Source: Dethiobacter alkaliphilus AHT 1
GTDB lineage: Bacteria > Bacillota > Dethiobacteria > Dethiobacterales > Dethiobacteraceae
NCBI RefSeq assembly: GCF_000174415.1
Contig: NZ_ACJM01000002.1
Coordinates: 1 to 64,000, forward strand
Length of the DNA: 64,000 bases
Reading direction: 5' to 3'
The translations under genes were made by a program, and so were the position numbers. The notes beneath the pieces are model-generated. The model saw only the letters and a program-made list of their open reading frames with translations. It was not told the DNA's origin and searched no databases. Positions 1 to 64,000 of the stretch are shown one piece after another. Within the stretch, counting starts at the first letter, position 1, and every line of letters begins with the position of its first letter.

Positions 1-443
<443 letters not shown>

Positions 444-526
444 CTTCTCACCGGCACGGTGGGGTGGTGCATTCGCTATTGCAATTGAGGCGGGTACAAT
501 TCATGTCTGCCTGTGTAAAAAAACAG

Positions 527-555
527 TTGACATTTAATGTCTGCCGTGCTAGACT
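527..555 (+). promoter_or_regulatory. Predicted sigma-A promoter of the trp operon
   Basis: A consensus -35 box TTGACA at 527-532 and a TAGACT -10 box at 550-555 are separated by 17 bases. Transcription would begin near 562, just ahead of the T-box leader. This was read by eye and not tested. Confidence 0.7.
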
Positions 556-559
556 TTTT

Positions 560-846
560 ACAAATACGATGATCGGGAAGAGTAGACGGAGAGGAAGTTT
601 TCTCAGAGAGCCGGCGTAGGTGAGAGTCCGGTAAAATGACCGCCGTTGAATGGGCCCGTGAGTAGTGGACCGAAACAAGAGGAGTAGGCTCCAACGGAAT
701 GTTCTCACGTTACCGGGAACGGGGTATCGGACGTCTTTTGATTTGTCCCGTACCTGTCTAAGAGGGTCTGTTTATATTTACAGGCCAATTAAGGTGGCAC
801 CGCGAAAGCAGGTCTTTCGTCCTTCTATGGACGGAAGACTTTTTTT
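560..846 (+). promoter_or_regulatory. Trp-specific T-box leader with attenuator terminator
   Basis: A tRNA-sensing T-box leader. The hallmark T-box sequence AGGTGGCACCGCG lies at 792-804. Stem I landmarks precede it: an AGAGAG-type bulge near 605-612 and GGTGAGAG near 618-626. The likely specifier codon is UGG at 666-668, followed by a purine. The terminator has arms at 812-822 and 829-839 followed by a T run at 840-846. Uncharged tRNA-Trp should stabilise the antiterminator and let transcription enter trpE. The UGG specifier agrees with the downstream genes, although the specifier loop was placed by eye. Confidence 0.93.
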
Positions 847-873
847 ATTTTCTTAAAAACAGGAGGGTCTGTC

Positions 874-2328
874 ATGAATCTGGCGGCAACAACGGTACGT
901 AATGCAAAGATGGTCACACTGCATCGCTCCCTGGTGGGAGATTTGGAAACCCCTATCTCCGCATTTATCAAACTTTGCCCGAAAGGCCCGTCTTTCCTTT
1001 TGGAAAGCGCGGCAGGCGGTGAGCAGGTAGCCCGCTACTCTTTTTTGGGCTACAACCCCTTTTTAGTAGTGAAGGGGCAGGGAATGGAAGTGGAGATGAC
1101 TTGGTCTGACGGCCGCCGGCAAACCACAAAGCAAGGCCCTTTTCAACAGCTACGAACCCTTTTTGAAGAGTACGCCCTGCCGGCCCATCCGGCCATGCCC
1201 AGATTCTGCGGCGGTGCGGTGGGGTACTTCGGCTACGATAACGTTGGATTGCTGGAGCCGGTGGGAACATCGCCCCAGGAAGACGAACTGGGCTTACCCG
1301 ACACTTACCTGCAGTTCATGGAGAACATCCTGATTTTTGATCATTTCACCCATAAGCTGCATCTGGTGGTAAACCGTCCTGTCTTGGAAGGCGAGAGTGC
1401 CGCATATGCCGAAAAGGCTGCCCGCAATTCAATGCAGCAGATGGCAGAAAAGCTCTCCGGTCCGCTACCTGATATACACGAAACAACAAAAGGGCAGCCG
1501 GTGGCAGGCATCCCTAAGGGCAACCTCACCGAAAGCGAATTTACAGAGCGGGTTAAAAAAGCCAAGGAATATATCAAAGCCGGAGATATTTTTCAGGTGG
1601 TACTGTCACAGCGCTTTGCCGTTCCCATCAGCGAAGAGCCCTTTGCCATTTACCGGCGGCTGCGCAGCCTTAATCCTTCACCGTACATGTTTTTGCTTAA
1701 CTTTCCAGACGTCACTCTGGTGGGGGCTTCCCCGGAGATGCTGGTCAGGGTGGACGGAGAAACAGTTACAACCCGGCCCATTGCCGGTACCAGGCGTCGG
1801 GGCCAAAGTGAGGCAGAAGACCGGGAGTTGGAAGAGGACCTGCTAAACGACCCCAAGGAGCTGGCGGAGCATGTGATGCTGGTGGACCTGGGCCGAAACG
1901 ATATCGGGCGCGTAGCCCGCTACGGAACGGTAAACGTCAAAGAGTACGCTAAAGTGGAGCGCTTCTCTCATGTGATGCATCTGGTCTCGGAGGTGACCGG
2001 TGAGCTGGCACCAAAGCAGAAAGCCATGGAAGCGCTGGAGGCCTGCTTTCCCGCCGGCACCCTCTCCGGTGCACCCAAAGTCCGGGCCATGCAGATTATA
2101 AATGAGCTGGAAACGGTAAAGCGCGGACCCTATGGCGGCGCGGTGGGATATTTGGACTTTGCAGGGAACATGGATACCTGTATTACCATCCGCACCATGG
2201 TGATAAAAGACAACACCGCCTATATCCAGACCGGAGCCGGCATCGTGGCCGATTCGGTTCCGGAAGCGGAATACCAGGAAACAATTCATAAAGCCAAGGG
2301 CATGTTTGCCACACTGGGGGTGCAGTAG
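874..2328 (+). CDS. trpE: Anthranilate synthase component I
   Basis: Converts chorismate and glutamine-derived ammonia to anthranilate, the first committed step of tryptophan synthesis. The 484-residue length is normal. The feedback-inhibition signature LLES followed by Ser ten residues later is intact (residues 42-56), so allosteric inhibition by tryptophan is expected. Chorismate-binding motifs include TRPIAGTRRRG, AEHVMLVDLGRNDIGRV and AGTLSGAPKVRAM. The ATG follows an AGGAGG near 862. It is the first gene of a tightly packed operon behind the Trp T-box, and trpG starts immediately after its stop codon. TrpE is preferred over PabB because of the surrounding trp genes. Confidence 0.97.
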   Translation: MNLAATTVRNAKMVTLHRSLVGDLETPISAFIKLCPKGPSFLLESAAGGEQVARYSFLGYNPFLVVKGQGMEVEMTWSDGRRQTTKQGPFQQLRTLFEEYALPAHPAMPRFCGGAVGYFGYDNVGLLEPVGTSPQEDELGLPDTYLQFMENILIFDHFTHKLHLVVNRPVLEGESAAYAEKAARNSMQQMAEKLSGPLPDIHETTKGQPVAGIPKGNLTESEFTERVKKAKEYIKAGDIFQVVLSQRFAVPISEEPFAIYRRLRSLNPSPYMFLLNFPDVTLVGASPEMLVRVDGETVTTRPIAGTRRRGQSEAEDRELEEDLLNDPKELAEHVMLVDLGRNDIGRVARYGTVNVKEYAKVERFSHVMHLVSEVTGELAPKQKAMEALEACFPAGTLSGAPKVRAMQIINELETVKRGPYGGAVGYLDFAGNMDTCITIRTMVIKDNTAYIQTGAGIVADSVPEAEYQETIHKAKGMFATLGVQ

Positions 2329-2901
2329 ATGATTGCCGTTATTGATAATTACGATTCCTTTACCTATAACCTGGTACAACTGTTGGGAGAGCTGGGTGAG
2401 GAGCTAAAAGTATACAGAAATGACCGCTTTACCATAGAGGAATTATCCGAACTAAACCCGCAGGCTATAGTAGTCTCTCCGGGACCCGGCGTTCCGGAAA
2501 ATGCCGGCCTGTCGGTGGAGGTCATCAAAGAATTTTGCGGTAAAGTCCCCATCCTGGGAGTGTGTCTGGGTCATCAGGCCATCGGCCACTGTTTCGGCGG
2601 CAAGGTTGTGCGGGCACCGGAGGCCATTCACGGCAAACCATCTCAGGTTTACCATTTTGGCGATCCACTATTTGCGGGACTGGGCAGTCCTTTTAAGGCA
2701 GGCAGGTACCATTCTCTCATCATTGACCGCCGGTCCTTTCCCCATTGCCTGGAGATTACCGCAGAAACTGAAGACGGTATTGTCATGGCTTTGCGCCATC
2801 GGGAGTACCCGGTAATGGGCCTGCAGTTTCACCCCGAATCCATCATTACTCCGGAAGGCCGGACAGTACTTAAAAACTTCGTGAGAGGTGCGGTAGCATG
2901 A
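2329..2901 (+). CDS. trpG: Anthranilate synthase component II (glutamine amidotransferase)
   Basis: Class I glutamine amidotransferase that supplies ammonia to TrpE. The nucleophile Cys79 lies in LGVCLGHQAIG, and the His168/Glu170 pair lies in LQFHPES, giving a complete triad. The 190-residue length is standard. The ATG directly abuts the trpE stop, which suggests translational coupling, and the 3' end overlaps trpD in an ATGA junction. In many Firmicutes this subunit is shared with PabB for folate synthesis. No pabB is visible here. Confidence 0.96.
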   Translation: MIAVIDNYDSFTYNLVQLLGELGEELKVYRNDRFTIEELSELNPQAIVVSPGPGVPENAGLSVEVIKEFCGKVPILGVCLGHQAIGHCFGGKVVRAPEAIHGKPSQVYHFGDPLFAGLGSPFKAGRYHSLIIDRRSFPHCLEITAETEDGIVMALRHREYPVMGLQFHPESIITPEGRTVLKNFVRGAVA

Positions 2902-3932
2902 AAGAACTATTAAATAAATTGTGCCTGGGAACAGATTTAACAGAGATGGAAGCGCAGTCGGCCATGGCCTCCATTATGGACGGTGAGGCCACGCCGGCTC
3001 AGGTGGCGGCCTTTCTGGTGGCATTGAAGATGAAGGGAGAAACTGCCGGAGAAATTTATGGCTGCGCAAAAGCCATGCGCCAACGGTCGCAAAAAGTTCA
3101 GTCCGGGCGTGCCAATCTCACCGATACTTGCGGTACCGGCGGAGATGGTCGCGGCACTTTTAACATCTCCACCGCAGCCGCCCTTATTGCTGCCGGTGCC
3201 GGGCTGGCGGTGGCCAAACACGGTAACCGTTCCGTCTCCAGCAAATGTGGTTCCGCCGACGTGCTGGAAGCGTTGGGAGTAACCCTGGAGTTAACTCCAA
3301 AGCAAATGGGCCTCTGCCTGGATGAGATCGGCATTGCCTTTCTGTATGCACCGGTTCTGCACCAGGCCATGAAACATGCCGCAGGCCCCAGAAAAGAAGT
3401 GGGAGTACGCTCAGTATTTAATCTGTTAGGGCCCCTGACAAACCCGGCAGGAGCCAAGCGCCAGGTAATGGGAGTATATGCCCCGCAGTTGGCAGAGGTG
3501 ATGGCCAATGTACTGAATTTACTGGGAGCAAAACGTGCTTTAGTGGTCCATGGCTCCGACGGCAGCGATGAGTTGACGCTGGCGGGAAGTACTCTGGTTT
3601 GCGAATTAAAGGAAGGCCGGGTCAGCAAAAGAGAGCTGACACCGGAAAATGTGGGACTGAATCGTTCTGCACCCGATGCCCTGTCGGGCGGGGGGCCCCA
3701 GGAAAACGCCCGCCTTATACTGGAAGTATTGGAAGGCAAACCCGGCCCCTACCGTGATGTGGCGGTGTTAAATGCAGCGGCTGCCCTTTATGTGGGTGAG
3801 CAGGCAGAAGATTTGTCAGATGGGGTACAAATGGCGCAAAAAGCCATCGACAGCGGCGCGGCCATGGAGAAGCTGCAGGCGCTGCAGCGCTTTACGGGAG
3901 GGAATAACAATGCTCTTGCAAATTGCAGCTAA
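2898..3932 (+). CDS. trpD: Anthranilate phosphoribosyltransferase
   Basis: Transfers phosphoribose from PRPP to anthranilate. The PRPP-binding glycine-rich segment DTCGTGGDGRGTFNIST and the following KHGNRSVSSKCGSADVLE are typical of the family. The 344 residues match the usual length. The start overlaps trpG by four bases (ATGA) and the end overlaps trpC by 23 bases, so all three are probably translated as a coupled unit. Fully conserved-looking, with no oddities. Confidence 0.97.
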   Translation: MKELLNKLCLGTDLTEMEAQSAMASIMDGEATPAQVAAFLVALKMKGETAGEIYGCAKAMRQRSQKVQSGRANLTDTCGTGGDGRGTFNISTAAALIAAGAGLAVAKHGNRSVSSKCGSADVLEALGVTLELTPKQMGLCLDEIGIAFLYAPVLHQAMKHAAGPRKEVGVRSVFNLLGPLTNPAGAKRQVMGVYAPQLAEVMANVLNLLGAKRALVVHGSDGSDELTLAGSTLVCELKEGRVSKRELTPENVGLNRSAPDALSGGGPQENARLILEVLEGKPGPYRDVAVLNAAAALYVGEQAEDLSDGVQMAQKAIDSGAAMEKLQALQRFTGGNNNALANCS

Positions 3933-4689
3933 AAAACGACTTCGGGTGGACGAAGCCAGAAAAAAAGTTCCGCTGTCGGAGATTGAAAAGAGGCTGGAAC
4001 AGGCCGAGGCGCCGCGACCGTTTTACCAGGCGCTGCTTATGCCGGGAATGTCGGTGATAGCCGAAGTAAAAAAAGCATCTCCGTCCAAAGGAGATTTTGG
4101 TCTGACCCTGACGGTGGAAGAATTAGCAAGAGCGTATGAGTCAGGCGGTGCCCGGGCCATTTCGGTGCTGACTGAAGAAGATTTCTTTAAAGGGTCTGCC
4201 ACAGATTTGGTCAAGGTGAAAAGTGCCGTAACTTTACCGGTTTTACGTAAAGATTTTATTATAGACAGTTACCAGCTCTATGAGTCCCGCGCCCTGGGAG
4301 CGGATGCGGTCCTTCTCATCGCCGGGTTTCTACCGGAAAAAGAGCTAAGGGCGTACCTGCAAATCTGTGACGAGTTGGATCTGGCAGCTGTGGTGGAAAC
4401 GCACAGCGCCGATGAAATCCAAATGGCCCTGACCGCGGGAGCGCGTATTGTGGGGATTAATAACCGCAACCTGCAAAACTTTACCACCGATGTGAACCAT
4501 ACACTACAGCTGGCCCCGCAAATCCCGGATAATGTCCTTTTGGTCAGCGAAAGCGGGATTGAAAGCGCAGTGGATGTGCATCTGCTGGGTGCCGCCGGAG
4601 CAGATGCGGTGCTGGTGGGAGAAACGCTGGTGCGCTCTGCAAATCCCACCGCCAAAATCAGGGAATTAACGGGGAGGAAGTCGGCATGA
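3910..4689 (+). CDS. trpC: Indole-3-glycerol phosphate synthase
   Basis: Closes the indole ring in tryptophan synthesis. The ATG at 3910 gives a 259-residue protein beginning MLLQIAAKKR, the normal size for a monofunctional TrpC. The frame is open further upstream inside trpD, but that extension has no homology. TIM-barrel motifs include VIAEVKKASPSKG near residue 55, LRKDFIID, GINNRNLQNF and VSESGI, which contain the usual catalytic Lys and Glu residues. The 3' end overlaps trpF by ATGA. Confidence 0.96.
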   Translation: MLLQIAAKKRLRVDEARKKVPLSEIEKRLEQAEAPRPFYQALLMPGMSVIAEVKKASPSKGDFGLTLTVEELARAYESGGARAISVLTEEDFFKGSATDLVKVKSAVTLPVLRKDFIIDSYQLYESRALGADAVLLIAGFLPEKELRAYLQICDELDLAAVVETHSADEIQMALTAGARIVGINNRNLQNFTTDVNHTLQLAPQIPDNVLLVSESGIESAVDVHLLGAAGADAVLVGETLVRSANPTAKIRELTGRKSA

Positions 4690-5291
4690 CCCGGATAAAA
4701 ATCTGCGGTATAAAAAACGTGGCCGATGCACTGTACTGTGCAGAAGCGGGAGCCGATGCGGTGGGCCTGGTTTTTGCCCACAGCCCGCGCCAAATTGATG
4801 TGGCCACAGCCCAAAAAATCTGTGCGGCACTGCCGCCCTTTATCAGCAGGATCGGTGTTTTTGTGGACACGGATATTGAGTCGGTAGAAAGAATCTCCCA
4901 AACATGTGGCCTGACGGCACTACAGTTTCATGGCAACGAAGATGAACAGTACTGCCAAAGCTTTACTTTACCGGTGTTAAAGGCAATCCGGGTAAAGCAG
5001 GCAGAAGACTTAAACGGCCTGGCCGGGCATCCCGCTTCCGCCGTGGTGCTGGATACTTTCCATCCCACCCTGGCCGGTGGTACCGGAGAACCTTTTGACT
5101 GGAATCTGGCACAAACTGCTTTACCCAAACCGGTAATTCTGGCCGGAGGCCTGACCCCTCAGAATGTGCAGGCAGCCATCGGGAAACTAAAACCCTACGC
5201 AGTGGATGTATCCAGTGGGGTAGAGACAAACGGAGCTAAAGACAGGGACAAAATTAAAGCATTTATAGATCAAGTACGGAGGTGCGCATGA
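4686..5291 (+). CDS. trpF: Phosphoribosylanthranilate isomerase
   Basis: Amadori isomerisation of phosphoribosylanthranilate. The 201 residues form a small TIM barrel with the expected N-terminal IKICGIKN (catalytic Cys), the mid-region LQFHGNED, and C-terminal [12 protein letters not shown] and DVSSGVE phosphate-binding segments. It is separate from TrpC here, not fused as in enterobacteria. It overlaps both neighbours by four bases. Confidence 0.96.
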
Positions 5292-6469
5292 TGCAGGTAG
5301 CAGGAAAGTTTGGTATTTATGGCGGCCAGTATGTTCCGGAAACCTTAATGGGGGCCCTGCACGAACTTGAAGAGTCTTATAACATTCTAAAAGAAGATGT
5401 GAGCTTTAAGAAAGAATATACCGATATTTTACAAAATTACGTGGGCCGTCCCACACTTCTCTATAAGGCAGAAAAGCTCAGCAAACACTTAGGCGGTGCA
5501 ACAATCCTTCTTAAGCGGGAAGATTTAAACCATACCGGAGCCCATAAAATTAACAATGCTCTGGGCCAGGCTCTGATTGCCCGCCGCATGGGTAAAAAAA
5601 GAGTGGTGGCTGAAACCGGTGCCGGTCAGCACGGCGTGGCCGCCGCCACCGCTGCGGCACTTTTGGGGCTGGAATGTGTGGTATACATGGGCGAAGAAGA
5701 CATTAAACGACAGGCGCTCAATGTGTTCCGCATGAAAATGCTGGGAGCTTCGGTAACGCCTGTTACCTCGGGCAGCCGCACCTTAAAGGATGCCACCAAT
5801 GAAGCCATTCGTGACTGGGTCACAAACGTACGGGATACGTTTTATGTACTGGGCTCTGCCACAGGTCCCCACCCCTATCCCACCATGGTGCGCGATCTGC
5901 AAAGCATTATCGGGCTTGAAGCCAGAAAGCAGGCTTTAGAGATGACGGGGCGCCTGCCGGATATTCTGATAGCCTGTGTAGGCGGCGGCAGCAACGCCAT
6001 CGGCTTGTTTCACCCTTTCCTGGAAGATGATGTCCACATGATTGGTGTGGAGGCTGCCGGCAAAGGCGTTGAAACATCAGAACATGCCGCCACCATGACC
6101 AAGGGGACGCCGGGGGTACTGCACGGCACTCTCAGTTACCTGCTGCAGGATGAAAACGGTCAGGTGGCACCGGTCCATTCTGTATCCGCCGGACTGGATT
6201 ATCCCGGCGTGGGACCGGAACACAGCTTCCTCAAAGACAGCAAACGGGTTGAGTACGTCTCGGTAACCGATGATGAAGCTCTGGAGGCCTTTGGCCTTCT
6301 GACCCGGGAAGAGGGAATTATCCCGGCGCTGGAAAGCAGCCATGCACTGGCCCACCTGGCTAAAATTGCGCCACAGTACAATTCGGACACCATAATTCTT
6401 TTAAATCTATCCGGCCGCGGCGATAAAGATGTGGAAACGGTGGCTAATCTTGCGGGGGTGAAGCTCTGA
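5288..6469 (+). CDS. trpB: Tryptophan synthase beta chain
   Basis: PLP-dependent condensation of indole with serine. The PLP lysine lies in [13 protein letters not shown], and the phosphate-binding loop GGGSNAIG and the [12 protein letters not shown] segment are intact. I chose ATG 5288 because it makes the same ATGA overlap with trpF seen at other junctions of this operon and follows GGAGG at 5278-5282. An upstream GTG at 5282 and a second ATG at 5291 are alternatives. The 393-residue length is normal for TrpB1. Confidence 0.97.
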
Positions 6470-7311
6470 TGAATAAACTTGAAAACAAACTGGAAAAGAT
6501 AAAGGCTTCCGGCCAAAAAGCATTGATTCCTTTCCTCACCGCCGGTGACCCGGACTTGTCCGTTACTGAAAAACTGATGGTCACCCTGGCGGAAAACGGA
6601 GCCGATGTTATAGAGCTTGGTATTCCTTACTCCGACCCGCTGGCAGACGGACCGGTACTGCAACTGGCTGCCGGCAGAGCGCTGAAGGCCGGGACCACAA
6701 CGGACGGAGTATTGGATTTGGTAAAGCGCTTTCATAACTACAACGACACACCTGTGGTGCTGCTGGTCTACTTTAATCAGATTTATAGCCGGGGAATAGA
6801 AAGGTTTTGCCGTGAAGCGGCACAGGCCGGGGTGAGCGCTCTGGTGGTGCCGGATCTGCCCTTTGAAGAAGCAGCAGAACTAGACTCTGCCGCACAAGCT
6901 GCCGGCCTCATCAATATCCGCTTTTTGGCACCCACCACCACAGATGAGCGGTTGGAGAAAATCTGCAAAAGTGCCCGGGGTTTTATCTACTGTGTCACCG
7001 TTACCGGCGTGACCGGCAAGCGCACTGCCATGGATCCGGCGGTGGAAAGACTCCTGCAGCGGGCCGCAAAGTTCACCGCTGTTCCCCTGGCACTGGGTTT
7101 TGGAATCTCAGATCCCGGCCAGGCCAAAATTGCGGCCCAATCCGGCGACTGTGTAATTGTGGGTAGTGCGCTGGTGCAAAAGATAGCAGAAGCTAACGGG
7201 GAAGCAAAGTATGATGTGGCCGGATCCTTTATCCGCTCACTTAAATCAGCCATAGAAGAGGGGGAGAGCCATGGAGGCCATCAAAACCGAAATTGTTCAG
7301 CATGTGGTTAA
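6469..7311 (+). CDS. trpA: Tryptophan synthase alpha chain
   Basis: Cleaves indole-3-glycerol phosphate and passes indole to TrpB. The catalytic Glu lies in [18 protein letters not shown] and the catalytic Asp in [10 protein letters not shown]. Phosphate-binding segments GFGIS and VIVGSALV are present. Start and trpB stop overlap as TGATG. The last 15 or so residues ([16 protein letters not shown]) are non-conserved and are coded by sequence that also encodes the start of the DAHP synthase gene, a 41-base overlap. At 280 residues the protein is slightly long for the family. Confidence 0.96.
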
Positions 7312-8071
7312 TGTAAACGGTCTGCAAATAGGCGGCGGAGAACTGGTGGTCATGGCCGGTCCCTGTGCGGTGGAAGACGAAGAAACTCTGCTGGCCGCGG
7401 CAGGTGCGGTAAAAGAGGCGGGAGCACAGGTGTTGCGCGGCGGCGCCTATAAGCCCCGCACCTCCCCCAAAGCATTTCAGGGCCTGGGGCAGGCAGGGCT
7501 TGAGATGTTGGCTAAAGCGGCCAAAGCTACAGGCCTGGCAATAGTAACCGAGGTAATGGATACCAGAAATGTAGATGAGGTGGCGGCGGTTGCCGATATC
7601 CTGCAGGTGGGCTCCAGAAACATGCAAAACACCGCTCTTCTTAAGGAAGTGGGTAAAACTAACAAACCGGTGTTGTTAAAACGGGGGATGTCCTCCACGG
7701 TGGAGGAGTGGCTTTTGGCTGCCGAATATATCCTGGATGCGGGTAATCCCGATGTTATCCTGTGTGAACGGGGCATCCGCACCTTCGAGACGGCACTGCG
7801 CAACACTTTAGATTTAAGTGCGGTTTCCCTGTTAAAGGAGCTTTCCGGCTTGCCGGTGGTGGTAGACCCCAGCCATGGGACGGGAAAGCGCAGCCTTGTT
7901 GCACCCATGAGCCGTGCTGCGGTGGCAGCCGGAGCCGACGGGTTGGTTATTGAAGTGCATCCCAACCCGGAAAAAGCTTCCTGTGACGGGCCCCAATCCC
8001 TGACACCGCCGGAATTTGCCGGTTTGATGGGGCAGGTGCGCCGCGTTCGGGAAGCTCTGACGGTTAATTAA
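7271..8071 (+). CDS. aroF: 3-deoxy-7-phosphoheptulonate synthase (DAHP synthase, type I beta)
   Basis: First step of the shikimate pathway, condensing PEP and erythrose 4-phosphate. The family signature AGPCAVE lies near residue 30, followed by [26 protein letters not shown] and [11 protein letters not shown]. The 266-residue length corresponds to the bare catalytic barrel. The N-terminal ferredoxin-like regulatory domain and any chorismate-mutase domain found in longer relatives are absent. Membership in the trp operon means it would be induced by Trp starvation through the T-box. KDO8P synthase is a paralogue but would not fit this context. Confidence 0.93.
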
Positions 8072-8179
8072 ACCAATGGCAAAAAGAGCAAAGCAAGAGA
8101 GCGAATCAGCAAGCTTTCTTGACGATTTATGACAGGGGGAGTAGAATGGTAATAAGACAAGCGTAAAGGAGAGGAACTG

Positions 8180-8383
8180 ATGAGCCCCAATGACTTTAAA
8201 GTTACCAAAGAAATGACCATTGCCGAAGTGCTGCGCCAAAACCCCAACACCGCTCAGGTCCTGATGCGCCATGGCATGCACTGCTTAGGCTGTGCCACCG
8301 CCGCCGGGGAAACCATTGCTCAGGCCGCCGTTGTACATGGAATTGATTTGGACACACTATTAAGGGAATTAAATGAAGCCTAA
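8180..8383 (+). CDS. DUF1858 domain protein with CxxC
   Basis: A 67-residue protein matching the DUF1858 family (hybrid-cluster-protein-associated redox disulfide domain). It has an N-terminal VTKEMTIAEVL helix, the HGMHCLGCATAAGETIAQAA motif with a CxxC pair, and a C-terminal LLRELNEA helix. Members are thought to act in redox or Fe-S chemistry, but the precise role is unknown. It begins at ATG after AAGGAGAGG and ends just before a terminator. It lies 108 bases after the trp operon and is probably transcribed separately. Confidence 0.85.
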   Translation: MSPNDFKVTKEMTIAEVLRQNPNTAQVLMRHGMHCLGCATAAGETIAQAAVVHGIDLDTLLRELNEA

Positions 8384-8388
8384 CTAAC

Positions 8389-8413
8389 AAAATACCGCGT
8401 ATGCGGTATTTTT
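8389..8413 (+). terminator. Rho-independent terminator after the DUF1858 gene
   Basis: AATACCGC at 8391-8398 pairs with GCGGTATT at 8403-8410 and is followed by T residues. Confidence 0.8.
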
Positions 8414-8458
8414 CACATCAGGTAAGCAAAAAAGTTAAAAAGTTGGAGGTGTCCGCCA

Positions 8459-8812
8459 ATGGATATGCTCACCATCATTCTTAATAACACAGAAGACTTA
8501 GATGCAGTCCTGGAAACTTTATTGAAAGTAGGAGTCCGGGGTGCAACGGTAATTGACAGTTCCGGAATGGGCCGTACACTATGCACAAAGGTTCCCCTCT
8601 TCGGTGGAATCCGTAATCTTTTTGAGGACTGCCGCCCCAATAACGTGACCATTTTTTCCGTTATAAAAGATCCGGGCAAACTACGCAATGCCATTAATGC
8701 GGTAAAGAAGACCATGGGGGATCTGGAGCGCCCCGGTGCCGGGTTCATGTTTGTGGTTCCCGTTACCGAGGCTTATGGCTTTGCCCCTGAATTAAACGGA
8801 CATGATGAATAA
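8459..8812 (+). CDS. PII-like (GlnB-fold) protein
   Basis: A 117-residue protein with the beta-alpha-beta layout of the PII superfamily. It starts MLTIILNNTEDLDAVLETLLKVG, which resembles the first strand and helix of PII-like proteins. A T-loop-like variable part follows (about residues 35-55, containing GMGRTLCTKVPLFGG), then ISVIKD- and FMFVVPV-type strands. The classical PII uridylylation signature is absent, so the ligand cannot be deduced. It is followed 27 bases later by a CPA2 antiporter, suggesting that it senses a small molecule and controls transport. Preceded by TTGGAGG. Confidence 0.75.
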   Translation: MDMLTIILNNTEDLDAVLETLLKVGVRGATVIDSSGMGRTLCTKVPLFGGIRNLFEDCRPNNVTIFSVIKDPGKLRNAINAVKKTMGDLERPGAGFMFVVPVTEAYGFAPELNGHDE

Positions 8813-8839
8813 ACTGACCTCGAATTGGAAGTGAACATT

Positions 8840-10015
8840 ATGATTGAAAACCAGGCTTTAGCCATGGCTTTGGCACTGGCCGGAGGCTACGGTGCAGCCC
8901 TGGCTGTCAAACGCCTCAAACTACCTTCGGTTACCGGCTATATACTCATTGGGCTATTGTTTAGTCCGTCGCTGTTAAACCTGATTACTGTCGAGATGAG
9001 TCAGCAGTTCGACCTGGTTAAAACACTGGGTCTTGGTGTAATTGCCTTTATCGTTGGTGCGGAGCTGGAAATTGAGCGGATTCGCAATATCCGTGCCGCC
9101 ATTATTCTCTCCAGTGCCGGGTTAAGTATTGTAACATTCGGTGCAGTTTTTATAGCCATGTATTTTCTTGCCGGCCTGCCGCTGCCCATCGCCCTTGTTC
9201 TGGGCGCCACCGCCACCGCCACGGCTCCGGCCCCGGTGATTACCGTAATTAAGGAAGTTCGCGCCACCGGAACCCTGGCTCGGACACTACTGGGCATAGT
9301 GGCCATGGCCGATGCTTTTGCCATTTTTCTTTTCGGAATTATCTCCGCGGTGGTGGCTACAATGCTTGCCGATATTAATACCGTTTCCGGCGCAGCTTTT
9401 GTTGAAACAGGCCAGGAGCTGCTGGGTTCTGTTATCATCGGAGTTATCTCCGGCCTTATTCTGGTGTATCTGGCTAAAAGTGCGGGAGACAGAAAGCACA
9501 TTCTGGTGGTTACCCTGTCGGTAATTCTTTTTAACAGCGGGTTGTCTCAGATGTTTCATCTTTCCCCGCTACTTGTCAACCTCGTTACCGGTTTTACCCT
9601 GGCAAACCTGGCCAGACGTCCTGCCACGGTATTTGCTTCCCTGGAAGGAATAGAGTTGCCCTTATTTATTGTTTTCTTTACTCTGGCAGGTGCCAGCCTG
9701 CGCCTGGATGTACTGGTAGCTAACTGGCAGGTAGCACTTATCTACATTCTGGCCCGTACCATCGGCATCGTAACGGGCGTTACAGCTGGAGCTTCCTTTG
9801 CCGGCGTTGACCCCAAGCTGCGTCCCTTTCTGGGCAGGTCACTGCTTTCCAAAGCCGGTGTTACCATTGGACTGATTCTATTGGTTCAAATCCGCTTTCC
9901 CGAAATTGCTCCCATGGTAACCGCCGTGGAACTGGCAGCCATCAGTGTCTTTGAAGTAGTGGGGCCGGTAATTACCAGAAATTCCTTGTTCGCAGCAGGA
10001 GAAGCCACAGAATAA
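8840..10015 (+). CDS. Cation:proton antiporter, CPA2 (KefB/NapA-like) membrane domain
   Basis: A polytopic membrane protein of 391 residues with about 12 hydrophobic segments and the family's early TGYILIGLLFSPS segment. ATAPAPVITVIKE followed by VAMADAFAIFLFG resembles the conserved ion-binding region of CPA2 exchangers, which move Na+ or K+ against H+. There is no C-terminal TrkA-N/RCK domain, so regulation may come from the adjacent PII-like protein. I prefer ATG 8840 over the upstream TTG at 8825 because GGAAGTGA lies at a better distance. Na+/H+ exchange would suit a sodium-dependent or alkaliphilic lifestyle, which is inference. Confidence 0.85.
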   Translation: MIENQALAMALALAGGYGAALAVKRLKLPSVTGYILIGLLFSPSLLNLITVEMSQQFDLVKTLGLGVIAFIVGAELEIERIRNIRAAIILSSAGLSIVTFGAVFIAMYFLAGLPLPIALVLGATATATAPAPVITVIKEVRATGTLARTLLGIVAMADAFAIFLFGIISAVVATMLADINTVSGAAFVETGQELLGSVIIGVISGLILVYLAKSAGDRKHILVVTLSVILFNSGLSQMFHLSPLLVNLVTGFTLANLARRPATVFASLEGIELPLFIVFFTLAGASLRLDVLVANWQVALIYILARTIGIVTGVTAGASFAGVDPKLRPFLGRSLLSKAGVTIGLILLVQIRFPEIAPMVTAVELAAISVFEVVGPVITRNSLFAAGEATE

Positions 10016-10045
10016 ACTAATACATGCCTATAATTGGAGAATTAA

Positions 10046-10915
10046 ATGGATAAGAGTAAAGCCGGATTTATTTTCGTTATCCTGGCCGGAGCCCTTTGGG
10101 GCACCACCGGTACCATCAGCAAGTTTATTTTTGAGTTTGGCGTTGATCCACTGACGTTATCACTTCTGCGCATTGTGATCAGCTTTGTTTTGCTATACGC
10201 TTTTGCCATAACCACCAAACGCCGGCTCCACTTTAACCAGGAAGACTTTCTCTTCTTTCTGGCATTTGGCGCCATCAGCGTTGCCGGGTTTAATATTTTT
10301 TATCTAACCGCCATCCAGTTAACCACCGTTACCACCGCCGTAATTCTGCTCTACACCGCCCCGGCCTTTAGCTTACTGGCCGCCCGGCTGGTGCTTAAAG
10401 AACCTTTAACCAAACAGAAAATAATGGCCTTGGTACTTACCGTAATCGGTATCTTTCTGGTAGTAGAGGGGTATCGTCCCGGACAACTACTTCTAAACAT
10501 TCCCGGAGTCCTCTCCGGGTTAGGAGCCGGACTCACCTTTGGTATTTACGGCATCTTCAGTAAAGGCGCTTTTCAGCGGGGCTACGGTACATTGGAGACG
10601 GTAATTTTGGCCTTGGGCACCGGCATGCTGGTCTTGCTGGTTCTCCGCCCGCCCTGGCTTTTAACACCCCTGGTGGCCGAACCCATGGCCCTCTGGCTTT
10701 TGGTGGTAATGATTGCCGTCTTTTCCACCATGCTGGCCTACGTTTTCTTTGTCACCGGCCTGGTCCATGTGGAAGCAGGAAAAGCCACATTGGTTGCCGC
10801 CGTAGAACCGGTGGTGGCCATCATCGCCGCCATAATATTCTTAAATGAAACCATGACCTTTTTACAATTTATCGGCGTACTGGCCGTTCTCACCGCAGTT
10901 CGCGGACAAAGATAA
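10046..10915 (+). CDS. EamA/DMT-family transporter
   Basis: A 289-residue membrane protein with ten predicted hydrophobic segments arranged as two EamA repeats. The first starts near GFIFVILAGALWGTTGTISK and the second near GVLSGLGAGLTFGIYGIFSK. The C-terminal VEPVVAIIAAIIFLNETMT is the typical repeat signature. Substrates in this family include amino acids and other metabolites and cannot be assigned from sequence. It ends at a strong terminator. Confidence 0.88.
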   Translation: MDKSKAGFIFVILAGALWGTTGTISKFIFEFGVDPLTLSLLRIVISFVLLYAFAITTKRRLHFNQEDFLFFLAFGAISVAGFNIFYLTAIQLTTVTTAVILLYTAPAFSLLAARLVLKEPLTKQKIMALVLTVIGIFLVVEGYRPGQLLLNIPGVLSGLGAGLTFGIYGIFSKGAFQRGYGTLETVILALGTGMLVLLVLRPPWLLTPLVAEPMALWLLVVMIAVFSTMLAYVFFVTGLVHVEAGKATLVAAVEPVVAIIAAIIFLNETMTFLQFIGVLAVLTAVRGQR

Positions 10916-10943
10916 GTTCCTGCCACAGGCAGGAACTTTTTTA
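10914..10943 (+). terminator. Rho-independent terminator after the EamA gene
   Basis: AAGTTCCTGCC at 10914-10924 pairs with GGCAGGAACTT at 10928-10938, followed by a T run. Confidence 0.9.
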
Positions 10944-11079
10944 TTACTATAGAAAAGTGTTAATATCTAACAATTGCTTTAAATTATATAAACTTCAGTT
11001 TTTCTTTCGCAGATTTCAGTAGATAAACTTATAGATTATCTTCGCAGCAATTAGGTTGATAGATATTAAGGGGGTTGAA

Positions 11080-11916
11080 ATGTATCATATTAGTTTCCTG
11101 GTAGTTAACATGCTGCTGGCCGGATGGGTTGCTTCTGACGCACATAAGAGGAACAAAAGTGGTGCTTGGGGCATCTTTGTGTTCTTTACAAGCTTTGTTG
11201 GTTTGCTCATTTATATTGTAGTACAGGAAGGGCTCCAAAAAGAGGGGTTGGAGCTACCTGTGGCTGTCAAAGGGATTTTAGTGTTTTGTATTCTGAGCCT
11301 TATTGCCAATGTGGTTCTCTTTTCAATGGCTACAACTGCCCGCAATGAAGGTGCGATCCTAGCCAGAGAGCAGATTGTCAGGCAAGGTGCTACCCTGCAA
11401 CAAATTGCTGTTTCCATGGAAAAATTACTGGAGGATCCCGATGATGGAGAGGCTTTAAGCAGGCTTGGGGCATATTCTAATCAGGCACTGCTTAGCAGAA
11501 TTAGCTACTTTACTGACGATGAATTTGTAAATGAGTTATTCGAGTTAACCTATTATTCAAAAATGATAGTAAATAACTATTTATATCAAGAGGGAATAGG
11601 AAACTTATCGCAAAAGCAAGTAGAAGAACTAAAAGCCTATCAGAAAAATCTTAGAGCTATGGCCCAAGAGCTGAACTCAATGTATTGGGATTTGCCACCC
11701 GAGGCAGGAAACAGGGCATATAAGCAAGCAGAAGCGGAAATCCTCAGCAAGCTGCAGGATATTAATGAAGAAAACAGGGGCTTTAGCGTGATAAAAGAGA
11801 GCGATTTTGTCATAACACAAGGTGACACAGGGGGAAGGTTGGAAAAGCAAATCTCTGGACTTTCAATAATTATACAGGGCAGGGGAGTGTTGACAGAATT
11901 AATAAACACAAATTAG
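11080..11916 (+). CDS. Unknown membrane-anchored helical protein A
   Basis: Not recognised. ATG 11080 follows AAGGGGG and gives 278 residues. Two or three hydrophobic stretches occupy about residues 1-90: ISFLVVNMLLAGWVASDAH, a WGIFVFFTSFVGLLIYIVV-type helix, and ILVFCILSLIANVVLF. The rest is a soluble helical domain rich in Glu and Gln, including a LEDPDDGEALSRL segment. The first 40 residues resemble phospholipase_D-nuclease-N-type small membrane domains, though this is weak. It overlaps the next gene, whose soluble part is similar in layout and sequence. By eye the pair is more AT-rich than the flanking genes, compatible with acquisition. Confidence 0.65.
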   Translation: MYHISFLVVNMLLAGWVASDAHKRNKSGAWGIFVFFTSFVGLLIYIVVQEGLQKEGLELPVAVKGILVFCILSLIANVVLFSMATTARNEGAILAREQIVRQGATLQQIAVSMEKLLEDPDDGEALSRLGAYSNQALLSRISYFTDDEFVNELFELTYYSKMIVNNYLYQEGIGNLSQKQVEELKAYQKNLRAMAQELNSMYWDLPPEAGNRAYKQAEAEILSKLQDINEENRGFSVIKESDFVITQGDTGGRLEKQISGLSIIIQGRGVLTELINTN

Positions 11917-12479
11917 TGGCATTATTATTGATTTTAAGCCTTGTTGTCAACCTATACCTAATCTATCAGATGAGCATTTTTAGACGCAGTCAGGATAGTT
12001 TATGGTATGATTTGCAAGTATCCCGCATAATTGCTTTGCAGCAATTGAGTACCAGGCTTGACAATGTTCTGGAGGCTCCAGATAATGAGGTGGAAGTAAG
12101 TAGACTGATAGGTGATTTTGCTACTACACGTGCTTTGAGTGGTAATATGAACGTACTTAGCCAGGAATCACCAGAGTTGAGAGAGGCCCTGGATTTGCTC
12201 TCTGGGCAAGCTTTCATTATTCATGAAAGATACTTTTTACAACTACAGTTTCGCAACGTTGGTGAGGAAGAACTGCAAAAATTAGCAGATTTTCAGACAA
12301 CCTTTGCAGCAGCAATAAGTGAATTAGAAGAATTGCGATTACAAGCATTAGAAAGCGGAAATGCAGAAAGATACATTAGAAAGAACGTTTCTGGTGTAGT
12401 AGAGAGTATTCGCCCATATCTTGACAAGAACGAAGAAATCGTTGATAACTTTAGGACTGAGATGATTTACCTTCCTTAA
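11916..12479 (+). CDS. Unknown membrane-anchored helical protein B
   Basis: Not recognised; up to 187 residues. One N-terminal hydrophobic segment (LLLILSLVVNLYLIYQMSI) is followed by a soluble helical domain. The segment LEAPDNEVEVSRLIGDF aligns with LEDPDDGEALSRLGAYS of the preceding protein. Further helices line up too (ESPELREALDLLSGQAFII with DDEFVNELFELTYYSKMIV), so the two look like diverged paralogues or partners. The start is uncertain: GTG 11916 overlaps the previous stop by one base and has no good ribosome binding site, and a longer form from a non-canonical ATT near 11898 is possible. Confidence 0.6.
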   Translation: MALLLILSLVVNLYLIYQMSIFRRSQDSLWYDLQVSRIIALQQLSTRLDNVLEAPDNEVEVSRLIGDFATTRALSGNMNVLSQESPELREALDLLSGQAFIIHERYFLQLQFRNVGEEELQKLADFQTTFAAAISELEELRLQALESGNAERYIRKNVSGVVESIRPYLDKNEEIVDNFRTEMIYLP

Positions 12480-12487
12480 TGTCTAAC

Positions 12488-12516
12488 TTTACCGCTATTA
12501 CCATCTATGCTATAAT
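12488..12516 (+). promoter_or_regulatory. Predicted promoter of the SCIFF peptide gene
   Basis: A perfect TATAAT -10 box at 12511-12516 lies 17 bases after a weak -35 candidate, TTTACC, at 12488-12493. This gives a short leader before the GAGGAGG ribosome binding site. Confidence 0.55.
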
Positions 12517-12547
12517 CGTACTGTAATATGTGAGGAGGCGAAAAATT

Positions 12548-12703
12548 GTGGAAAAGAAACATATTCTGACCGTTAATCCCGATGCGGCCAAAGCATTTGC
12601 AAAAGGCACCGGCTGCGGCGAGTGCCCCACATCCTGTCAGTCTGCCTGCAAGACTTCCTGCACGGTGGCCAACCAGGTTTGCGAGAGAGAATCTGAGCAG
12701 TAA
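12548..12703 (+). CDS. scfA: SCIFF peptide precursor (six-cysteine ranthipeptide)
   Basis: A 51-residue peptide that was too short for routine ORF lists. It carries the family's leader ILTVNPDAAKAFAKGTG and then six cysteines (residues 23, 26, 30, 34, 38 and 45) in the invariant-looking core CGECPTSCQSACKTSC plus TVANQVCE. This is the 'six cysteines in forty-five residues' family. In characterised members the partner radical-SAM enzyme forms Cys-to-Thr thioether bridges. The GTG start follows GAGGAGG at good spacing. A terminator follows, then the maturase gene. The biological role of the mature peptide is not established. Confidence 0.95.
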   Translation: MEKKHILTVNPDAAKAFAKGTGCGECPTSCQSACKTSCTVANQVCERESEQ

Positions 12704-12711
12704 GAGTAAAA

Positions 12712-12737
12712 AAAGTAGTCGCAGACTACTTTTTTTT
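12712..12737 (+). terminator. Rho-independent terminator between SCIFF peptide and maturase genes
   Basis: AAAGTAGTC at 12712-12720 pairs with GACTACTTT at 12724-12732, followed by a run of T. Partial termination here would yield more peptide than maturase mRNA. Confidence 0.85.
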
Positions 12738-12838
12738 GTACCGGCAGGAAAATTATAACGCTTTGCAGCTAGCAAAGCTGCAGCAGAAACCGGTACTGAA
12801 AGCGCGCGTTGAGGAAACCGAATAAGCGCGCCTTTCTT
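12738..12838 (+). repeat. Nested inverted repeats between SCIFF peptide and maturase genes
   Basis: GTACCGG at 12738-12744 pairs with CCGGTAC at 12790-12796 and encloses alternative inner hairpins (GCTTTG 12760-12765 with CAAAGC 12773-12778, or GCAGCT 12765-12770 with AGCTGC 12776-12781). A second stem, GCGCGC at 12802-12807 and 12826-12831, follows and is trailed by CTTTCTT. It may be a structured leader for the maturase gene; the function is unknown. Confidence 0.55.
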
Positions 12839-12870
12839 GTAGGTATAACATATTAACAGAGGAATGTGGT

Positions 12871-14235
12871 GTGTGTTTTATGGGTATGGTGCATACGTTT
12901 GAGATGCATGGATTGAAGTTGGCATTGGATGTGGAGAGCGGGGCTTTGCATGTGTTGGACGGGCCCGGTTTTTTAGCAGTGGAGAAGTTGGCGCAGGGAC
13001 TGGCAGTAGACGATGTGCAAAAGGAAGCTGCATCTGAGTTTGGCGAGGAAACTGCCCGACAGGTTATGGCTGAGATTTGTGAGCTGCAGGAAAAGGGGTT
13101 GTTATTCAGTGAGCCTCGAGAGGTGGATTTGTCTTCCGACGGAGTTGTAAAGGCGCTGTGCCTGCATCTGGCCCATGACTGTAATCTGCGCTGTAAATAT
13201 TGTTTTGCCGGTGAAGGGCATTACGGAGGTAACCGCGGGCTGATGCCTTTGGAGACGGCAAAAAAAGCGGTGGACTTTCTGCTGGAGAAGAGCAAGGGCA
13301 GAAAGCATGTGGAAATAGATTTTTTTGGCGGTGAGCCGCTTCTTAATTTTCAGGTTTTAAAAGATACGGTGGAGTACGGCAAAGCCCGGGCCCAGGAAAT
13401 GGGCAAAGTGCTTAAGTTTACGGTGACCACCAATGCGCTGCGCATGCCCGGTGAAGTGCTGGAGTATCTGAACCGGGAGGGGATGAGTATTGTCCTTTCC
13501 CTGGACGGCAGAGAAGAGGTGCATGACCGGATGCGGGTGCTGCCCGGCGGGGGTAAGAGCTGGCAGCGGGTATTAGAGAACTGCAAGGCGGTGGTTAAGG
13601 GCCGCGGCGGGGATAACTATTACCTGCGGGGTACTTATACCCGGCATAACCTGGATTTCAGCAAAGATATAGATGTGATGATAGAAGAAGGGTTTGATCG
13701 TATCTCGCTGGAGCCGGCGGTATTGTCTCCTGAGGCCGCCGAGGCGCTGCAAAGTGAAGATGTACCTGTTTTGGAGAAAGAATATGAAAAGCTGGCCCAA
13801 AAGCTTTGGCAGCGGGAAGAGCAGGGGGAGAAGGTCTTCTTTTTCCACTTTGAGCTGGATCTGCACCAGGGGCCCTGTGCCAAAAAGCGGGCTCAGGGTT
13901 GTGGTGCCGGCGCTGCCTACCTGGCGGTGACACCGGAGGGCAGTTTGTATCCCTGTCACCAGTTTGCCGGGGATGAGGATTTTTGCTGCGGTCATGTGGA
14001 CAGTGGTGTTAAGGACGGACTGCTGACACGTTTTGCCGCGGTGGATTCGGCCAATAAGGAGGCCTGCCGGGACTGTTTTGCCCGTTTTTTCTGTGGCGGG
14101 GGCTGTCATGCGGCGGCTTGGAGTATGAATCAGGACATGGAGAAACCCTATGAGTTGGGCTGTACTCTGCACAGGAAACGGGTGGAGTGCGGTTTATATT
14201 TACAGGCCAAAAGAATGCTGGCCTCGATTGGATGA
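12871..14235 (+). CDS. scfB: SCIFF radical SAM maturase
   Basis: A radical-SAM/SPASM enzyme of about 454 residues that installs thioether crosslinks in the SCIFF peptide. The family's opening MVHTFEMHGLKLALDVESG appears at residues 6-24, followed by a RiPP-recognition-like N-terminal region. The CxxxCxxC cluster is CNLRCKYC, with FFGGEPLLNF downstream. C-terminal auxiliary-cluster cysteines lie in SLYPCHQF, CRDCFARFFCGGGCH and LGCTLHRKRVECGL. GTG 12871 fits the AGAGGAA site; ATG 12880 or 12886 would fit homology as well. Its position immediately after the peptide gene makes the assignment secure. Confidence 0.95.
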   Translation: MCFMGMVHTFEMHGLKLALDVESGALHVLDGPGFLAVEKLAQGLAVDDVQKEAASEFGEETARQVMAEICELQEKGLLFSEPREVDLSSDGVVKALCLHLAHDCNLRCKYCFAGEGHYGGNRGLMPLETAKKAVDFLLEKSKGRKHVEIDFFGGEPLLNFQVLKDTVEYGKARAQEMGKVLKFTVTTNALRMPGEVLEYLNREGMSIVLSLDGREEVHDRMRVLPGGGKSWQRVLENCKAVVKGRGGDNYYLRGTYTRHNLDFSKDIDVMIEEGFDRISLEPAVLSPEAAEALQSEDVPVLEKEYEKLAQKLWQREEQGEKVFFFHFELDLHQGPCAKKRAQGCGAGAAYLAVTPEGSLYPCHQFAGDEDFCCGHVDSGVKDGLLTRFAAVDSANKEACRDCFARFFCGGGCHAAAWSMNQDMEKPYELGCTLHRKRVECGLYLQAKRMLASIG

Positions 14236-14241
14236 GGTAAA

Positions 14242-15579
14242 ATGGATATTTTCACCCATCGTGAAGAAGAGGAACTGAAAAAACACGGACCCCTGGCTCT
14301 CAGGCTGAGGCCCAAAACCCTCGAAGGGTTTGCCGGGCAGACGCACCTGGTGGGTGAGGGGAAACCGCTGCGCCGTTTAATAGAAAGCGATGTGCTGTCC
14401 TCACTGCTTTTTTACGGTCCGCCGGGAACGGGAAAAACCACTTTGGCGGAAATCATCGCAGAGAAGACCAACGCGGCCTTTGTGCGGGTGAATGCGGTCT
14501 CTTCCAGTGTCAGTGAACTGCGAAAAGAGATGGAGGCGGCCAGAAACCGCCTGGCTCAGGAGGGTAAGCGGACAGTTCTTTTTGTGGATGAGATTCATCG
14601 TTTTAACAAAGCACAGCAGGATGCGCTTTTGCCGGCGGTGGAAAAAGGGATTGTGGTTTTAATTGGCGCCACCACAGAAAACCCTTACTTTACCGTCAAT
14701 GCTCCACTGTTGTCCCGGATGCGTATTTTTCCTTTTGAACCCTTGTCTGCTGAAGACGTCAGGGCTTTATTGGTACGGGCTCAATCTGAGCCGGAAGCAA
14801 GGCTTGAGACGGTGGAGTTCACCGACGAGGCACTGGATCATCTGGCCATGATGGCCAACGGTGATGCCCGCACCGCCTTAAATGCGCTGGAGATGGCGGC
14901 AGCTTTGGCGTCCCCCGGAGAAGACGGCAATAAAGAGGTGGACATCACTCTGGTGGAGGAGGCCGTGCAGCGGCGGGCCGTGGTGTATGACCGGGACGGT
15001 GACACCCATTATGATGTGATTTCCGCTTTTATCAAGTCGGTGCGGGGCTCTGACCCGGATGCGGCGCTGTACTGGTTGGCGCGGATGCTGGAGGCGGGGG
15101 AAGACCCGCTCTTTATTGCGCGGCGGCTGGTGATTCTGGCTTCGGAGGATATCGGCAATGCGGATCCTCACGGACTATTGGTGGCGGTGGCCGCAGCGGA
15201 TGCGGTAAAGATGATTGGCCTGCCGGAAGGGCGGATAACCCTGGCTCAGGCCACAACGTATCTGGCCTCAGCACCTAAGAGTAATGCGGCCTACATGGGG
15301 ATTAACAAAGCGCAGTCTTTGGTGAAGAAGCGTCCCGGAGACCGGGTGCCGACTCATTTGCGCGATGCTTCCTACAGCGGGGCAAAAAAGATGGGCTACG
15401 GTAAGGAATACCGCTATCCCCACGATTATCCCGGCAATTTTGTGCCGCAAAATTACCTGCCGGACGGTATGAAGCGCCCGGGTTTTTATAAGCCCGGTGA
15501 TAACGGCTATGAGCGCTCCATTAAGGAAAGGCTACAGCGTTGGGACAGAGAGCGAAAACAGGGTGAGCAGGATGAGTGA
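14242..15579 (+). CDS. rarA: Replication-associated recombination protein A (AAA+ ATPase)
   Basis: RarA/MgsA acts at stalled replication forks. The 445-residue protein has Walker A GPPGTGKTTLAE, Walker B LFVDEIHRFNKAQQD, sensor-1 IGATTENPYF and the family's C-terminal tetramerisation region ending in the conserved AYMGINKAQ and PLHLRDA-like PTHLRDASYSGAKKMGYGKEYRYPHDYPGNFVPQNYLP. It starts six bases after the SCIFF maturase and overlaps yigZ by eight bases. Confidence 0.95.
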   Translation: MDIFTHREEEELKKHGPLALRLRPKTLEGFAGQTHLVGEGKPLRRLIESDVLSSLLFYGPPGTGKTTLAEIIAEKTNAAFVRVNAVSSSVSELRKEMEAARNRLAQEGKRTVLFVDEIHRFNKAQQDALLPAVEKGIVVLIGATTENPYFTVNAPLLSRMRIFPFEPLSAEDVRALLVRAQSEPEARLETVEFTDEALDHLAMMANGDARTALNALEMAAALASPGEDGNKEVDITLVEEAVQRRAVVYDRDGDTHYDVISAFIKSVRGSDPDAALYWLARMLEAGEDPLFIARRLVILASEDIGNADPHGLLVAVAAADAVKMIGLPEGRITLAQATTYLASAPKSNAAYMGINKAQSLVKKRPGDRVPTHLRDASYSGAKKMGYGKEYRYPHDYPGNFVPQNYLPDGMKRPGFYKPGDNGYERSIKERLQRWDRERKQGEQDE

Positions 15580-16195
15580 TAGCTTCACTACTGTGGCCAG
15601 GAATGTGCGGGTAAAGATTGCCGTGGGCGCCTGCCGCTTTATTGCCAGTGTGGCCAAGACGGAGACCGAAGCCGAAGCCAAAGCTTTTATTGAAAAGGTC
15701 AGCGGTGAGTTTGCCGATGCTACCCATAATGTTTATGCTTACCGGATAGGTGTGGGTGATGGAGCGGTTTCTCGGCAAAGTGATGACGGTGAGCCGGCGG
15801 GCAGTTCCGGATCACCCATGCTGCAGGCACTGGAGAAAGCCGGGCTAACTAATGTGACGGTGGTGGGCACACGGTATTTTGGTGGTGTGAAGCTGGGTAT
15901 CGGCGGGCTTGTCCGGGCCTACCGCGCCTGTGCGGAAGCAGGGCTTGCCGAGGCCGGAGAAAAAACGGAAGTATTTAAGGAAGTTATTAAAATTCTGGTT
16001 TCCTATGATTTGCTGGGCAATGTAATTCGCGAAATCGGCGCAGTTGATGGTGAAGTAGACGGCGTTGATTATCAGGAAAACGGAGTTTGTGTAACCTGCC
16101 TGCTGCCGCTTACAAAGGTGGAAACTTTAAAGGCGCAGCTTGTGGAGTCAACACGGGGCAATGTTACGGTGGAAATTGGTCATAATAACAGGTAG
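15572..16195 (+). CDS. YigZ/IMPACT family protein
   Basis: A 207-residue protein starting MSDSFTTVARNVRVKIAVGACRFIASV. The IMPACT-family core includes ATHNVYAYRIG, DDGEPAGSSGSPML and VVGTRYFGGVKLGIGGLVRAY, followed by a DUF1949 C-terminal ferredoxin-like domain. Bacterial YigZ is linked loosely to translation or proline-related functions, but no reaction is firmly known. ATG 15572 is preceded by GGGTGAGCAGG and is chosen over earlier in-frame starts lying inside rarA. Confidence 0.9.
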   Translation: MSDSFTTVARNVRVKIAVGACRFIASVAKTETEAEAKAFIEKVSGEFADATHNVYAYRIGVGDGAVSRQSDDGEPAGSSGSPMLQALEKAGLTNVTVVGTRYFGGVKLGIGGLVRAYRACAEAGLAEAGEKTEVFKEVIKILVSYDLLGNVIREIGAVDGEVDGVDYQENGVCVTCLLPLTKVETLKAQLVESTRGNVTVEIGHNNR

Positions 16196-16222
16196 TGTTT
16201 GTGCGGAGGGAATGATGGAGTC

Positions 16223-17323
16223 TTGAAAAAAAATAATCGGGTTTTAGTGGCTATGAGTGGTGGTGTGGACAGTTCCCTGTGTGCTGCACTGCTAAAAGAG
16301 CAGGGTTATGAGGCCATTGGGGTCACCATGCGTCTGTGGGTGTCACCGGACTTTGAAGATGAAGCCAAGCATTCGGGCCGGGGCTGCTGCTCGCTTTCGG
16401 CGGTGGATGATGCGCGCCGGGTGGCGGATAAAATGGAAATGCCCTTTTATGTTCTTAACTTTAAAGAATCGTTTCGCACCCAGGTGGTGGACTATTTTGT
16501 TGATGAATACCGGCGGGGACGTACTCCTAATCCCTGTATTGCCTGTAACCGGTATCTGAAATTTGATTTACTGTTAAAAAAGGCCTTTGAGCTGGAAGCG
16601 TGGTATGTGGCCACCGGCCATTACGCCCGCGTTGAATATGATGAGAGCCTGGAACGGTTTCGCCTGAAAAAGGCGGCGGATGCCCGAAAAGACCAGACAT
16701 ACACCCTGTATAACCTGACGCAAAAGCAGCTGGCCCATACCTTGTTTCCCCTGGGCGGCTTTCTAAAAAGTGAAGTGCGGGAAATGGCAGCCAAGTATGG
16801 CCTGGCGGTGGCCGATAAGCCGGACAGCCAGGAAATCTGCTTTATTCCCGATGATGATTATAAACGTTTTTTACGGGAAGAAACCGATGTGGAGTCAAAG
16901 CCCGGACCCATTCTGGATTTGGACGGGAACCGGTTGGGCACCCATCAGGGTTTGGTTAACTATACCGTGGGCCAGCGCAAGGGCCTGGGGATAGCGGTGG
17001 GCCGCCCTATCTTTGTGGTGGAGTTGGATGTGGAAAATAATACGCTGATTGTGGGGGATGACCGGGATGTCTTCTTCCGGGCGCTGGTGGCTGATGACCT
17101 TAACTTTATCCTCATTGATGAATTAAAGGAGCCGCGGCGGGTCATGGCCAAAATCCGCTATCATGCCAAAGAAGTGCCGGCACTGCTGTCGCCACTGCCC
17201 CACGGGCAGGCCAAGCTGGAATTTGATGAGCCGGAACGGGCGGTAACGCCGGGGCAGTCCGTTGTTTTTTATGAAGGTGATGATGTGGTGGGCGGCGGTA
17301 TTATTCAGCAGGCCATCCGCTAA
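16223..17323 (+). CDS. mnmA: tRNA-specific 2-thiouridylase
   Basis: Thiolates U34 of Lys, Glu and Gln tRNAs. The PP-loop VAMSGGVDSS lies near residue 10, the first catalytic Cys in TPNPCIACNRYLKF, and the second in SQEICFIPDDDY. C-terminal barrel motifs VNYTVGQRKGLGIAVG and AKIRYHAKEVPA are present. A TTG at 16223 gives a 366-residue protein. The upstream open frame to 16199 has no family similarity, and the nearby ATGs are out of frame. A GGAGGG lies at 16205-16210. Confidence 0.93.
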   Translation: MKKNNRVLVAMSGGVDSSLCAALLKEQGYEAIGVTMRLWVSPDFEDEAKHSGRGCCSLSAVDDARRVADKMEMPFYVLNFKESFRTQVVDYFVDEYRRGRTPNPCIACNRYLKFDLLLKKAFELEAWYVATGHYARVEYDESLERFRLKKAADARKDQTYTLYNLTQKQLAHTLFPLGGFLKSEVREMAAKYGLAVADKPDSQEICFIPDDDYKRFLREETDVESKPGPILDLDGNRLGTHQGLVNYTVGQRKGLGIAVGRPIFVVELDVENNTLIVGDDRDVFFRALVADDLNFILIDELKEPRRVMAKIRYHAKEVPALLSPLPHGQAKLEFDEPERAVTPGQSVVFYEGDDVVGGGIIQQAIR

Positions 17324-17340
17324 AAAGTGAGGCGATCCAG

Positions 17341-18579
17341 ATGAAAACAGAAATTATAGCGGTGGGAACGGAGCTGCTTTTGGGGCAGATTGCCAACACC
17401 AATGCCCGCTTTATCTCCGAGGAGTTGGCTAAGCTGGGCATTGACGTCTTCTGGCACACCGTGGTGGGGGATAACCCCAGCAGGGTAAAACAGGCTTTTC
17501 GCCTGGCGCAGACCCGTGCCGACTTAATAATTTTTTCCGGCGGCCTGGGTCCCACCATGGATGATTTAACCAAGGAAACAGTGGCTGAAGTTTTGGGGCT
17601 GGAAATGGTTAAAGATGAAGCCTGGGAGGCTTATCTGGAAGAACTGTTTGCCAAAATGGGGCGGAGCATGACCGATAACAACCGTAAACAGGCTCTGCTG
17701 CCCAAAGGCGCCAGGCTTTTGGAAAATGATCACGGTACTGCGCCGGGAATCTGGCTGGAGGACAACGGAAAAATTGTGGTGCTTTTACCCGGCCCGCCCC
17801 GGGAGTTGGAACCGCTTTTTCGTGATAAGGTGGTGCCGCTTTTGCCGCAGGGAAACTGTGTCATATTATCCCGTGTGCTTAAAGTTGCCGGCCTGGGGGA
17901 GTCAGCCCTGGAGGAGAAGATCCATGATTTGGTGGTGGAGCAGACTAACCCCACCATTGCCCCGCTGGCTAAGTATTCGGAAGTGCATCTGCGCCTGACG
18001 GCCAAAGCGGAAAGTACAGAGGAAGCCCAAAAGCTGCTGGACAAGACCGAGGGCAAGCTGCTTACCCGTTTGGGCGAGGCGGTTTTTGGGCGGGACGAGG
18101 AAACCATGGCTATGGCGGTGGCACGGCTTTTATGGAAGCGCAACCTTACATTTGCGGCGGCTGAATCATGTACCGGTGGATATCTGTCGCATATCATGAC
18201 CAATATTGCCGGCAGCTCCGACTATTTTCTGCAGGGACAGGTTACTTACAGTAACCGGGCAAAGACGGACCTGCTGGGAATAAACCCCGTTTTAATCCGT
18301 GATTATGGTGCGGTATCTGAAGAAGTGGGCCGGGCTATGGCGGAAAACATCCGCCGTCGTTCAGCCGCCGATGTGGCGGTGGGCATCACCGGCGTGGCCG
18401 GTCCCACCGGAGGCAGTGACCAAAAGCCGGTGGGCCTGGTTTTTATTGCTTTGGCAACTCCCCAAGGCGTCTCCTGTAGAAGGTTTAATTTTTTCGGAAA
18501 CCGGGAGACTATAAAGGAACGGGCGGTGATGGCTGCACTAAACATGCTCCGCCTGTACCTTCTTAATCTAAACGGGTGA
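17341..18579 (+). CDS. cinA: CinA: nucleotide-binding domain plus nicotinamide-nucleotide amidohydrolase domain
   Basis: A 412-residue two-domain protein. The N-terminal MoCF_biosynth-like domain (TEIIAVGTELLLGQIANTNA and FSGGLGPTMDDLTKET) is linked to CinA-type pyrophosphatase activity. The C-terminal domain (AAAESCTGGYLSHIMTNIAGSSDYF and VGITGVAGPTGGSDQKPVG) deamidates nicotinamide mononucleotide in pyridine nucleotide recycling. The gene is commonly found just upstream of recA, as here. ATG follows GTGAGG. Confidence 0.95.
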   Translation: MKTEIIAVGTELLLGQIANTNARFISEELAKLGIDVFWHTVVGDNPSRVKQAFRLAQTRADLIIFSGGLGPTMDDLTKETVAEVLGLEMVKDEAWEAYLEELFAKMGRSMTDNNRKQALLPKGARLLENDHGTAPGIWLEDNGKIVVLLPGPPRELEPLFRDKVVPLLPQGNCVILSRVLKVAGLGESALEEKIHDLVVEQTNPTIAPLAKYSEVHLRLTAKAESTEEAQKLLDKTEGKLLTRLGEAVFGRDEETMAMAVARLLWKRNLTFAAAESCTGGYLSHIMTNIAGSSDYFLQGQVTYSNRAKTDLLGINPVLIRDYGAVSEEVGRAMAENIRRRSAADVAVGITGVAGPTGGSDQKPVGLVFIALATPQGVSCRRFNFFGNRETIKERAVMAALNMLRLYLLNLNG

Positions 18580-18583
18580 TTTT

Positions 18584-20050
18584 TTGAATATTCAGGATCG
18601 CCGGCAACTGGTGGCCTTGGTTTTGCTGGCCGTCGTAGGCATGCTGGCTTTTGTCAGTTTATTTAGCAGTTATACCACAGTGATCGATGCTTTTCAGTTG
18701 GAAATGGACCTGATGATTTTTGATCATGGTTTTACCGAGTTGTCCATGCCGCCGCTTGGCCTGGTTCGGGCACAGACCCATATGCCTCCTTTAATGTTTA
18801 GGGTAACACTGACCAATATTAATCTGGATAAACTGCAGGCGGTTCTGGAGAAAGCGGAGGACCAGGAATACCTGGACGGACTAAAGGACACCACACAGAG
18901 ACAGATTAACATTTTTCTGGTACGTTTATTGGCTTTAGCTTTTGTGGGAGGTTTGGCCGGTCCTTTTATCTTTGGCGAGCGGGATCGAAAGCGGCTCTTG
19001 ATCGCCGGCATGATAGGAATGGTGGTGCTGGGCATCCTGCTTGTGTCAGCTTATGCCACCTTTGAGCCCATGGCATTTATGTATCCGGAGTTTGAAGGAA
19101 TTCTGGAAGCTGCGCCCTGGATGTTTGGCTTGCTGGAAGAAACATTGTTTCGGGTACGGTCGCTGGGCGAGCAACTACAGTTAATTGCAGCTAACATGAG
19201 TATCCTTTTTGAGCAGATAGAACGGCTGGAACCGTTGGGTACTGTGGAGGGCGAGCTAAAGGTGGCTCACGTATCGGATCTGCACAACAACCCGGCGGGG
19301 ATGGATTTTATTAAGCAGGTAGTGAGAACCTTTGACATACATCTGGTTATAGATACCGGCGATATTACCGATTTTGGCACCCAGATTGAGGCGGGTCTGG
19401 CCGCTCCCATTGAGTTGTTTGATATACCATATATCTTTATACCCGGAAACCATGATTCGCCCGATGTTGTTAACCGGGTACAGGCTATTGACAATGTGAC
19501 GGTGCTGGAAGAAGGGCAGATTGAAGTTCTGGGCCTGCGGGTGGCAGGGATTACAGATCCTTCTGCCGGAGATTCGGGCATGGTGGTGCCCGCCGACTAT
19601 GTTCTGGATGAGTTTGCCGACAGGTTGCAGGCAGTTATTGATGAGGCCGACGAAGCACCTCATGTGGTTACCGCTCATCACCCGCGCATTGCCCGCAGAT
19701 TTTTGGGCCAGGTTCCGGTGATTTTAACCGGACACTTGCATCAGGTAGATATCACCGAACGGGACGAATCGGTGCTAATTAATGCCGGTACTACCGGGGC
19801 GTCGGGAATCCGTGGGTTACAGGCCAGGCAGGAGACGCCGTTTTCTCTTGTCCTTCTCCATTACGGACGACAGGCCGAAGGGGAGCTGTACTTAAAAGCT
19901 GCCGATGTGATTCGGGTATTTCAGCTGCAAAGCGGCTTCTCCATGGAACGCCATCTGTTTGGCTCAGTAGCCATTGATGACGGCGAGCTGGAGTTTGAAA
20001 TACAGGAAGAAGATACAGAACAGGAGACAGAAGATATAGAAGAACCATAA
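18584..20050 (+). CDS. Membrane-anchored metallophosphoesterase
   Basis: A 488-residue protein starting at TTG 18584, five bases after cinA. There is an N-terminal hydrophobic helix (residues 8-28), a second membrane region near residues 105-155 (LLALAFVGGLAGPFIF and MVVLGILLVSAY), then a calcineurin-like phosphoesterase domain. Its metal motifs are VAHVSDLHNN, DTGDITDFG, IPGNHD, VTAHHP and LTGHLHQ. The C-terminal tail is acidic. The substrate is unknown. A signal-anchor topology with the catalytic domain outside or on the membrane is likely. Confidence 0.82.
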   Translation: MNIQDRRQLVALVLLAVVGMLAFVSLFSSYTTVIDAFQLEMDLMIFDHGFTELSMPPLGLVRAQTHMPPLMFRVTLTNINLDKLQAVLEKAEDQEYLDGLKDTTQRQINIFLVRLLALAFVGGLAGPFIFGERDRKRLLIAGMIGMVVLGILLVSAYATFEPMAFMYPEFEGILEAAPWMFGLLEETLFRVRSLGEQLQLIAANMSILFEQIERLEPLGTVEGELKVAHVSDLHNNPAGMDFIKQVVRTFDIHLVIDTGDITDFGTQIEAGLAAPIELFDIPYIFIPGNHDSPDVVNRVQAIDNVTVLEEGQIEVLGLRVAGITDPSAGDSGMVVPADYVLDEFADRLQAVIDEADEAPHVVTAHHPRIARRFLGQVPVILTGHLHQVDITERDESVLINAGTTGASGIRGLQARQETPFSLVLLHYGRQAEGELYLKAADVIRVFQLQSGFSMERHLFGSVAIDDGELEFEIQEEDTEQETEDIEEP

Positions 20051-20072
20051 TCCTGCTGCGGCAGGATTTTTT
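20049..20072 (+). terminator. Rho-independent terminator after the metallophosphoesterase gene
   Basis: ATCCTGC at 20050-20056 pairs with GCAGGAT at 20061-20067, followed by a T run. Confidence 0.88.
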
Positions 20073-20109
20073 GCTTAGGTGATTAATTAGTAGATACGGA
20101 GGTTTTGCC

Positions 20110-20742
20110 ATGGCCAGAATTTTTTTTGCGATAAATTTATCCGCCCACATAAGGGAGGAGCTGACAAAGCTTCGTTTGCGTATCCCTGCCGATAAAAAAG
20201 CCATGAAGTGGGTTGCTGCGGAAAACCTGCATCTTACACTGCAATTTATCGGTGAAGTGGGTACAGAAGAAATGGCGTCTATGCTGGAAAAAGCGCAGGC
20301 CGCGGCTAAGCGGTGCCGTCCCTTTGAGTTAGAGGTTCGCGGCTTGGGCGCATTTCCCAACCCTGCCCGCCCCCGGGTAATCTGGGCCGGTGTTACAACG
20401 GGACGTGAGCAATTAATTAACTTGGCTGAGCAGTTATCTGTTGTCCTAGACAGCAAACCGGATAAACCCTTTGCTCCACATCTGACGTTGGGGAGGGTGC
20501 GGGAAAACCATAAAGTTAATCTGTCTCAGTTCTTACAGGAAGAAGCCCAGACACGGGTAGGCAATATGGCGGTGGACCGTTTCTCTTGTGTCCAGAGCAC
20601 ATTGACACCCCGGGGGCCTGACTACCGGGTTGTGGAAGAATTTATTCTGGATTTAAATTTTTTTTTTCAGAGGCAGGATTTTCCGTTCCCGAAGCGAAAT
20701 TATTCACAGGGAACAAATGTTTGGTTAGGAGGTTTCAATAAC
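20110..20742 (+). CDS. thpR: RNA 2',3'-cyclic phosphodiesterase, in frame with recA and lacking its own stop
   Basis: A 2H-phosphoesterase with its two HxTx motifs, HLTLQF near residue 41 and HLTLGRV near residue 126. The domain is complete by VVEEFILD at about residue 183, where relatives normally stop. Here the frame instead continues through a run of ten T residues (20657 onward) and about 27 unrelated codons straight into recA, so the open frame is 552 codons to 21768. One T fewer would give a stop at TAG 20726, and one T more at TAA 20739, both just before recA. The end given here is therefore nominal. The start is supported by ACGGAGG. Confidence 0.85.
20710..20723 (+). promoter_or_regulatory. 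Predicted LexA box upstream of recA
   Basis: GGAACAAATGTTTG differs only in the first base from the Firmicute LexA consensus CGAACRNRYGTTYG. It lies just before the AGGAGG of recA and inside the extended thpR frame. Confidence 0.75.
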
Positions 20743-21768
20743 ATGATGGAAAAACAGAAGGCCCTGGAAATGGCCTTAATGCAGATTGAAAAACAATTTG
20801 GTAAGGGTTCGATTATGAAGCTGGGTGATTCGGGCGGACGGATGAACCTGTCGGTGATTCCCACCGGCTCGCTGGCGTTGGATGTTGCCCTGGGAGTAGG
20901 TGGATTTCCCCGTGGTCGGGTGATTGAGATTTACGGGCCCGAATCTTCCGGTAAAACAACGGTGGCGCTGCACGCCATTGCCGAAGCACAGAAGTCCGGT
21001 GGTTTTGCGGCGTTTATTGATGCCGAACATGCACTGGATCCTGTCTATGCCCAGAGATTGGGTGTAAACATTGATGAACTCCTGGTATCCCAGCCGGACA
21101 CCGGTGAACAGGCTCTGGAAATTGCCGAATCTTTGGTGCGCAGCGGAGCCATTGATGTGGTGGTTGTGGACTCGGTGGCAGCTCTGGTCCCTAAAGCGGA
21201 AATTGAAGGGGAGATGGGAGATTCGCATGTGGGGCTGCAGGCACGGCTTATGTCGCAGGCTCTGCGCAAGCTTTCCGGCGCCATTTCCAAGTCTCATACC
21301 ACCGCCATCTTTATTAACCAGATCCGGGAAAAAGTAGGCGTAATGTTTGGCAATCCGGAAGTTACACCCGGCGGCCGCGCACTGAAGTTTTATGCGTCTG
21401 TGCGCATTGATGTGCGCCGCACCGAAACATTAAAACAGGGTAACGAGGCGGTGGGTAACCGTACCCGTGCCAAGGTGCTGAAAAACAAAGTGGCGCCACC
21501 CTTTAAACAGGCTGAGTTTGACATTGTCTACGGTGAGGGGATTTCCCGGGAAGGAACCCTGTTGGATTTGGGCTGTGACATGGACCTGGTGCAGAAAAGC
21601 GGTGCCTGGTTCTCCTTTGGCGACGACCGCCTGGGCCAGGGCCGGGAAAACGCCCGCCAGTTTTTAAAAGAGAACCCGGATATCGCCCTGACCATTGAAA
21701 GAAAAATCCGGGAAGCTTATGGCCTGCCCACTGTGGCTGTAGAAGCGGAGCAAACTGACAAAGCATGA
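20743..21768 (+). CDS. recA: Recombinase RecA
   Basis: A 341-residue strand-exchange ATPase. It starts at ATG 20743 with AGGAGG at 20727-20732. The N-terminus [24 protein letters not shown], Walker [10 protein letters not shown], Walker [18 protein letters not shown] and the loop-2 region [24 protein letters not shown] are all normal. The same frame is open upstream through thpR, so a fused ThpR-RecA product is formally possible, but the strong internal ribosome site and the LexA box argue for an independent start. It overlaps recX by four bases. Confidence 0.97.
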
Positions 21769-22229
21769 GTCAGGAAATAACGCTTAAGCGGGCACGGGGT
21801 ATTGCTTTTAAAATGCTGGGATTTCGGGCCCGCACCTGTCACCAGGTGCGGGCTGCCCTGTTAAAAAAAGGAGCACCGGAAGCTTTGGCAGCAGAGGTGA
21901 TTGATGAACTGCTGGAAGCAGGGTACTTAAATGACAGGGAATTTGCACAAAACTATTTGTCGGTGCGACTGGAGCAGAAAGCGCACGGGCGGCGCTACTA
22001 TCTTGCCAAGCTTTGCCAGGCAGGTGTGGACACCCAGTTGGCAAAAGAGGTGCTAGAGGAAGTTTATACTAAACATCAGGAAGAGGAACAGGCCATACGC
22101 TTTGTGGAGCGCCTCCGCCAGCGGGGGGAAACCTGCCCGCAAAAAATCCTCAGAAAGCTGGCAAACCGTGGCTTTTCCGCCTCTGTGTCCCGTTCTGCCC
22201 TGAATGAGGAAAATTATCCGCCGGAATGA
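21765..22229 (+). CDS. recX: Regulatory protein RecX
   Basis: A 154-residue RecA modulator built of repeated three-helix units. RecX features are [65 protein letters not shown] and FVERLRQRG. The ATG overlaps the recA stop as ATGA, so the pair is translationally coupled and probably shares SOS control. Confidence 0.93.
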
Positions 22230-22249
22230 CCGCTTTAGCCACGCTTGTC

Positions 22250-22278
22250 TTGACATAAACTTTTAAAAAAGATACAAT
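22250..22278 (+). promoter_or_regulatory. Predicted sigma-A promoter of rny
   Basis: TTGACA at 22250-22255 and TACAAT at 22273-22278 with a 17-base spacer. It would produce a leader of about 210 bases before rny. Confidence 0.8.
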
Positions 22279-22406
22279 TTAAGGCAGAAACAGATAAAGT
22301 GTGGGACTGATAAAGAGTAAGCGGCCTCTGGCCTGTTCATATATATCTTTTACTGGTTAAAAAAGCAATAAGTTCGCCCAGTTAAGATTCGTATGTGCCT
22401 CTTTAT

Positions 22407-22439
22407 AGCTGTGTGCCCACACAGCTTTCTTTGTTTTCT
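22407..22439 (+). terminator. Hairpin with T-rich tail in the rny leader
   Basis: AGCTGTGT at 22407-22414 pairs with ACACAGCT at 22419-22426, followed by TTCTTTGTTTTC. It resembles a terminator or attenuator between the rny promoter and start codon. Otherwise the 22230-22496 gap shows no gene. Confidence 0.6.
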
Positions 22440-22496
22440 AAGGGAAATTCTAATTTATGTTTCAACTAACGCTATGTAATAGGGAGGTGAATATGC

Positions 22497-24038
22497 TTGG
22501 ATACTATTTTTGTGATTCTTATTGCTGTAGTTGCTGCCGTTGTCGGTGCCGGTATTGGTTATATGGTCCGGAAGCAAGCTGCCGAAAGTAAAATCGGCTC
22601 TGCTGAAGAAGCCGCCAAAAACATTCTCGAGGAAGCGGAGAAACAGGCGCAGGCAGCCAAACGGGAAAAAATTATCGAGGCAAAAGAAGAAGTCCATAAG
22701 CTGCGCAAGGATTTGGAACAGGAGAGCCGTGAGCGTCGTGCTGAATTTCAGCGCAACGAAAGGCGACTGGTACAAAAAGAAGAAGCGCTGGACAAGAAAA
22801 CAGCGTTTATGGAGCGCAAGGAAGACGAACTGAAAAGCAAAGAGCAAGGCATTGCTGCAATCCGTGAAAAAGCGGAAGAAGCACTGGAGCAACAGCTGGC
22901 CGAGCTGGAACGTTTGTCCGGAATGACTTCCGATGAAGCCAAGGAAATCCTGCTTTCCCGTGTTCGGGAAGAAGTTAAGCATGAAATGGCCATGATGATT
23001 AAGGAAATCGAAGGTCAGGCAAAAGAGGATGCGGAGAAAAAGGCACGTCATATTATTACGTACGCCATTCAGAAGTTTGCCGCCGACCACGTTTCGGAAT
23101 CTACCGTCTCTGTAGTTTCTTTACCCAATGATGAAATGAAAGGGCGGATTATCGGCCGGGAGGGCCGCAATATCCGAACCTTGGAAACGCTGACGGGTAT
23201 TGACCTGATTATTGATGATACCCCTGAAGCGGTTATTCTTTCCGGTTTTGACCCCATTCGCCGTGAAGTTGCCAGGATTGCCCTGGAAAAACTGGTCTCA
23301 GACGGCCGGATTCATCCGGCGCGCATTGAGGAGATGGTGGAAAAAGCCCGTCAGGAAGTGGATGTCCGCATTCGCGAAGAAGGCGAACAGGCCACCTTTG
23401 ACGCGGGAGTACATGGCTTGCATCCCGAACTGGTAAAACTGTTGGGACGTTTGCGCTACCGTACAAGTTATGGTCAGAATGTACTCAAACACTCCATTGA
23501 AGTATCCCATCTGGCCGGCGCTATGGCTGCCGAACTGGGACTGGATGTTAAGTTTGCCAAACGGGCAGGATTGCTGCATGATATTGGCAAAGCAGTGGAC
23601 CACGAAGTTGAAGGACCTCACGTTACCATTGGTGGCGATTTGGCCAGAAAGTACAAAGAATCGCGTGAAATTGTCAACGCCATTGCCGCACACCATGGCG
23701 ATGAAGACTTCCTCACGCTGGAAGCTGTCTTGATTCAGGCCGCGGATGCGGTTTCTGCCGCCAGACCCGGTGCACGTCGGGAAACACTGGAAGCTTATAT
23801 CAAGAGGCTGGAAAAGCTTGAGGAGATTGCCGATTCCTTTGAAGGTGTGGATAAGGCATATGCTATTCAGGCCGGCCGTGAGATTCGAATCATGGTAAAA
23901 CCTGAAAAAGTTGATGACCTGGCCAGTGTGAACATGGCCCGCGAAATTGTGCAGAAGGTTGAAGACGAGCTGGAGTATCCCGGGCAGATTAAAATTACGG
24001 TGATTCGGGAAACCCGGGCCGTGGATTATGCAAAATAG
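22497..24038 (+). CDS. rny: Ribonuclease Y
   Basis: A membrane-anchored endoribonuclease that initiates mRNA decay. It has an N-terminal transmembrane helix (residues 3-23), a long coiled coil (about 25-195), a KH domain ([22 protein letters not shown]) and an HD domain with [12 protein letters not shown] and AAHHGDED metal ligands. The length of 513 residues is typical. TTG 22497 is the only start that fits: GGGAGGTGA lies at 22482-22490, while ATG 22493 is out of frame. Confidence 0.96.
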
Positions 24039-24048
24039 AAAACAATCA

Positions 24049-24082
24049 GGGCGGAGCTTTGGCTTCCGCCCGTTGTTTTTTT
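24049..24082 (+). terminator. Rho-independent terminator after rny
   Basis: GGGCGGAGC at 24049-24057 pairs with GCTTCCGCCC at 24062-24071 with a small bulge, followed by a T run. Confidence 0.88.
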
Positions 24083-24235
24083 TATACTGCGGCAGCAAAT
24101 GCTGCTGCGGCCTATGCCTTTAATGTCTATCCAGAAATTGCAATGATGAAGTTGTGTAATTATGAAGGATTTTATTCTATCGATATTGAATTAATCTTAA
24201 CTTGTGATAATCTTTTGTCGGAGGAAGTGTAATCT

Positions 24236-24754
24236 GTGGTCAAAGCTAAACAACAAACAAAACAGGACGCCTATACTACAAATCTGCTTATTTCTTTGCT
24301 GATGCGTTTTCCGGAAATTATGTCCATTAATTTCAATATGCCGGACGACCACGCAAAGTTTACGTTTATTTTGGTCGGCAGTGTAAAAAAAGATGATTTT
24401 GCCGGGTTCACCGCGCTGCTGGATGAATCCCTTAGTGCTTTTCAGGAGTTGACGGGGGAAAGCTTTGTTTTGGAACCTAAACTGCAGCGTACCGGAAAAC
24501 TGTCTTTGCTGGAAGTAAGCTGCTGTACCACCTCACTTTCGCTGGAAGCTATTCAGCTCTTATGCGGTGTGGTTTCCGGCACCTTTGCCCAGTCTCTTTT
24601 ACAGGACGGCAATACGCTGGAAACTATTCATGATGAAGAGATGGTTCGCCAGGAAGAAATTATTGATTATTTGCTGACTCACAGCACTGGGGCTAAAAAG
24701 GACAACCTGTTGGCTTTTCGTGAGTCAGGTAAAGTATTCGTATACGATAAATAA
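24236..24754 (+). CDS. Unknown conserved-looking protein between rny and ymdB
   Basis: Not recognised; 172 residues, soluble and without a signal peptide. GTG 24236 follows GGAGGAAGTG. The first half (LLISLLMRFPEIMSINFNMPDDHAKFTFILVG) predicts an alpha-beta fold. The middle includes LSLLEVSCCTTSLSLEAIQLLCGVVSGTFAQ, and the acidic C-terminus ends FRESGKVFVYDK. The neighbours (RNase Y, YmdB) are both linked to RNA turnover and biofilm or sporulation control, which hints at regulation but nothing firmer. It has its own terminator. Confidence 0.75.
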   Translation: MVKAKQQTKQDAYTTNLLISLLMRFPEIMSINFNMPDDHAKFTFILVGSVKKDDFAGFTALLDESLSAFQELTGESFVLEPKLQRTGKLSLLEVSCCTTSLSLEAIQLLCGVVSGTFAQSLLQDGNTLETIHDEEMVRQEEIIDYLLTHSTGAKKDNLLAFRESGKVFVYDK

Positions 24755-24770
24755 TCAGGAGTATAATTAG

Positions 24771-24793
24771 AAGGCTGTGAATGCAGCCTTTTT
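24771..24793 (+). terminator. Rho-independent terminator after the 24236 gene
   Basis: AAGGCTG at 24771-24777 pairs with CAGCCTT at 24784-24790, followed by T residues. Confidence 0.8.
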
Positions 24794-24859
24794 CCGTATA
24801 TTTCACAGAAAAATATGGAAAACTGCTAGTTGCGAGAATTTTAAGTGAGGTGTGATTCT

Positions 24860-25645
24860 ATGCGTATTCTTATGATCGGTGATGTGGTGGGCCGGCCCGG
24901 GCGTCATTGTGTTCGGGATCTGCTGCCCAGGGTTAAGGAAAACTATTGCGTTGACTTCACGGTGGCCAACGGTGAAAACCTGGCTTCCGGAACCGGCTTT
25001 AATGAAAAGACAGCCAATGAGCTGTTTGGTTACGGTGTTGATGCTCTGACCATGGGCAACCATGTTTGGGATAAGAAAGAAGGAGTTGCCTACATAAACC
25101 GGGACAGCCGCATTGTGCGGCCTGTAAATTATCCGCCTGGTACGCCGGGACAGGGTTATGCTGTTTTTGCGTGCAAAGGAGTAAAGATAGGGATTGTAAA
25201 CGCCAACGGCCGTGTTTTTATGCCTGCCCTGGATTGTCCGTTTCGCCGGGTGGAAGAAGCGGTAAAAGAGCTGCAGGCTGAAACAAACTGCCTTCTGGTA
25301 GACTTTCATGCAGAAGCCACGTCGGAGAAAATTGCCATGGGCCGTTTTCTGGACGGAAGTGTATCTGCTGTGGTGGGGACCCATACCCATGTTCAGACTG
25401 CGGATGAACGTCTTCTAAGCAATGGAACCGCATACATCTCTGATGTGGGAATGACCGGGCCGTATGAGTCGGTTCTGGGAATTGACCCGGAAATTGTGAT
25501 AAAAAAGTTCAGGACCCAGCTGCCCGCCCGGTTTGAAGTATTAGACAAAGGCGCAGCACAGTTTAATGCTGTAGTTATTGAGATTGACCCGCAAACCGGC
25601 TATGCGGTGAGCATCGAGCGGATTTTTGATATTCACCAGCTATAA
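24860..25645 (+). CDS. ymdB: YmdB-family metallophosphoesterase
   Basis: A 261-residue protein of the TIGR00282 family. Metal-binding motifs are ILMIGDVVGRPGR, VANGENLASGTG, TMGNHVWDKKE, VDFHAEATSEK and VVGTHTHVQTADER. In Bacillus subtilis YmdB is a phosphodiesterase that hydrolyses cyclic nucleotides and affects the choice between motility and biofilm. I chose ATG 24860 (after GTGAGGTG) over GTG 24845. The rny-ymdB-spoVS order is conserved, here with one unknown gene inserted. Confidence 0.94.
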   Translation: MRILMIGDVVGRPGRHCVRDLLPRVKENYCVDFTVANGENLASGTGFNEKTANELFGYGVDALTMGNHVWDKKEGVAYINRDSRIVRPVNYPPGTPGQGYAVFACKGVKIGIVNANGRVFMPALDCPFRRVEEAVKELQAETNCLLVDFHAEATSEKIAMGRFLDGSVSAVVGTHTHVQTADERLLSNGTAYISDVGMTGPYESVLGIDPEIVIKKFRTQLPARFEVLDKGAAQFNAVVIEIDPQTGYAVSIERIFDIHQL

Positions 25646-25687
25646 AGTAAAAAAAGCTTTTAATTACAAAAAATTACTGATTTAGGC

Positions 25688-25713
25688 AGGACTTTTCTGA
25701 ATAGCGCTGAATT
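25688..25713 (+). promoter_or_regulatory. Predicted sigma-H promoter of spoVS
   Basis: AGGACTT at 25688-25694 and GAATT at 25709-25713, 14 bases apart, match the sigma-H pattern. spoVS is a sigma-H gene in Bacillus subtilis. Confidence 0.65.
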
Positions 25714-25763
25714 AATATAATAGTTAAAGTTATCAGAAAAATCAAAAAATCAGGAGGTCCAGC

Positions 25764-26024
25764 ATGGAAGTATTAAAAGTTTCAGCAAAATCCAATCCGA
25801 ATTCTGTTGCAGGGGCGTTGGCTGGAGTTTTAAGAGAGAGAGGCAGTGCGGAAATCCAGGCTATTGGGGCGGGAGCATTAAATCAGGCTGTAAAAGCTGT
25901 AGCCATAGCCAGAGGCTTTGTAGCTCCCAGCGGCATGGACCTAATCTGTATCCCGGCTTTCACCGATATTGAAATTGACGGAGAAGAACGGACCGCAATA
26001 AAACTTCTGATACAGCCCAGATAA
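25764..26024 (+). CDS. spoVS: Stage V sporulation protein S
   Basis: An 86-residue Alba-like small protein required for normal sporulation progression in Bacillus. The sequence MEVLKVSAKSNPNSVAGALA, followed by AIGAGALNQAVKAVAIARGF and IPAFTDIEIDGEERTAIKL, is near-identical to the family. It starts after AGGAGG and stands alone between a sigma-H-like promoter and a terminator. Confidence 0.97.
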   Translation: MEVLKVSAKSNPNSVAGALAGVLRERGSAEIQAIGAGALNQAVKAVAIARGFVAPSGMDLICIPAFTDIEIDGEERTAIKLLIQPR

Positions 26025-26032
26025 AGTTAAGA

Positions 26033-26062
26033 AAAACACTCATTTAAATGGGTGTTTTTTCC
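26033..26062 (+). terminator. Rho-independent terminator after spoVS
   Basis: AACACTCATTT at 26035-26045 pairs with AAATGGGTGTT at 26046-26056 with one mismatch, followed by a T run. Confidence 0.8.
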
Positions 26063-26179
26063 GTTATAATAGATAAGAAAGGCGCGGTTTTCAGGAACGG
26101 TTTCCGCCGTAGCCTTGCTGGTTGCCGGCGTTATAATTTCTCACCGGTACAAGAAAAGAAAACTTGGAGGTGTCCCAAT

Positions 26180-27184
26180 CTGACTGATGCCGCCGGATTG
26201 CACAAAAAATCTGTAGTGGTTGACGGCCATTGTGATACTGTGCATTTATTTTTAGGTACACAGGGCCCGTATTCTTTTGGTGAATTAAATGCAGTGGGCC
26301 AGGCCGATCTGCCGCGCCTGCGCAGTGGCGGGGTTAATTTGCAGTTTTTTGCCGTCTACATAGAGCCGGAATTTAAGCCCCATGGCGCCCTGCAGCGTAC
26401 TTTGTTTCTGGTGGAACATTTCTGGCGTGAGATGGGGAAGCATAGTAAAGATGTTGTGGTGGTAAAAAACAAAGCAGATCTGGGGGTTGTAAAAAACACC
26501 AGTAAAATAGGGGCACTGTTGGCTCTGGAAGGAGCAGAACCGCTGGAGAATGTGGAGATGCTTCATATCCTGTACCGACTGGGCCTGCGCAGTGTGGGCC
26601 TGACCTGGAATCAGCGTAATTTACTGGCCGATGGTGTGGGTGTTGGTGCTTCTGCGGGAGGGTTGACCCCCCTTGGTAAAGCCATGGTGACTGAGATGAA
26701 CAGCCTGGGCATTATGGTGGATGCAGCTCATTTGGCACCAAAGGGATTTTTTGACCTGCTGGAGACAGTATCTGCACCACCGATTGTTACCCATGCCAAC
26801 GCCGCGTCCCTTTGCGCACACAGGCGTAACTTAAGCGATGAACAATTGCGGGCCTTAAGTGAGCAGGGAGGAGTGGTGGGGCTGACATACTATCCTCCCT
26901 TTGTCAGCGAACAAAAAGATGCCACCCTGGAAGACCTGCTGGATCACTTTTGCTATATCGCCGAACGTTTCGGCACGTCTGTACTGGGGCTGGGCTCAGA
27001 CTTTGACGGCATACCCAGAGCAGTGCAGGGCTTGGAGGATGTGTCAAAGCTGCCCCGGCTAACGGAAGGGCTTATCAGGCGTGGCTTTTCTGCTGAGGAG
27101 ATTTCTGCAATTTTGGGTGGGAACTTTCTACGGGTTTTGCAGGCTTGCCTGCCACAGGAGGAGACAGATGAAGATAGTTGCTGA
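26180..27184 (+). CDS. Membrane dipeptidase family (M19) protein
   Basis: A zinc amidohydrolase related to renal dipeptidase and bacterial acidocin/pyrroloquinoline-linked dipeptidases. Motifs are VVDGHCDTVHLF near residue 15 (HxD), ALEGAEPL, GLRSVGLTWNQRN, MVDAAHLAPKGFFDLLE, PIVTHANA and GLGSDFDGIP. There is no signal peptide. The start is unusual: GGAGG at 26166-26170 is followed at 9 bases by CTG 26180 (protein MTDAAGLHKKS), and TTG 26198 is the next choice. The longer frame from ATG 26048 begins inside the spoVS terminator and is unlikely. Confidence 0.88.
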   Translation: MTDAAGLHKKSVVVDGHCDTVHLFLGTQGPYSFGELNAVGQADLPRLRSGGVNLQFFAVYIEPEFKPHGALQRTLFLVEHFWREMGKHSKDVVVVKNKADLGVVKNTSKIGALLALEGAEPLENVEMLHILYRLGLRSVGLTWNQRNLLADGVGVGASAGGLTPLGKAMVTEMNSLGIMVDAAHLAPKGFFDLLETVSAPPIVTHANAASLCAHRRNLSDEQLRALSEQGGVVGLTYYPPFVSEQKDATLEDLLDHFCYIAERFGTSVLGLGSDFDGIPRAVQGLEDVSKLPRLTEGLIRRGFSAEEISAILGGNFLRVLQACLPQEETDEDSC

Positions 27185-28007
27185 TTTACATGTCCATACA
27201 CAGGCCAGCGATGGTGTTTATACTCCCAGAGAGGTGGTGGCCCGTGCTCGGCGCCTGGGCCTTGACGCCATTGCCATCACCGATCATGATACTGTGGACG
27301 GCATAGCCGAGGCTCTGAGTGCGGCAAAAGAACAACGGATTACCGTATTCCCTGGAGTGGAGTTAAGTACCGAATATAATGACCGTGAGATACATATTCT
27401 TGGTTTTTGTATCGACCATACCCATTCTAAATTACTTAAACTTCTGGATACTCTGCATCAAAGCCGTTTTAATCGGGCTGAGAAAATGGTGCAAAAGCTG
27501 ACCGGCCTGGGATATGAAATTAATATGCAGGAAGTCCGGCGGCAGGCGGGAGATGCGGCACCGGGACGACCCCATATTGCCAGGGTTTTAGTGGAGAAAG
27601 ACTATTTTTCCAGCGTCTCTGATGTTTTTTCCCGGTTATTGGGCTACAAAATGCCGGGGTATGTGGAAAGGTATAAGTTAACACCCAAGGAGGCCATACA
27701 GGTTATCGCTAATGCCGGGGGTTTTTCTTCCTGGGCACATCCCGGCCTGACCGGTGATGATAGGCTGTTAGCCGAGTTTATCCACTATGGACTGCGGGGA
27801 CTGGAGACTTATCATCCTGATCACGATGAAGAAGAAGCCTACCATTACAGACGCCTGGCTGAAGAAAAAGATTTGCTTGTTTCCGGAGGTTCCGATTTCC
27901 ATGGACAAAACGGCAGCCATGCCCGTGAACTGGGTTTCTGCGGTTTAACTCAGGTCGATTATGCACGATTTAAGGAGTATTGTAATAGTATTGTTGTAAA
28001 ATTCTAA
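27168..28007 (+). CDS. PHP-domain phosphoesterase
   Basis: A 279-residue PHP-family protein like YciV/TrpH, which hydrolyses nucleoside 3',5'-bisphosphates or short RNA 5' ends. Metal motifs are ADLHVHTQASDG, AITDHDTVDG, FPGVELSTEY, SWAHPGLTG, ETYHPDHDEEE and GGSDFHGQN. ATG 27168 follows GGAGGAG and overlaps the dipeptidase end by 17 bases. The exact substrate is not deducible. Confidence 0.88.
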   Translation: MKIVADLHVHTQASDGVYTPREVVARARRLGLDAIAITDHDTVDGIAEALSAAKEQRITVFPGVELSTEYNDREIHILGFCIDHTHSKLLKLLDTLHQSRFNRAEKMVQKLTGLGYEINMQEVRRQAGDAAPGRPHIARVLVEKDYFSSVSDVFSRLLGYKMPGYVERYKLTPKEAIQVIANAGGFSSWAHPGLTGDDRLLAEFIHYGLRGLETYHPDHDEEEAYHYRRLAEEKDLLVSGGSDFHGQNGSHARELGFCGLTQVDYARFKEYCNSIVVKF

Positions 28008-28064
28008 ATTATAAAAAAAGGGTTTTTTAAAAATTAGACGAATAATAATAAGAATATCCAGTGA

Positions 28065-28099
28065 AAAAATACCACAGGAAACATAGGTATTTTTTTTTA
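28065..28099 (+). terminator. Rho-independent terminator before the kor operon
   Basis: AAAAATACC at 28065-28073 pairs with GGTATTTTT at 28086-28094, followed by more T residues. Confidence 0.75.
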
Positions 28100-28128
28100 C
28101 TTAGGCCAAATTAAGGTAGGTGCGTATT

Positions 28129-28350
28129 TTGGCTCAAAAAAAGAAGCAAACACCAACGATTAATATTAATAAGAAATGGTGCAAGCAAAACTGCGGGATC
28201 TGCAGCGGTTTTTGCCCCAAGAATGTGCTGGAAATTGGCGAAGACGGTAAACCGTATGTAAAGGATCCGGAAGCCTGCAGCAACTGTGGCCTGTGTGAAC
28301 TGCGCTGCCCGGAGTTTGCCATTGCTCTGGAAGGAGCGGAACATGACTGA
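28129..28350 (+). CDS. korD: 2-oxoacid:ferredoxin oxidoreductase delta subunit (ferredoxin-like)
   Basis: A small 4Fe-4S protein of 73 residues. It has two cysteine groups: a first set in WCKQNCGICSGFCPKNVLE and a second in CSNCGLCELRCPEFAI. This suggests one or two [4Fe-4S] clusters passing electrons from the oxidoreductase to free ferredoxin. TTG 28129 follows AAGGTAGG at eight bases and is preferred over GTG 28120. First gene of korDABC, overlapping korA by eight bases. Confidence 0.9.
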   Translation: MAQKKKQTPTININKKWCKQNCGICSGFCPKNVLEIGEDGKPYVKDPEACSNCGLCELRCPEFAIALEGAEHD

Positions 28351-29485
28351 GAAAAAAAAGAAACAGCTTATGCAGGGAAACGAAGCCTGTGCAGCGGGGG
28401 CGCTGTACGCCGGAGCCAGCTTTTATGCCGGCTACCCCATCACACCATCTACGGAAATAGCTGAAATCATGGCAAAACGCTTACCGGAAAGAGGCGGCAG
28501 ATTCATACAGATGGAAGATGAAATCGCCAGCATTGCTGCGTGCATCGGAGCTTCCCTTACCGGAGTCAAATCTTTTACCGCCACCAGCGGCCCCGGCTTT
28601 AGCCTGATGCAGGAAAACCTGGGTTATGCTATTATGACCGAAGTCCCGTGTGTGGTAGTTAATGTACAGCGGATGGGGCCCAGTACCGGCTCACCCACTG
28701 CTCCGGGACAGGGAGATGTGATGCAGGCCCGCTGGGGCACCCACGGTGACCATGAAATTGTGGTCCTGACCCCGGGAGGGGTGGAGGAAACTTTCTCATT
28801 AACGGTTAAAGCTTTCAATCTGGCAGAAATGCTGCGCACCCCGGTGATTTTACTGATGGATGAAGTGGTGGGCCATATGCGCGAAGGTGCTGTGCTGCCT
28901 GATCCCGGCGAGATGGAGGTTGTTAACCGTAAAGAACCGGATGTGGCGGCCAAGGACTATCTTCCCTACAGTGCAGGAGAAGACGGCGTTCCAACGCTGG
29001 CTTCCTTTGGCACCGGTTACCGCTATCATGTCACCGGACTGTTCCATGATGAACGGGGTTTTCCCACGGGCAAGCCGGAGCTAATCGATGCTCAAATCCG
29101 GCGGCTGCGGGATAAAATCTTAAAAAACAAAGATAAACTTACTTTCTATGAAGAATACCTTACGGACGATGCGGAAATTGTTGTGGTTTCCTACGGAGGA
29201 AGCGCCCGTTCAGCCAGGGCGGCTGTCAGGGAAGCGCGGGAAGCGGGAATTAAAGTAGGCATGCTCAGGCTGATAACCCTTTGGCCATTTCCTGATGAAG
29301 CTGTCAGAAAAGTTTGCGGTAATGCCAAAACCGTTATTACCGCTGAGATGAATCTGGGCCAGGTACATAACGAAGTGTGCCGCCTGATACCCAAAGGCGC
29401 CAGGGGAATCTCCGTCTCTCATGTGGATGGCACGTTAATTCCGCCGCAAAAAATCCTGTCCGTAATTAAGGAGGCTGCGGAATGA
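28343..29485 (+). CDS. korA: 2-oxoacid:ferredoxin oxidoreductase alpha subunit
   Basis: The 380-residue alpha chain, probably of a 2-oxoglutarate:ferredoxin oxidoreductase. It contains the YPITPSTEIAE motif typical of the pyrimidine-binding domain, EDEIASIAACIGASLTG, FTATSGPGFSLMQENLGYA and the GSPTAPGQGDVMQARWGTHGD segment of Kor-type alphas. A transketolase-C-like domain lies at the C-terminus (VVVSYGGSARSARAAVREAR). ATG 28343 follows AAGGAG. It works with the neighbouring beta, gamma and delta subunits in the cytoplasm to make acyl-CoA, CO2 and reduced ferredoxin. The substrate (2-oxoglutarate or another 2-oxoacid) is inferred from family similarity. Confidence 0.93.
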   Translation: MTEKKKKQLMQGNEACAAGALYAGASFYAGYPITPSTEIAEIMAKRLPERGGRFIQMEDEIASIAACIGASLTGVKSFTATSGPGFSLMQENLGYAIMTEVPCVVVNVQRMGPSTGSPTAPGQGDVMQARWGTHGDHEIVVLTPGGVEETFSLTVKAFNLAEMLRTPVILLMDEVVGHMREGAVLPDPGEMEVVNRKEPDVAAKDYLPYSAGEDGVPTLASFGTGYRYHVTGLFHDERGFPTGKPELIDAQIRRLRDKILKNKDKLTFYEEYLTDDAEIVVVSYGGSARSARAAVREAREAGIKVGMLRLITLWPFPDEAVRKVCGNAKTVITAEMNLGQVHNEVCRLIPKGARGISVSHVDGTLIPPQKILSVIKEAAE

Positions 29486-30315
29486 GCCAGAACAACGGTA
29501 TTCGCAAATATCTGCGCCTTGAGCATTATCCCACCATTTGGTGTGCCGGCTGCGGCAATGGCCAGGTGGTAGGAGCCCTGCTAAGAGCTATAGACACGAT
29601 GAAGCTTGATCCGGAAAAAGTTGTGGTGGTCTCAGGAATCGGTTGCTCTTCCCGGGCTTCAGGCTATCTTAACTTTAACACTTTACATACCACCCATGGG
29701 CGACCGGTAGCCTATGCCACCGGCGTTAAGCTGGCCAATCCTGAACTGGAAGTAATTGTAGTTTCCGGAGACGGAGATACCACCGCCATCGGCGGCAATC
29801 ATTTTATTCATGCCGCCCGGCGCAATATCGGCATCAAGATGTTTATTTTTAATAATTCCATTTACGGCATGACCGGTGGGCAATGTTCTCCCATGACCCC
29901 CAATGCCTGCCGTGCCACCACCGCACCCCATGGCAACCTGGACACACCCTTTGACATCTGCAGAATAGCGGAAGCAGCAGGGGCCACCTATGTTGCCCGG
30001 GGAGTAACGTATGCTCCGGTAAAACTGGAAGCCATGATGCTTAAAGCTCTGCAACACGACGGGTTTGCGGTAATGGATTGCATTACACAATGCCCCACTT
30101 ACTTTGGCAGGCAGAATAAAATTGGCGGCCCGGTGGATATGATTCAGTGGCAGAAAGAGAACACCATTTCCGTGGAAAAGGCCCAAAAGCTGCCACCCCA
30201 TGCCATTGAGGATAAAATAGTAACGGGCATATTTAAAACCGATTTACGCACCGAATATACTAAGCTGTATCGACGTTTAAACGACCAGTGCAGGAAGGAT
30301 GAATGCGGTGATTAG
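29482..30315 (+). CDS. korB: 2-oxoacid:ferredoxin oxidoreductase beta subunit
   Basis: The 277-residue thiamine-pyrophosphate-binding chain. It has the CAGCGNGQVVGALLRA start, GIGCSSRASGYLNFNTLHTTHGR, and the TPP/Mg motif VVSGDGDTTAIGGNHF followed by NNSIYGMTGGQ. Cysteines in the first motif and in ITQCPTYFGRQNK are cluster-ligand candidates. It overlaps korA by four bases and korC by 17. Confidence 0.94.
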   Translation: MSQNNGIRKYLRLEHYPTIWCAGCGNGQVVGALLRAIDTMKLDPEKVVVVSGIGCSSRASGYLNFNTLHTTHGRPVAYATGVKLANPELEVIVVSGDGDTTAIGGNHFIHAARRNIGIKMFIFNNSIYGMTGGQCSPMTPNACRATTAPHGNLDTPFDICRIAEAAGATYVARGVTYAPVKLEAMMLKALQHDGFAVMDCITQCPTYFGRQNKIGGPVDMIQWQKENTISVEKAQKLPPHAIEDKIVTGIFKTDLRTEYTKLYRRLNDQCRKDECGD

Positions 30316-30832
30316 AAAAGAAATCCGGCTGTCCGGCTCCGGAGGGCAGGGCATCATACTTGCCGCGGTTACCCTGGCGGATGCAGCATTAGAGGCTGGT
30401 TTTTATGGAGTACAGACACAATCTTACGGTCCGGAAGCAAGGGGCGGAGCCAGTAAAGCAGAGGTCATCATCAGCGATCAGCCCATTGATTATCCTAAGG
30501 TCACTACACCGGATATTGTCCTTGCCCTGACTGCCCAGGCTTATGCCAAATATTGTGACGATATTAATCCCGGCGGCACCATGATTGTGGAGGAGTCGCT
30601 ATCGGCAGATGATTGTCCCGAAAGTGCACTGCGTGTACCTATTTTAGGTACCGCCCGGGAAGTTGGTAAGGAAATTGTTGCCAATATGGTGTCTCTGGGC
30701 GTACTGGCCGCAACATTAAAAAAACATATAGATAAAGAGTTTATAGAAAAATCCATCAGTAAACGTGTCCCGCCTGGAACAGAAGAGCTAAATATTCGCG
30801 CTTTTCAGAAAGGATACGATATGATACAATAA
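30299..30832 (+). CDS. korC: 2-oxoacid:ferredoxin oxidoreductase gamma subunit
   Basis: The 177-residue gamma chain with the SGSGGQGIILAAVTLADAALEAG opening and the family's TQSYGPEARGGASKAEVIIS motif. It completes the four-subunit korDABC set. About 80 bases separate it from the decarboxylase genes, without an obvious terminator, so co-transcription is possible. Confidence 0.94.
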   Translation: MNAVIRKEIRLSGSGGQGIILAAVTLADAALEAGFYGVQTQSYGPEARGGASKAEVIISDQPIDYPKVTTPDIVLALTAQAYAKYCDDINPGGTMIVEESLSADDCPESALRVPILGTAREVGKEIVANMVSLGVLAATLKKHIDKEFIEKSISKRVPPGTEELNIRAFQKGYDMIQ

Positions 30833-30911
30833 AGATTACTTGTGAGGTGATGAGGGCCGCAGACAACAGAAAAAGACAAAGATATTATGCTGCGTAGGGA
30901 GGAGATAATGA

Positions 30912-31337
30912 ATGGATAATTTATCGTATAGTTTGGAAATTATGATCGTCGGTTTTACCGTAGTTGTAGTTTCCCTGTACCTTTTGTATCTAGTCCTTAT
31001 TGTTTTCAGCCGCTGTTGCGCCAAACCGGCTAAACCAGAACCCCAAATAACCAATGGCACTAATGTGCCCCCCGCAGTTGCGGCGGAGGCCAGCAGTGCA
31101 CCGGTTGCTGCCGCTGTCAGCCAACCGCAGCAGTCATACGGGACGGCCCCCGAGATTGTAGCTGCCATTACAGCCGCAATTTCCGCCAGCATGAATATGC
31201 CGGCAAACCAATTTGAAATTGTTTCAGTACAGCGGGCGCAATCCACCCAAAATGGTTCTGAATGGGCCATTGCAGGTAGAAAAAGATTAATGGAGAAGCG
31301 CCAGGATTTAGCTATGTTTCGAAGGGAGAGGAGATAA
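30912..31337 (+). CDS. OadG/MmdD-like small membrane subunit of Na+-translocating decarboxylase
   Basis: A 141-residue protein with a single N-terminal transmembrane helix ([23 protein letters not shown], residues 10-32), an Ala/Pro/Glu linker, and a conserved-looking C-terminal segment ([17 protein letters not shown] then [15 protein letters not shown]) as in gamma/delta subunits that assemble these complexes. GGAGGAG precedes ATG 30912. It is followed directly by the biotin carrier gene. Confidence 0.83.
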
Positions 31338-31771
31338 TGAAGAAGTTCAGAGTTACTGTAAACGGTGAAGCTTACGATGTTTCAGTTGAGGAATTGGGTG
31401 GAGCCGCCCCTGCTGCTCCTGCTGCTCCTGCAGCGCCGGCCAAACCTGCTCCCGCAGCACCTGCTGCACCTAAAGCTGCAGCACCCAAGCCAGCAGCCCC
31501 TGCTCCGAAACCTGCCGCTCCGGCAGCACCCAAGCCCGCAGCTGCAGCTTCCGGCGGTGGGAATAGCGTAACCGCTCCCATGCCCGGAACGGTACTAAGT
31601 GTAAATGTTAATGCCGGACAGGCAGTACAGGCCGGTGATGTTCTGCTCATTCTGGAAGCGATGAAAATGGAAAACGAGGTAACTGCTCCGGCTGCCGGTA
31701 CTGTAAAAGAAGTATCCGTCTCCAAAGGTGCCAGCGTCAATACCGGTGATGTTATGGTCGTCATAGAATAG
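31337..31771 (+). CDS. Biotin carboxyl carrier subunit of the Na+-translocating decarboxylase
   Basis: A 144-residue protein. An N-terminal [19 protein letters not shown] segment is followed by a long flexible Ala-Pro-Lys linker (about residues 28-72) and a C-terminal biotinyl domain with the biotinylation motif LEAMKMEN. It carries the carboxyl group from a carboxyltransferase to the membrane beta subunit. The low-complexity linker is typical of MmdC/GcdC. Start overlaps the previous stop. Confidence 0.93.
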
Positions 31772-31782
31772 GGGGGACGTCC

Positions 31783-32931
31783 ATGGCACTATTAGATAAG
31801 CTACAAACTTTTCTGGGGAGCACAGGATTTGCAGCACTAAGCTGGGAACAGTTGGTTATGATTCTTATCGCCTGTGTCCTGCTCTATCTTGGGATTCAGA
31901 AAAAGTTTGAACCACTTTTGCTTGTCCCCATCAGTTTTGGCATTTTACTTGCGAACCTTCCCCTGGGCGGGATTATGGATCCTCCCGTAATCAATCCGGT
32001 GACCGGCCTGACAGAAACCGCAGGCGGGTTAATGTACTACTTTTACCAGGGGGTTAGTTTTGTTATTTTTCCACCGCTTATTTTCTTAGGCGTTGGGGCA
32101 ATGACAGATTTCGGACCTTTGCTTGCCAATCCCAAGACCCTTCTTTTAGGTGCTGCGGCACAGTTCGGAATTTTTGCAACTTTTATCGGGGCAGCTATTA
32201 TGGGCTTTAGCCCTGCAGAATCCGGTGCTATCGCTATTATTGGCGGTGCTGACGGTCCTACCGCAATTTTTCTTGCCAGTCATTTGGCACCGGAACTTCT
32301 GGGAGCCATTGCGGTGGCTGCCTACTCATACATGGCGCTTGTTCCGGTAATTCAGCCGCCTATTATGAGAGCTCTGACAACAAAGGAAGAGCGCGCAATT
32401 GTGATGGAGCAGCTCCGTCCGGTAAGCCGTACTGAACGTATTTTATTCCCGATCATCGTCATCATCATCGGTGGCTTACTGTTACCACCGGCTATTCCCC
32501 TTCTGGGAATGCTGATGTTTGGTAACCTGCTTAAGGAATGCGGAGTAACTGACAGACTAAGCAAAACTGCGCAAAATGATTTAAATAACATTATTGTGAT
32601 TATGCTTGGCTTAGCTGTTGGTGCCACCGCCAACTTCGTAGATCCCAGAACACTGGCCATTATTCTCCTTGGCCTTGTGGCGTTTGCCATTGGAACAGCC
32701 ACAGGTGTGCTAATGGGCAAAATAATGTGCAAAATGAGTGGTGGTAAAATTAACCCGCTTATTGGCTCTGCCGGTGTGTCCGCCGTACCCATGGCTGCCC
32801 GTGTATCCCAGGTAGTTGGTAAGGAAGAGAATCCCCAAAACTTCCTGTTAATGCACGCCATGGGACCCAACGTAGCCGGTGTAATCGGCTCGGCCATCGC
32901 AGCCGGGATTTTGCTCTCACTGCTTGGCTAA
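31783..32931 (+). CDS. Na+-translocating decarboxylase beta subunit
   Basis: A 382-residue membrane protein of the OadB/GcdB/MmdB family. It decarboxylates carboxybiotin and pumps Na+ out. Family motifs are [30 protein letters not shown] (conserved Asp), [13 protein letters not shown] with the Na+-site Asp, and [13 protein letters not shown] with [23 protein letters not shown]. Nine to eleven hydrophobic segments. The alpha carboxyltransferase subunit that defines the substrate is absent from this locus. A strong terminator follows. Confidence 0.95.
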
Positions 32932-32945
32932 AACTTAATAAACAG

Positions 32946-32982
32946 AAAAAGCGCGCATTGAAGGCAATGCGCGCTTTTTGTA
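32946..32982 (+). terminator. Rho-independent terminator after the decarboxylase genes
   Basis: AAAAAGCGCGCATTG at 32946-32960 pairs with CAATGCGCGCTTTTT at 32965-32979. Confidence 0.95.
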
Positions 32983-33001
32983 TGCCTACTCTTCTTATGT
33001 A

Positions 33002-33093
33002 GCAATGAAGAACCTCACAGGGGGCTTTTGTTTGGTCTGAAGTAAACTGAGCCATTTACATTAGACTTTCGGCCGCCTGTGAGGTTCATTGTT
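33002..33093. repeat. Long imperfect inverted repeat
   Basis: A left arm at 33003-33025 and a right arm at 33072-33091 pair over 16 bases (CAATGA and ACCTCACAGG with their complements) around a three-base bulge, leaving a loop of about 50 bases. No ORF lies here. It could be a small mobile-element remnant or a structured RNA. The rest of 32983-33226 shows nothing else. Confidence 0.6.
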
Positions 33094-33226
33094 ATTTTGC
33101 GCTTTTATCAGTTTATTATTCATATTAAGATAAAGTAATAGTTGGAAAACTCTTTGTAACATAATTTTGCATTTTAAAAAATATCTATGTAATCAGTAAT
33201 TCTTTTTATAAAGAGAGGAATCGTAA

Positions 33227-34681
33227 ATGACAGAAACCAAGATTCAACGGTGGCATATTGTCACAATTGTTATTCTGGCCATCTTCACTTTACTGATTAC
33301 TGCAGATTACTTCTATCACAGAGACCGGATCTATGCGGGGGTAGAGATTGACGGTGTAGACGTGGGTGGAAAAACTGCGGCGGAAGCGGCAGAAATGCTG
33401 ATGCAAAAGTATGAGCAGGAACGTTTTGGCCATCATGAAGTGGATATTCACTATGAGGATAAAACGTGGACTCTGACGTATGACCAACTGGGAATAGAGG
33501 TGGATGTGGAAGAAACGGTTAGCCAGGCCATGGCTGTGGGCAGAGAACGGGCACATTTATTGCGTTATCCCCGACGCATCTCCTTAAATTCGGAGCCGCT
33601 GCAGATTAAACCGCTTCTTATGGTGGAAACGGTTAGGTTCCGTGCTGCCATGGATCCTATGGAAGAAATAGTCTGGCAGGAGCCGGTGAATGCCGACTTA
33701 AAACTGTCTGAGGACAGGGAAAGTGTGGAAATTATTCCTGACAAACCGGGTCAGGAACTTAACGTTGCCGTTACTTTAAACAATCTCTTTGTGGCTCTTG
33801 ATACCTATCCGGATGTTGGTGATATTGAACTGACAGCTAAAACGGTGGAGGCAGAGCAGACCGCAGAGTATTTGGAGAGTTTAAAAATCACCGAGCCGGT
33901 TGCCACATTCAGCACTGTTTTTTCCGGGAACGATCAAAACCGCAACCACAATATCCGTTTGGCAGCAGAAGCGGTGGATGACATCCTGCTTCTTCCCGGG
34001 GAGGAGTTCTCCTGGAATGAAACGGTGGGCAATACCACCGCTGATAAAGGATATAAAAAAGCACCTGTTATCGTGGGCGGCCAATTGCAGGACGGCCTGG
34101 GCGGCGGGATCTGCCAGGTATCATCTACCCTGTACAACGCTGTTCTTTTGGCGGATATGGGGATAATTGAGCGCAGAAATCACGGTCTGGCGGTGGGCTA
34201 TCTGCCACCGGGGCGTGATGCTACCATCTCTTACGGCTGGATTGATTTAAAATATGTAAATGACCGTGATTATGCGGTATGGCAGCGCGCTTTTGTGGAC
34301 GGTAACCGCCTTACCATCCGTCTTTACGGCAATCCCATCCCGGGACACGAGGTTGAAATTATCACCACTGATCTGGAAACCATTCCCGGCGGTGAGAAAA
34401 TTATTAAAACCCCTGATTTACCGCGGGGAGCCCGGGAAAGAATTAAAAGCGGCCAGCCCGGATATAAGGTTACTTCCTGGCGAATTACATATCAGGATGG
34501 GGAAGAAATAAAGCGAGAGCAATTATTCCGTGATACATACCGGGCCGTTCCCGCTGAATACAGGGTAGGGACGGCGGAAGTGCCGGCCGCAACTGATGCC
34601 GATGAGGAGAAAGAGAAGGAAGAGACGGAAGAGGAGGAAGAACCGGCAGAAGAAGAGAATAATGAAGAGGAAGAAGAATAA
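33227..34681 (+). CDS. VanW-family protein with G5 domain
   Basis: A 484-residue surface protein. An N-terminal signal-anchor (IVTIVILAIFTLLITADYF, residues 10-29) is followed by a peptidoglycan-binding_4-type domain (about 35-215), the VanW domain (ATFSTVFSGNDQNRNHNIRLAAE ... GGGICQVSSTLYNA ... RNHGLAVGYLPPGRDATI), a G5-like domain (about 385-455) and an extremely acidic tail ending in a Glu run. It is probably tethered outside the membrane in the cell wall. The role is unknown; VanW domains occur near vancomycin-resistance and spore genes, but no resistance genes are near here. Confidence 0.88.
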   Translation: MTETKIQRWHIVTIVILAIFTLLITADYFYHRDRIYAGVEIDGVDVGGKTAAEAAEMLMQKYEQERFGHHEVDIHYEDKTWTLTYDQLGIEVDVEETVSQAMAVGRERAHLLRYPRRISLNSEPLQIKPLLMVETVRFRAAMDPMEEIVWQEPVNADLKLSEDRESVEIIPDKPGQELNVAVTLNNLFVALDTYPDVGDIELTAKTVEAEQTAEYLESLKITEPVATFSTVFSGNDQNRNHNIRLAAEAVDDILLLPGEEFSWNETVGNTTADKGYKKAPVIVGGQLQDGLGGGICQVSSTLYNAVLLADMGIIERRNHGLAVGYLPPGRDATISYGWIDLKYVNDRDYAVWQRAFVDGNRLTIRLYGNPIPGHEVEIITTDLETIPGGEKIIKTPDLPRGARERIKSGQPGYKVTSWRITYQDGEEIKREQLFRDTYRAVPAEYRVGTAEVPAATDADEEKEKEETEEEEEPAEEENNEEEEE

Positions 34682-34698
34682 GATTACGGGTGATGACA

Positions 34699-35253
34699 AT
34701 GACTGTAAAAATCTTTGCTTTGGGTGACTCCATTACTTATGGGTTTCCGTACGGGCCGCACCAGTCCTGGGTGCAGCTGGTTTCCCAGTGGACAAGCCTG
34801 GATATCGTAAACGGCGGAATTAACGGAGACACCACCACCTTTATGCTGCACCGGCTTTCTGCGGCTCTGGAGGAAAACCCCACACATCTGATTTTTCTGG
34901 GAGGAACAAATGATGCGTACTGGGGACAAGCCCTGAGAGTAGTGGCAGAAAATGTGCTGGAAGTACATCGACGCTGTCAGGAAAGAGGTGTGCAGCTCAT
35001 TATGGGACTGCCAATCCCCGTGGACGAGCCCCAGGTGGACGCTTTGCTTAGCGAATACCGCGCCTTTTATCAGGACCTGGCCGACCGGGAAGGGTTGCCG
35101 GTTATTCCTTTTCACAAAGCTTTCTATGATGCCGCAGGGCGCTTTAAAACCCAGCTGACCACCGATGGCTGCCATCCCAATATTGACGGCTATGAAGCCA
35201 TGGCGGAGGTGGCTGAAAAAGCAGTTAAAAACCTCTGGCACAACCGGGGATAA
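34699..35253 (+). CDS. SGNH/GDSL-family hydrolase
   Basis: A 184-residue esterase-like protein. Block I is FALGDSITYG with the nucleophile Ser, block II NGGINGDTT (Gly), block III FLGGTNDA (Asn), and block V DGCHPNIDGYEAMAEVA (Asp/His). There is no signal peptide, so it is cytoplasmic, like TesA-type or lysophospholipase L1-like enzymes. The substrate is unknown. ATG 34699 fits GGGTGA at 34688-34693; GTG 34690 and ATG 34693 are alternatives. Confidence 0.88.
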   Translation: MTVKIFALGDSITYGFPYGPHQSWVQLVSQWTSLDIVNGGINGDTTTFMLHRLSAALEENPTHLIFLGGTNDAYWGQALRVVAENVLEVHRRCQERGVQLIMGLPIPVDEPQVDALLSEYRAFYQDLADREGLPVIPFHKAFYDAAGRFKTQLTTDGCHPNIDGYEAMAEVAEKAVKNLWHNRG

Positions 35254-35269
35254 TTTGCTATACTAAAAG

Positions 35270-35283
35270 CGAACATATATTCG
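35270..35283 (+). promoter_or_regulatory. Predicted LexA box upstream of dinB
   Basis: CGAACATATATTCG has one mismatch to CGAACRNRYGTTYG. It sits just after a TATACT -10 candidate at 35259-35264 and immediately before the GGGAGG of dinB. Confidence 0.7.
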
Positions 35284-35293
35284 GGAGGACCAT

Positions 35294-36481
35294 ATGCGTC
35301 AGATCATTCATGTGGATATGAATGCCTTCTTTGCCTCCTGCCATCAGGCCCAAAATCCCCAGTGGCAGGGAAAGCCTTTGCTGGTGGCGGGTGATCCGCA
35401 AAAAAGGCACGGCATCATTCTTACCGCCTCTTATGAAGCCAGAAAGTTTGGCGTAAAGACCGCCATGGCTGTGTGGCAGGCAAAAAAGCTTTGTCCACAG
35501 GGAATTTATATCTCCCCGGACCACAAACTTTATTCGGCATACTCCAAAAGAATTATGGCCATAATGGAGGATTACACACCACTGGTGGAGCCCTTCTCCA
35601 TAGATGAGGCCTGGCTGGATGTGACCGGCTCGGCCCGGTTGTTTGGCACCACAGAAGAAATTGGTCGCCTGCTGCAGCAGCGTATTTTGGACGAAACCGG
35701 CATTCCCTGTTCCGTGGGCATCTCCGGTAATAAGTTTCTGGCCAAAATGGCTTCGGAGCGCCAAAAACCCCAGGGGTTCACCATCCTGTGGCCCCGGGAT
35801 GTCCCGGAAGTTTTATGGCCTCTGCCGGTGGAAGAAATGGTGGGGGTGGGCCGCAAGATGGCACCGGCACTCCATGAAATGGGTATTGAAACCATCGGCG
35901 AATTGGCGGCCATGCCGCTGCGACTGTTGGTGAGCCGTTTTGGTGTTGCCGGTGAGTCCCTGCATCATTTGGCCAATGGGCGTGATGATTCGCCGGTGGA
36001 TCCCACCGTATTTGATACGGTTAAATCGGTGGGAAATTCACTGACGCTGCCGCGGGACATTAATGACCCGGAAGATGTGGCCCGGGTGCTGCTTAAGCTT
36101 AGCGAAAAAGTGGGAAGAAGGCTGCGGCAGAGCGGCAATGTGGCCAGGACGGTAACGCTTACCGTCAAAGACCAGAATTTTGTTAGCGTCACCCGCTCCA
36201 GGACCCTGCATGAACCCACCGGCTTCACCGACGTTATTTATAAAACCGCTGTGGACATACACCAGAAGCAATTTGAACCCTGGCGCAAAGTACGGCTGCT
36301 GGGAGTGAGCGTTTCCAACCTGCTGCCTGCAGACGGCGGCGTCCAGTTATCCCTCTTTGGAGCCTCTGAAGAAAGAATGGAAAACCTGACCCGTGTTACC
36401 GACCGCATTCGCGACCGCTACGGTGATACGGTTATCGGCAGGGCACGGCTCTGCAAAGAAAAAGAGACACCGCCTAAATAG
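35294..36481 (+). CDS. dinB: DNA polymerase IV (Y family)
   Basis: A 395-residue translesion polymerase. Catalytic motifs are IIHVDMNAFFASC near the start and EPFSIDEAWLDVTG near residue 100. The thumb helix-hairpin-helix and little-finger domain follow, including LTLPRDINDPEDV. No clear beta-clamp motif was picked out at the short Lys-rich C-terminus; LSLFGASEER near residue 355 is a candidate (QLSLF). ATG 35294 follows GGGAGG. SOS control is expected from the LexA box upstream. Confidence 0.95.
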   Translation: MRQIIHVDMNAFFASCHQAQNPQWQGKPLLVAGDPQKRHGIILTASYEARKFGVKTAMAVWQAKKLCPQGIYISPDHKLYSAYSKRIMAIMEDYTPLVEPFSIDEAWLDVTGSARLFGTTEEIGRLLQQRILDETGIPCSVGISGNKFLAKMASERQKPQGFTILWPRDVPEVLWPLPVEEMVGVGRKMAPALHEMGIETIGELAAMPLRLLVSRFGVAGESLHHLANGRDDSPVDPTVFDTVKSVGNSLTLPRDINDPEDVARVLLKLSEKVGRRLRQSGNVARTVTLTVKDQNFVSVTRSRTLHEPTGFTDVIYKTAVDIHQKQFEPWRKVRLLGVSVSNLLPADGGVQLSLFGASEERMENLTRVTDRIRDRYGDTVIGRARLCKEKETPPK

Positions 36482-36887
36482 CGCGGTGTCCCAGTCCAAT
36501 GGCTACCTCATTTAAATGCAGGAGGCCGATGGCAAAGAAGATGGCCACAGCGATGTGGTCTCCTTTGCGTGCAATGCCTACTTTACCACCCACATTTAAC
36601 CCTACGGCTTTTGGCATAATCTGTGACAGTGCTTCCCGGGCTGCGCCGGCCACACCGCCTTCAGCCTGATGGGTGCTCTCAATAACGCCTTCCCGTTTGG
36701 CGGCCACCACCGCCCGCTCCACCACTTTCTGAACTGATGTGATAAATTCCCCGCCGTAATCTGCAGCGGTGGCTTTAATCCCCTCTTGGGCCAGTTGTTC
36801 CTTTAGCTGCCTCTCCGCATCACGGTCTGGCGATAAGGCCAGCCGAATTGCGGCACTGGCTATAAACTTACTTTCCTGCTGATTCAT
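36474..36887 (-). CDS. HutP-family RNA-binding protein
   Basis: A 137-residue homologue of HutP, the histidine-activated antiterminator of Bacillus. It starts MNQQESKFIASAAIRLAL and contains GGEFITSVQKVVERAVVAAKREGVI, a metal-ligand-like THQAEGGVAGAAREAL, PKAVGLNVGGKVGIARKGDHIAVAIFFAIGLLHLNEVAIGLGHRAI. GAGGTGAAACC precedes the ATG. No histidine-utilisation genes are near, so its RNA target here is unknown. Convergent with dinB, overlapping by eight bases. Confidence 0.9.
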   Translation of the reverse strand: MNQQESKFIASAAIRLALSPDRDAERQLKEQLAQEGIKATAADYGGEFITSVQKVVERAVVAAKREGVIESTHQAEGGVAGAAREALSQIMPKAVGLNVGGKVGIARKGDHIAVAIFFAIGLLHLNEVAIGLGHRAI

Positions 36888-36942
36888 GGTTTCACCTCTA
36901 ACCGGACATAGTATCCTTTTCTGCATTAATTATAGCGGAAGA

Positions 36943-36977
36943 CAAAAAATAAAACAAGCAGACATGGTCTGCTTGTG
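36943..36977 (-). terminator. Rho-independent terminator of the selenoprotein gene
   Basis: On the minus strand ACAAGCAGAC pairs with GTCTGCTTGT across a three-base loop, followed by TTTTATTTTTTG. Confidence 0.85.
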
Positions 36978-37012
36978 GCTTTGTTGTTACGTCAATAACG
37001 AACAAGCTTTTG

Positions 37013-37264
37013 TTAAGAAAAACCATCCAGAGCATTTTCCAGAGTGTCTTTTTTAAATCCTACCACCACAGTGCTGTCTATGGTAACAACGGGTGCCGCC
37101 TTTTGACCTGAGATATGCCACATCTCTTCAAAGGCGTTGCGGTCTTCCACAATATTATATTCCCGAAACGGTAAATCTTTTTGTGAAAGAAACTCTTTCA
37201 CATCTTCACAGGAACCTCAGTATTTACCGGCAGAATAAACAGTAATTGTCGGTTGTTTGGGCAC
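37013..37264 (-). CDS. Selenocysteine-containing glutaredoxin-like protein (in-frame UGA)
   Basis: An 83-residue glutaredoxin-like protein if UGA at 37219-37217 is read as selenocysteine. GTG 37264 follows AAGGAGG at seven bases. The protein reads MPKQPTITVYSAGKY, Sec16, GSC, then EDVKEFLSQKDLPFREYNI and further APVVTIDSTVVVGF. This is the normal Grx layout, with Sec in place of the first Cys of the CxxC active site and Cys19 as resolving residue. Frame and homology continue on both sides of the UGA. A SECIS-like hairpin starts 14 bases after it. Standard ORF calling sees only the 62 residues after the UGA. A cysteine-to-stop mutation (TGC/TGT to TGA) is the main alternative. Confidence 0.85.
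37182..37202 (-). promoter_or_regulatory. Predicted bacterial SECIS hairpin in the glutaredoxin gene
   Basis: On the minus strand TGTGAAAG (37202-37195) and CTTTCACA (37189-37182) form a perfect 8-bp stem with loop AGTTT. The G is the second loop base, as in the bacterial SECIS consensus. The loop begins 23 bases after the UGA, within the usual range. Confidence 0.72.
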
Positions 37265-37336
37265 AGAAAAGCCTCCTTGATATCAAGACTCATTACGTTT
37301 TTCATGGGTTGACCAACCCAACAAATCATAAATCAG

Positions 37337-37516
37337 TCAATAGCGGGCAACGCCTTCTACAACCAGTGCAGCCCCCAGAATAACGGGAATCACCGCACCC
37401 AGATGCCCCCCGGGGAAAACACGTAAGGCACCCAAAGCAAAAAGGATACTGCCCAGAATTATGCGGACAATCATATCAATTTTACCCACGTTTCGCTTTA
37501 ACCGGATTAAGTACAT
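37337..37516 (-). CDS. DUF2892-family small membrane protein
   Basis: A 59-residue protein with two hydrophobic segments: IVRIILGSILFALGALRVF, and AVIPVILGAALVVEGVARY at the C-terminus, preceded by basic LKRNVGKIDM. This matches DUF2892 (YgaP-like membrane part), often found beside sulfur-transfer or redox proteins. The GGGAGG of this gene lies in the 3' arm of the hairpin that ends the yggT transcript. Confidence 0.85.
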   Translation of the reverse strand: MYLIRLKRNVGKIDMIVRIILGSILFALGALRVFPGGHLGAVIPVILGAALVVEGVARY

Positions 37517-37561
37517 AAAAAAACCTCCCACGTTAGCTTTCTGCTCATGAGAGGTTTTTAT
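37515..37561 (-). terminator. Terminator after yggT that overlaps the next gene's ribosome binding site
   Basis: On the minus strand AAAAACCTC pairs with GAGGTTTTT across about 23 bases, followed by a T run that ends at the ATG of the DUF2892 gene. Confidence 0.7.
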
Positions 37562-37565
37562 GCAG

Positions 37566-37838
37566 TTATAAATACGTGCTAATCATTGTCACAACGGCAC
37601 TATTGATAAGGGATATTACAATAATGGCTATGATGGGTGAGAAATCAAGGGGCATTGCGCCTTTGGGCATAAGCTTGCGGAAAGGGGCCAAAATAGGCTC
37701 CGTACCTTCATAAATAAACTGTGCTACGGCATTATTGCGGCTATTGGGGATCCAGGACATCAAAATCCTGGCTAAAATCATCCAGCGTAATATGATAAAA
37801 AACCAATCTACAAGCTGAATCAGCTGATACTGCGCCAC
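37566..37838 (-). CDS. YggT-family membrane protein
   Basis: A 90-residue membrane protein with two YggT hydrophobic segments: LIQLVDWFFIILRWMILARIL, and PLDFSPIIAIIVISLINSAVV. The linking region is SWIPNSRNNAVAQFIYEGTEPILAPFRKLMP. YggT proteins are linked to osmotic or cell-division-related membrane functions (YlmG in Gram-positives). GTG start after GGAG. Usually found in the ylm cluster, so the position near selenium genes is unusual. Confidence 0.88.
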   Translation of the reverse strand: MAQYQLIQLVDWFFIILRWMILARILMSWIPNSRNNAVAQFIYEGTEPILAPFRKLMPKGAMPLDFSPIIAIIVISLINSAVVTMISTYL

Positions 37839-37903
37839 ACTATCAACTCCTCTGCGTATTCAAACTCTATTGTAACATAACAAGCAGAGGTTGAATAGCT
37901 TTT

Positions 37904-38185
37904 TTAGCTATCATTGTCCCAGGGGCCTGCCAGCCTTTCAGCATGAACCTTTTTACCTTCGTATGATAAAAGGTAAATGCTTTCCACATCGTCCCCATCT
38001 TCAGTTAAAAGTGCCTGAACTGAAGGGAGCGCCTGTTCACTAAAACGCGCCGCAATGCCGCAGGAAGAAGAAATGACACGGGGAACCGGAATCATTGCCA
38101 CATCCAGGTTATGGTTTTTCAGTAATTTTTCAAATCTTAAAGCGTGTGAAACGGAGTGGAAAGTGCCGACATAAAAACGTTCCAA
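37904..38185 (-). CDS. DUF3343 protein
   Basis: A 93-residue protein with the DUF3343 layout: YVGTFHSVSHALRFEKLLKNHNLDVAMIPVPRVISSSCGIAARF. Such proteins are putative Se/S-handling or regulatory partners that often sit beside YedF-type TusA proteins; the function is not known. The start is TTG after GAGGTG. It lies two bases from the TusA/YedF gene, so both are co-translated with yedE. Confidence 0.85.
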   Translation of the reverse strand: MERFYVGTFHSVSHALRFEKLLKNHNLDVAMIPVPRVISSSCGIAARFSEQALPSVQALLTEDGDDVESIYLLSYEGKKVHAERLAGPWDNDS

Positions 38186-38187
38186 AA

Positions 38188-38415
38188 TTACACCTCTTTA
38201 TCGATGGTTATAACAAACTCTGAGTTATCTTCCCGGGTTTGACAGCTAAAACCCATCCCTGTGACCAGGCGACGAATATTTTCTGCCGCCACAAAGCTGT
38301 CTGCCACAACGGTGAGGGGAAGAGCGGGTTGCCCTGTACCCAAAGCATTTTTTGTACGAATCACCGGTTCAGGGCAGGATAATCCCCGGACATCCAAGTT
38401 AACGTTAGCGGTCAA
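38188..38415 (-). CDS. yedF: TusA/YedF-like sulfurtransferase protein
   Basis: A 75-residue TusA-fold protein with VNLDVRGLSCPEPVIRTKNAL carrying the conserved CPxP cysteine, followed by VVADSFVAAENIRRLVTGMGFSC. In selenium clusters this family (YedF) is paired with the YedE transporter. Only the N-terminal TusA domain is present; many YedF proteins also have a C-terminal DsrE-like domain. TTG 38415 follows AAGGAGGAG and overlaps the yedE stop by 11 bases. Confidence 0.88.
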   Translation of the reverse strand: MTANVNLDVRGLSCPEPVIRTKNALGTGQPALPLTVVADSFVAAENIRRLVTGMGFSCQTREDNSEFVITIDKEV

Positions 38416-39496
38416 GAGTAACTCCTCCTTTCCGCACAAAGCTTATCTGGGGAACTGTAAAGGCAAATCCTACTACTAAAAGGAATACTGCTGACAGCAA
38501 AACTCCGGCCTGACCGGCCTGGCTGACACCGGCGGGGCTGGCCGCCAAGCCAAAATTATGAGCTACCGCTGCGCCAAAGAGCAGCCCCAAAAAAGTCATG
38601 CCGGCGTCGGTGTCTCCCTCACCGGCCAGAATTGTCTGCCGGATGGGGCAGCCTCCCAGCAAAGTAGCACCAAGGCCAACCACTGCCAGGCCGATGAAGT
38701 TCCACAGCCCTGCCGTATGTGCCACCGGCTGGTCGACAAAACCGGGATTGAAATAGCCCAAAACCAGATTACCCACCAGGGCGGCGGCAAAGATGGCCAA
38801 GGAACCGTACAGCAGGTGAGAGTCACCAATAAGCATCATATCCCTGAAGCAGCCAATCTGACACAACCGGCTGCGCTGCACCAATACTCCAATCAAGACT
38901 CCGGCCCCTAAAGAGATCAGAAATGGAGCTCTGGCAAAGCCCGGGCCGCTTGCACTGAAAAAAATAAAGGCCGGCGCCACAATAACTAAGATTAATAATA
39001 CCAAAGCAAGGCCCGGTATGGCAATACCATTACCGTTATGTATGCGCTGACTACGTCCCAGGGAAAAGCCCCGTTTCAGAAACTGTACTCCCACAAAAAT
39101 TCCAAAGATAAAGCCCAGTAAACCAATAACTGCATTAAAATCCCCAGCCGCCAACCGTAAAACCATCCGCAACGGGCAGCCCAGAAATACCAGGGCACCA
39201 ATCATCACCGCCATACCAATTAAAAAACGCAGCAAGGGAGAAGACCCTCCACGGGCACGAAATTCACCGCTGAACATGCTGATGATAAAAGCACCAATGA
39301 TAAAGCCTGAAACCTCCGGTCGCAGATATTGTACCACTTCTGCCCGATGAAAACCCAACCCCCCTGAGATGTCACGCACAAAACAAGCTACGCAGACCCC
39401 CATGTTGGCTGGGTTACCAAAGCGGACCAGCAGAACACCTAGTAAGCCTACCAGTATTCCACTGATAATAATTTTGCTTTTTTCCAATATACCCAC
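38405..39496 (-). CDS. yedE: Selenium-metabolism membrane protein YedE/FdhT-like
   Basis: A 363-residue polytopic protein with two homologous halves. Each has a GCPxR motif (FLGCPLRMVLRLAAGDFNA, and LLGGCPIRQTILAGEGDTDAG) and a Cys-containing entry motif (MGVCVACFVRD, and RLCQIGCFRDMML). The YeeE/YedE fold transports thiosulfate-like anions; the YedE subgroup co-occurs with selenium use and is proposed to move selenium compounds. Start GTG 39496 or TTG 39487 after GGGGG. Cotranscribed with yedF. Confidence 0.88.
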   Translation of the reverse strand: MGILEKSKIIISGILVGLLGVLLVRFGNPANMGVCVACFVRDISGGLGFHRAEVVQYLRPEVSGFIIGAFIISMFSGEFRARGGSSPLLRFLIGMAVMIGALVFLGCPLRMVLRLAAGDFNAVIGLLGFIFGIFVGVQFLKRGFSLGRSQRIHNGNGIAIPGLALVLLILVIVAPAFIFFSASGPGFARAPFLISLGAGVLIGVLVQRSRLCQIGCFRDMMLIGDSHLLYGSLAIFAAALVGNLVLGYFNPGFVDQPVAHTAGLWNFIGLAVVGLGATLLGGCPIRQTILAGEGDTDAGMTFLGLLFGAAVAHNFGLAASPAGVSQAGQAGVLLSAVFLLVVGFAFTVPQISFVRKGGVTLDR

Positions 39497-39593
39497 CCCC
39501 TGTAATTTAGGTATTACATTGTCATTATATTTTCCCAGTCATGGCTTCTACAAATAGATGTTCTCTATAAGAGTGCCGCATGTTATAGATAAA

Positions 39594-39616
39594 GTAATTA
39601 TCCAAGGAAAAATTAC
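39594..39616. promoter_or_regulatory. Predicted LysR-type operator between yedE and its regulator
   Basis: GTAATT at 39594-39599 and AATTAC at 39611-39616 form an inverted repeat with an 11-base spacer, the T-N11-A pattern of LysR-type sites. It lies in the 183-base divergent region between yedE and the LysR gene. Confidence 0.6.
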
Positions 39617-39679
39617 CTTTTTCGCAGGATAAACTGTTTTTGATGCGAAAACTATATAGATTGGAAAGGGCGTGAGTTT

Positions 39680-40585
39680 ATGGAATTTTATCAATTAGAA
39701 GCTTTTGTCAGTGTGGCAGCGGAGCGCTCTTTCTCCCGCGCCGCAGAGCAGCTTTATTTAAGCCAACCCACCGTTAGCGCCCATATAAAAAGCCTGGAGA
39801 AGGAACTGGGCACCTCACTTTTTGACCGGGGAAAAACAGAATTAAAACTTACCGGGGCCGGCAGTGTTCTTTACCGCTTTGCCAGAGAAATGCTGGCGCT
39901 GCGCCTTAGTGCTGTGGACAGTATCCGGGACAGCAGTGAAATAGGGGAGGAAGCCCTTACTGTTGCAGCCAGTTCAGTGCCCTGTCAGTATCTCCTGCCG
40001 CGGGCCATTGCGGCGTTTAAGGAGTTGCATAATCGGGTTAATATCAAACTTACCCAGAAAAATTCCAAAGAGACCTGCGAGGATGTCTTCAATTACCACG
40101 TGCCTGTGGGGGTGGTGGGAGAGAAGATAAAAAGGCCCCACCTGGAGTTTGCACCGCTTCTGGAAGATGAACTTGTGGTTGCTGTTCCCCACAAACAGCA
40201 TTATTCAGAGCTGTTAGCCAAGGAGTCTGTAAGCTTAAACGATTTATCCGGGCACAAAATGCTCTTAAGGGAACCGGGCTCCGGAACCCGTTCCCATTTT
40301 GAAAGTGAATTGGTCAAGGCCAATGCATCAACGGAGATGTTTCAGGTCACAATCTTTGATAACCAGGAAACTATCAAACAGGCTGTTCGGCAGGGCCTGG
40401 GGCTTACCGTTATCTCCCGGTATGTGGTGTCAGATTACCTGCAGTTTGGCATTCTGGCCACCCGCTCAATAACAGATCTTAATCTAAAACGCAGCTTTTA
40501 CCTTGTCTCACACAGCAAACGGATATTATCTCCCGCATCAAAGGCACTCTTAGACCACTTAAAGACTTTTCCCTGGGAGGATTAA
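39680..40585 (+). CDS. LysR-family transcriptional regulator, selenium-associated type
   Basis: A 301-residue regulator. The helix-turn-helix lies at residues 4-62 (FYQLEAFVSVAAERSFSRAAEQLYLSQPTVSAHIKSLE), followed by a periplasmic-binding-protein-like effector domain (about 88-295) containing VGVVGEKIKRPHLEF, LREPGSGTRSHFE and VRQGLGLTVISRYV. This matches the LysR subfamily often found beside selenium genes. Divergent from yedE, and followed three bases later by the cysteine-desulfurase-like gene, so it may control both directions. Confidence 0.9.
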   Translation: MEFYQLEAFVSVAAERSFSRAAEQLYLSQPTVSAHIKSLEKELGTSLFDRGKTELKLTGAGSVLYRFAREMLALRLSAVDSIRDSSEIGEEALTVAASSVPCQYLLPRAIAAFKELHNRVNIKLTQKNSKETCEDVFNYHVPVGVVGEKIKRPHLEFAPLLEDELVVAVPHKQHYSELLAKESVSLNDLSGHKMLLREPGSGTRSHFESELVKANASTEMFQVTIFDNQETIKQAVRQGLGLTVISRYVVSDYLQFGILATRSITDLNLKRSFYLVSHSKRILSPASKALLDHLKTFPWED

Positions 40586-40587
40586 TT

Positions 40588-41745
40588 ATGCAGGAAATAT
40601 ACGCCGACCACGGGGCCACCACTTACCCCCGGCCGCCTCAGGTCATTGATGAGATGACACACTACATGCGCGATATTGGCTGCAGCCCCGGACGGGGCGG
40701 CTACGCAAAGGCACTGGATGCAGCCCGCATGGTTTATGAAACCAGACATTTGCTGGCCCGTTTTTTTAATGTTCCCACCCCCGAGCAGGTAATCTTTACT
40801 CCCAATATTACCTACTCCCTGAATATGGCCATTAAGGGGCTGCTAAAAGAAGGAGACCATGTGCTGATCTCGTCCATGGAGCACAACGCCGTGGTGCGGC
40901 CGCTAACCAGTCTGGCCGGCGAGAAAAACATCTCCGTGGAGCAATTGCCCTGCGCAGCCGACGGTTCGCTGGATCCCCGGCAGGTAAAAAAGGCGCTTCG
41001 GCCCCAAACCCGGCTGGTTATTCTGACCCATGCCTCCAATGTGGCGGGCACAATTTTGCCGGTCTATGAAATCGGAGAAATTCTCCAACAAACAAACACT
41101 TTTTTCTGTGTGGATGCAGCCCAAACCGCCGGATCCGAAGTTGTGGATTTTAAAGCACTGCACTGTGATTACCTGGCTTTCACCGGCCACAAAGGCCTCT
41201 TGGGACCCCCGGGCATCGGAGGGCTGTGTCTGAGCGAGCGTGCTGTTTCTGTTACTGCACCGCTGGTGGAAGGAGGCACCGGCAGCCGCTCCGAAGAGGA
41301 AACTCAGCCGGATTTTCTGCCGGACAAGTTTGAAAGCGGCACACAAAATGTTCCCGGCATTGCCGGACTGGCAGCGGGAATCCGCCTGATAAACGAAGTC
41401 GGCCGGGAGAATATTGGCAAGGATAAACACCGGTTTACCGCTCAGTTTCTTGCCGGTTTGGCCGAAATACCTGAAATTACGGTTTATGGCATCAATGACC
41501 CCGATAAAATGGTTGCCACCATATCCATTAATATTGACGGTATCGACAACGGCGACCTCAGCTTTATGCTGGAGCAGGGATACGGGATAATGACGCGCTC
41601 CGGATTGCACTGTGCGCCCCTGGCCCACAAAACATTAGGCACTTTTCCCCAGGGCACACTGCGCTTCTCATTTGGCTACAAAAACACCCCGGAGCAGATA
41701 AATAGCATCCTGCAGGCTTTGCAAGAAATAGTTAAGGAGAGGTAA
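40588..41745 (+). CDS. Cysteine desulfurase-like class V aminotransferase (SufS-related)
   Basis: A 385-residue PLP enzyme. The PLP lysine lies in FTGHKGLLGPPG, with upstream GDHVLISSMEHNAVVRPL and FCVDAAQTAGS. The putative catalytic cysteine is in RSGLHCAPLAHKTLG. This is the 'cysteine desulfurase family protein' subgroup that commonly accompanies YedE/YedF and LysR in selenium clusters; release of S or Se from Cys/Sec is inferred. ATG follows GGGAGG. It forms an operon with LysR upstream and ybaK downstream. Confidence 0.9.
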   Translation: MQEIYADHGATTYPRPPQVIDEMTHYMRDIGCSPGRGGYAKALDAARMVYETRHLLARFFNVPTPEQVIFTPNITYSLNMAIKGLLKEGDHVLISSMEHNAVVRPLTSLAGEKNISVEQLPCAADGSLDPRQVKKALRPQTRLVILTHASNVAGTILPVYEIGEILQQTNTFFCVDAAQTAGSEVVDFKALHCDYLAFTGHKGLLGPPGIGGLCLSERAVSVTAPLVEGGTGSRSEEETQPDFLPDKFESGTQNVPGIAGLAAGIRLINEVGRENIGKDKHRFTAQFLAGLAEIPEITVYGINDPDKMVATISINIDGIDNGDLSFMLEQGYGIMTRSGLHCAPLAHKTLGTFPQGTLRFSFGYKNTPEQINSILQALQEIVKER

Positions 41746-41747
41746 AG

Positions 41748-42215
41748 ATGTCCGAGCTGGAAAAAAAGATAAAAGACTTTATGAGCACCAATAATATCAG
41801 CGCAGAGCATCTTAGCTTTAATGAATCCTGCCACTCGGTGGCCGAAGCGGCGGAGGCCGCCGGAGCATCAACGGAGGAATTTGTTAAGAATATCTGTTTG
41901 CTGGGTCCCGACGGTGAACTGGCGGTGGCCATCGTCCGCGGCAATGACCGGGTAGACACAAAAAAAGCCGCCAGATACCTGGGGCTGAAAAAAATGCGCA
42001 TGGCCAATGCTGAAGAAATTCTGCAGCGTACCGGCTATCCTTGTGGTGGAACACCATCCTTTGGTTTTGAGGCCACTTTTCTCATAGATAAAAATGTGAT
42101 GGATATGCCGGTGCTGTATTCCGGGGGAGGCTCCCAAACATCACTGATTAAATCAACACCTCAAGCTTTGCTTGCTGCAAATGAGGGCTCCGTTACCGAT
42201 TTAGTCAAAAGCTAA
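41748..42215 (+). CDS. YbaK/EbsC-family aminoacyl-tRNA deacylase
   Basis: A 155-residue editing-domain protein. It has the N-terminal segment HLSFNESCHSVAEAAEAAG, a central strand-loop KKAARYLGLKKMRMANAEEI, and YPCGGTPSFGFEATFLIDKNVMDMPVLYSGGG with the conserved Gly-rich loop. Known relatives clear Cys from mischarged tRNA-Pro, or other mis-acylated tRNAs. Two bases after the desulfurase gene. A role in discriminating Sec, Cys or related residues is only a guess from context. Confidence 0.88.
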   Translation: MSELEKKIKDFMSTNNISAEHLSFNESCHSVAEAAEAAGASTEEFVKNICLLGPDGELAVAIVRGNDRVDTKKAARYLGLKKMRMANAEEILQRTGYPCGGTPSFGFEATFLIDKNVMDMPVLYSGGGSQTSLIKSTPQALLAANEGSVTDLVKS

Positions 42216-42224
42216 GCCTCAAGT

Positions 42225-42255
42225 GTATATCCGGCAGCTGCTTTGTTGCATACTA
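42225..42255 (+). promoter_or_regulatory. Possible forespore sigma-G promoter of sspH
   Basis: CATACTA at 42249-42255 matches the sigma-F/G -10 box. GTATA at 42225-42229 fits the -35 pattern, with a spacing of 19, one base longer than usual. Confidence 0.55.
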
Positions 42256-42276
42256 ACCCCAAAAAGGGGTGTAGTC

Positions 42277-42459
42277 ATGGATAAAGACCGTGTTAAGGAA
42301 ATACTGGATTCACCGGAAAAAATAGAAGTAAAATATCTGGGTGAACCGGTCTGGATTGAAGGGATTAAAAGTAACACTGCCAACGTCACAGTGATGGGAA
42401 GCTGCAAAACCATGGATGTGCCTTTCATGTCACTGGAAGAGACGGGAAAAATGGAATAG
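42277..42459 (+). CDS. sspH: H-type small acid-soluble spore protein
   Basis: A 60-residue protein with the SspH signature: MDKDRVKEILDSPEKIEVKY, GEPVWIEGI, and a C-terminal NVTVMGSCKTMDVPFMSLEE. Forespore-specific and of minor abundance in Bacillus. ATG 42277 follows AAGGGGTG; the longer frame from 42223 is ignored. Ends just before a shared bidirectional terminator. Confidence 0.93.
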   Translation: MDKDRVKEILDSPEKIEVKYLGEPVWIEGIKSNTANVTVMGSCKTMDVPFMSLEETGKME

Positions 42460-42460
42460 A

Positions 42461-42490
42461 AAAACCGGATGCGCATGCATCCGGTTTTTT
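42461..42490. terminator. Bidirectional terminator between sspH and the 42489 gene
   Basis: AAAACCGGATGC at 42461-42472 pairs with GCATCCGGTTTT at 42477-42488; A and T runs flank it on both strands. Confidence 0.9.
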
Positions 42491-42638
42491 AACTGACTAT
42501 ATTACTGATGACGGTAAATGCTAAAACGGCCAGTAAAATCCACCATAAAAGGTGCATACCACCGTGGCCGCCACCATGTCCACCGCCATGTCCACCGCCA
42601 TGTCCACCACCATGTCCGCCGCCGCAACAACCGCCCAT
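42489..42638 (-). CDS. Gly/His-rich mini membrane protein
   Basis: A 49-residue protein missed by size filters. The minus-strand ATG at 42638 overlaps the lgt stop as TAATG, and the frame ends at TAA inside the terminator. It has MGGCCGG, then five GGGH-type repeats (residues 6-29), then one hydrophobic helix (LLWWILLAVLAFTVISNIV). The arrangement recalls small Gly-rich spore or envelope proteins of the YjcZ type, with His suggesting metal binding; both are inference. The direct repeat units (GGHGG) look like slippage expansion. Confidence 0.75.
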   Translation of the reverse strand: MGGCCGGGHGGGHGGGHGGGHGGGHGGMHLLWWILLAVLAFTVISNIVS

Positions 42639-43375
42639 TATTTACGACCTCCCTCAGAGACCAGGCTGCCGCTGCGCTTCCTGTGTTCGGAGTAAATAAA
42701 GCAGGCCGCCAGAATACCCAGGCTGATAAGCTGTGCCGGAGTCACCGCACTGGTTTCATTGCGGAAGAACTCGATAAAAAAGCGGTAACCGGAGTACAGG
42801 CCGGCCAGCCAAATAAACAGCTGACCTTCAAACTCTATGGCTTTGCGTTTGTACCACAACACGCCAAAGATTACAAAAGCAAAGAAGGCTGAGTAGAATT
42901 GAACCGGATGGCGGGTCACGCCAAAGACATCAACACCCCAGGCAACAGTTGTCTCATTACCGTAAATATCACAACCAAGACGGCCGATGGCATAACCGAG
43001 AATCAATGCCGGCGCAAACAAATCGGCAATCTTCATAAAGTTTACACTGTTCTTTTTGGCAAAGACATACACTATGGCAATCCCGGCAAAAGCCGCACCA
43101 TGAAAAGCCAGGCCGCCCTTATGGATAGAGAAGAGGGAAGCCGGATGGCTGATATAATTACCGATGTTCAACAGCACATATACAAGCCGCGCACCGACGA
43201 TACCACCCACCATCAGCACAAAGGACAGGTCGGTAATCTTATCCGGATCCAACCCTTTCCGCTTTGCCTCACTCAGCGCCACATAGAGTCCGGCGGCAAT
43301 ACCAATGGCCACCATCACACCGTATAAATAAACCTGTAAGCCAAAGAGTTCAAACAAAACTGTGGGTTTCGACAT
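42638..43375 (-). CDS. lgt: Prolipoprotein diacylglyceryl transferase
   Basis: A 245-residue integral membrane enzyme that attaches diacylglycerol to the lipobox Cys of prolipoproteins. Motifs are SEAKRKGLDPD, GLAFHGAAFAG, and LILGYAIGRLGCDIYGNETTVAWGVDVFGVTRHPVQFYSA carrying the key Arg and Glu. The ATG follows GGAAGGAG. About seven hydrophobic segments. Often precedes other envelope genes; here it is coupled with the mini Gly/His protein. Confidence 0.94.
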   Translation of the reverse strand: MSKPTVLFELFGLQVYLYGVMVAIGIAAGLYVALSEAKRKGLDPDKITDLSFVLMVGGIVGARLVYVLLNIGNYISHPASLFSIHKGGLAFHGAAFAGIAIVYVFAKKNSVNFMKIADLFAPALILGYAIGRLGCDIYGNETTVAWGVDVFGVTRHPVQFYSAFFAFVIFGVLWYKRKAIEFEGQLFIWLAGLYSGYRFFIEFFRNETSAVTPAQLISLGILAACFIYSEHRKRSGSLVSEGGRK

Positions 43376-43558
43376 GGTAATTCTCCTTCCTAACCCCTGT
43401 AGTAGAGGCAATACCAGAATAACATACAATAACCTATCTGACAAGTAGGCATGGACTTTGTGCAGGAAAATCCACATTTTAGACGAAATCTTAAAAATGC
43501 AACACAGGGGACGGTTATCAGTGCTACAAATCTTTGTCACCATAAAGGGAGAGAAACT

Positions 43559-43735
43559 ATGAAAAATACCAAACTATTGCTGCCAGGCCTGGCCGGCGGC
43601 ATTCTGTTTGCCCTGGTTTATACAATTCTATTCTACTTACAAAATCAGGAGCTAAGCTATGTCGGCTTTTTAGGTGGGTTTGTCTTTTGGCTTACTAATG
43701 CAACAATTGCGGCCTACTCGCGTCGGGACAAATAA
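43559..43735 (+). CDS. Unknown small two-helix membrane protein
   Basis: Not recognised; 58 residues with two hydrophobic segments (LLLPGLAGGILFALVYTILFYL, and VGFLGGFVFWLTNATIAAY). ATG 43559 follows AAGGGAGAGA. An in-frame ATG at 43451 would add 36 residues with no homology. It has its own terminator, supporting expression. Confidence 0.7.
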   Translation: MKNTKLLLPGLAGGILFALVYTILFYLQNQELSYVGFLGGFVFWLTNATIAAYSRRDK

Positions 43736-43769
43736 CAAATGCACCGCTTTTGGCGGTGCATTTGTCTTT
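43736..43769. terminator. Bidirectional terminator between the 43559 and 43774 genes
   Basis: CAAATGCACCGC at 43736-43747 pairs with GCGGTGCATTTG at 43753-43764, flanked by T on both strands. Confidence 0.85.
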
Positions 43770-43773
43770 GTAC

Positions 43774-44064
43774 TTATGTATACACAATCAAGGTATAGAT
43801 TATCAGAGCTACGCCCAGCCAAAATACCATGTAGCTGATGACAAAATAGACATCTTTAAGCAGACTCATAAAATTAACGGGCTGATTAGTTTTCAACCGC
43901 TTTTCGTAGCGAATCAGCATAAAGTTGATACCCAACAAAACAATAAGCAGATTTGACAACATTGTGCCCTGCAGCTCAGACAGATCCACAAATAGCAACA
44001 CAATGACAATCCCCAGAAGCGCGATGCTGTTTAATAAACGATATGTCTCTGTTGTTGTCTTCAT
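43774..44064 (-). CDS. Unknown three-helix membrane protein
   Basis: Not recognised; 96 residues with three hydrophobic stretches (LLNSIALLGIVIVLLFVDL, MLSNLLIVLLGINFMLI, YFVISYMVFWLGVALIIYTLIVY). GAGGAGG precedes the ATG at 44064. Stands alone, convergent with the 43559 gene. Confidence 0.7.
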   Translation of the reverse strand: MKTTTETYRLLNSIALLGIVIVLLFVDLSELQGTMLSNLLIVLLGINFMLIRYEKRLKTNQPVNFMSLLKDVYFVISYMVFWLGVALIIYTLIVYT

Positions 44065-44200
44065 AAAAACCTCCTCACCCTCTTTAATTTAAAATATACC
44101 ATGAAAACCCGGCAAAAACCAGACAGTACATTAGGAATAGCCTGCTATCATTTCATTAAGTTTCAGGAGAGGCACATGATAGAGCCCTTTTTTTGTAAAT

Positions 44201-44237
44201 AAAAGCAAAGCGGGGTAGCGGTCTCGCTTTGCTTTTT
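44201..44237. terminator. Terminator-like hairpin upstream of miaB
   Basis: AAAAGCAAAGCG at 44201-44212 pairs with CGCTTTGCTTTT at 44225-44236. The 44065-44447 gap otherwise contains only repeats and no gene I can support. Confidence 0.75.
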
Positions 44238-44327
44238 GGGTAAATTATATTACAATGGTAGAGATACATAAAAATGGAGTGAGCTATAAAAGATCAACGG
44301 GACTATCCCTATATACGGCAAAGAAAG

Positions 44328-44424
44328 TGTGGACAAATAAGCCTGCCTGTCCTGGCAGAGGGACCCCCTGTCCACATTGCATGGGGGTGTTGGAAATGGG
44401 ACAGCTGACCTGTCCCCTTGTCCC
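44328..44424. repeat. GGACA/TGTCC inverted repeats upstream of miaB
   Basis: TGTGGACA at 44328-44335 pairs with TGTCCACA at 44369-44376, enclosing CTGCC/GGCAG at 44343-44347 and 44354-44358. A second GGGACAG-CTGTCCC pair follows at 44398-44417. The opening GTGGACAAATAARCCTG recurs at 57912. Confidence 0.6.
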
Positions 44425-44447
44425 AAAATGGAGTGGATGTGGCTGAT

Positions 44448-45812
44448 ATGAAGAAAAAGACGTATACCATGACGGTGTTTGGTTGTCAGATGAATGAGCG
44501 CGATGCGGAGACGCTGCGTGGCTTTTTGGATGAGATTGGCTATGAGGAAGTTGATGAGGTGGAAGGCGCCGATCTGGTGATTATGAATACCTGTGCGGTG
44601 CGGCAGAAGGCGGAAGAGAAGGTGTTTGGCCGTATTGGCAGGCTTGGTGTTTTAAAAAAGGAAAATCCGGAGATGATGATTGCCGTTTGCGGCTGTATGG
44701 TGCAGCAGGAAGATGTGGCAAAAAAAATTAAGAAGAGCTATCCCTTTGTGGATTTGATTTTTGGCACCCATAATATTGCCGCTTTTCCCGAGTTGTTGCA
44801 GCGGGCCGCGGAGAGCAAAGAGACGGTGCTTGATTTATGGGATGAGGCCGGTGATGTGGTGGAAGGCCTGCCGGTAACCCGCAAAGACGGTGTGAAGGCC
44901 TGGGTAAACATTACATACGGCTGTAACAATTTTTGCTCATACTGTATTGTGCCTTATGTGCGCGGGCGGGAACGCAGCCGCAAACCTGAGGAAATTATCA
45001 ATGAAATAAAGGCTTTGGCCAAACAGGGTTTCAAAGAAGTTACGCTTTTGGGCCAGAATGTAAACTCCTACGGTAAAGACCTGGAGGAAGAAATGGACTT
45101 TGCCGATTTGCTGGTGCGGGTGGACCGGGAAACGGATATCAACCGCATCAGGTTCATGACCTCCCATCCCAGGGATTTTACGGAAAAACTGGCTAAAGTA
45201 ATGGGAGAATGTGACAGCGTCTGCGAGCATGTGCATCTGCCCATCCAGGCCGGTAGTAACCGTATTTTAAAGTTAATGAACCGGGGGTACACCAAAGAGC
45301 ATTATCTGGATCTGGTGGACATACTGCGTAAATACGCACCTGATTGTGCCCTCTCTACAGATATAATAGTGGGCTTTCCGGGAGAGACGGAAGAAGATTT
45401 TCTGGACACGCTGGACGTGGTGGACCGGGTGGGCTATGATATGGCCTTTACCTTTTTGTACTCACCCCGCAGTGGAACTCCGGCGGCGGACATGCCCCAT
45501 CAAGTGGCCAATGAGGTAAAAAAAGAGCGCTTCCAGCGTTTGCTGGAGGTTCAAAACAAACACAGCCTGCGGCATAATCAGGAAGCGGTGGGTAAGACCG
45601 TGGAAGTGCTGGTGGAAGGGCCAAGCAAAACGGATCCCGGTGTGATGACCGGTCGCACACGCAGCAGTAAAACGGTGAACTTTACGGGAGAGAACGTAAA
45701 TGCGGGTGATTTGGTAATGGTGGAGATTACCCAAGCCCGAACCTGGAGCCTTTTGGGGAGGAAAAGCGTTGAAAACAGAAACACCAATGATTCGTCAGTA
45801 TCGGGAGATTAA
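44448..45812 (+). CDS. miaB: tRNA-2-methylthio-N6-dimethylallyladenosine synthase
   Basis: Radical-SAM methylthiotransferase for A37 of tRNAs. N-terminal MTTase cysteines lie in FGCQMNE, NTCAVR and CGCM, the radical-SAM cluster in GCNNFCSYCIVPYVRGRERSR, and a TRAM domain at the C-terminus (GKTVEVLVEG ... VEITQARTWSLLG). ATG 44448 gives 454 residues; earlier in-frame starts lie in repeat sequence. The last 15 residues overlap the mutS start by 44 bases. Confidence 0.95.
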   Translation: MKKKTYTMTVFGCQMNERDAETLRGFLDEIGYEEVDEVEGADLVIMNTCAVRQKAEEKVFGRIGRLGVLKKENPEMMIAVCGCMVQQEDVAKKIKKSYPFVDLIFGTHNIAAFPELLQRAAESKETVLDLWDEAGDVVEGLPVTRKDGVKAWVNITYGCNNFCSYCIVPYVRGRERSRKPEEIINEIKALAKQGFKEVTLLGQNVNSYGKDLEEEMDFADLLVRVDRETDINRIRFMTSHPRDFTEKLAKVMGECDSVCEHVHLPIQAGSNRILKLMNRGYTKEHYLDLVDILRKYAPDCALSTDIIVGFPGETEEDFLDTLDVVDRVGYDMAFTFLYSPRSGTPAADMPHQVANEVKKERFQRLLEVQNKHSLRHNQEAVGKTVEVLVEGPSKTDPGVMTGRTRSSKTVNFTGENVNAGDLVMVEITQARTWSLLGRKSVENRNTNDSSVSGD

Positions 45813-48372
45813 AGAGCACAACCAGGACAAAATCCTGCTCTTCCGGGTGGGAGATTTCTATGAGTTGTTTTTTGATGATGCCAAAATCGGTGCCAGAGAA
45901 CTGGAAATTACCCTTACTGCCAGGGACAAAGATGTGCCGCTGGCAGGCTTTCCTTACCATGCTTTAAACACCTATCTCAGCCGCCTCATTGAACGGGGCT
46001 ATAAAGTGGCAATCTGTGAGCAGGTGGAGGACCCCAAGCAGGCCAAAGGGATTGTAAAGCGGGAAATTGTGCAGGTGATTACCCCGGGGACGGTGACCGA
46101 AACTTCCCTGTTGGATGAAAAAAGTAATAATTACCTGGTCTCTGTTTATGTGGGCAGGGGAGGCTTTGGCCTGGCTGCGGTGGATGTCTCCACCGGCCAG
46201 TTTGTCATGTCTCAGGAACGGGGCAGCCAGGCGGCACGCTTTCTGGCAGATGAACTGTGCCGGTTAAATCCCGCTGAAATTATTGTCAATGAAGGGGCAA
46301 AAGATAATCAGGTATTGACTGAAGCGATGGCCCGGCTGGGAACCCAGGTGGCAATAAACCCCTGCCGGGATAAAAACTATGCATTAAAGCAGGCTCAGGA
46401 AACATTATTGTCCCAGTTTGCCGTCCAAAACCTGGACAGCCTGGGATGTGCCGATCTATTTTTTGCCGTCTCCGCCGCCGGTGCCGCTCTTGCCTATCTG
46501 CACGATAACAGACAGGGCAATTTGTCCCATTTGCAGCAGCCGGAGGTTTATAATGCGGAAGGTTATATGGTGCTGGATGCGGCCACCAGACGCAACCTGG
46601 AGCTGACCCGTACCATCCGGGAAGAGAGAAAATACGGCTCGCTTCTCTGGGTATTGGACAAAACCCGTTCTGCGCTGGGTGGCCGGCTTTTAAAGCGCTG
46701 GCTGGAGCAGCCGCTGTTGGATAAGGCGGCCATTTGTGAGCGTCTGGATGCGGTGGAGGAGCTGGCCGGTGATTTTCTCATGCTGGACGAGCTCTCAGAG
46801 CTTTTGGATGAAGTTTATGACCTGGAGCGCCTGTTAAGCAAGGTGCACTATGAAAGCGCCAACGCCCGGGATCTGGTGGCGCTGCGCAGTACACTGGCTG
46901 TATTGCCCGCGGTGCGCGAAAAACTCCTGTCCGGTGGAGAGCGCATGCAAACGCTGGCTCGGCACCTGCCGGTGCTGGAGGATTTATCACTCTACCTTAC
47001 AGAGGCTCTTTGCGATGATCCGCCGCTGTCGGTGCGGGACGGCGGACTGGTGCGGGACAGGTTTCATCCTGATGTGGATAAGCTGCGTCATGCCTGCCGC
47101 CACGGCCGCGACTACATCTTAAGTATGGAGCAGCGGGAACGGGAGAGGACCGGGATTAAATCCCTGAAGGTGGGTTATAACAAGGTTTTTGGTTATTACA
47201 TAGAAATCACCAGAGCCAATGCCCATCTTACCCCCGATGATTATATCCGCAAGCAGACCCTGGCCAATGCGGAGCGCTATATCACTCCCGAATTAAAGGA
47301 ATATGAAGCCACGGTGCTGGGTGCGGAAGAAAAAATCTGTGCTCTGGAATATGAACTGTTTCAAGAAGTGCGCCGCAAGGTTGGCGCCAATACCATGGAA
47401 ATTCAGGAAGCGGCGGCGGCTCTGGCCCAACTGGATGTTTTCCAGTCTTTGGCCCGGGTAGCCCGGGACTACCGCTATGTGCGCCCCCAGGTGGATGATG
47501 GCGATGTGGTGGATATCCGGGAAGGACGCCACCCGGTGGTGGAACGGGTCATGCAGGACAGCATGTTCGTCCCCAACGACACCCGGCTGGACCGGGATAA
47601 CCAGCGGCTGTTGATGATTACCGGCCCCAACATGGCGGGAAAATCAACTTATATGCGCCAGACTGCCCTGATTGTGCTATTGGCACAGGTGGGGAGTTTC
47701 GTCCCGGCGGCATCGGCTAACATTGGCTTGGTTGACCGCATCTTTACCCGCATCGGTGCCGCCGATGATTTGGTTGGCGGACAAAGTACCTTTATGGTGG
47801 AGATGAGTGAAGTAGCCAATATTTTAAGCCGGGCCACAGACAAAAGCCTGGTGCTTTTAGACGAAGTGGGGAGAGGCACCAGCACCTTTGACGGCATCAG
47901 TATTGCCCGGGCGGTGGTGGAGCATCTTTACGGCAAAGTAGGAGCCCGAACGCTGTTTGCCACCCATTATCATGAACTGACGGATTTGGCCTCTGACTTG
48001 CCGGCGGTACAGAACATGGCTACCGCGGTGAAGGAAAAGGGAGAAGATATAGTCTTTTTGCATAAAGTTATTGCCGGCAGCGTGGACCACAGCTACGGCA
48101 TTCAGGTAGCCCGGCTGGCGGGCCTGCCGCAGCGGGTTATTTCGCGCTCCCGGGAAATCCTTAATTCTTTGGAATCGCCCACCCAGGCTGTGCGGGAAAC
48201 GGCGGCTGCGTCGGAGGCGGAGCAGATGCGCCTGTTTATGCCGGATCCGGAGTTAACCGGGTTGATGGATGAGGTTCAGGAAGCTGATTTAATGACCACA
48301 ACGCCGCTGGAGGCCATGCAGATGCTGTACAAATTGCAGCAGGCATTAAAGAAGGGAAATGAAGATGGGTAG
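45769..48372 (+). CDS. mutS: DNA mismatch repair protein MutS
   Basis: An 867-residue mismatch-recognition ATPase. The N-terminal domain has VGDFYELFFDDA, whose Phe-x-Glu analogue wedges at mismatches. The connector, lever and clamp regions are followed by Walker A GPNMAGKSTYMRQ, Walker B VLLDEVGRGTSTFDG and ATHYHELTDL. TTG 45769 follows GGGGAGG at good spacing. mutL overlaps by 14 bases. Confidence 0.97.
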   Translation: MKTETPMIRQYREIKEHNQDKILLFRVGDFYELFFDDAKIGARELEITLTARDKDVPLAGFPYHALNTYLSRLIERGYKVAICEQVEDPKQAKGIVKREIVQVITPGTVTETSLLDEKSNNYLVSVYVGRGGFGLAAVDVSTGQFVMSQERGSQAARFLADELCRLNPAEIIVNEGAKDNQVLTEAMARLGTQVAINPCRDKNYALKQAQETLLSQFAVQNLDSLGCADLFFAVSAAGAALAYLHDNRQGNLSHLQQPEVYNAEGYMVLDAATRRNLELTRTIREERKYGSLLWVLDKTRSALGGRLLKRWLEQPLLDKAAICERLDAVEELAGDFLMLDELSELLDEVYDLERLLSKVHYESANARDLVALRSTLAVLPAVREKLLSGGERMQTLARHLPVLEDLSLYLTEALCDDPPLSVRDGGLVRDRFHPDVDKLRHACRHGRDYILSMEQRERERTGIKSLKVGYNKVFGYYIEITRANAHLTPDDYIRKQTLANAERYITPELKEYEATVLGAEEKICALEYELFQEVRRKVGANTMEIQEAAAALAQLDVFQSLARVARDYRYVRPQVDDGDVVDIREGRHPVVERVMQDSMFVPNDTRLDRDNQRLLMITGPNMAGKSTYMRQTALIVLLAQVGSFVPAASANIGLVDRIFTRIGAADDLVGGQSTFMVEMSEVANILSRATDKSLVLLDEVGRGTSTFDGISIARAVVEHLYGKVGARTLFATHYHELTDLASDLPAVQNMATAVKEKGEDIVFLHKVIAGSVDHSYGIQVARLAGLPQRVISRSREILNSLESPTQAVRETAAASEAEQMRLFMPDPELTGLMDEVQEADLMTTTPLEAMQMLYKLQQALKKGNEDG

Positions 48373-50182
48373 GATTTTGCTCCTTGACGAAGTTACGGCC
48401 AACAAAATAGCAGCCGGGGAAGTGGTGGAAAGACCCGCGGCGGTGATAAAAGAGCTGGTGGAAAATGCGCTGGATGCCGGCGCTACCCGGATAGATATCA
48501 GTATTGCCGGCGGAGGGCTGGAGTCCATGCGGGTGGCGGATAACGGAGCCGGCATGGCGGCAGAGGACGTGCCCCTGGCCCTGCAGCGTCATGCCACCAG
48601 CAAGATTCAATGTGCCGAAGATCTGACCCGGGTAACCTCCATGGGTTTTCGCGGCGAAGCGCTGCCCAGCATTGCTGCGGTGAGCCGTTTTCGTCTGGTC
48701 AGCAGGCGGGCAGAGGATATGGCCGGTACAGAAATTGAAGTTGAGGGAGGAAAAACACTCCAGGTAACGGAAACAGGCTGCCCGGTAGGAACAGAGGTGC
48801 GGGTGGAGGACCTGTTTTTCAATACTCCGGCCCGTTTGAAATTCACCAAATCCCAGGGGGCGGAAACCGCCAGGATAACCGACACGGTACAGCGGCTGGC
48901 GCTGGCCTGGCCCAACGTTTCCTTTTCTCTTACCGTAAACGGTAAAAATACCCTGGTGACCCCCGGTAACGGCCAACTGGCCGATGCGGCGGGACAGGTC
49001 TTGGGCAGGCAGAATATGCGCCAGATGATCCCCCTGGACTGGCAGGGAGAACTATTAGCTCTGCATGGTTTTCTGGCAAAACCGGCGCTTAGCCGGGCCA
49101 ACCGCAACCTGCAGTTCTTCTTTGTCAACAAGCGGCCCATCCGCTCGCCGCTTTTAAGCGATGCGCTGCAAACCGCCTATCAGACCTTGCTGCCGCGCAA
49201 CCGCTTCCCCGCCGCCATTGTGTTTGTGGAGATGGATACCTCAGAGGTGGATGTCAATGTCCACCCCGCTAAGCGGGAAGTGCGCTTTTCCCGGGAGAGG
49301 GATATTTACCGACAGCTTTTGGCCGGAGCCAAAGCGGCGCTGCGCCAGGCCTCCCTTATTGGCGAAATGGGAACGCCGCATACCGCTGCTTTGCGTGAGA
49401 CGGCAGCTGCCACCGGCTTTTATGACCAGGCTATTGATTTCGACCGCCAGAAGAAATTGCCCCAGGATAATGTCCCTTTGGAATCTCCTTTTGCCGGCAA
49501 GCGTGAAGCGGAAGCTGTCCCTGCAGAAATCAAAGAGACCAATGAAACTGCAGAGCCTGCCGCAGCAGAAACAAATAGAGAAGCCACAGAAGATGTGCGG
49601 GAAACAACGCATAATTTTCCGCGCCTGCGCCCCATCGGGCAGTACCGGGACACCTATATTCTGGCCCAGTCCCAAACAGGTGAGCTGTATGTGGTGGACC
49701 AGCATGCCGCCCATGAACGGGTGCTCTATGACCAGCTAAAGCGTGAGCTTTCCGACGGGACTTTGCCGGTTCAGGATGTGATTCCCCAAACCTTTGAACT
49801 AGACCCCCTGACGGCGGCGGCACTGCTTAAATCTCTCAATATTTTTGCCGAGCTGGGATTAAGATTTGAAACATTTGGCAATAATATTTTTATCTTGCGC
49901 TCAATTCCTATGTTTTTCCGTCACTGCCTGAATCAGGATGACTTAACCGAGATTTTAAACAGCGCAGCAGATGCCGATAATACTCATCTCTTTGAAAAAA
50001 CACTGCAAATGATGAGCTGCAAAGGTGCGGTAAAAGCAAATCAGTCCCTTGACCCCAAAGAAATGTCTGCATTGCTAAACAATCTGGCAGAGACCAGCCA
50101 GCCCCATACCTGTCCCCATGGCCGGCCCACAGTGCTGGTTCTCACCGAACAGGCCGTGGCCAGAAATTTCCGGAGGCAGTAG
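48359..50182 (+). CDS. mutL: DNA mismatch repair protein MutL
   Basis: A 607-residue GHL ATPase. N-terminal motifs are KIAAGEVVERPAAVIKELVENALDAGA, VADNGAGM and TSKIQCAEDLTRVTSMGFRGEALPSI. A variable linker (about 330-420) is followed by the C-terminal dimerisation domain with QHAAHERVLYDQL (related to the endonuclease motif DQHAxxExxxxE) and PHGRPTVLVLTE, consistent with a nicking MutL. Confidence 0.96.
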   Translation: MKMGRILLLDEVTANKIAAGEVVERPAAVIKELVENALDAGATRIDISIAGGGLESMRVADNGAGMAAEDVPLALQRHATSKIQCAEDLTRVTSMGFRGEALPSIAAVSRFRLVSRRAEDMAGTEIEVEGGKTLQVTETGCPVGTEVRVEDLFFNTPARLKFTKSQGAETARITDTVQRLALAWPNVSFSLTVNGKNTLVTPGNGQLADAAGQVLGRQNMRQMIPLDWQGELLALHGFLAKPALSRANRNLQFFFVNKRPIRSPLLSDALQTAYQTLLPRNRFPAAIVFVEMDTSEVDVNVHPAKREVRFSRERDIYRQLLAGAKAALRQASLIGEMGTPHTAALRETAAATGFYDQAIDFDRQKKLPQDNVPLESPFAGKREAEAVPAEIKETNETAEPAAAETNREATEDVRETTHNFPRLRPIGQYRDTYILAQSQTGELYVVDQHAAHERVLYDQLKRELSDGTLPVQDVIPQTFELDPLTAAALLKSLNIFAELGLRFETFGNNIFILRSIPMFFRHCLNQDDLTEILNSAADADNTHLFEKTLQMMSCKGAVKANQSLDPKEMSALLNNLAETSQPHTCPHGRPTVLVLTEQAVARNFRRQ

Positions 50183-50184
50183 CT

Positions 50185-51117
50185 ATGGAAAAATTACTGG
50201 TTATTGTAGGCCCTACCGCTGTGGGTAAGACTGCGGTGGCAATAGAGGTGGCCAAAAAACTGGGCGGGGAAATTATTTCCGCCGATTCGGTGCAGGTTTA
50301 CCGCGGCCTTGATATCGGGGCGGCCAAACCTTCCCGGGAGGAACGGGAGGCCGTTGCCCATCATTTGCTGGATATTGTGGACCCGGCAGACAATTATACC
50401 GTCGCCGATTTTCAGGAAGATGCAAAAAAAGCAATTACAGACATCACAAACAGGGGTAAACTGCCCATCCTGGTGGGCGGCACCGGGCTGTACGTGCGGG
50501 CGGTGGTTCACGGCTTTTCTTTTAGTGAAAGCGGTATGGATGAAGAGTATCGTGCCGGTCTGCACCGGGAAGCAGAGCAGCACGGCTCCCAATATCTGCA
50601 CGGTAAGTTGGCTGCGGTGGACCCGGAGGCGGCGGAAAAGCTACATCCCAATGATCTTCGCCGTGTTATCCGGGCGTTGGAGGTCTACCGGCAAAGCAAG
50701 CGGCCCATCAGCCATCAGGTTGACAAGACTTCTGATGAACCCATCTACAATACAGTACAATTTGGCCTCACCATGCCCCGGGAACTGCTCTACCGGCGTA
50801 TTGAAAAGCGGGTTGACTCCATGCTGGATGCCGGCTTGGTGGATGAGGTCCGGAACCTTTTAAATGAGGGAGTGCCGCCTGCGGCAAAATCACTGCAAAG
50901 CCTGGGCTATAAGCAGATTGTGGCCTATCTGACAGGCCAAATTTCCCTGGAGGAAGCAATCCGACTGATAAAAAGGGACACCCGGCGCTTTGCCAAAAGG
51001 CAGTTAACCTGGTTTCGCCGGGATGAGGATTTAATCTGGTTGGATATGCATGCTTTGGGCAATTATCAAGCTGCAGCGCAAAAAATTTCGAAAAAATGGC
51101 AGGATTTACCGCAGTAA
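50185..51117 (+). CDS. miaA: tRNA dimethylallyltransferase
   Basis: A 310-residue enzyme that prenylates A37, the substrate step before MiaB. P-loop GPTAVGKTAVAI, DSVQVYRGLDIGAAKPS, LVGGTGLYVRAVVHG, and LKRDTRRFAKRQLTWFRRDED are all present. It starts two bases after mutL. Confidence 0.97.
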   Translation: MEKLLVIVGPTAVGKTAVAIEVAKKLGGEIISADSVQVYRGLDIGAAKPSREEREAVAHHLLDIVDPADNYTVADFQEDAKKAITDITNRGKLPILVGGTGLYVRAVVHGFSFSESGMDEEYRAGLHREAEQHGSQYLHGKLAAVDPEAAEKLHPNDLRRVIRALEVYRQSKRPISHQVDKTSDEPIYNTVQFGLTMPRELLYRRIEKRVDSMLDAGLVDEVRNLLNEGVPPAAKSLQSLGYKQIVAYLTGQISLEEAIRLIKRDTRRFAKRQLTWFRRDEDLIWLDMHALGNYQAAAQKISKKWQDLPQ

Positions 51118-51122
51118 AAGAG

Positions 51123-51153
51123 AATTACATAAGAGGGATCTATGTAATTTTTA
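51123..51153 (+). terminator. Hairpin with T tail between miaA and hfq
   Basis: AATTACATA at 51123-51131 pairs with TATGTAATT at 51141-51149, followed by T residues; probably a weak terminator. Confidence 0.6.
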
Positions 51154-51180
51154 TAACAAACAACATTGGAGGAGATGACA

Positions 51181-51414
51181 TTGAACAAAGGGCCTGTTAA
51201 TCTGCAGGATAATTTTCTCAATCTTGCCCGCAAAGAAGATATGATGTTAACCGTGTTTTTAGTCAACGGTTATCAGATTAAGGGGACAGTACGGAGTTTT
51301 GACAATTTCACCATTTTATTAAACGTAGACAATAAGCAGCAGTTGGTATACAAACACGCCGTTTCCACAATTATTCCGTTTCGCAACATTAACCTGAACC
51401 AGACCACTGAATAA
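51181..51414 (+). CDS. hfq: RNA chaperone Hfq
   Basis: A 77-residue Sm-like protein: [41 protein letters not shown], and KHAVSTIIP (Sm2 motif with Hfq-type KHA in place of YKHA). TTG 51181 follows GGAGGAG at six bases; the upstream TTG at 51166 lacks a site. Ends before a strong terminator. Confidence 0.96.
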
Positions 51415-51441
51415 ATGCCGGCTACCGTCCGGACAGCGACG

Positions 51442-51501
51442 GGGGACAGCCCTTATTTTTCTGCCTGTAGTGCGGAGAGATAAGGACTGTCCCCTTTTTT
51501 T
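51442..51501 (+). terminator. Long-stem terminator after hfq built on the GGGGACAG repeat
   Basis: GGGGACAG plus CCTTAT (51442-51456) pairs with ATAAGG plus CTGTCCCC (51480-51494), with one mismatch, followed by an eight-T run. Confidence 0.88.
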
Positions 51502-51536
51502 TCCGGCTGATGTTTTTCGCACTTTTGGCCCTCCGG

Positions 51537-51544
51537 CATATAAT
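51537..51544 (+). promoter_or_regulatory. Possible mother-cell (sigma-E/K-type) -10 box upstream of spoVK
   Basis: CATATAAT at 51537-51544 fits sigma-E/K -10 patterns; a clear -35 could not be placed. A sporulation promoter is expected for this gene. Confidence 0.35.
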
Positions 51545-51569
51545 ATCTCTATGGGGAGGGTTGTAAGCC

Positions 51570-52568
51570 ATGAAGCAAACGGCCAAACTTCGTGTAACCT
51601 ATAGAATGGAGGACAATCAACTGCAACCAAGCCCGGAAAACGCCTCTAGAACTGAAGATGCCCTGGAAGTGGTGGCAAAGACCAGGCAAGCGGTTGACGA
51701 ACCGCATGACGTCATGGAAACTCCGCCAAATCTACAGCAATTGATAAATGAACTAAACCGGTTGGTAGGGCTGGGGAATGTAAAAGAGTTGGTGCGGGAA
51801 ATCCGTGCTTATGTGGAAATAAGCCGCAGGCGGCAAAGTTTTCAGCTGAAAAACGACGGACTGGTTTTACATATGGTCTTTAAGGGGAACCCGGGTACGG
51901 GTAAAACCACGGTGGCCCGTATACTGGGGAAAATGTTGGCGGAACTACAGGTGCTTCCCAAAGGTCATTTGGTGGAAGTGGAAAGGGCTGATCTGGTAGG
52001 AGAATTCATCGGACAGACGGCTCAGAGGACAAGGGAGCAGCTAAAAAAAGCCATGGGCGGCATCCTCTTTATTGATGAAGCTTATTCCCTGGCGCGTGGC
52101 GGCAATAAGGATTTTGGTAAAGAAGCCATTGATACCCTGGTCAAGGCCATGGAAGACAACAAAAATGACCTGATTCTCATCCTGGCAGGCTATGAGCAGG
52201 AAATGGAAAAGTTTTTACGCACCAATCCCGGGCTGCGTTCCCGCTTCCCGATTCACCTGAATTTTCCCGACTACAGCTGCAATGAGCTGCTGGATATTGC
52301 CCTGATGATGATAAAAGAGCGCCAGTACCAGCTAACCGCCGGTGCGTTGGATTATTTGCGGCGCCACCTGCAGGAACAAATAGATAAAAACACTTCCAAT
52401 TTCAGTAACGCCCGTCTGGTGCGCAATCTCATAGAACGGGCCATCCGCCGGCAGGCGCTGCGCCTGGTTGATAAAAGGATTTACGGCCGTGACGAGCTGA
52501 TGCAGATTATGCGGGAAGATTTAATGGCAACGCAAAACGAGGTAAACGTGTGGACCATGCCGGATTAG
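51570..52568 (+). CDS. spoVK: Stage V sporulation protein K (CbbX-like AAA ATPase)
   Basis: A 332-residue AAA+ ATPase with Walker A GNPGTGKTTVAR, Walker B ILFIDEAYSLARGG, and a lid region with FSNARLVRNLIERAIRRQA. It is related to CbbX, but context and length fit SpoVK, needed for spore maturation in Bacillus. ATG 51570 follows GGGGAGGG. A roughly 50-residue N-terminal extension is not conserved. Confidence 0.92.
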   Translation: MKQTAKLRVTYRMEDNQLQPSPENASRTEDALEVVAKTRQAVDEPHDVMETPPNLQQLINELNRLVGLGNVKELVREIRAYVEISRRRQSFQLKNDGLVLHMVFKGNPGTGKTTVARILGKMLAELQVLPKGHLVEVERADLVGEFIGQTAQRTREQLKKAMGGILFIDEAYSLARGGNKDFGKEAIDTLVKAMEDNKNDLILILAGYEQEMEKFLRTNPGLRSRFPIHLNFPDYSCNELLDIALMMIKERQYQLTAGALDYLRRHLQEQIDKNTSNFSNARLVRNLIERAIRRQALRLVDKRIYGRDELMQIMREDLMATQNEVNVWTMPD

Positions 52569-52627
52569 CAGGGAAGAATTGCCCCATCCTGCTCTTTTTG
52601 ATAAAATGAGCAGAAGAGAGGCAGGTT

Positions 52628-53905
52628 TTGGCGCAGATGGAAAAAGCAGTTTTAGTAGGACTGGAAACGCAGGATACACAATGGAATATCGAGGAAACCA
52701 TGCATGAGTTGGCGTTGCTTGCCGAAACCGCCGGTGCAGAGCCGGTGGCGGAAATTATTCAGAAACGGCAGCGCCCGGATTCTGCATTTTATGTAGGCAA
52801 AGGCAAAGCGGAGGAAATCCGCCTTATTGTGGAGGAGACCGATGCTCAACTGGTTCTCTTTGACGATGAGCTTTCCCCGTCCCAGAGAAGAAACCTGGAA
52901 GAGGCGGTGGCAGTCCGGGTAGTAGACCGGACTGCACTGATTTTGGATATTTTCGCGCAGCGGGCCAAGACAAAGGAAGGAAAGCTGCAGGTGGAGCTGG
53001 CGCAACTGCACTACCTGCTGCCCCGTTTAACGGGAATGGGGGTACAGCTCTCCCGGCTGGCCGGTGGAATCGGCACCAGAGGGCCCGGTGAAACCAAGTT
53101 GGAAGTGGATCGTCGCCGCATTCGCAAAAGAATCAGCGACCTTAAAAAAGAGATTGAAGAAATCAAAAAACACCGTACCCTGCATCGCAAAGCCAGGCAG
53201 GAAGTGCCGCTGCCGGTGGTCACCCTGGTGGGCTATACCAATGCAGGCAAGTCCACACTTCTAAATGCACTGACCAATGCGGACGTGTTTGCCGAGGACA
53301 AGCTGTTTGCCACGCTGGACCCCACCACCAGACAGGTGGAGCTGCCCGGCGGCAGTATGTTTCTTTTAACCGACACCGTAGGTTTTATTCAGAAACTGCC
53401 CCATCACCTGGTGGCCGCATTTCGTGCCACGCTGGAGGAAGTGCTGGAGGCCGACCTCCTTTTGCACGTGGTGGATACTTCACACCCTCAGGCCGCGGAG
53501 CAAATGAACGCGGTGCAAAATATTTTACAGCAGCTGGGAGCCCAAGAGCTGCCTGCTATCGTGGTGTTTAATAAAATGGATATGCCCGAGGCGCATGCCA
53601 ACCTGTCCGCCCTGGCCGGAGAGTGGCCTGAACATGTGGCCGTTTCCGCTAAAAACAAAGTGGGGCTGGATACGCTTCTGGAGGCCATTTCCGACAATTT
53701 GCAAAAAAATCATGTCCGCCTGGATCTGACGCTGCCCTTTGGCAGCGAAAAGATACTGGCCATAATTCGTAAGTACGGCCAACTGGAGCAGGAAGAATAC
53801 AAAGCCGACGGCATTGCCGTCCGTGCGGTGATGCCCAGGCCATGGGCCGAAAAAGTAAAAAACAGTCTGGTTGAAGGAGCAGCAGAATTTGCCGATGATA
53901 AATAA
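52628..53905 (+). CDS. hflX: GTPase HflX
   Basis: A 425-residue ribosome-associated GTPase. It has an N-terminal HflX domain (FYVGKGKAEEIRLIVEE and LFDDELSPSQRRNLEEAVAVRVVDRTALILDIFAQRAKTKEG), GTRGPGETKLEVDRRRI, the G1 motif GYTNAGKSTLLNAL, G3 DTVGFIQKLP and G4 NKMD. It rescues stalled ribosomes in stress in other bacteria. TTG 52628 start. ynbA in Bacillus nomenclature. Confidence 0.95.
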   Translation: MAQMEKAVLVGLETQDTQWNIEETMHELALLAETAGAEPVAEIIQKRQRPDSAFYVGKGKAEEIRLIVEETDAQLVLFDDELSPSQRRNLEEAVAVRVVDRTALILDIFAQRAKTKEGKLQVELAQLHYLLPRLTGMGVQLSRLAGGIGTRGPGETKLEVDRRRIRKRISDLKKEIEEIKKHRTLHRKARQEVPLPVVTLVGYTNAGKSTLLNALTNADVFAEDKLFATLDPTTRQVELPGGSMFLLTDTVGFIQKLPHHLVAAFRATLEEVLEADLLLHVVDTSHPQAAEQMNAVQNILQQLGAQELPAIVVFNKMDMPEAHANLSALAGEWPEHVAVSAKNKVGLDTLLEAISDNLQKNHVRLDLTLPFGSEKILAIIRKYGQLEQEEYKADGIAVRAVMPRPWAEKVKNSLVEGAAEFADDK

Positions 53906-55142
53906 TTACAAAAAATATCAGGAGTTGTTGTCCGCTGTTGAAAGAGAGATAAAACCAGAGCTGGCAGAGGTTGATGAAACCACACTCTACAATCAGGGGC
54001 GGGTGCTGGAAGCGTTTAAAGAGTGCCGGGTGGATGAGACAAGCTTTTACGATTCCACCGGCTACGGCTACAATGACATAGGCAGAGAACAGCTTGACCG
54101 GCTTTATGCCCTGGTATTCGGCGGCGAAGCAGCCTTGGTCCGTCCTCAGTTTGTCTCCGGCACCCACGCCATTTCCTGCTGTTTATACAGCGTCCTTTCC
54201 CCCGGTGACCGGCTTGTTTCCCTCACAGGGAAACCCTATGATACCCTGCAGAAGGCGCTGGGCTTAACGGCTGACCTGCCAGGTGATCTGGCCAGCCAAA
54301 ACATCAGCTATGACGAAGTGGATCTTACTGCAGGGCTGGATGAAGAAAAACTGGATAAAGTCCTGGCAGAAAAGACTAAAGCGGTGCTAATTCAGCGCTC
54401 CCGCGGCTATGCAGGGCGGCGGGCCCTTACTGTGGAGGACATTAAAGAGCTAAACGCTGCTGTAAAAAAACGCTCTCCAGATACAATAGTCTTTGTGGAC
54501 AACTGTTACGGTGAGTTTGTAGATGAGTGCGAGCCCTGCCATGTGGGGGTAGATTTACTGGCGGGATCACTGATTAAAAATCCCGGTGCCGGACTGGCGC
54601 CGCTGGGCGGTTATGTGGCCGGCCGTGCCGATTTGGTGGAGAAGGCTGCCTGGCGCCTTACCGCCCCGGGGCTGGGCAGCGACATCGGAGCCATGCCCGG
54701 GGTAAAACGGTTGTTTTTTCAAGGGCTGTTTCAGGCCCCCCACCAGGTTGGACAGGCACTAAAGGGTATGATGCTGGCAGCGGCTCTTTTTACCAGGCTG
54801 GGGTACACCGTAAGCCCCAAACCCGGAGAAAAGAGGGGAGACATTGTCCAAGCGGTTCAGCTTGGCGACCCCCAACTGTTACAAAGTTTTTGCCGGGCGG
54901 TACAAAGTGCTTCACCGGTGGACAGCCACCTGACTCCGCAGCCGGCGCCCATGCCCGGATACCGCGATGAGGTAATCATGGCCGCCGGCACCTTTGTCCA
55001 GGGGGCCAGCAGTGAGTTTTCCGCCGATGCACCCCTGCGGCCACCCTATCAGGTCTTTATGCAGGGCGGCCTGACCTATGAACATGTGAAGCTGGCGCTG
55101 GCCACTATACTGGACCGGTTAGAAATTTCACCAACTTCTTGA
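53895..55142 (+). CDS. YnbB/aluminium-resistance-family PLP protein
   Basis: A 415-residue PLP-type-I aminotransferase-like protein ('methionine gamma-lyase family' or aluminium resistance protein in databases). It has RPQFVSGTHAISCCLYSVLSPGD, IFVDNCYGEFVDECEPCHVGVDLLAGSLIKNPGAG with the PLP-Lys context, and FVQGASSEFSADAPLRPP. The reaction is not established. ATG 53895 or TTG 53889 could be the start; it overlaps the hflX end by 11 bases. The order hflX-ynbB is conserved in Bacillus. Confidence 0.85.
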   Translation: MINNYKKYQELLSAVEREIKPELAEVDETTLYNQGRVLEAFKECRVDETSFYDSTGYGYNDIGREQLDRLYALVFGGEAALVRPQFVSGTHAISCCLYSVLSPGDRLVSLTGKPYDTLQKALGLTADLPGDLASQNISYDEVDLTAGLDEEKLDKVLAEKTKAVLIQRSRGYAGRRALTVEDIKELNAAVKKRSPDTIVFVDNCYGEFVDECEPCHVGVDLLAGSLIKNPGAGLAPLGGYVAGRADLVEKAAWRLTAPGLGSDIGAMPGVKRLFFQGLFQAPHQVGQALKGMMLAAALFTRLGYTVSPKPGEKRGDIVQAVQLGDPQLLQSFCRAVQSASPVDSHLTPQPAPMPGYRDEVIMAAGTFVQGASSEFSADAPLRPPYQVFMQGGLTYEHVKLALATILDRLEISPTS

Positions 55143-55168
55143 CAGCTTTAATAATGTGCCGATATAAT
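55139..55168 (+). promoter_or_regulatory. Predicted sigma-A promoter of glnA
   Basis: TTGACA at 55139-55144 and TATAAT at 55163-55168, 18 bases apart. The -35 overlaps the ynbB stop codon. Confidence 0.8.
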
Positions 55169-55214
55169 CGTAAAGGAATAAATCGCGAGAATTTACCAGA
55201 AAAGGGGTAGTTAA

Positions 55215-56546
55215 ATGGGTTATAACAGGGATGATATTTTACATTTTGTCCGGGAACTGAAGATCAAGTTCATCCGTCTTCAGTTTGCCGATGTTTTGGG
55301 AATTTCCAAGAACGTGGCCATCCCTGTGCAGCAGCTGGAGAAGGCGCTGGACGGAGAGCTGATGTTTGACGGCTCTTCCATTGAGGGATTTGTACGCATT
55401 GAGGAGTCGGATATGTATCTGCGTCCCGACCCCAATACGTTTGCCATTTTCCCCTGGAATACCCATAAGGGAGGGGCGGAAGCACGCCTGATCTGTGATA
55501 TTCATAATTCAGACGGAACGCCGTTTTCCGGATGCCCCCGCAATACCCTGCGCCGCGCCATCGCCGATGCGGCCTCCATGGGATACGAAATGAACGCCGG
55601 CCCTGAGGCGGAATTTTTTATGTTTTTAAAGGACGAGCACGGCCGTGCCACCACCATTACCCATGACCGCGGCAGCTATTTTGATTTGATGCCCGTGGAT
55701 CTGGGCGAGGCAGCCCGTCGTGACATGGTTCTCACACTACAGGAAATGGGTTTTGAGGTGGAAGCCTCCCATCATGAAGTGGCTCCCGGTCAGCATGAAA
55801 TCGCTTTTAAATATGCCGATGCCCTGACCACCGCCGATAACATCGCCACCTTTAAACTGGTGGTACGCACCATTGCCATGCAGCACAACCTGCACGCCAC
55901 CTTTATGCCCAAACCGGTTTTTGGAATTGCCGGCTCCGGTATGCACACTCATCAGTCTCTGTTTAAAGACGGTAATAATGTTTTCTATGATGAAAACAAC
56001 GAATCCATGCTCTCCGATACAGCCCGCTACTATATCGGCGGTATGATTAAGCACATTAAAGGCTTCACTGCGGTGACCAATCCGCTGGTTAACTCCTACA
56101 AGCGGCTGGTGCCCGGTTACGAAGCTCCGGTCTACATTGCCTGGAGCGAGCGCAACCGCAGCCCGTTGATTCGCATTCCCGCAAGACGCGGCATCGGCAC
56201 CCGCATCGAACTGAGAAATCCCGATCCTTCCTGCAACCCGTATCTGGCTCTGGCCGTTACGCTGCAAGCGGGCCTGGACGGTATCAGAAACAAAATCACT
56301 CCTCCGGAACCGGTCAATCAGAATATCTACGATATGTCTGAGGCCGAACGGCAAGAACTGGGCATTGAGACCCTGCCCCTTACTTTGGGCAACGCACTGG
56401 AAGAGCTGAAAAAAGATGAATTGGTGAGAAAGGCTCTGGGCGAACATATCTATAATCGCTTCCTGGATGCCAAAACCATTGAGTGGAACACCTACAGAAC
56501 ACAGGTTCACCAGTGGGAAGTGGAAAATTACCTCACCGTATTTTAA
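55215..56546 (+). CDS. glnA: Glutamine synthetase, type I (GSI-alpha-like)
   Basis: A 443-residue glutamine synthetase making glutamine from glutamate and ammonia. [19 protein letters not shown], the [11 protein letters not shown] metal ligands, [36 protein letters not shown] and [17 protein letters not shown] are all present. The adenylylation region of the beta class is absent and the length fits GSI-alpha. Bacillus has glnR here; it is missing between ynbB and glnA. Confidence 0.97.
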
Positions 56547-56559
56547 ATTACACCCAGAG

Positions 56560-56592
56560 AGAGCTCGCATGACCGGCATGCGAGCTCTTTTG
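56560..56592 (+). terminator. Rho-independent terminator after glnA
   Basis: AGAGCTCGCATG at 56560-56571 pairs with CATGCGAGCTCT at 56577-56588, followed by T. Confidence 0.92.
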
Positions 56593-56646
56593 TAAGTACA
56601 CGTTATTTAGGTATACTATTTATCATTAATTATTGGCAGGAGAAAC

Positions 56647-57318
56647 ATGATGACCACCCGTAAAGAAAAAGCTGAAAAAATTCTGGCCGTTTTACAAGAA
56701 GAGAACCCTGAGCCGGTTTCCGAGCTGAACTTTGACACCCCCTGGCAGCTCCTGGTGGCTGTAATCCTTTCGGCCCAGTCCACCGATAAACAGGTTAATA
56801 AAGTTACCGCCAACCTTTTTGCCAAGTACGCCAGTCCGCAAGATATGGCAGAGCTGACCCCAGAGGAGTTGGCAGAAGACATTAAATCCCTGGGACTGTT
56901 TCGCAACAAAGCCAAACATCTGGTGGGTGCGGCCAGGGCCATTTTGGACCAACACGGGGGAGAGGTGCCCCGTACTCTGGCCAAGCTCCAATCACTGCCC
57001 GGTGTGGGACGCAAAACAGCAAATGTGGTGCTGGCCAATGCCTTTGGCGTGCCGGCCCTGGCCGTTGATACCCACGTATTCCGAGTGGCAAACAGATTGG
57101 GCCTGGCCAAAGCAAAAACACCGGAAGAAACGGAAAAACAACTCTCTCGGGCCATCCCCCGCAGTTTGTGGGCGGATGCCCATCATTGGTTGATTTTACA
57201 CGGCCGCTACATCTGCGTGGCCAGAAAGCCCCGTTGTCCACAGTGTCCTGTTACAGAGTGGTGTAGTTGGTATCAAAAGGAACAGAAAACTTCCCCGAAA
57301 AGAGGTGCTAAGCTTTGA
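56647..57318 (+). CDS. nth: Endonuclease III
   Basis: A 223-residue base-excision repair glycosylase/AP lyase. ILSAQSTDKQVN, the helix-hairpin-helix LPGVGRKTANVVLANAFG with catalytic Lys, VDTHVFRVANRLG with catalytic Asp, and the FeS ligands CVARKPRCPQCPVTEWC are all visible. ATG follows AGGAGAAAC. Overlaps the next gene by four bases. Confidence 0.96.
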   Translation: MMTTRKEKAEKILAVLQEENPEPVSELNFDTPWQLLVAVILSAQSTDKQVNKVTANLFAKYASPQDMAELTPEELAEDIKSLGLFRNKAKHLVGAARAILDQHGGEVPRTLAKLQSLPGVGRKTANVVLANAFGVPALAVDTHVFRVANRLGLAKAKTPEETEKQLSRAIPRSLWADAHHWLILHGRYICVARKPRCPQCPVTEWCSWYQKEQKTSPKRGAKL

Positions 57319-57911
57319 ACCGAATCCGCCGCATTTTTATCACCGGTTTGCTTTTTCTGCTGCCAACCCTGATTACCCTTTATCTGTTGATCTTCTTATT
57401 TACCTCCGTCGATTCCATATTTAACAATCTTTTTTCGCATTTCTTTGGCCGGACTCTCCCCGGCTTAGGCTTTCTTTTAACCATTGCCTTTATTTTTGGC
57501 GTTGGCCTGCTGGCCACAAACGTGCTGGGAGTAAAAATTATCAGGCAAATTGAAATGACCTTTGCCGGACTGCCTGTGGTGAAACCGGTCTATGCTGCCA
57601 TTCGGCAGATTATCGATGCATTTTCCGGGGACCGTAAAAACATCTTTGAATCGGTGGCCATGGTGGAGTACCCCAGAAAAGGAATGTTTGCCATTGGCTT
57701 TATCACCGGCAAAGGCGCCGGAGAAGTACAGGAGAAAACTGCCCAAGACGTTCAGGCCGTCTTCATTCCCACCACCCCGAACCCAACCTCGGGTTTTCTG
57801 CTCCTGATTCCCAAAGAACAGTTAATGCCCCTGGAAATGACGGTGGAAGAAGCCCTGAAACTAATCATATCCGGAGGCGTAGTTGTTCCCGACTGGCCCA
57901 GACCACAATAA
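57315..57911 (+). CDS. DUF502-family membrane protein
   Basis: A 198-residue protein with two N-terminal transmembrane helices (FITGLLFLLPTLITLYLLIFLF, and LPGLGFLLTIAFIFGVGLLATNVLG) and a soluble C-terminal domain with PVVKPVYAAIRQIIDAF, FIPTTPNPTSGFLLLIPKEQL and MTVEEALKLIISGG. Typical DUF502; function unknown in bacteria. TTG start overlapping nth. Confidence 0.9.
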   Translation: MNRIRRIFITGLLFLLPTLITLYLLIFLFTSVDSIFNNLFSHFFGRTLPGLGFLLTIAFIFGVGLLATNVLGVKIIRQIEMTFAGLPVVKPVYAAIRQIIDAFSGDRKNIFESVAMVEYPRKGMFAIGFITGKGAGEVQEKTAQDVQAVFIPTTPNPTSGFLLLIPKEQLMPLEMTVEEALKLIISGGVVVPDWPRPQ

Positions 57912-57940
57912 GTGGACAAATAAACCTGTCCCTCTGTCCA
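57912..57940 (+). repeat. Second copy of the GTGGACAAATAARCCTG repeat
   Basis: GTGGACAAATAAACCTG at 57912-57928 matches the sequence upstream of miaB. TGGACA at 57913-57918 pairs with TGTCCA at 57935-57940. Confidence 0.6.
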
Positions 57941-57946
57941 TAAAAA

Positions 57947-57985
57947 AGGCCTGCTCCTCATAAAAGGGAGCAGGCCTTGTATTAT
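57947..57985. terminator. Bidirectional terminator between the DUF502 gene and lexA
   Basis: AAGGCCTGCTCC at 57947-57958 pairs with GGAGCAGGCCTT at 57967-57978, flanked by A and T runs. Confidence 0.9.
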
Positions 57986-58600
57986 TTAATGAATGTGACG
58001 GAATACGCCGATTACTTTGCCGATGATAGAGATATGAGGGGAACGGAGGGGTTCATATAAATCGTTTTCCGGCTGCAGGCGAATATGGTCTTTTTCTTTG
58101 TAGAACCGTTTCACCGTGGCCTCACCTTCCAGCATGGCTACAATTATTTCCCCGTTGCTGGCGGTAGACTGCTGCCGGACAATAACCAAATCGCCATCCA
58201 TAATACCGGCATTAATCATGCTGTCGCCCCGGACTCTGAGCAGGAATACATTGTCCTGGTGGACCATCATCTTGGGCAGAGGAAAATATTCTTCAATATT
58301 TTGTTCCGCCAGAATTGGCTCACCGGCTGTAACATGACCTACCACCGGAGCGCTGACCACATCGGGAACAACAGTGGGGGAAGGATCGTCGTCAATAAGC
58401 TCCAGAGCTCTTGGTTTGGTTGGATCCCGACGAATATAACCCTTGCTTTCCAGTTTTGCTAAATGGGCATGAACGGTGGAGCTGGAAGAAAGGCCCACCG
58501 CCTGGCCGATTTCACGTACAGAAGGCGGATAATTTTTTGCCTTCACTTCACGGCGGATATAGTCTAATATCTGCATTTGCCTTGGTGTCAGATCATCCAC
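57986..58600 (-). CDS. lexA: SOS repressor LexA
   Basis: A 204-residue repressor. The winged-helix N-terminus has [46 protein letters not shown]. The self-cleavage site Ala-Gly lies in GHVTAGEPI. Catalytic Ser is in [11 protein letters not shown] and Lys in [13 protein letters not shown] 58600 follows GTGAGGTG; the longer frame is ignored. Divergent from yneA with operator sites between. Confidence 0.96.
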
Positions 58601-58650
58601 TGGGCAACACCTCACTTTAAAAGCATTATATCATAATTTTCCATAAAAAT

Positions 58651-58664
58651 CAAACACCCGTTCG
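58651..58664. promoter_or_regulatory. LexA box upstream of lexA
   Basis: CAAACACCCGTTCG; its reverse complement CGAACGGGTGTTTG matches CGAACRNRYGTTYG perfectly. Autoregulatory site for lexA. Confidence 0.85.
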
Positions 58665-58683
58665 ATTTTTTTATGAAAACCTA

Positions 58684-58712
58684 TTGACGCGTACACTTGT
58701 TCGTGCTATAGT
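58684..58712 (+). promoter_or_regulatory. yneA-like promoter with embedded LexA box
   Basis: TTGACG at 58684-58689 and TATAGT at 58707-58712 with a 17-base spacer. A LexA box, CGTACACTTGTTCG at 58690-58703 (one mismatch), fills the spacer. Confidence 0.82.
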
Positions 58713-58717
58713 TTATA

Positions 58718-58731
58718 CAAACAAGTGTTTG
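58718..58731 (+). promoter_or_regulatory. Second LexA box upstream of the yneA-like gene
   Basis: CAAACAAGTGTTTG at 58718-58731 differs from the consensus only at the second base (A for G); it lies just after the start site region. Confidence 0.75.
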
Positions 58732-58743
58732 GAGTGATGCGAA

Positions 58744-59055
58744 ATGAAAACTCTTTCTGCCTTTACTGCCAGAAAAGCACGGACCGAGAAGAAGAAACTG
58801 AAAATATACCGGGCTTTGGCCCTTTTGACAATCTGGATGTTGATTATGGCTTTTACTTTCTTTCAGGGTAATGTTGCTATGGGGGAAGTAGAAGAGCCCC
58901 AAACCGTGGTGGTATCCGCAGGAGATACTTTATGGTCTTTGGCTAAAATACATGCACCGGGCCGTGACATTCGCAGCTATATTGAGCAGATCCGCCAGGC
59001 AAACCAGCTCTCCGGCTCCGTTTTGCATCCCGGCCAAGAGCTGATTCTCCCCTGA
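58744..59055 (+). CDS. yneA: YneA-like SOS cell-division inhibitor (membrane anchor plus LysM)
   Basis: A 103-residue protein with a basic N-terminus, one transmembrane helix (residues 26-43, LALLTIWMLIMAFTFF) and a C-terminal LysM domain (VVVSAGDTLWSLAKIHAPGRDIRSYIEQIRQAN ... GSVLHPGQELILP). It is divergent from lexA with two LexA boxes in its promoter, exactly as Bacillus yneA. YneA delays septation after DNA damage. Confidence 0.88.
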   Translation: MKTLSAFTARKARTEKKKLKIYRALALLTIWMLIMAFTFFQGNVAMGEVEEPQTVVVSAGDTLWSLAKIHAPGRDIRSYIEQIRQANQLSGSVLHPGQELILP

Positions 59056-59110
59056 TAATAATTTTTTCACTCCCGGTCATGCTATTAACAAAACCTGCGG
59101 GGGTGATAAT

Positions 59111-59272
59111 ATGTCCGAACATGAAATACCCTGGCATGAAGGAGATATTTTCCACGACAAACTGGATGCCTATCCATTGTATGATTATTTCCCGTTGGAA
59201 AAGAAAGCCCCAGAGAAAAAAACAGCAGATTCCAAAATTGAATCATACCTAAAAAAGACCGATTGGCACTAA
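59111..59272 (+). CDS. Small acidic protein of unknown function
   Basis: Not recognised; 53 residues, MSEHEIPWHEGDIFHDKLDAYPLYDYF, then a Lys/Glu-rich C-terminus. GGGGGTGATAAT precedes the ATG. It is followed by a terminator whose 5' arm overlaps its final codons, so it is likely real. No signal or membrane segment. Confidence 0.7.
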   Translation: MSEHEIPWHEGDIFHDKLDAYPLYDYFPLEKKAPEKKTADSKIESYLKKTDWH

Positions 59273-59289
59273 GCCAATCGGTTTTTTTG
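59258..59289. terminator. Bidirectional terminator between the 59111 gene and leuA
   Basis: ACCGATTGGC at 59258-59267 pairs with GCCAATCGGT at 59273-59282, followed by a T run; serves both convergent genes. Confidence 0.9.
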
Positions 59290-59295
59290 TACTTT

Positions 59296-60855
59296 TTATT
59301 TTACATCACAGCCGCAGCCGTTAGTATGGCCGTTGCCATTCATATGACAAATGGAAAGCAGTTTATTGACACCGTTTAAATAAGCCCTGACGGATGCTTC
59401 AATGATATCGGTGGAGGTTCCCCGGCCCACAATATTTTTGTCCTGATACTGAATCATGATGGACACCTCACCCAAAGCATCTCGACCTTCGGTGACGCCG
59501 CGCAGGTTATAGGTCTCCAGGCGGGGTTCGATACCGGTAATTTTATCAATAGCATTATAGGCGGCATCGATGGGCCCGGCACCGCAGTCGGTTTCCACAA
59601 AAATTTCGTCGTCTTTTTTCAGCTTCACCACCGCCGCCGGAATGCTGCGGGAGCCGCTCACCGTTTGCAGGTACTCGAGGGAATAGGTGGGGGCAGCATA
59701 GGCCAGACGGTCTGCCATCAACGCTTCCAGATCTTCACGGAATACTTCTTTTTTCTTGTCGGCCAGCTCCAGAAATGCCTCAAAGAATTGGGCAAACTCC
59801 GTTTCTTCCAGCACAAAGCCCATTTCCTGCAGTTCATTTTTCACCGCGTGGCGTCCGGAACGGGCGGTGAGCACCATTTGCGCCGCCTTACCACCAATTA
59901 ATTCGGCATTGATAATTTCATAGGTGGACAGGTTTTTAAGCACTCCGTCCTGGTGAATTCCGGAAGAGTGGGCAAAGGCATTGATACCAATGACCGCTTT
60001 GTTAACGGGAATGGGAATACCGGTAAGGTTTGAGACAAGGCGGCTGGTCTTATAGATCTCATCCAGTTGGACATCGGTGCGGTAGTCCTGGAAGTAGTCT
60101 TTGCGGATTACCAGCCCGGTTACGATTTCTTCCAGAGCAGCATTGCCCGCCCGTTCGCCGATGCCGTTAATATTACATTCCACCTGGCGCGCTCCGTATT
60201 TGATTGCTTCCAGGGAATTGGCCACCGCCAGGCCCAAATCGTTATGGCAATGCACACTGACTATTGCTTTATCGATATTTGGTACCCGGTTCATGATATT
60301 GCTGATCATGGCACCGTATTCTTCCGGCACTGCATAACCTACTGTGTCGGGCAGGTTAATAACGGTGGCTCCGGCATTAATCACCGCCTCAATAACGCGG
60401 CACATATAATCCAGGTCGCTGCGTGTGGCATCTTCTAAAGAATACTGCACATCCGCAGTATAGCGCTTGGCATACCTGACCGCTTCCACACCCATTTCCA
60501 GCAGTGTTTGCGGGTCCTTTTGCAATTTATATTTCATATGGATATCGGAGGAACCAAGAAAAGTATGAATCCGGGGACGTTCCGCATCTTTAATGGCTTC
60601 CCAGACCGCATCGATGTCGCCCTGTATTGTACGGGCCAGAGCCGTAATAATGGGACCTTTTACCTGCTGGGCAATACTTTGTACTGCTTTAAACTCGCCG
60701 GGAGAAGAGACGGGGAAGCCGCACTCAATCACATCCACATTCAGCTTAGCCAACTGCTTGGCAATCTTTAGTTTCTCTTTGCGGTTAAGCCGTGCGCCGG
60801 GAGTTTGTTCCCCGTCACGGAGCGTAGAATCGAAAATCATAATTTTTTCAGTCAT
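59296..60855 (-). CDS. leuA: 2-isopropylmalate synthase
   Basis: A 519-residue enzyme that condenses acetyl-CoA with 2-oxoisovalerate, the committed leucine step. [30 protein letters not shown] and the metal/substrate motif [14 protein letters not shown] in the TIM barrel; the C-terminal dimer/regulatory domain (LEYLQTVSG ...) is present. Single gene here; other leu genes are not in the window. Preceded by a Leu T-box. Confidence 0.96.
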
Positions 60856-60892
60856 AACAATTCCTCCTGCTCATAAAATGATTGATGTAACT

Positions 60893-61135
60893 AAAAAAAA
60901 CCTTCGCCGTTTAGAGGCGAAAGGTTTCCGCGGTACCACTCTACTAAGCACGCAGTAATGCTGCGCACCCACTCAAGCCCTTAACGCGGGATGACGGCCA
61001 GATCTACTAGTTTCCGTTCGGCTGGCACTCAGGGGGGAGTTTCTGTCCGGTCTTCGGTCCGCCTCGCACCATCCGGCGGCTCTCTGCTCTCCAGAGCCCG
61101 ACATACTTGCCCCGTCATTGCTTTGTGTCTTTGAT
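60893..61135 (-). promoter_or_regulatory. Leu-specific T-box leader of leuA
   Basis: On the minus strand the T-box motif AGTGGTACCGCGG occurs at 60941-60929 and the terminator AACCTTTCGCC / GGCGAAGGTT follows at 60926-60893. The Stem I landmark GGTGCGAG is visible. The specifier is a likely CUC at 61039-61037, fitting leucine. Uncharged tRNA-Leu would permit readthrough into leuA. Confidence 0.9.
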
Positions 61136-61144
61136 TTAAACTTA

Positions 61145-61172
61145 ATAATAACAAATTCAGGAGAAAAGTCAA
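61145..61172 (-). promoter_or_regulatory. Predicted promoter of the leuA leader
   Basis: On the minus strand TTGACT at 61172-61167 and TATTAT at 61150-61145, 16 bases apart. Confidence 0.6.
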
Positions 61173-61316
61173 ATGTTTTTTTTATTTAGAAAGAAAAAAA
61201 GTATCTAACAGGTGTTTCTTAACAAAGAATTGCATTTACCTGCCTGAGCAAGGAGAAAGTGGAAAATTCAGCGAATTTAACAGTATTGGGCCAGGCAACA
61301 AAAGGGGGGTCCGAAA

Positions 61317-61793
61317 ATGACGGCATGCCAACATATCCGGGAAAATGCAATGCATTTGATGGTGCAGACTCCATATACGCTCTTTGCTTACTGGGATGTT
61401 ACACCGGAATATCTGGAGTTGGCCAAATCATCATTGCCCGGTGAGCATTTTGGTCTGCAAATTCGACTTGTGCGCGAGACAGCAGAAGGGGCAGAGATAG
61501 CAGATACCCTGTCTATCCCTTCACAGGAGATAAAAGGAAGAACTTATTTCTCCCGGCAAAACCCCTATAACGCTTACTATGCTGAGCTGGGCCTGTCTTA
61601 TCAGGGCGGTTTTTTTACCCTGCTTCGTTCCGCCCCGGTGATTACTCCACCGGCAGGTAAAGCCACAAAGCATCTGATGCCTAAATCAACCACTGAAAGC
61701 CACCGCAAGGATACGTCCGGTTCGCAGCTTGTGCCCGACTCCTTGCCCTTTGCTTATTCTCCCGCAGAAAATAAAGGCTCGCGAGGTGATTAA
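61317..61793 (+). CDS. DUF4912-domain protein
   Basis: A 158-residue protein. The N-terminal half carries the DUF4912 pattern: LMVQTPYTLFAYWDVTPEYLELA, LQIRLV, and GRTYFSRQNPYNAYYAELGLSYQGGFFTLLRSAPV. The C-terminal 50 residues are hydrophilic and variable. Commonly found beside GH57 glucan-branching enzymes. AAGGGGGG precedes ATG 61317, and its stop abuts the next gene. Confidence 0.85.
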   Translation: MTACQHIRENAMHLMVQTPYTLFAYWDVTPEYLELAKSSLPGEHFGLQIRLVRETAEGAEIADTLSIPSQEIKGRTYFSRQNPYNAYYAELGLSYQGGFFTLLRSAPVITPPAGKATKHLMPKSTTESHRKDTSGSQLVPDSLPFAYSPAENKGSRGD

Positions 61794-64000
61794 ATGTCAA
61801 AGGGCTATGTAAATTTAGTATTGCATGCACATTTACCGTTTGTCTATGCTGCAGGAAACCGACATCATCTGGAAGAGCGTTGGTTTTTTGAAGCCTTGAC
61901 TGAATCATATTTACCCCTTTTACTTTCACTGGATCGACTCAGCGAAGACCGGGTGCCTTTTGCGCTTACCCTGTCACTTTCACCTTCTCTTTTGGCCATG
62001 CTGGACCACCCGGTTTTGGCCCGGCGCTACGAAGATTACCTGCAGCGTCTCATCCGCCTGGCAGAACAGGAAACCATACGCACCCGCAGCATGGAAGAGT
62101 ATCATCACCTTGCCCGTTTTTATCTTGACCGTCTGCAGAAAATCCACCGGGCCTACACAGTCACCTATAACTGCGACCTGACATCTGCTTTTGCCCGGCT
62201 TTGCCGGACTGAAAAACTGGAGCTGATTACCACCTGTGCCACGCACGGATACCTGCCACTGCTCAAAACACCGGAGGCTGTCCGGGCTCAGGTAGGAATA
62301 GGCCTGGAAGCCTTTGCTACCCGTTTCGGTTTTTATCCCCGGGGAATCTGGTTGCCCGAATGCGGTTATTTCTCCGGGCTGGACCACATCCTGGCTGAAA
62401 AAAACGTGGAGTATTGTTTTGTGGATACCCACGGCGTACAAAACGCCTGGCCCACTCCCAGACATGATGTATATGCTCCGGTCCAGACTGCAGCGGGAGT
62501 TGCTGTTTTTGCCCGGGATCCGGAAACATCTTCTCAGGTTTGGAGCCTTCACTCCGGTTATCCCGGTGATGAGAACTACCGGGAGTATTACCGCGATATC
62601 GGTTTTGAACTGGATGAGGACTATATTAAACAGTACCTGCCTTATCCTGTCCGGGTAAATACCGGGATGAAATATTGGCGCGTCACCGGAGGTGAGGGCC
62701 CCAAAGAGCCCTATAACCCCCACAGAGCGCAACAAAAGGCTCTGGAGCACGCGCAAAACTTTCACTTTAACCGGGAGCGGCAAATCGAATATCTACAAAA
62801 CGAAGGTAATCAATCTCCTGTGGTTACCGCTCCCTATGATGCTGAGCTATTTGGTCACTGGTGGTTTGAAGGCCCTGATTTTCTGGAGCAGTTATTTCGC
62901 CACGCTGCAGAACATCAGGATGTTTATACTTTTACCACCCCCTCGGGCTATATAGATGCCCACGGCAGCGGTTCCCGGGCGGAACTTACCCATTCCAGCT
63001 GGGGGGAAGGGGGCTACAGTCAGGTTTGGCTCAATCCCAAAAATGACTGGCTCTACCCGCCGGCGCATCAGGCAGAAACATGCCTGATTCGCCAAGCCAC
63101 CGCTCACCCCGACCCCGATGATGCTCAAAAAAGGGCTTTAACCCAGATGGGTCGGGAACTTTTGTTGGTACAAAGCTCTGACTGGGCCTTTATGCTCAAT
63201 GCAGGTACCACAGACAACTATGCCCGCAGCCGCTTTAACTGTCACCTGGAAAACTTCCGGCGTTTAGACCATATGCTCTCCGAAGGCAGGGTTCTCCTTG
63301 ATGAGGTCACCGCCATGGAAACAGACGCATCCGGCCTTTTTCCCGGCATGCATACCAGAGCCTATGCGCCGGAACCTCTGACTTCAGCGGCAAATTTAAG
63401 TGAAAATCCGGCCACGCTCATGCTGTCCTGGGAGTATCCGCCGCAAATTATGGGCGGGTTGGCCAGGCATGTTGACGATCTCAGCCAGACACTGTGTGAA
63501 ATGAATCAGCCGGTTTCGGTGCTTACTTCCCACGCCGGCGATATGCCGGCTCAGGAGATAAACGGCGGAGTACAGGTCTATCGGGTAGCTCCTTATCAAC
63601 GGGCCGGAGAAGAAATAGATTTTCATGACTGGGTCATGCAGTTAAACCTGGTATTCTTTAACTTCGCCCAACACATTGTTCCGGCCAACCAATTTGCCGT
63701 TCTCCACGCCCATGACTGGCTGGTGGGCACCGCGGCATTAGGCATGAAACGCTTTTGGCGCCTGCCCCTGGTTGCCACTATCCATGCCACAGAATACGGC
63801 AGAAACGGCGGACTGTTTACCCCGCTGCAAAAACAAATCCACCAACACGAGCAAAAACTGGTGGACGGGGCAGACCGGGTTATCTGCTGCAGCGAATATA
63901 TGGCTCGGGAAGTATGCCGCCTTTTTGATGCACCTGCGGAAAAGATAACGGTCATCGAAAACGGTGTTATGCAGGAAAAGGTGGCCGCCAAACCCTTTTC
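61794..64000 (+). CDS. GH57 (DUF1957) glucan-branching enzyme fused to GT4 glycosyltransferase, partial
   Basis: An open frame of at least 735 codons running off the window. Residues about 1-530 form a GH57 domain: VNLVLHAHLPFV, the nucleophile Glu in RGIWLPECGYFSG, and the acid/base Asp in APYDAELFGHWWFEGP, then a DUF1957 helical region. From about residue 540, ATLMLSWEYPPQIMGGLARHV begins a GT4/GT5-type glycosyltransferase (AHDWLVGTAALG and ATIHATEYGRNGGL). Branching plus glucan synthesis in one polypeptide is inferred. Overlaps nothing; starts immediately after the DUF4912 stop. Confidence 0.9.
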   Translation, partial: MSKGYVNLVLHAHLPFVYAAGNRHHLEERWFFEALTESYLPLLLSLDRLSEDRVPFALTLSLSPSLLAMLDHPVLARRYEDYLQRLIRLAEQETIRTRSMEEYHHLARFYLDRLQKIHRAYTVTYNCDLTSAFARLCRTEKLELITTCATHGYLPLLKTPEAVRAQVGIGLEAFATRFGFYPRGIWLPECGYFSGLDHILAEKNVEYCFVDTHGVQNAWPTPRHDVYAPVQTAAGVAVFARDPETSSQVWSLHSGYPGDENYREYYRDIGFELDEDYIKQYLPYPVRVNTGMKYWRVTGGEGPKEPYNPHRAQQKALEHAQNFHFNRERQIEYLQNEGNQSPVVTAPYDAELFGHWWFEGPDFLEQLFRHAAEHQDVYTFTTPSGYIDAHGSGSRAELTHSSWGEGGYSQVWLNPKNDWLYPPAHQAETCLIRQATAHPDPDDAQKRALTQMGRELLLVQSSDWAFMLNAGTTDNYARSRFNCHLENFRRLDHMLSEGRVLLDEVTAMETDASGLFPGMHTRAYAPEPLTSAANLSENPATLMLSWEYPPQIMGGLARHVDDLSQTLCEMNQPVSVLTSHAGDMPAQEINGGVQVYRVAPYQRAGEEIDFHDWVMQLNLVFFNFAQHIVPANQFAVLHAHDWLVGTAALGMKRFWRLPLVATIHATEYGRNGGLFTPLQKQIHQHEQKLVDGADRVICCSEYMAREVCRLFDAPAEKITVIENGVMQEKVAAKPF

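Follow-up and report, generated by a model that had tools for sequence, protein, structure and literature searches.

Glutaredoxins (Grx) that carry selenocysteine (Sec) in a UxxC motif form a well-described family. They were found in the Sargasso Sea set (PMC1088965) and in Geobacter, Alkaliphilus and Moorella (PMC1794560), and a 2026 review lists 'Glutaredoxin (Grx), PF00462, UxxC' as experimentally verified (Table 1 in PMC13188914). In Clostridium (Alkaliphilus) oremlandii, Grx1 is a native selenoprotein whose catalytic residue, in a U(or C)PXC motif, is Sec; the protein has been studied with Cys replacing Sec and has been proposed as the reductant of Sec-MsrA (PMC7642778).

Here we describe a locus of Dethiobacter alkaliphilus AHT 1, located on the minus strand of a 64,000-nucleotide stretch of genomic DNA (the window), which almost certainly encodes a functional selenoprotein of the UxxC glutaredoxin family (37264-37013). 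The product shares with this family the Pfam assignment, the UxxC motif, the position of Sec and a SECIS-like hairpin directly after the UGA, and represents a divergent subfamily without any difference of principle. Its identity to C. oremlandii Grx1 (structures 7c10, 7c12 and 7c13) is about 40%, and both hosts have a Sec-MsrA. The active site reads U-G-S-C here versus U/C-P-H-C in Grx1; in the window protein, Sec is preceded by one additional residue and is not followed by Pro.

Two other groups of small redoxins were considered and rejected as identities. UXX-star proteins (NF041114, NF041211 and NF041212) are also glutaredoxin-like and contain Sec, but in a C-terminal UXX-stop motif. Unlike these selenoproteins, the window protein has its Sec at the N-terminal CxxC and ends in ...ALDGFS-stop, with no C-terminal UXX-stop motif, and it scores 38.8 bits with NF041212, whose cut-off is 66. 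NrdH-redoxins and YruB glutaredoxins are likewise small single-domain glutaredoxins, and scores of 42.4 of the required 85.75 bits (TIGR02194) and 69.6 of 88.55 bits (TIGR02196) were obtained. No NCBIfam model reached its cut-off for the window protein, the best being YruB glutaredoxin, which scored highest, NrdH and UXX-star.

Reading frame and protein fold

Read base by base on the minus strand, the frame from GTG 37264 to TAA 37015-37013 contains one in-frame UGA, at 37219-37217 (Table 1). The first-pass annotation, made from the letters of the window, had claimed a frame open save for this codon, an AAGGAGG ahead of the GTG, and glutaredoxin sequence on both sides of a UGA that falls at the first Cys of CxxC. 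The frame proved correct to the base, the Shine-Dalgarno sequence stands at 37278-37272, and the PF00462 match spans the UGA. The translation is VPKQPTITVYSAGKY-U-GSCEDVKEFLSQ...DGFS, in which U-G-S-C occupies residues 16-19 and aligns with the CxxC of Cys homologues. Whether Cys or Sec is placed at the UGA, the 83-residue product matches the full 60-position PF00462 profile from residue 7 to residue 67 (49.4 bits, E 5e-13).

An AlphaFold2 model built from a 7-row alignment has a mean pLDDT of 89.7, and its top match in a fold comparison with the PDB is C. oremlandii Grx1 (7c10, TM 0.79/0.90), which is also the closest in sequence among solved structures (E 1.4e-10). A tblastn search of plasmids gave only four redoxin matches, all below 41% identity.

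Table 1. The Sec-glutaredoxin gene, its signals and its neighbours, in window coordinates.
Feature	Position	Strand	Description
Sec-glutaredoxin gene	37013..37264	minus	GTG start, 83 residues, predicted Sec at position 16 (Y-U-G-S-C), TAA stop
Shine-Dalgarno AAGGAGG	37272..37278	minus	7 nt ahead of GTG 37264; direct reading
UGA predicted to be read as Sec	37217..37219	minus	first (catalytic) Cys of glutaredoxin CxxC; aligned U/C column in relatives
Predicted bacterial SECIS hairpin	37182..37202	minus	8 perfect pairs, TGTGAAAG (37202-37195) with CTTTCACA (37189-37182); loop AGTTT (37194-37190), first base at nt 23 after the UGA, second base G
Intrinsic terminator-like hairpin	36954..36976	minus	10 pairs, then TTTATTTTTT; about 36 nt downstream of the Grx stop codon; consensus match only
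YgaP-like transmembrane protein, 59 aa	37337..37516	minus	PF11127 E 3e-9; upstream neighbour
YggT-family membrane protein	37566..37838	minus	PF02325; upstream neighbour
Putative Se/S carrier protein	37904..38185	minus	PF11823 E 7.5e-21
Short TusA/YedF-like protein	38188..38439	minus	PF01206; TIGR03527 N-terminal part, below its cut-off
YedE-family putative selenium transporter	38405..39496	minus	TIGR04112 484 bits, cut-off 200
Selenium-metabolism-associated LysR regulator	39680..40585	plus, divergent	NF040786 297 bits, cut-off 250
Cysteine desulfurase / selenocysteine-lyase-like PLP enzyme	40588..41745	plus, divergent	TIGR01977 463 bits, over cut-off; SclA NF040779 439 bits, below 525

The hairpin downstream of the UGA

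All that the first-pass annotation had stated about the sequence of an 8-bp hairpin, with an AGTTT loop starting 23 nt after the UGA, holds, with the small correction that the energy-best fold adds one A-U pair to the stem, for 9 bp around a 3-nt loop, GUU. The hairpin lies just downstream of the UGA and has a G in its apical loop, as bacterial SECIS elements do. Since the stem overlies the conserved residues VKEFLS, conservation alone tells little, and the hairpin was therefore tested with the protein held fixed: an equally strong hairpin arose in the SECIS window in 12 of 5000 synonymous recodings. Against dinucleotide shuffles, a plain 50-nt fold is only mildly unusual (z -1.4); the 21-nt hairpin alone gives z -3.6.

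Each of the 23 Sec forms in the comparison has a SECIS-like hairpin, and most of the 19 Cys forms lack one. The median hairpin energies are -6.4 kcal/mol for the Sec forms versus 0.0 for the Cys forms (Mann-Whitney p 6e-7), a contrast that ignores relatedness, includes many Cys forms from distant phyla and holds only two independent pairs on well-supported branches. Where the residues differ, the stem is rebuilt with compensating changes (GCCAAGG/CCUUGGC, GCGAAGG/CCUUCGC and GCAAAGA/UCUUUGC). Counted in a fixed register, stem covariation exceeds that of 500 out of 500 column shuffles, with just 3 pairs changed on both sides, and only 78% of cells pair; a count of this kind gives too low a figure for the helix, as stems are shifted by one or two bases relative to one another. 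Such shifts between subgroups are probably why RNAalifold alone returned no consensus pair in an 11-sequence set.

As RNAalifold had given no pairs, a 5-pair structure was set by hand for a covariance model, a check that the first-pass annotation had proposed. The model was built from 11 Sec sequences, with the window and the orthologues at 71% and 68% identity excluded, and it ranks this site first both in the window (44.5 bits, against 11.7 for the runner-up) and in the genome (at most 29.4 elsewhere). It also reflects shared coding sequence, and its score thus counts in favour of an RNA structure but is no proof of one.

Two Cys glutaredoxins, L020 and L025 (genomes G031 and G022), retain all or most of a SECIS-like stem, and the hairpin is not perfectly diagnostic of Sec. 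On the tree they stand nearest to the Sec form L026, and they have the appearance of proteins that recently changed from Sec to Cys, leaving the hairpin behind.

Relatives, selection and decoding of the UGA

Conservation was surveyed in 40 related genomes and by a scan of GTDB with one genome per species. The closest relatives, at 71% (G002), 68% (G011) and 38-40% identity (G020 and G023), without exception share the UGA at this codon, with active sites UGPC, UMSC, UGLC and URLC; together with the UGSC of the window, the subfamily has Sec in five of the five members found. More distant relatives alternate Sec and Cys at this codon, and the U/C label changes at least 5 times on the best tree of 29 proteins. 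The GTDB scan recovered the same loci and added Sec forms with UTDC from Mesobacillus and its relatives, as well as Cys forms from CPR bacteria and archaea. Within the D. alkaliphilus genome, a Cys paralogue (L037, contig C11:18212-18415, minus strand; HSCTYC) has lost the hairpin, and its orthologue in G002 (L038) has a UGA and keeps a short hairpin; by their sequences, the two represent a Sec/Cys switch between close relatives. The orthologue alignment suggested in the first-pass annotation thus places the alternation exactly at the UGA codon.

That annotation had also named two observations that would count against a selenoprotein, namely a lack of residue conservation upstream of the UGA and loss of the frame in close relatives. 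The orthologues at 71% and 68% identity retain the frame, the UGA and the hairpin, and the upstream codons are under purifying selection. Between the window and its relative L018, dN is 0.071 versus a dS of 0.94 upstream of the UGA, and 0.222 versus 2.66 downstream, all from small numbers and with dS near saturation. The low upstream dN relative to dS indicates that this stretch is selected as protein, which argues against a pseudogene and against an internal start.

These data bear on the reading in which the UGA is a true stop, either because a Cys glutaredoxin recently became a nonsense pseudogene or because an internal start yields only the portion downstream of the UGA. A single base change turns UGU or UGC (Cys) into UGA, standard gene calling would end at this codon, and no listed open reading frame of at least 70 aa crosses it. 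The same UGA is nevertheless present in orthologues at 71%, 68% and about 40% identity, amid many synonymous changes; an internal start does not predict purifying selection on the codons before the UGA; and the upstream GTG has a strong ribosome-binding site, with a Sec-associated hairpin following the UGA. We therefore give a true stop only a very small chance.

A complete set of Sec genes was found when the genome (3.112 Mb in 34 contigs) was searched for selA, selB, selC and selD; the absence of selA/selB/selC would, according to the first-pass annotation, have refuted its proposal. A tRNA-Sec with UCA anticodon (selC) is present, and selA (586 bits), selB (389 bits) and selD (385 bits) are adjacent on contig C1, selD having an in-frame UGA of its own (GGUAAK). 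A second 'tRNA-Sec' match, at C3:124334-124427 on the plus strand (L002; 58.5 bits with the tRNA-Sec model), was rejected, as it proved to be a tRNA-Cys(GCA) with a long variable arm. It probably belongs to the selC*-type class of tRNA-Cys, which has been described in Firmicutes (PMC7609411).

Could such a tRNA decode the UGA as cysteine? The score of the long-armed tRNA-Cys with the tRNA-Sec model would be in keeping with this, as would the UCA anticodon of some selC*-type members elsewhere (PMC7609411), but the GCA anticodon of L002 is unable to read UGA, and the genome has a normal tRNA-Sec(UCA) together with selA, selB and selD. The chance of cysteine decoding is, in our judgement, negligible. 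Insertion of Sec at 37219-37217 is what the sequence points to, and the original proposal of a functional Sec-glutaredoxin is supported by the machinery, the Sec/Cys alternation, the kept frame and the Sec-linked hairpin.

Redox partners, neighbourhood and significance

In the proposed mechanism, translation would start at GTG 37264 and pause at the UGA, where SelB bound to the hairpin 37202-37182 would deliver Sec-tRNA(Sec), and would then run on to TAA 37013 to give the 83-residue glutaredoxin. By analogy with the family, Sec16 would be the catalytic N-terminal residue of the active site that attacks a disulfide, and Cys19 would resolve the mixed selenenylsulfide, as in a dithiol-type redoxin. 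The product would be a general thiol/selenol-disulfide reductase.

Both Glu-Cys ligase families, PF04262 and PF04107, are absent from the genome, as judged from searches with positive controls, and a thioredoxin reductase is present, which together make glutathione an unlikely reductant. Assignment as a glutathione-dependent glutaredoxin, which supposes a glutathione-making host, is disfavoured by the same absence. Since these known glutathione-synthesis ligases are missing, recharging probably follows a thioredoxin-reductase-type route rather than glutathione, although the host might still obtain glutathione by uptake or a different route. The genome also encodes an MsrA with an in-frame UGA at the catalytic position (L110, C15:14596-15000, plus strand; ALG-U-FWG), the arrangement known from the C. 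oremlandii Sec-MsrA. Given this gene and the role proposed for C. oremlandii Grx1, the Sec-MsrA predicted here is a plausible client of the Sec-glutaredoxin, but the glutaredoxin-like proteins L037 or L042 could serve as MsrA reductant instead. A more far-reaching idea is that the UGSC/UGPC/UMSC/UGLC/URLC subfamily is an obligately Sec redoxin, possibly glutathione-independent, with a client of its own (such as selenium-delivery proteins or Sec-MsrA) and distinct from the classic Sec-Grx; we regard this as unlikely.

The first-pass annotation had pointed to selenium-metabolism genes as neighbours. Profile matches bear out their identity (Table 1), but as evidence the neighbourhood is weak, being common to close syntenic relatives only. 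The selenium cassette recurs near the orthologues in G002 and G011 within a wide synteny that also covers unrelated genes (hutP, a Y-family polymerase and sodium-pump decarboxylase genes), and the homologues in G020 and G023 sit among unrelated genes without the cassette. Linkage to the cassette was thus rejected as proof of function, as distant members lie elsewhere. The same data weigh on the view that the Sec-glutaredoxin is dedicated to selenium supply with the YedE, YedF, Se-carrier and lyase cassette and is not a general thiol reductase. In the window the gene adjoins the cassette, as it apparently does in its two closest relatives; the shared region, however, is general synteny, the same protein occurs among unrelated genes in G020 and G023, and scans for promoters and terminators gave no proof of co-transcription. 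We consider a dedicated supply role distinctly improbable and retain that of a general reductase; the neighbourhood is consistent with a selenium-using organism and gives no function for the protein.

Directly downstream of the terminator-like hairpin of the glutaredoxin gene lies a gene for a HutP-family protein (36474-36926, minus strand; PF09021, E 9e-50). An Rfam scan of the window at gathering scores found two T-box leaders (RF00230), at 560-827 on the plus strand (120 bits) and 60910-61127 on the minus strand (107 bits), and nothing else.

Further Sec candidates were seen in the same genome. One (C15:9205, plus strand; locus L105 from about 1501) is a second cryptic candidate, scoring 29.4 bits with the held-out hairpin model; it is Spx/ArsC-like, reads MLEFYCFPA-U-RTCQKAKAWLSEKDVEF..., the UGA standing where CxxC has its first Cys, and has an inverted repeat CGAAAGC/GCTTTCG downstream. 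Another (L042, C26:18004, plus strand) is a UXX-star glutaredoxin-like protein that ends in ...GFQGGGUAV-stop (NF041212 85.3 bits, cut-off 66).

The type of biology described here is already known, UxxC Sec-glutaredoxins having been catalogued since 2005, but the locus is one that annotation easily misses. The analysis adds one well-supported selenoprotein to the proteome of D. alkaliphilus AHT1, alongside these candidates, and a mildly unusual active-site subfamily that leaves the general picture unchanged. Within a single bacterial class, Sec and Cys have been swapped repeatedly, and several Cys forms have a weakened hairpin or none at all, which makes the family a small case for SECIS decay.
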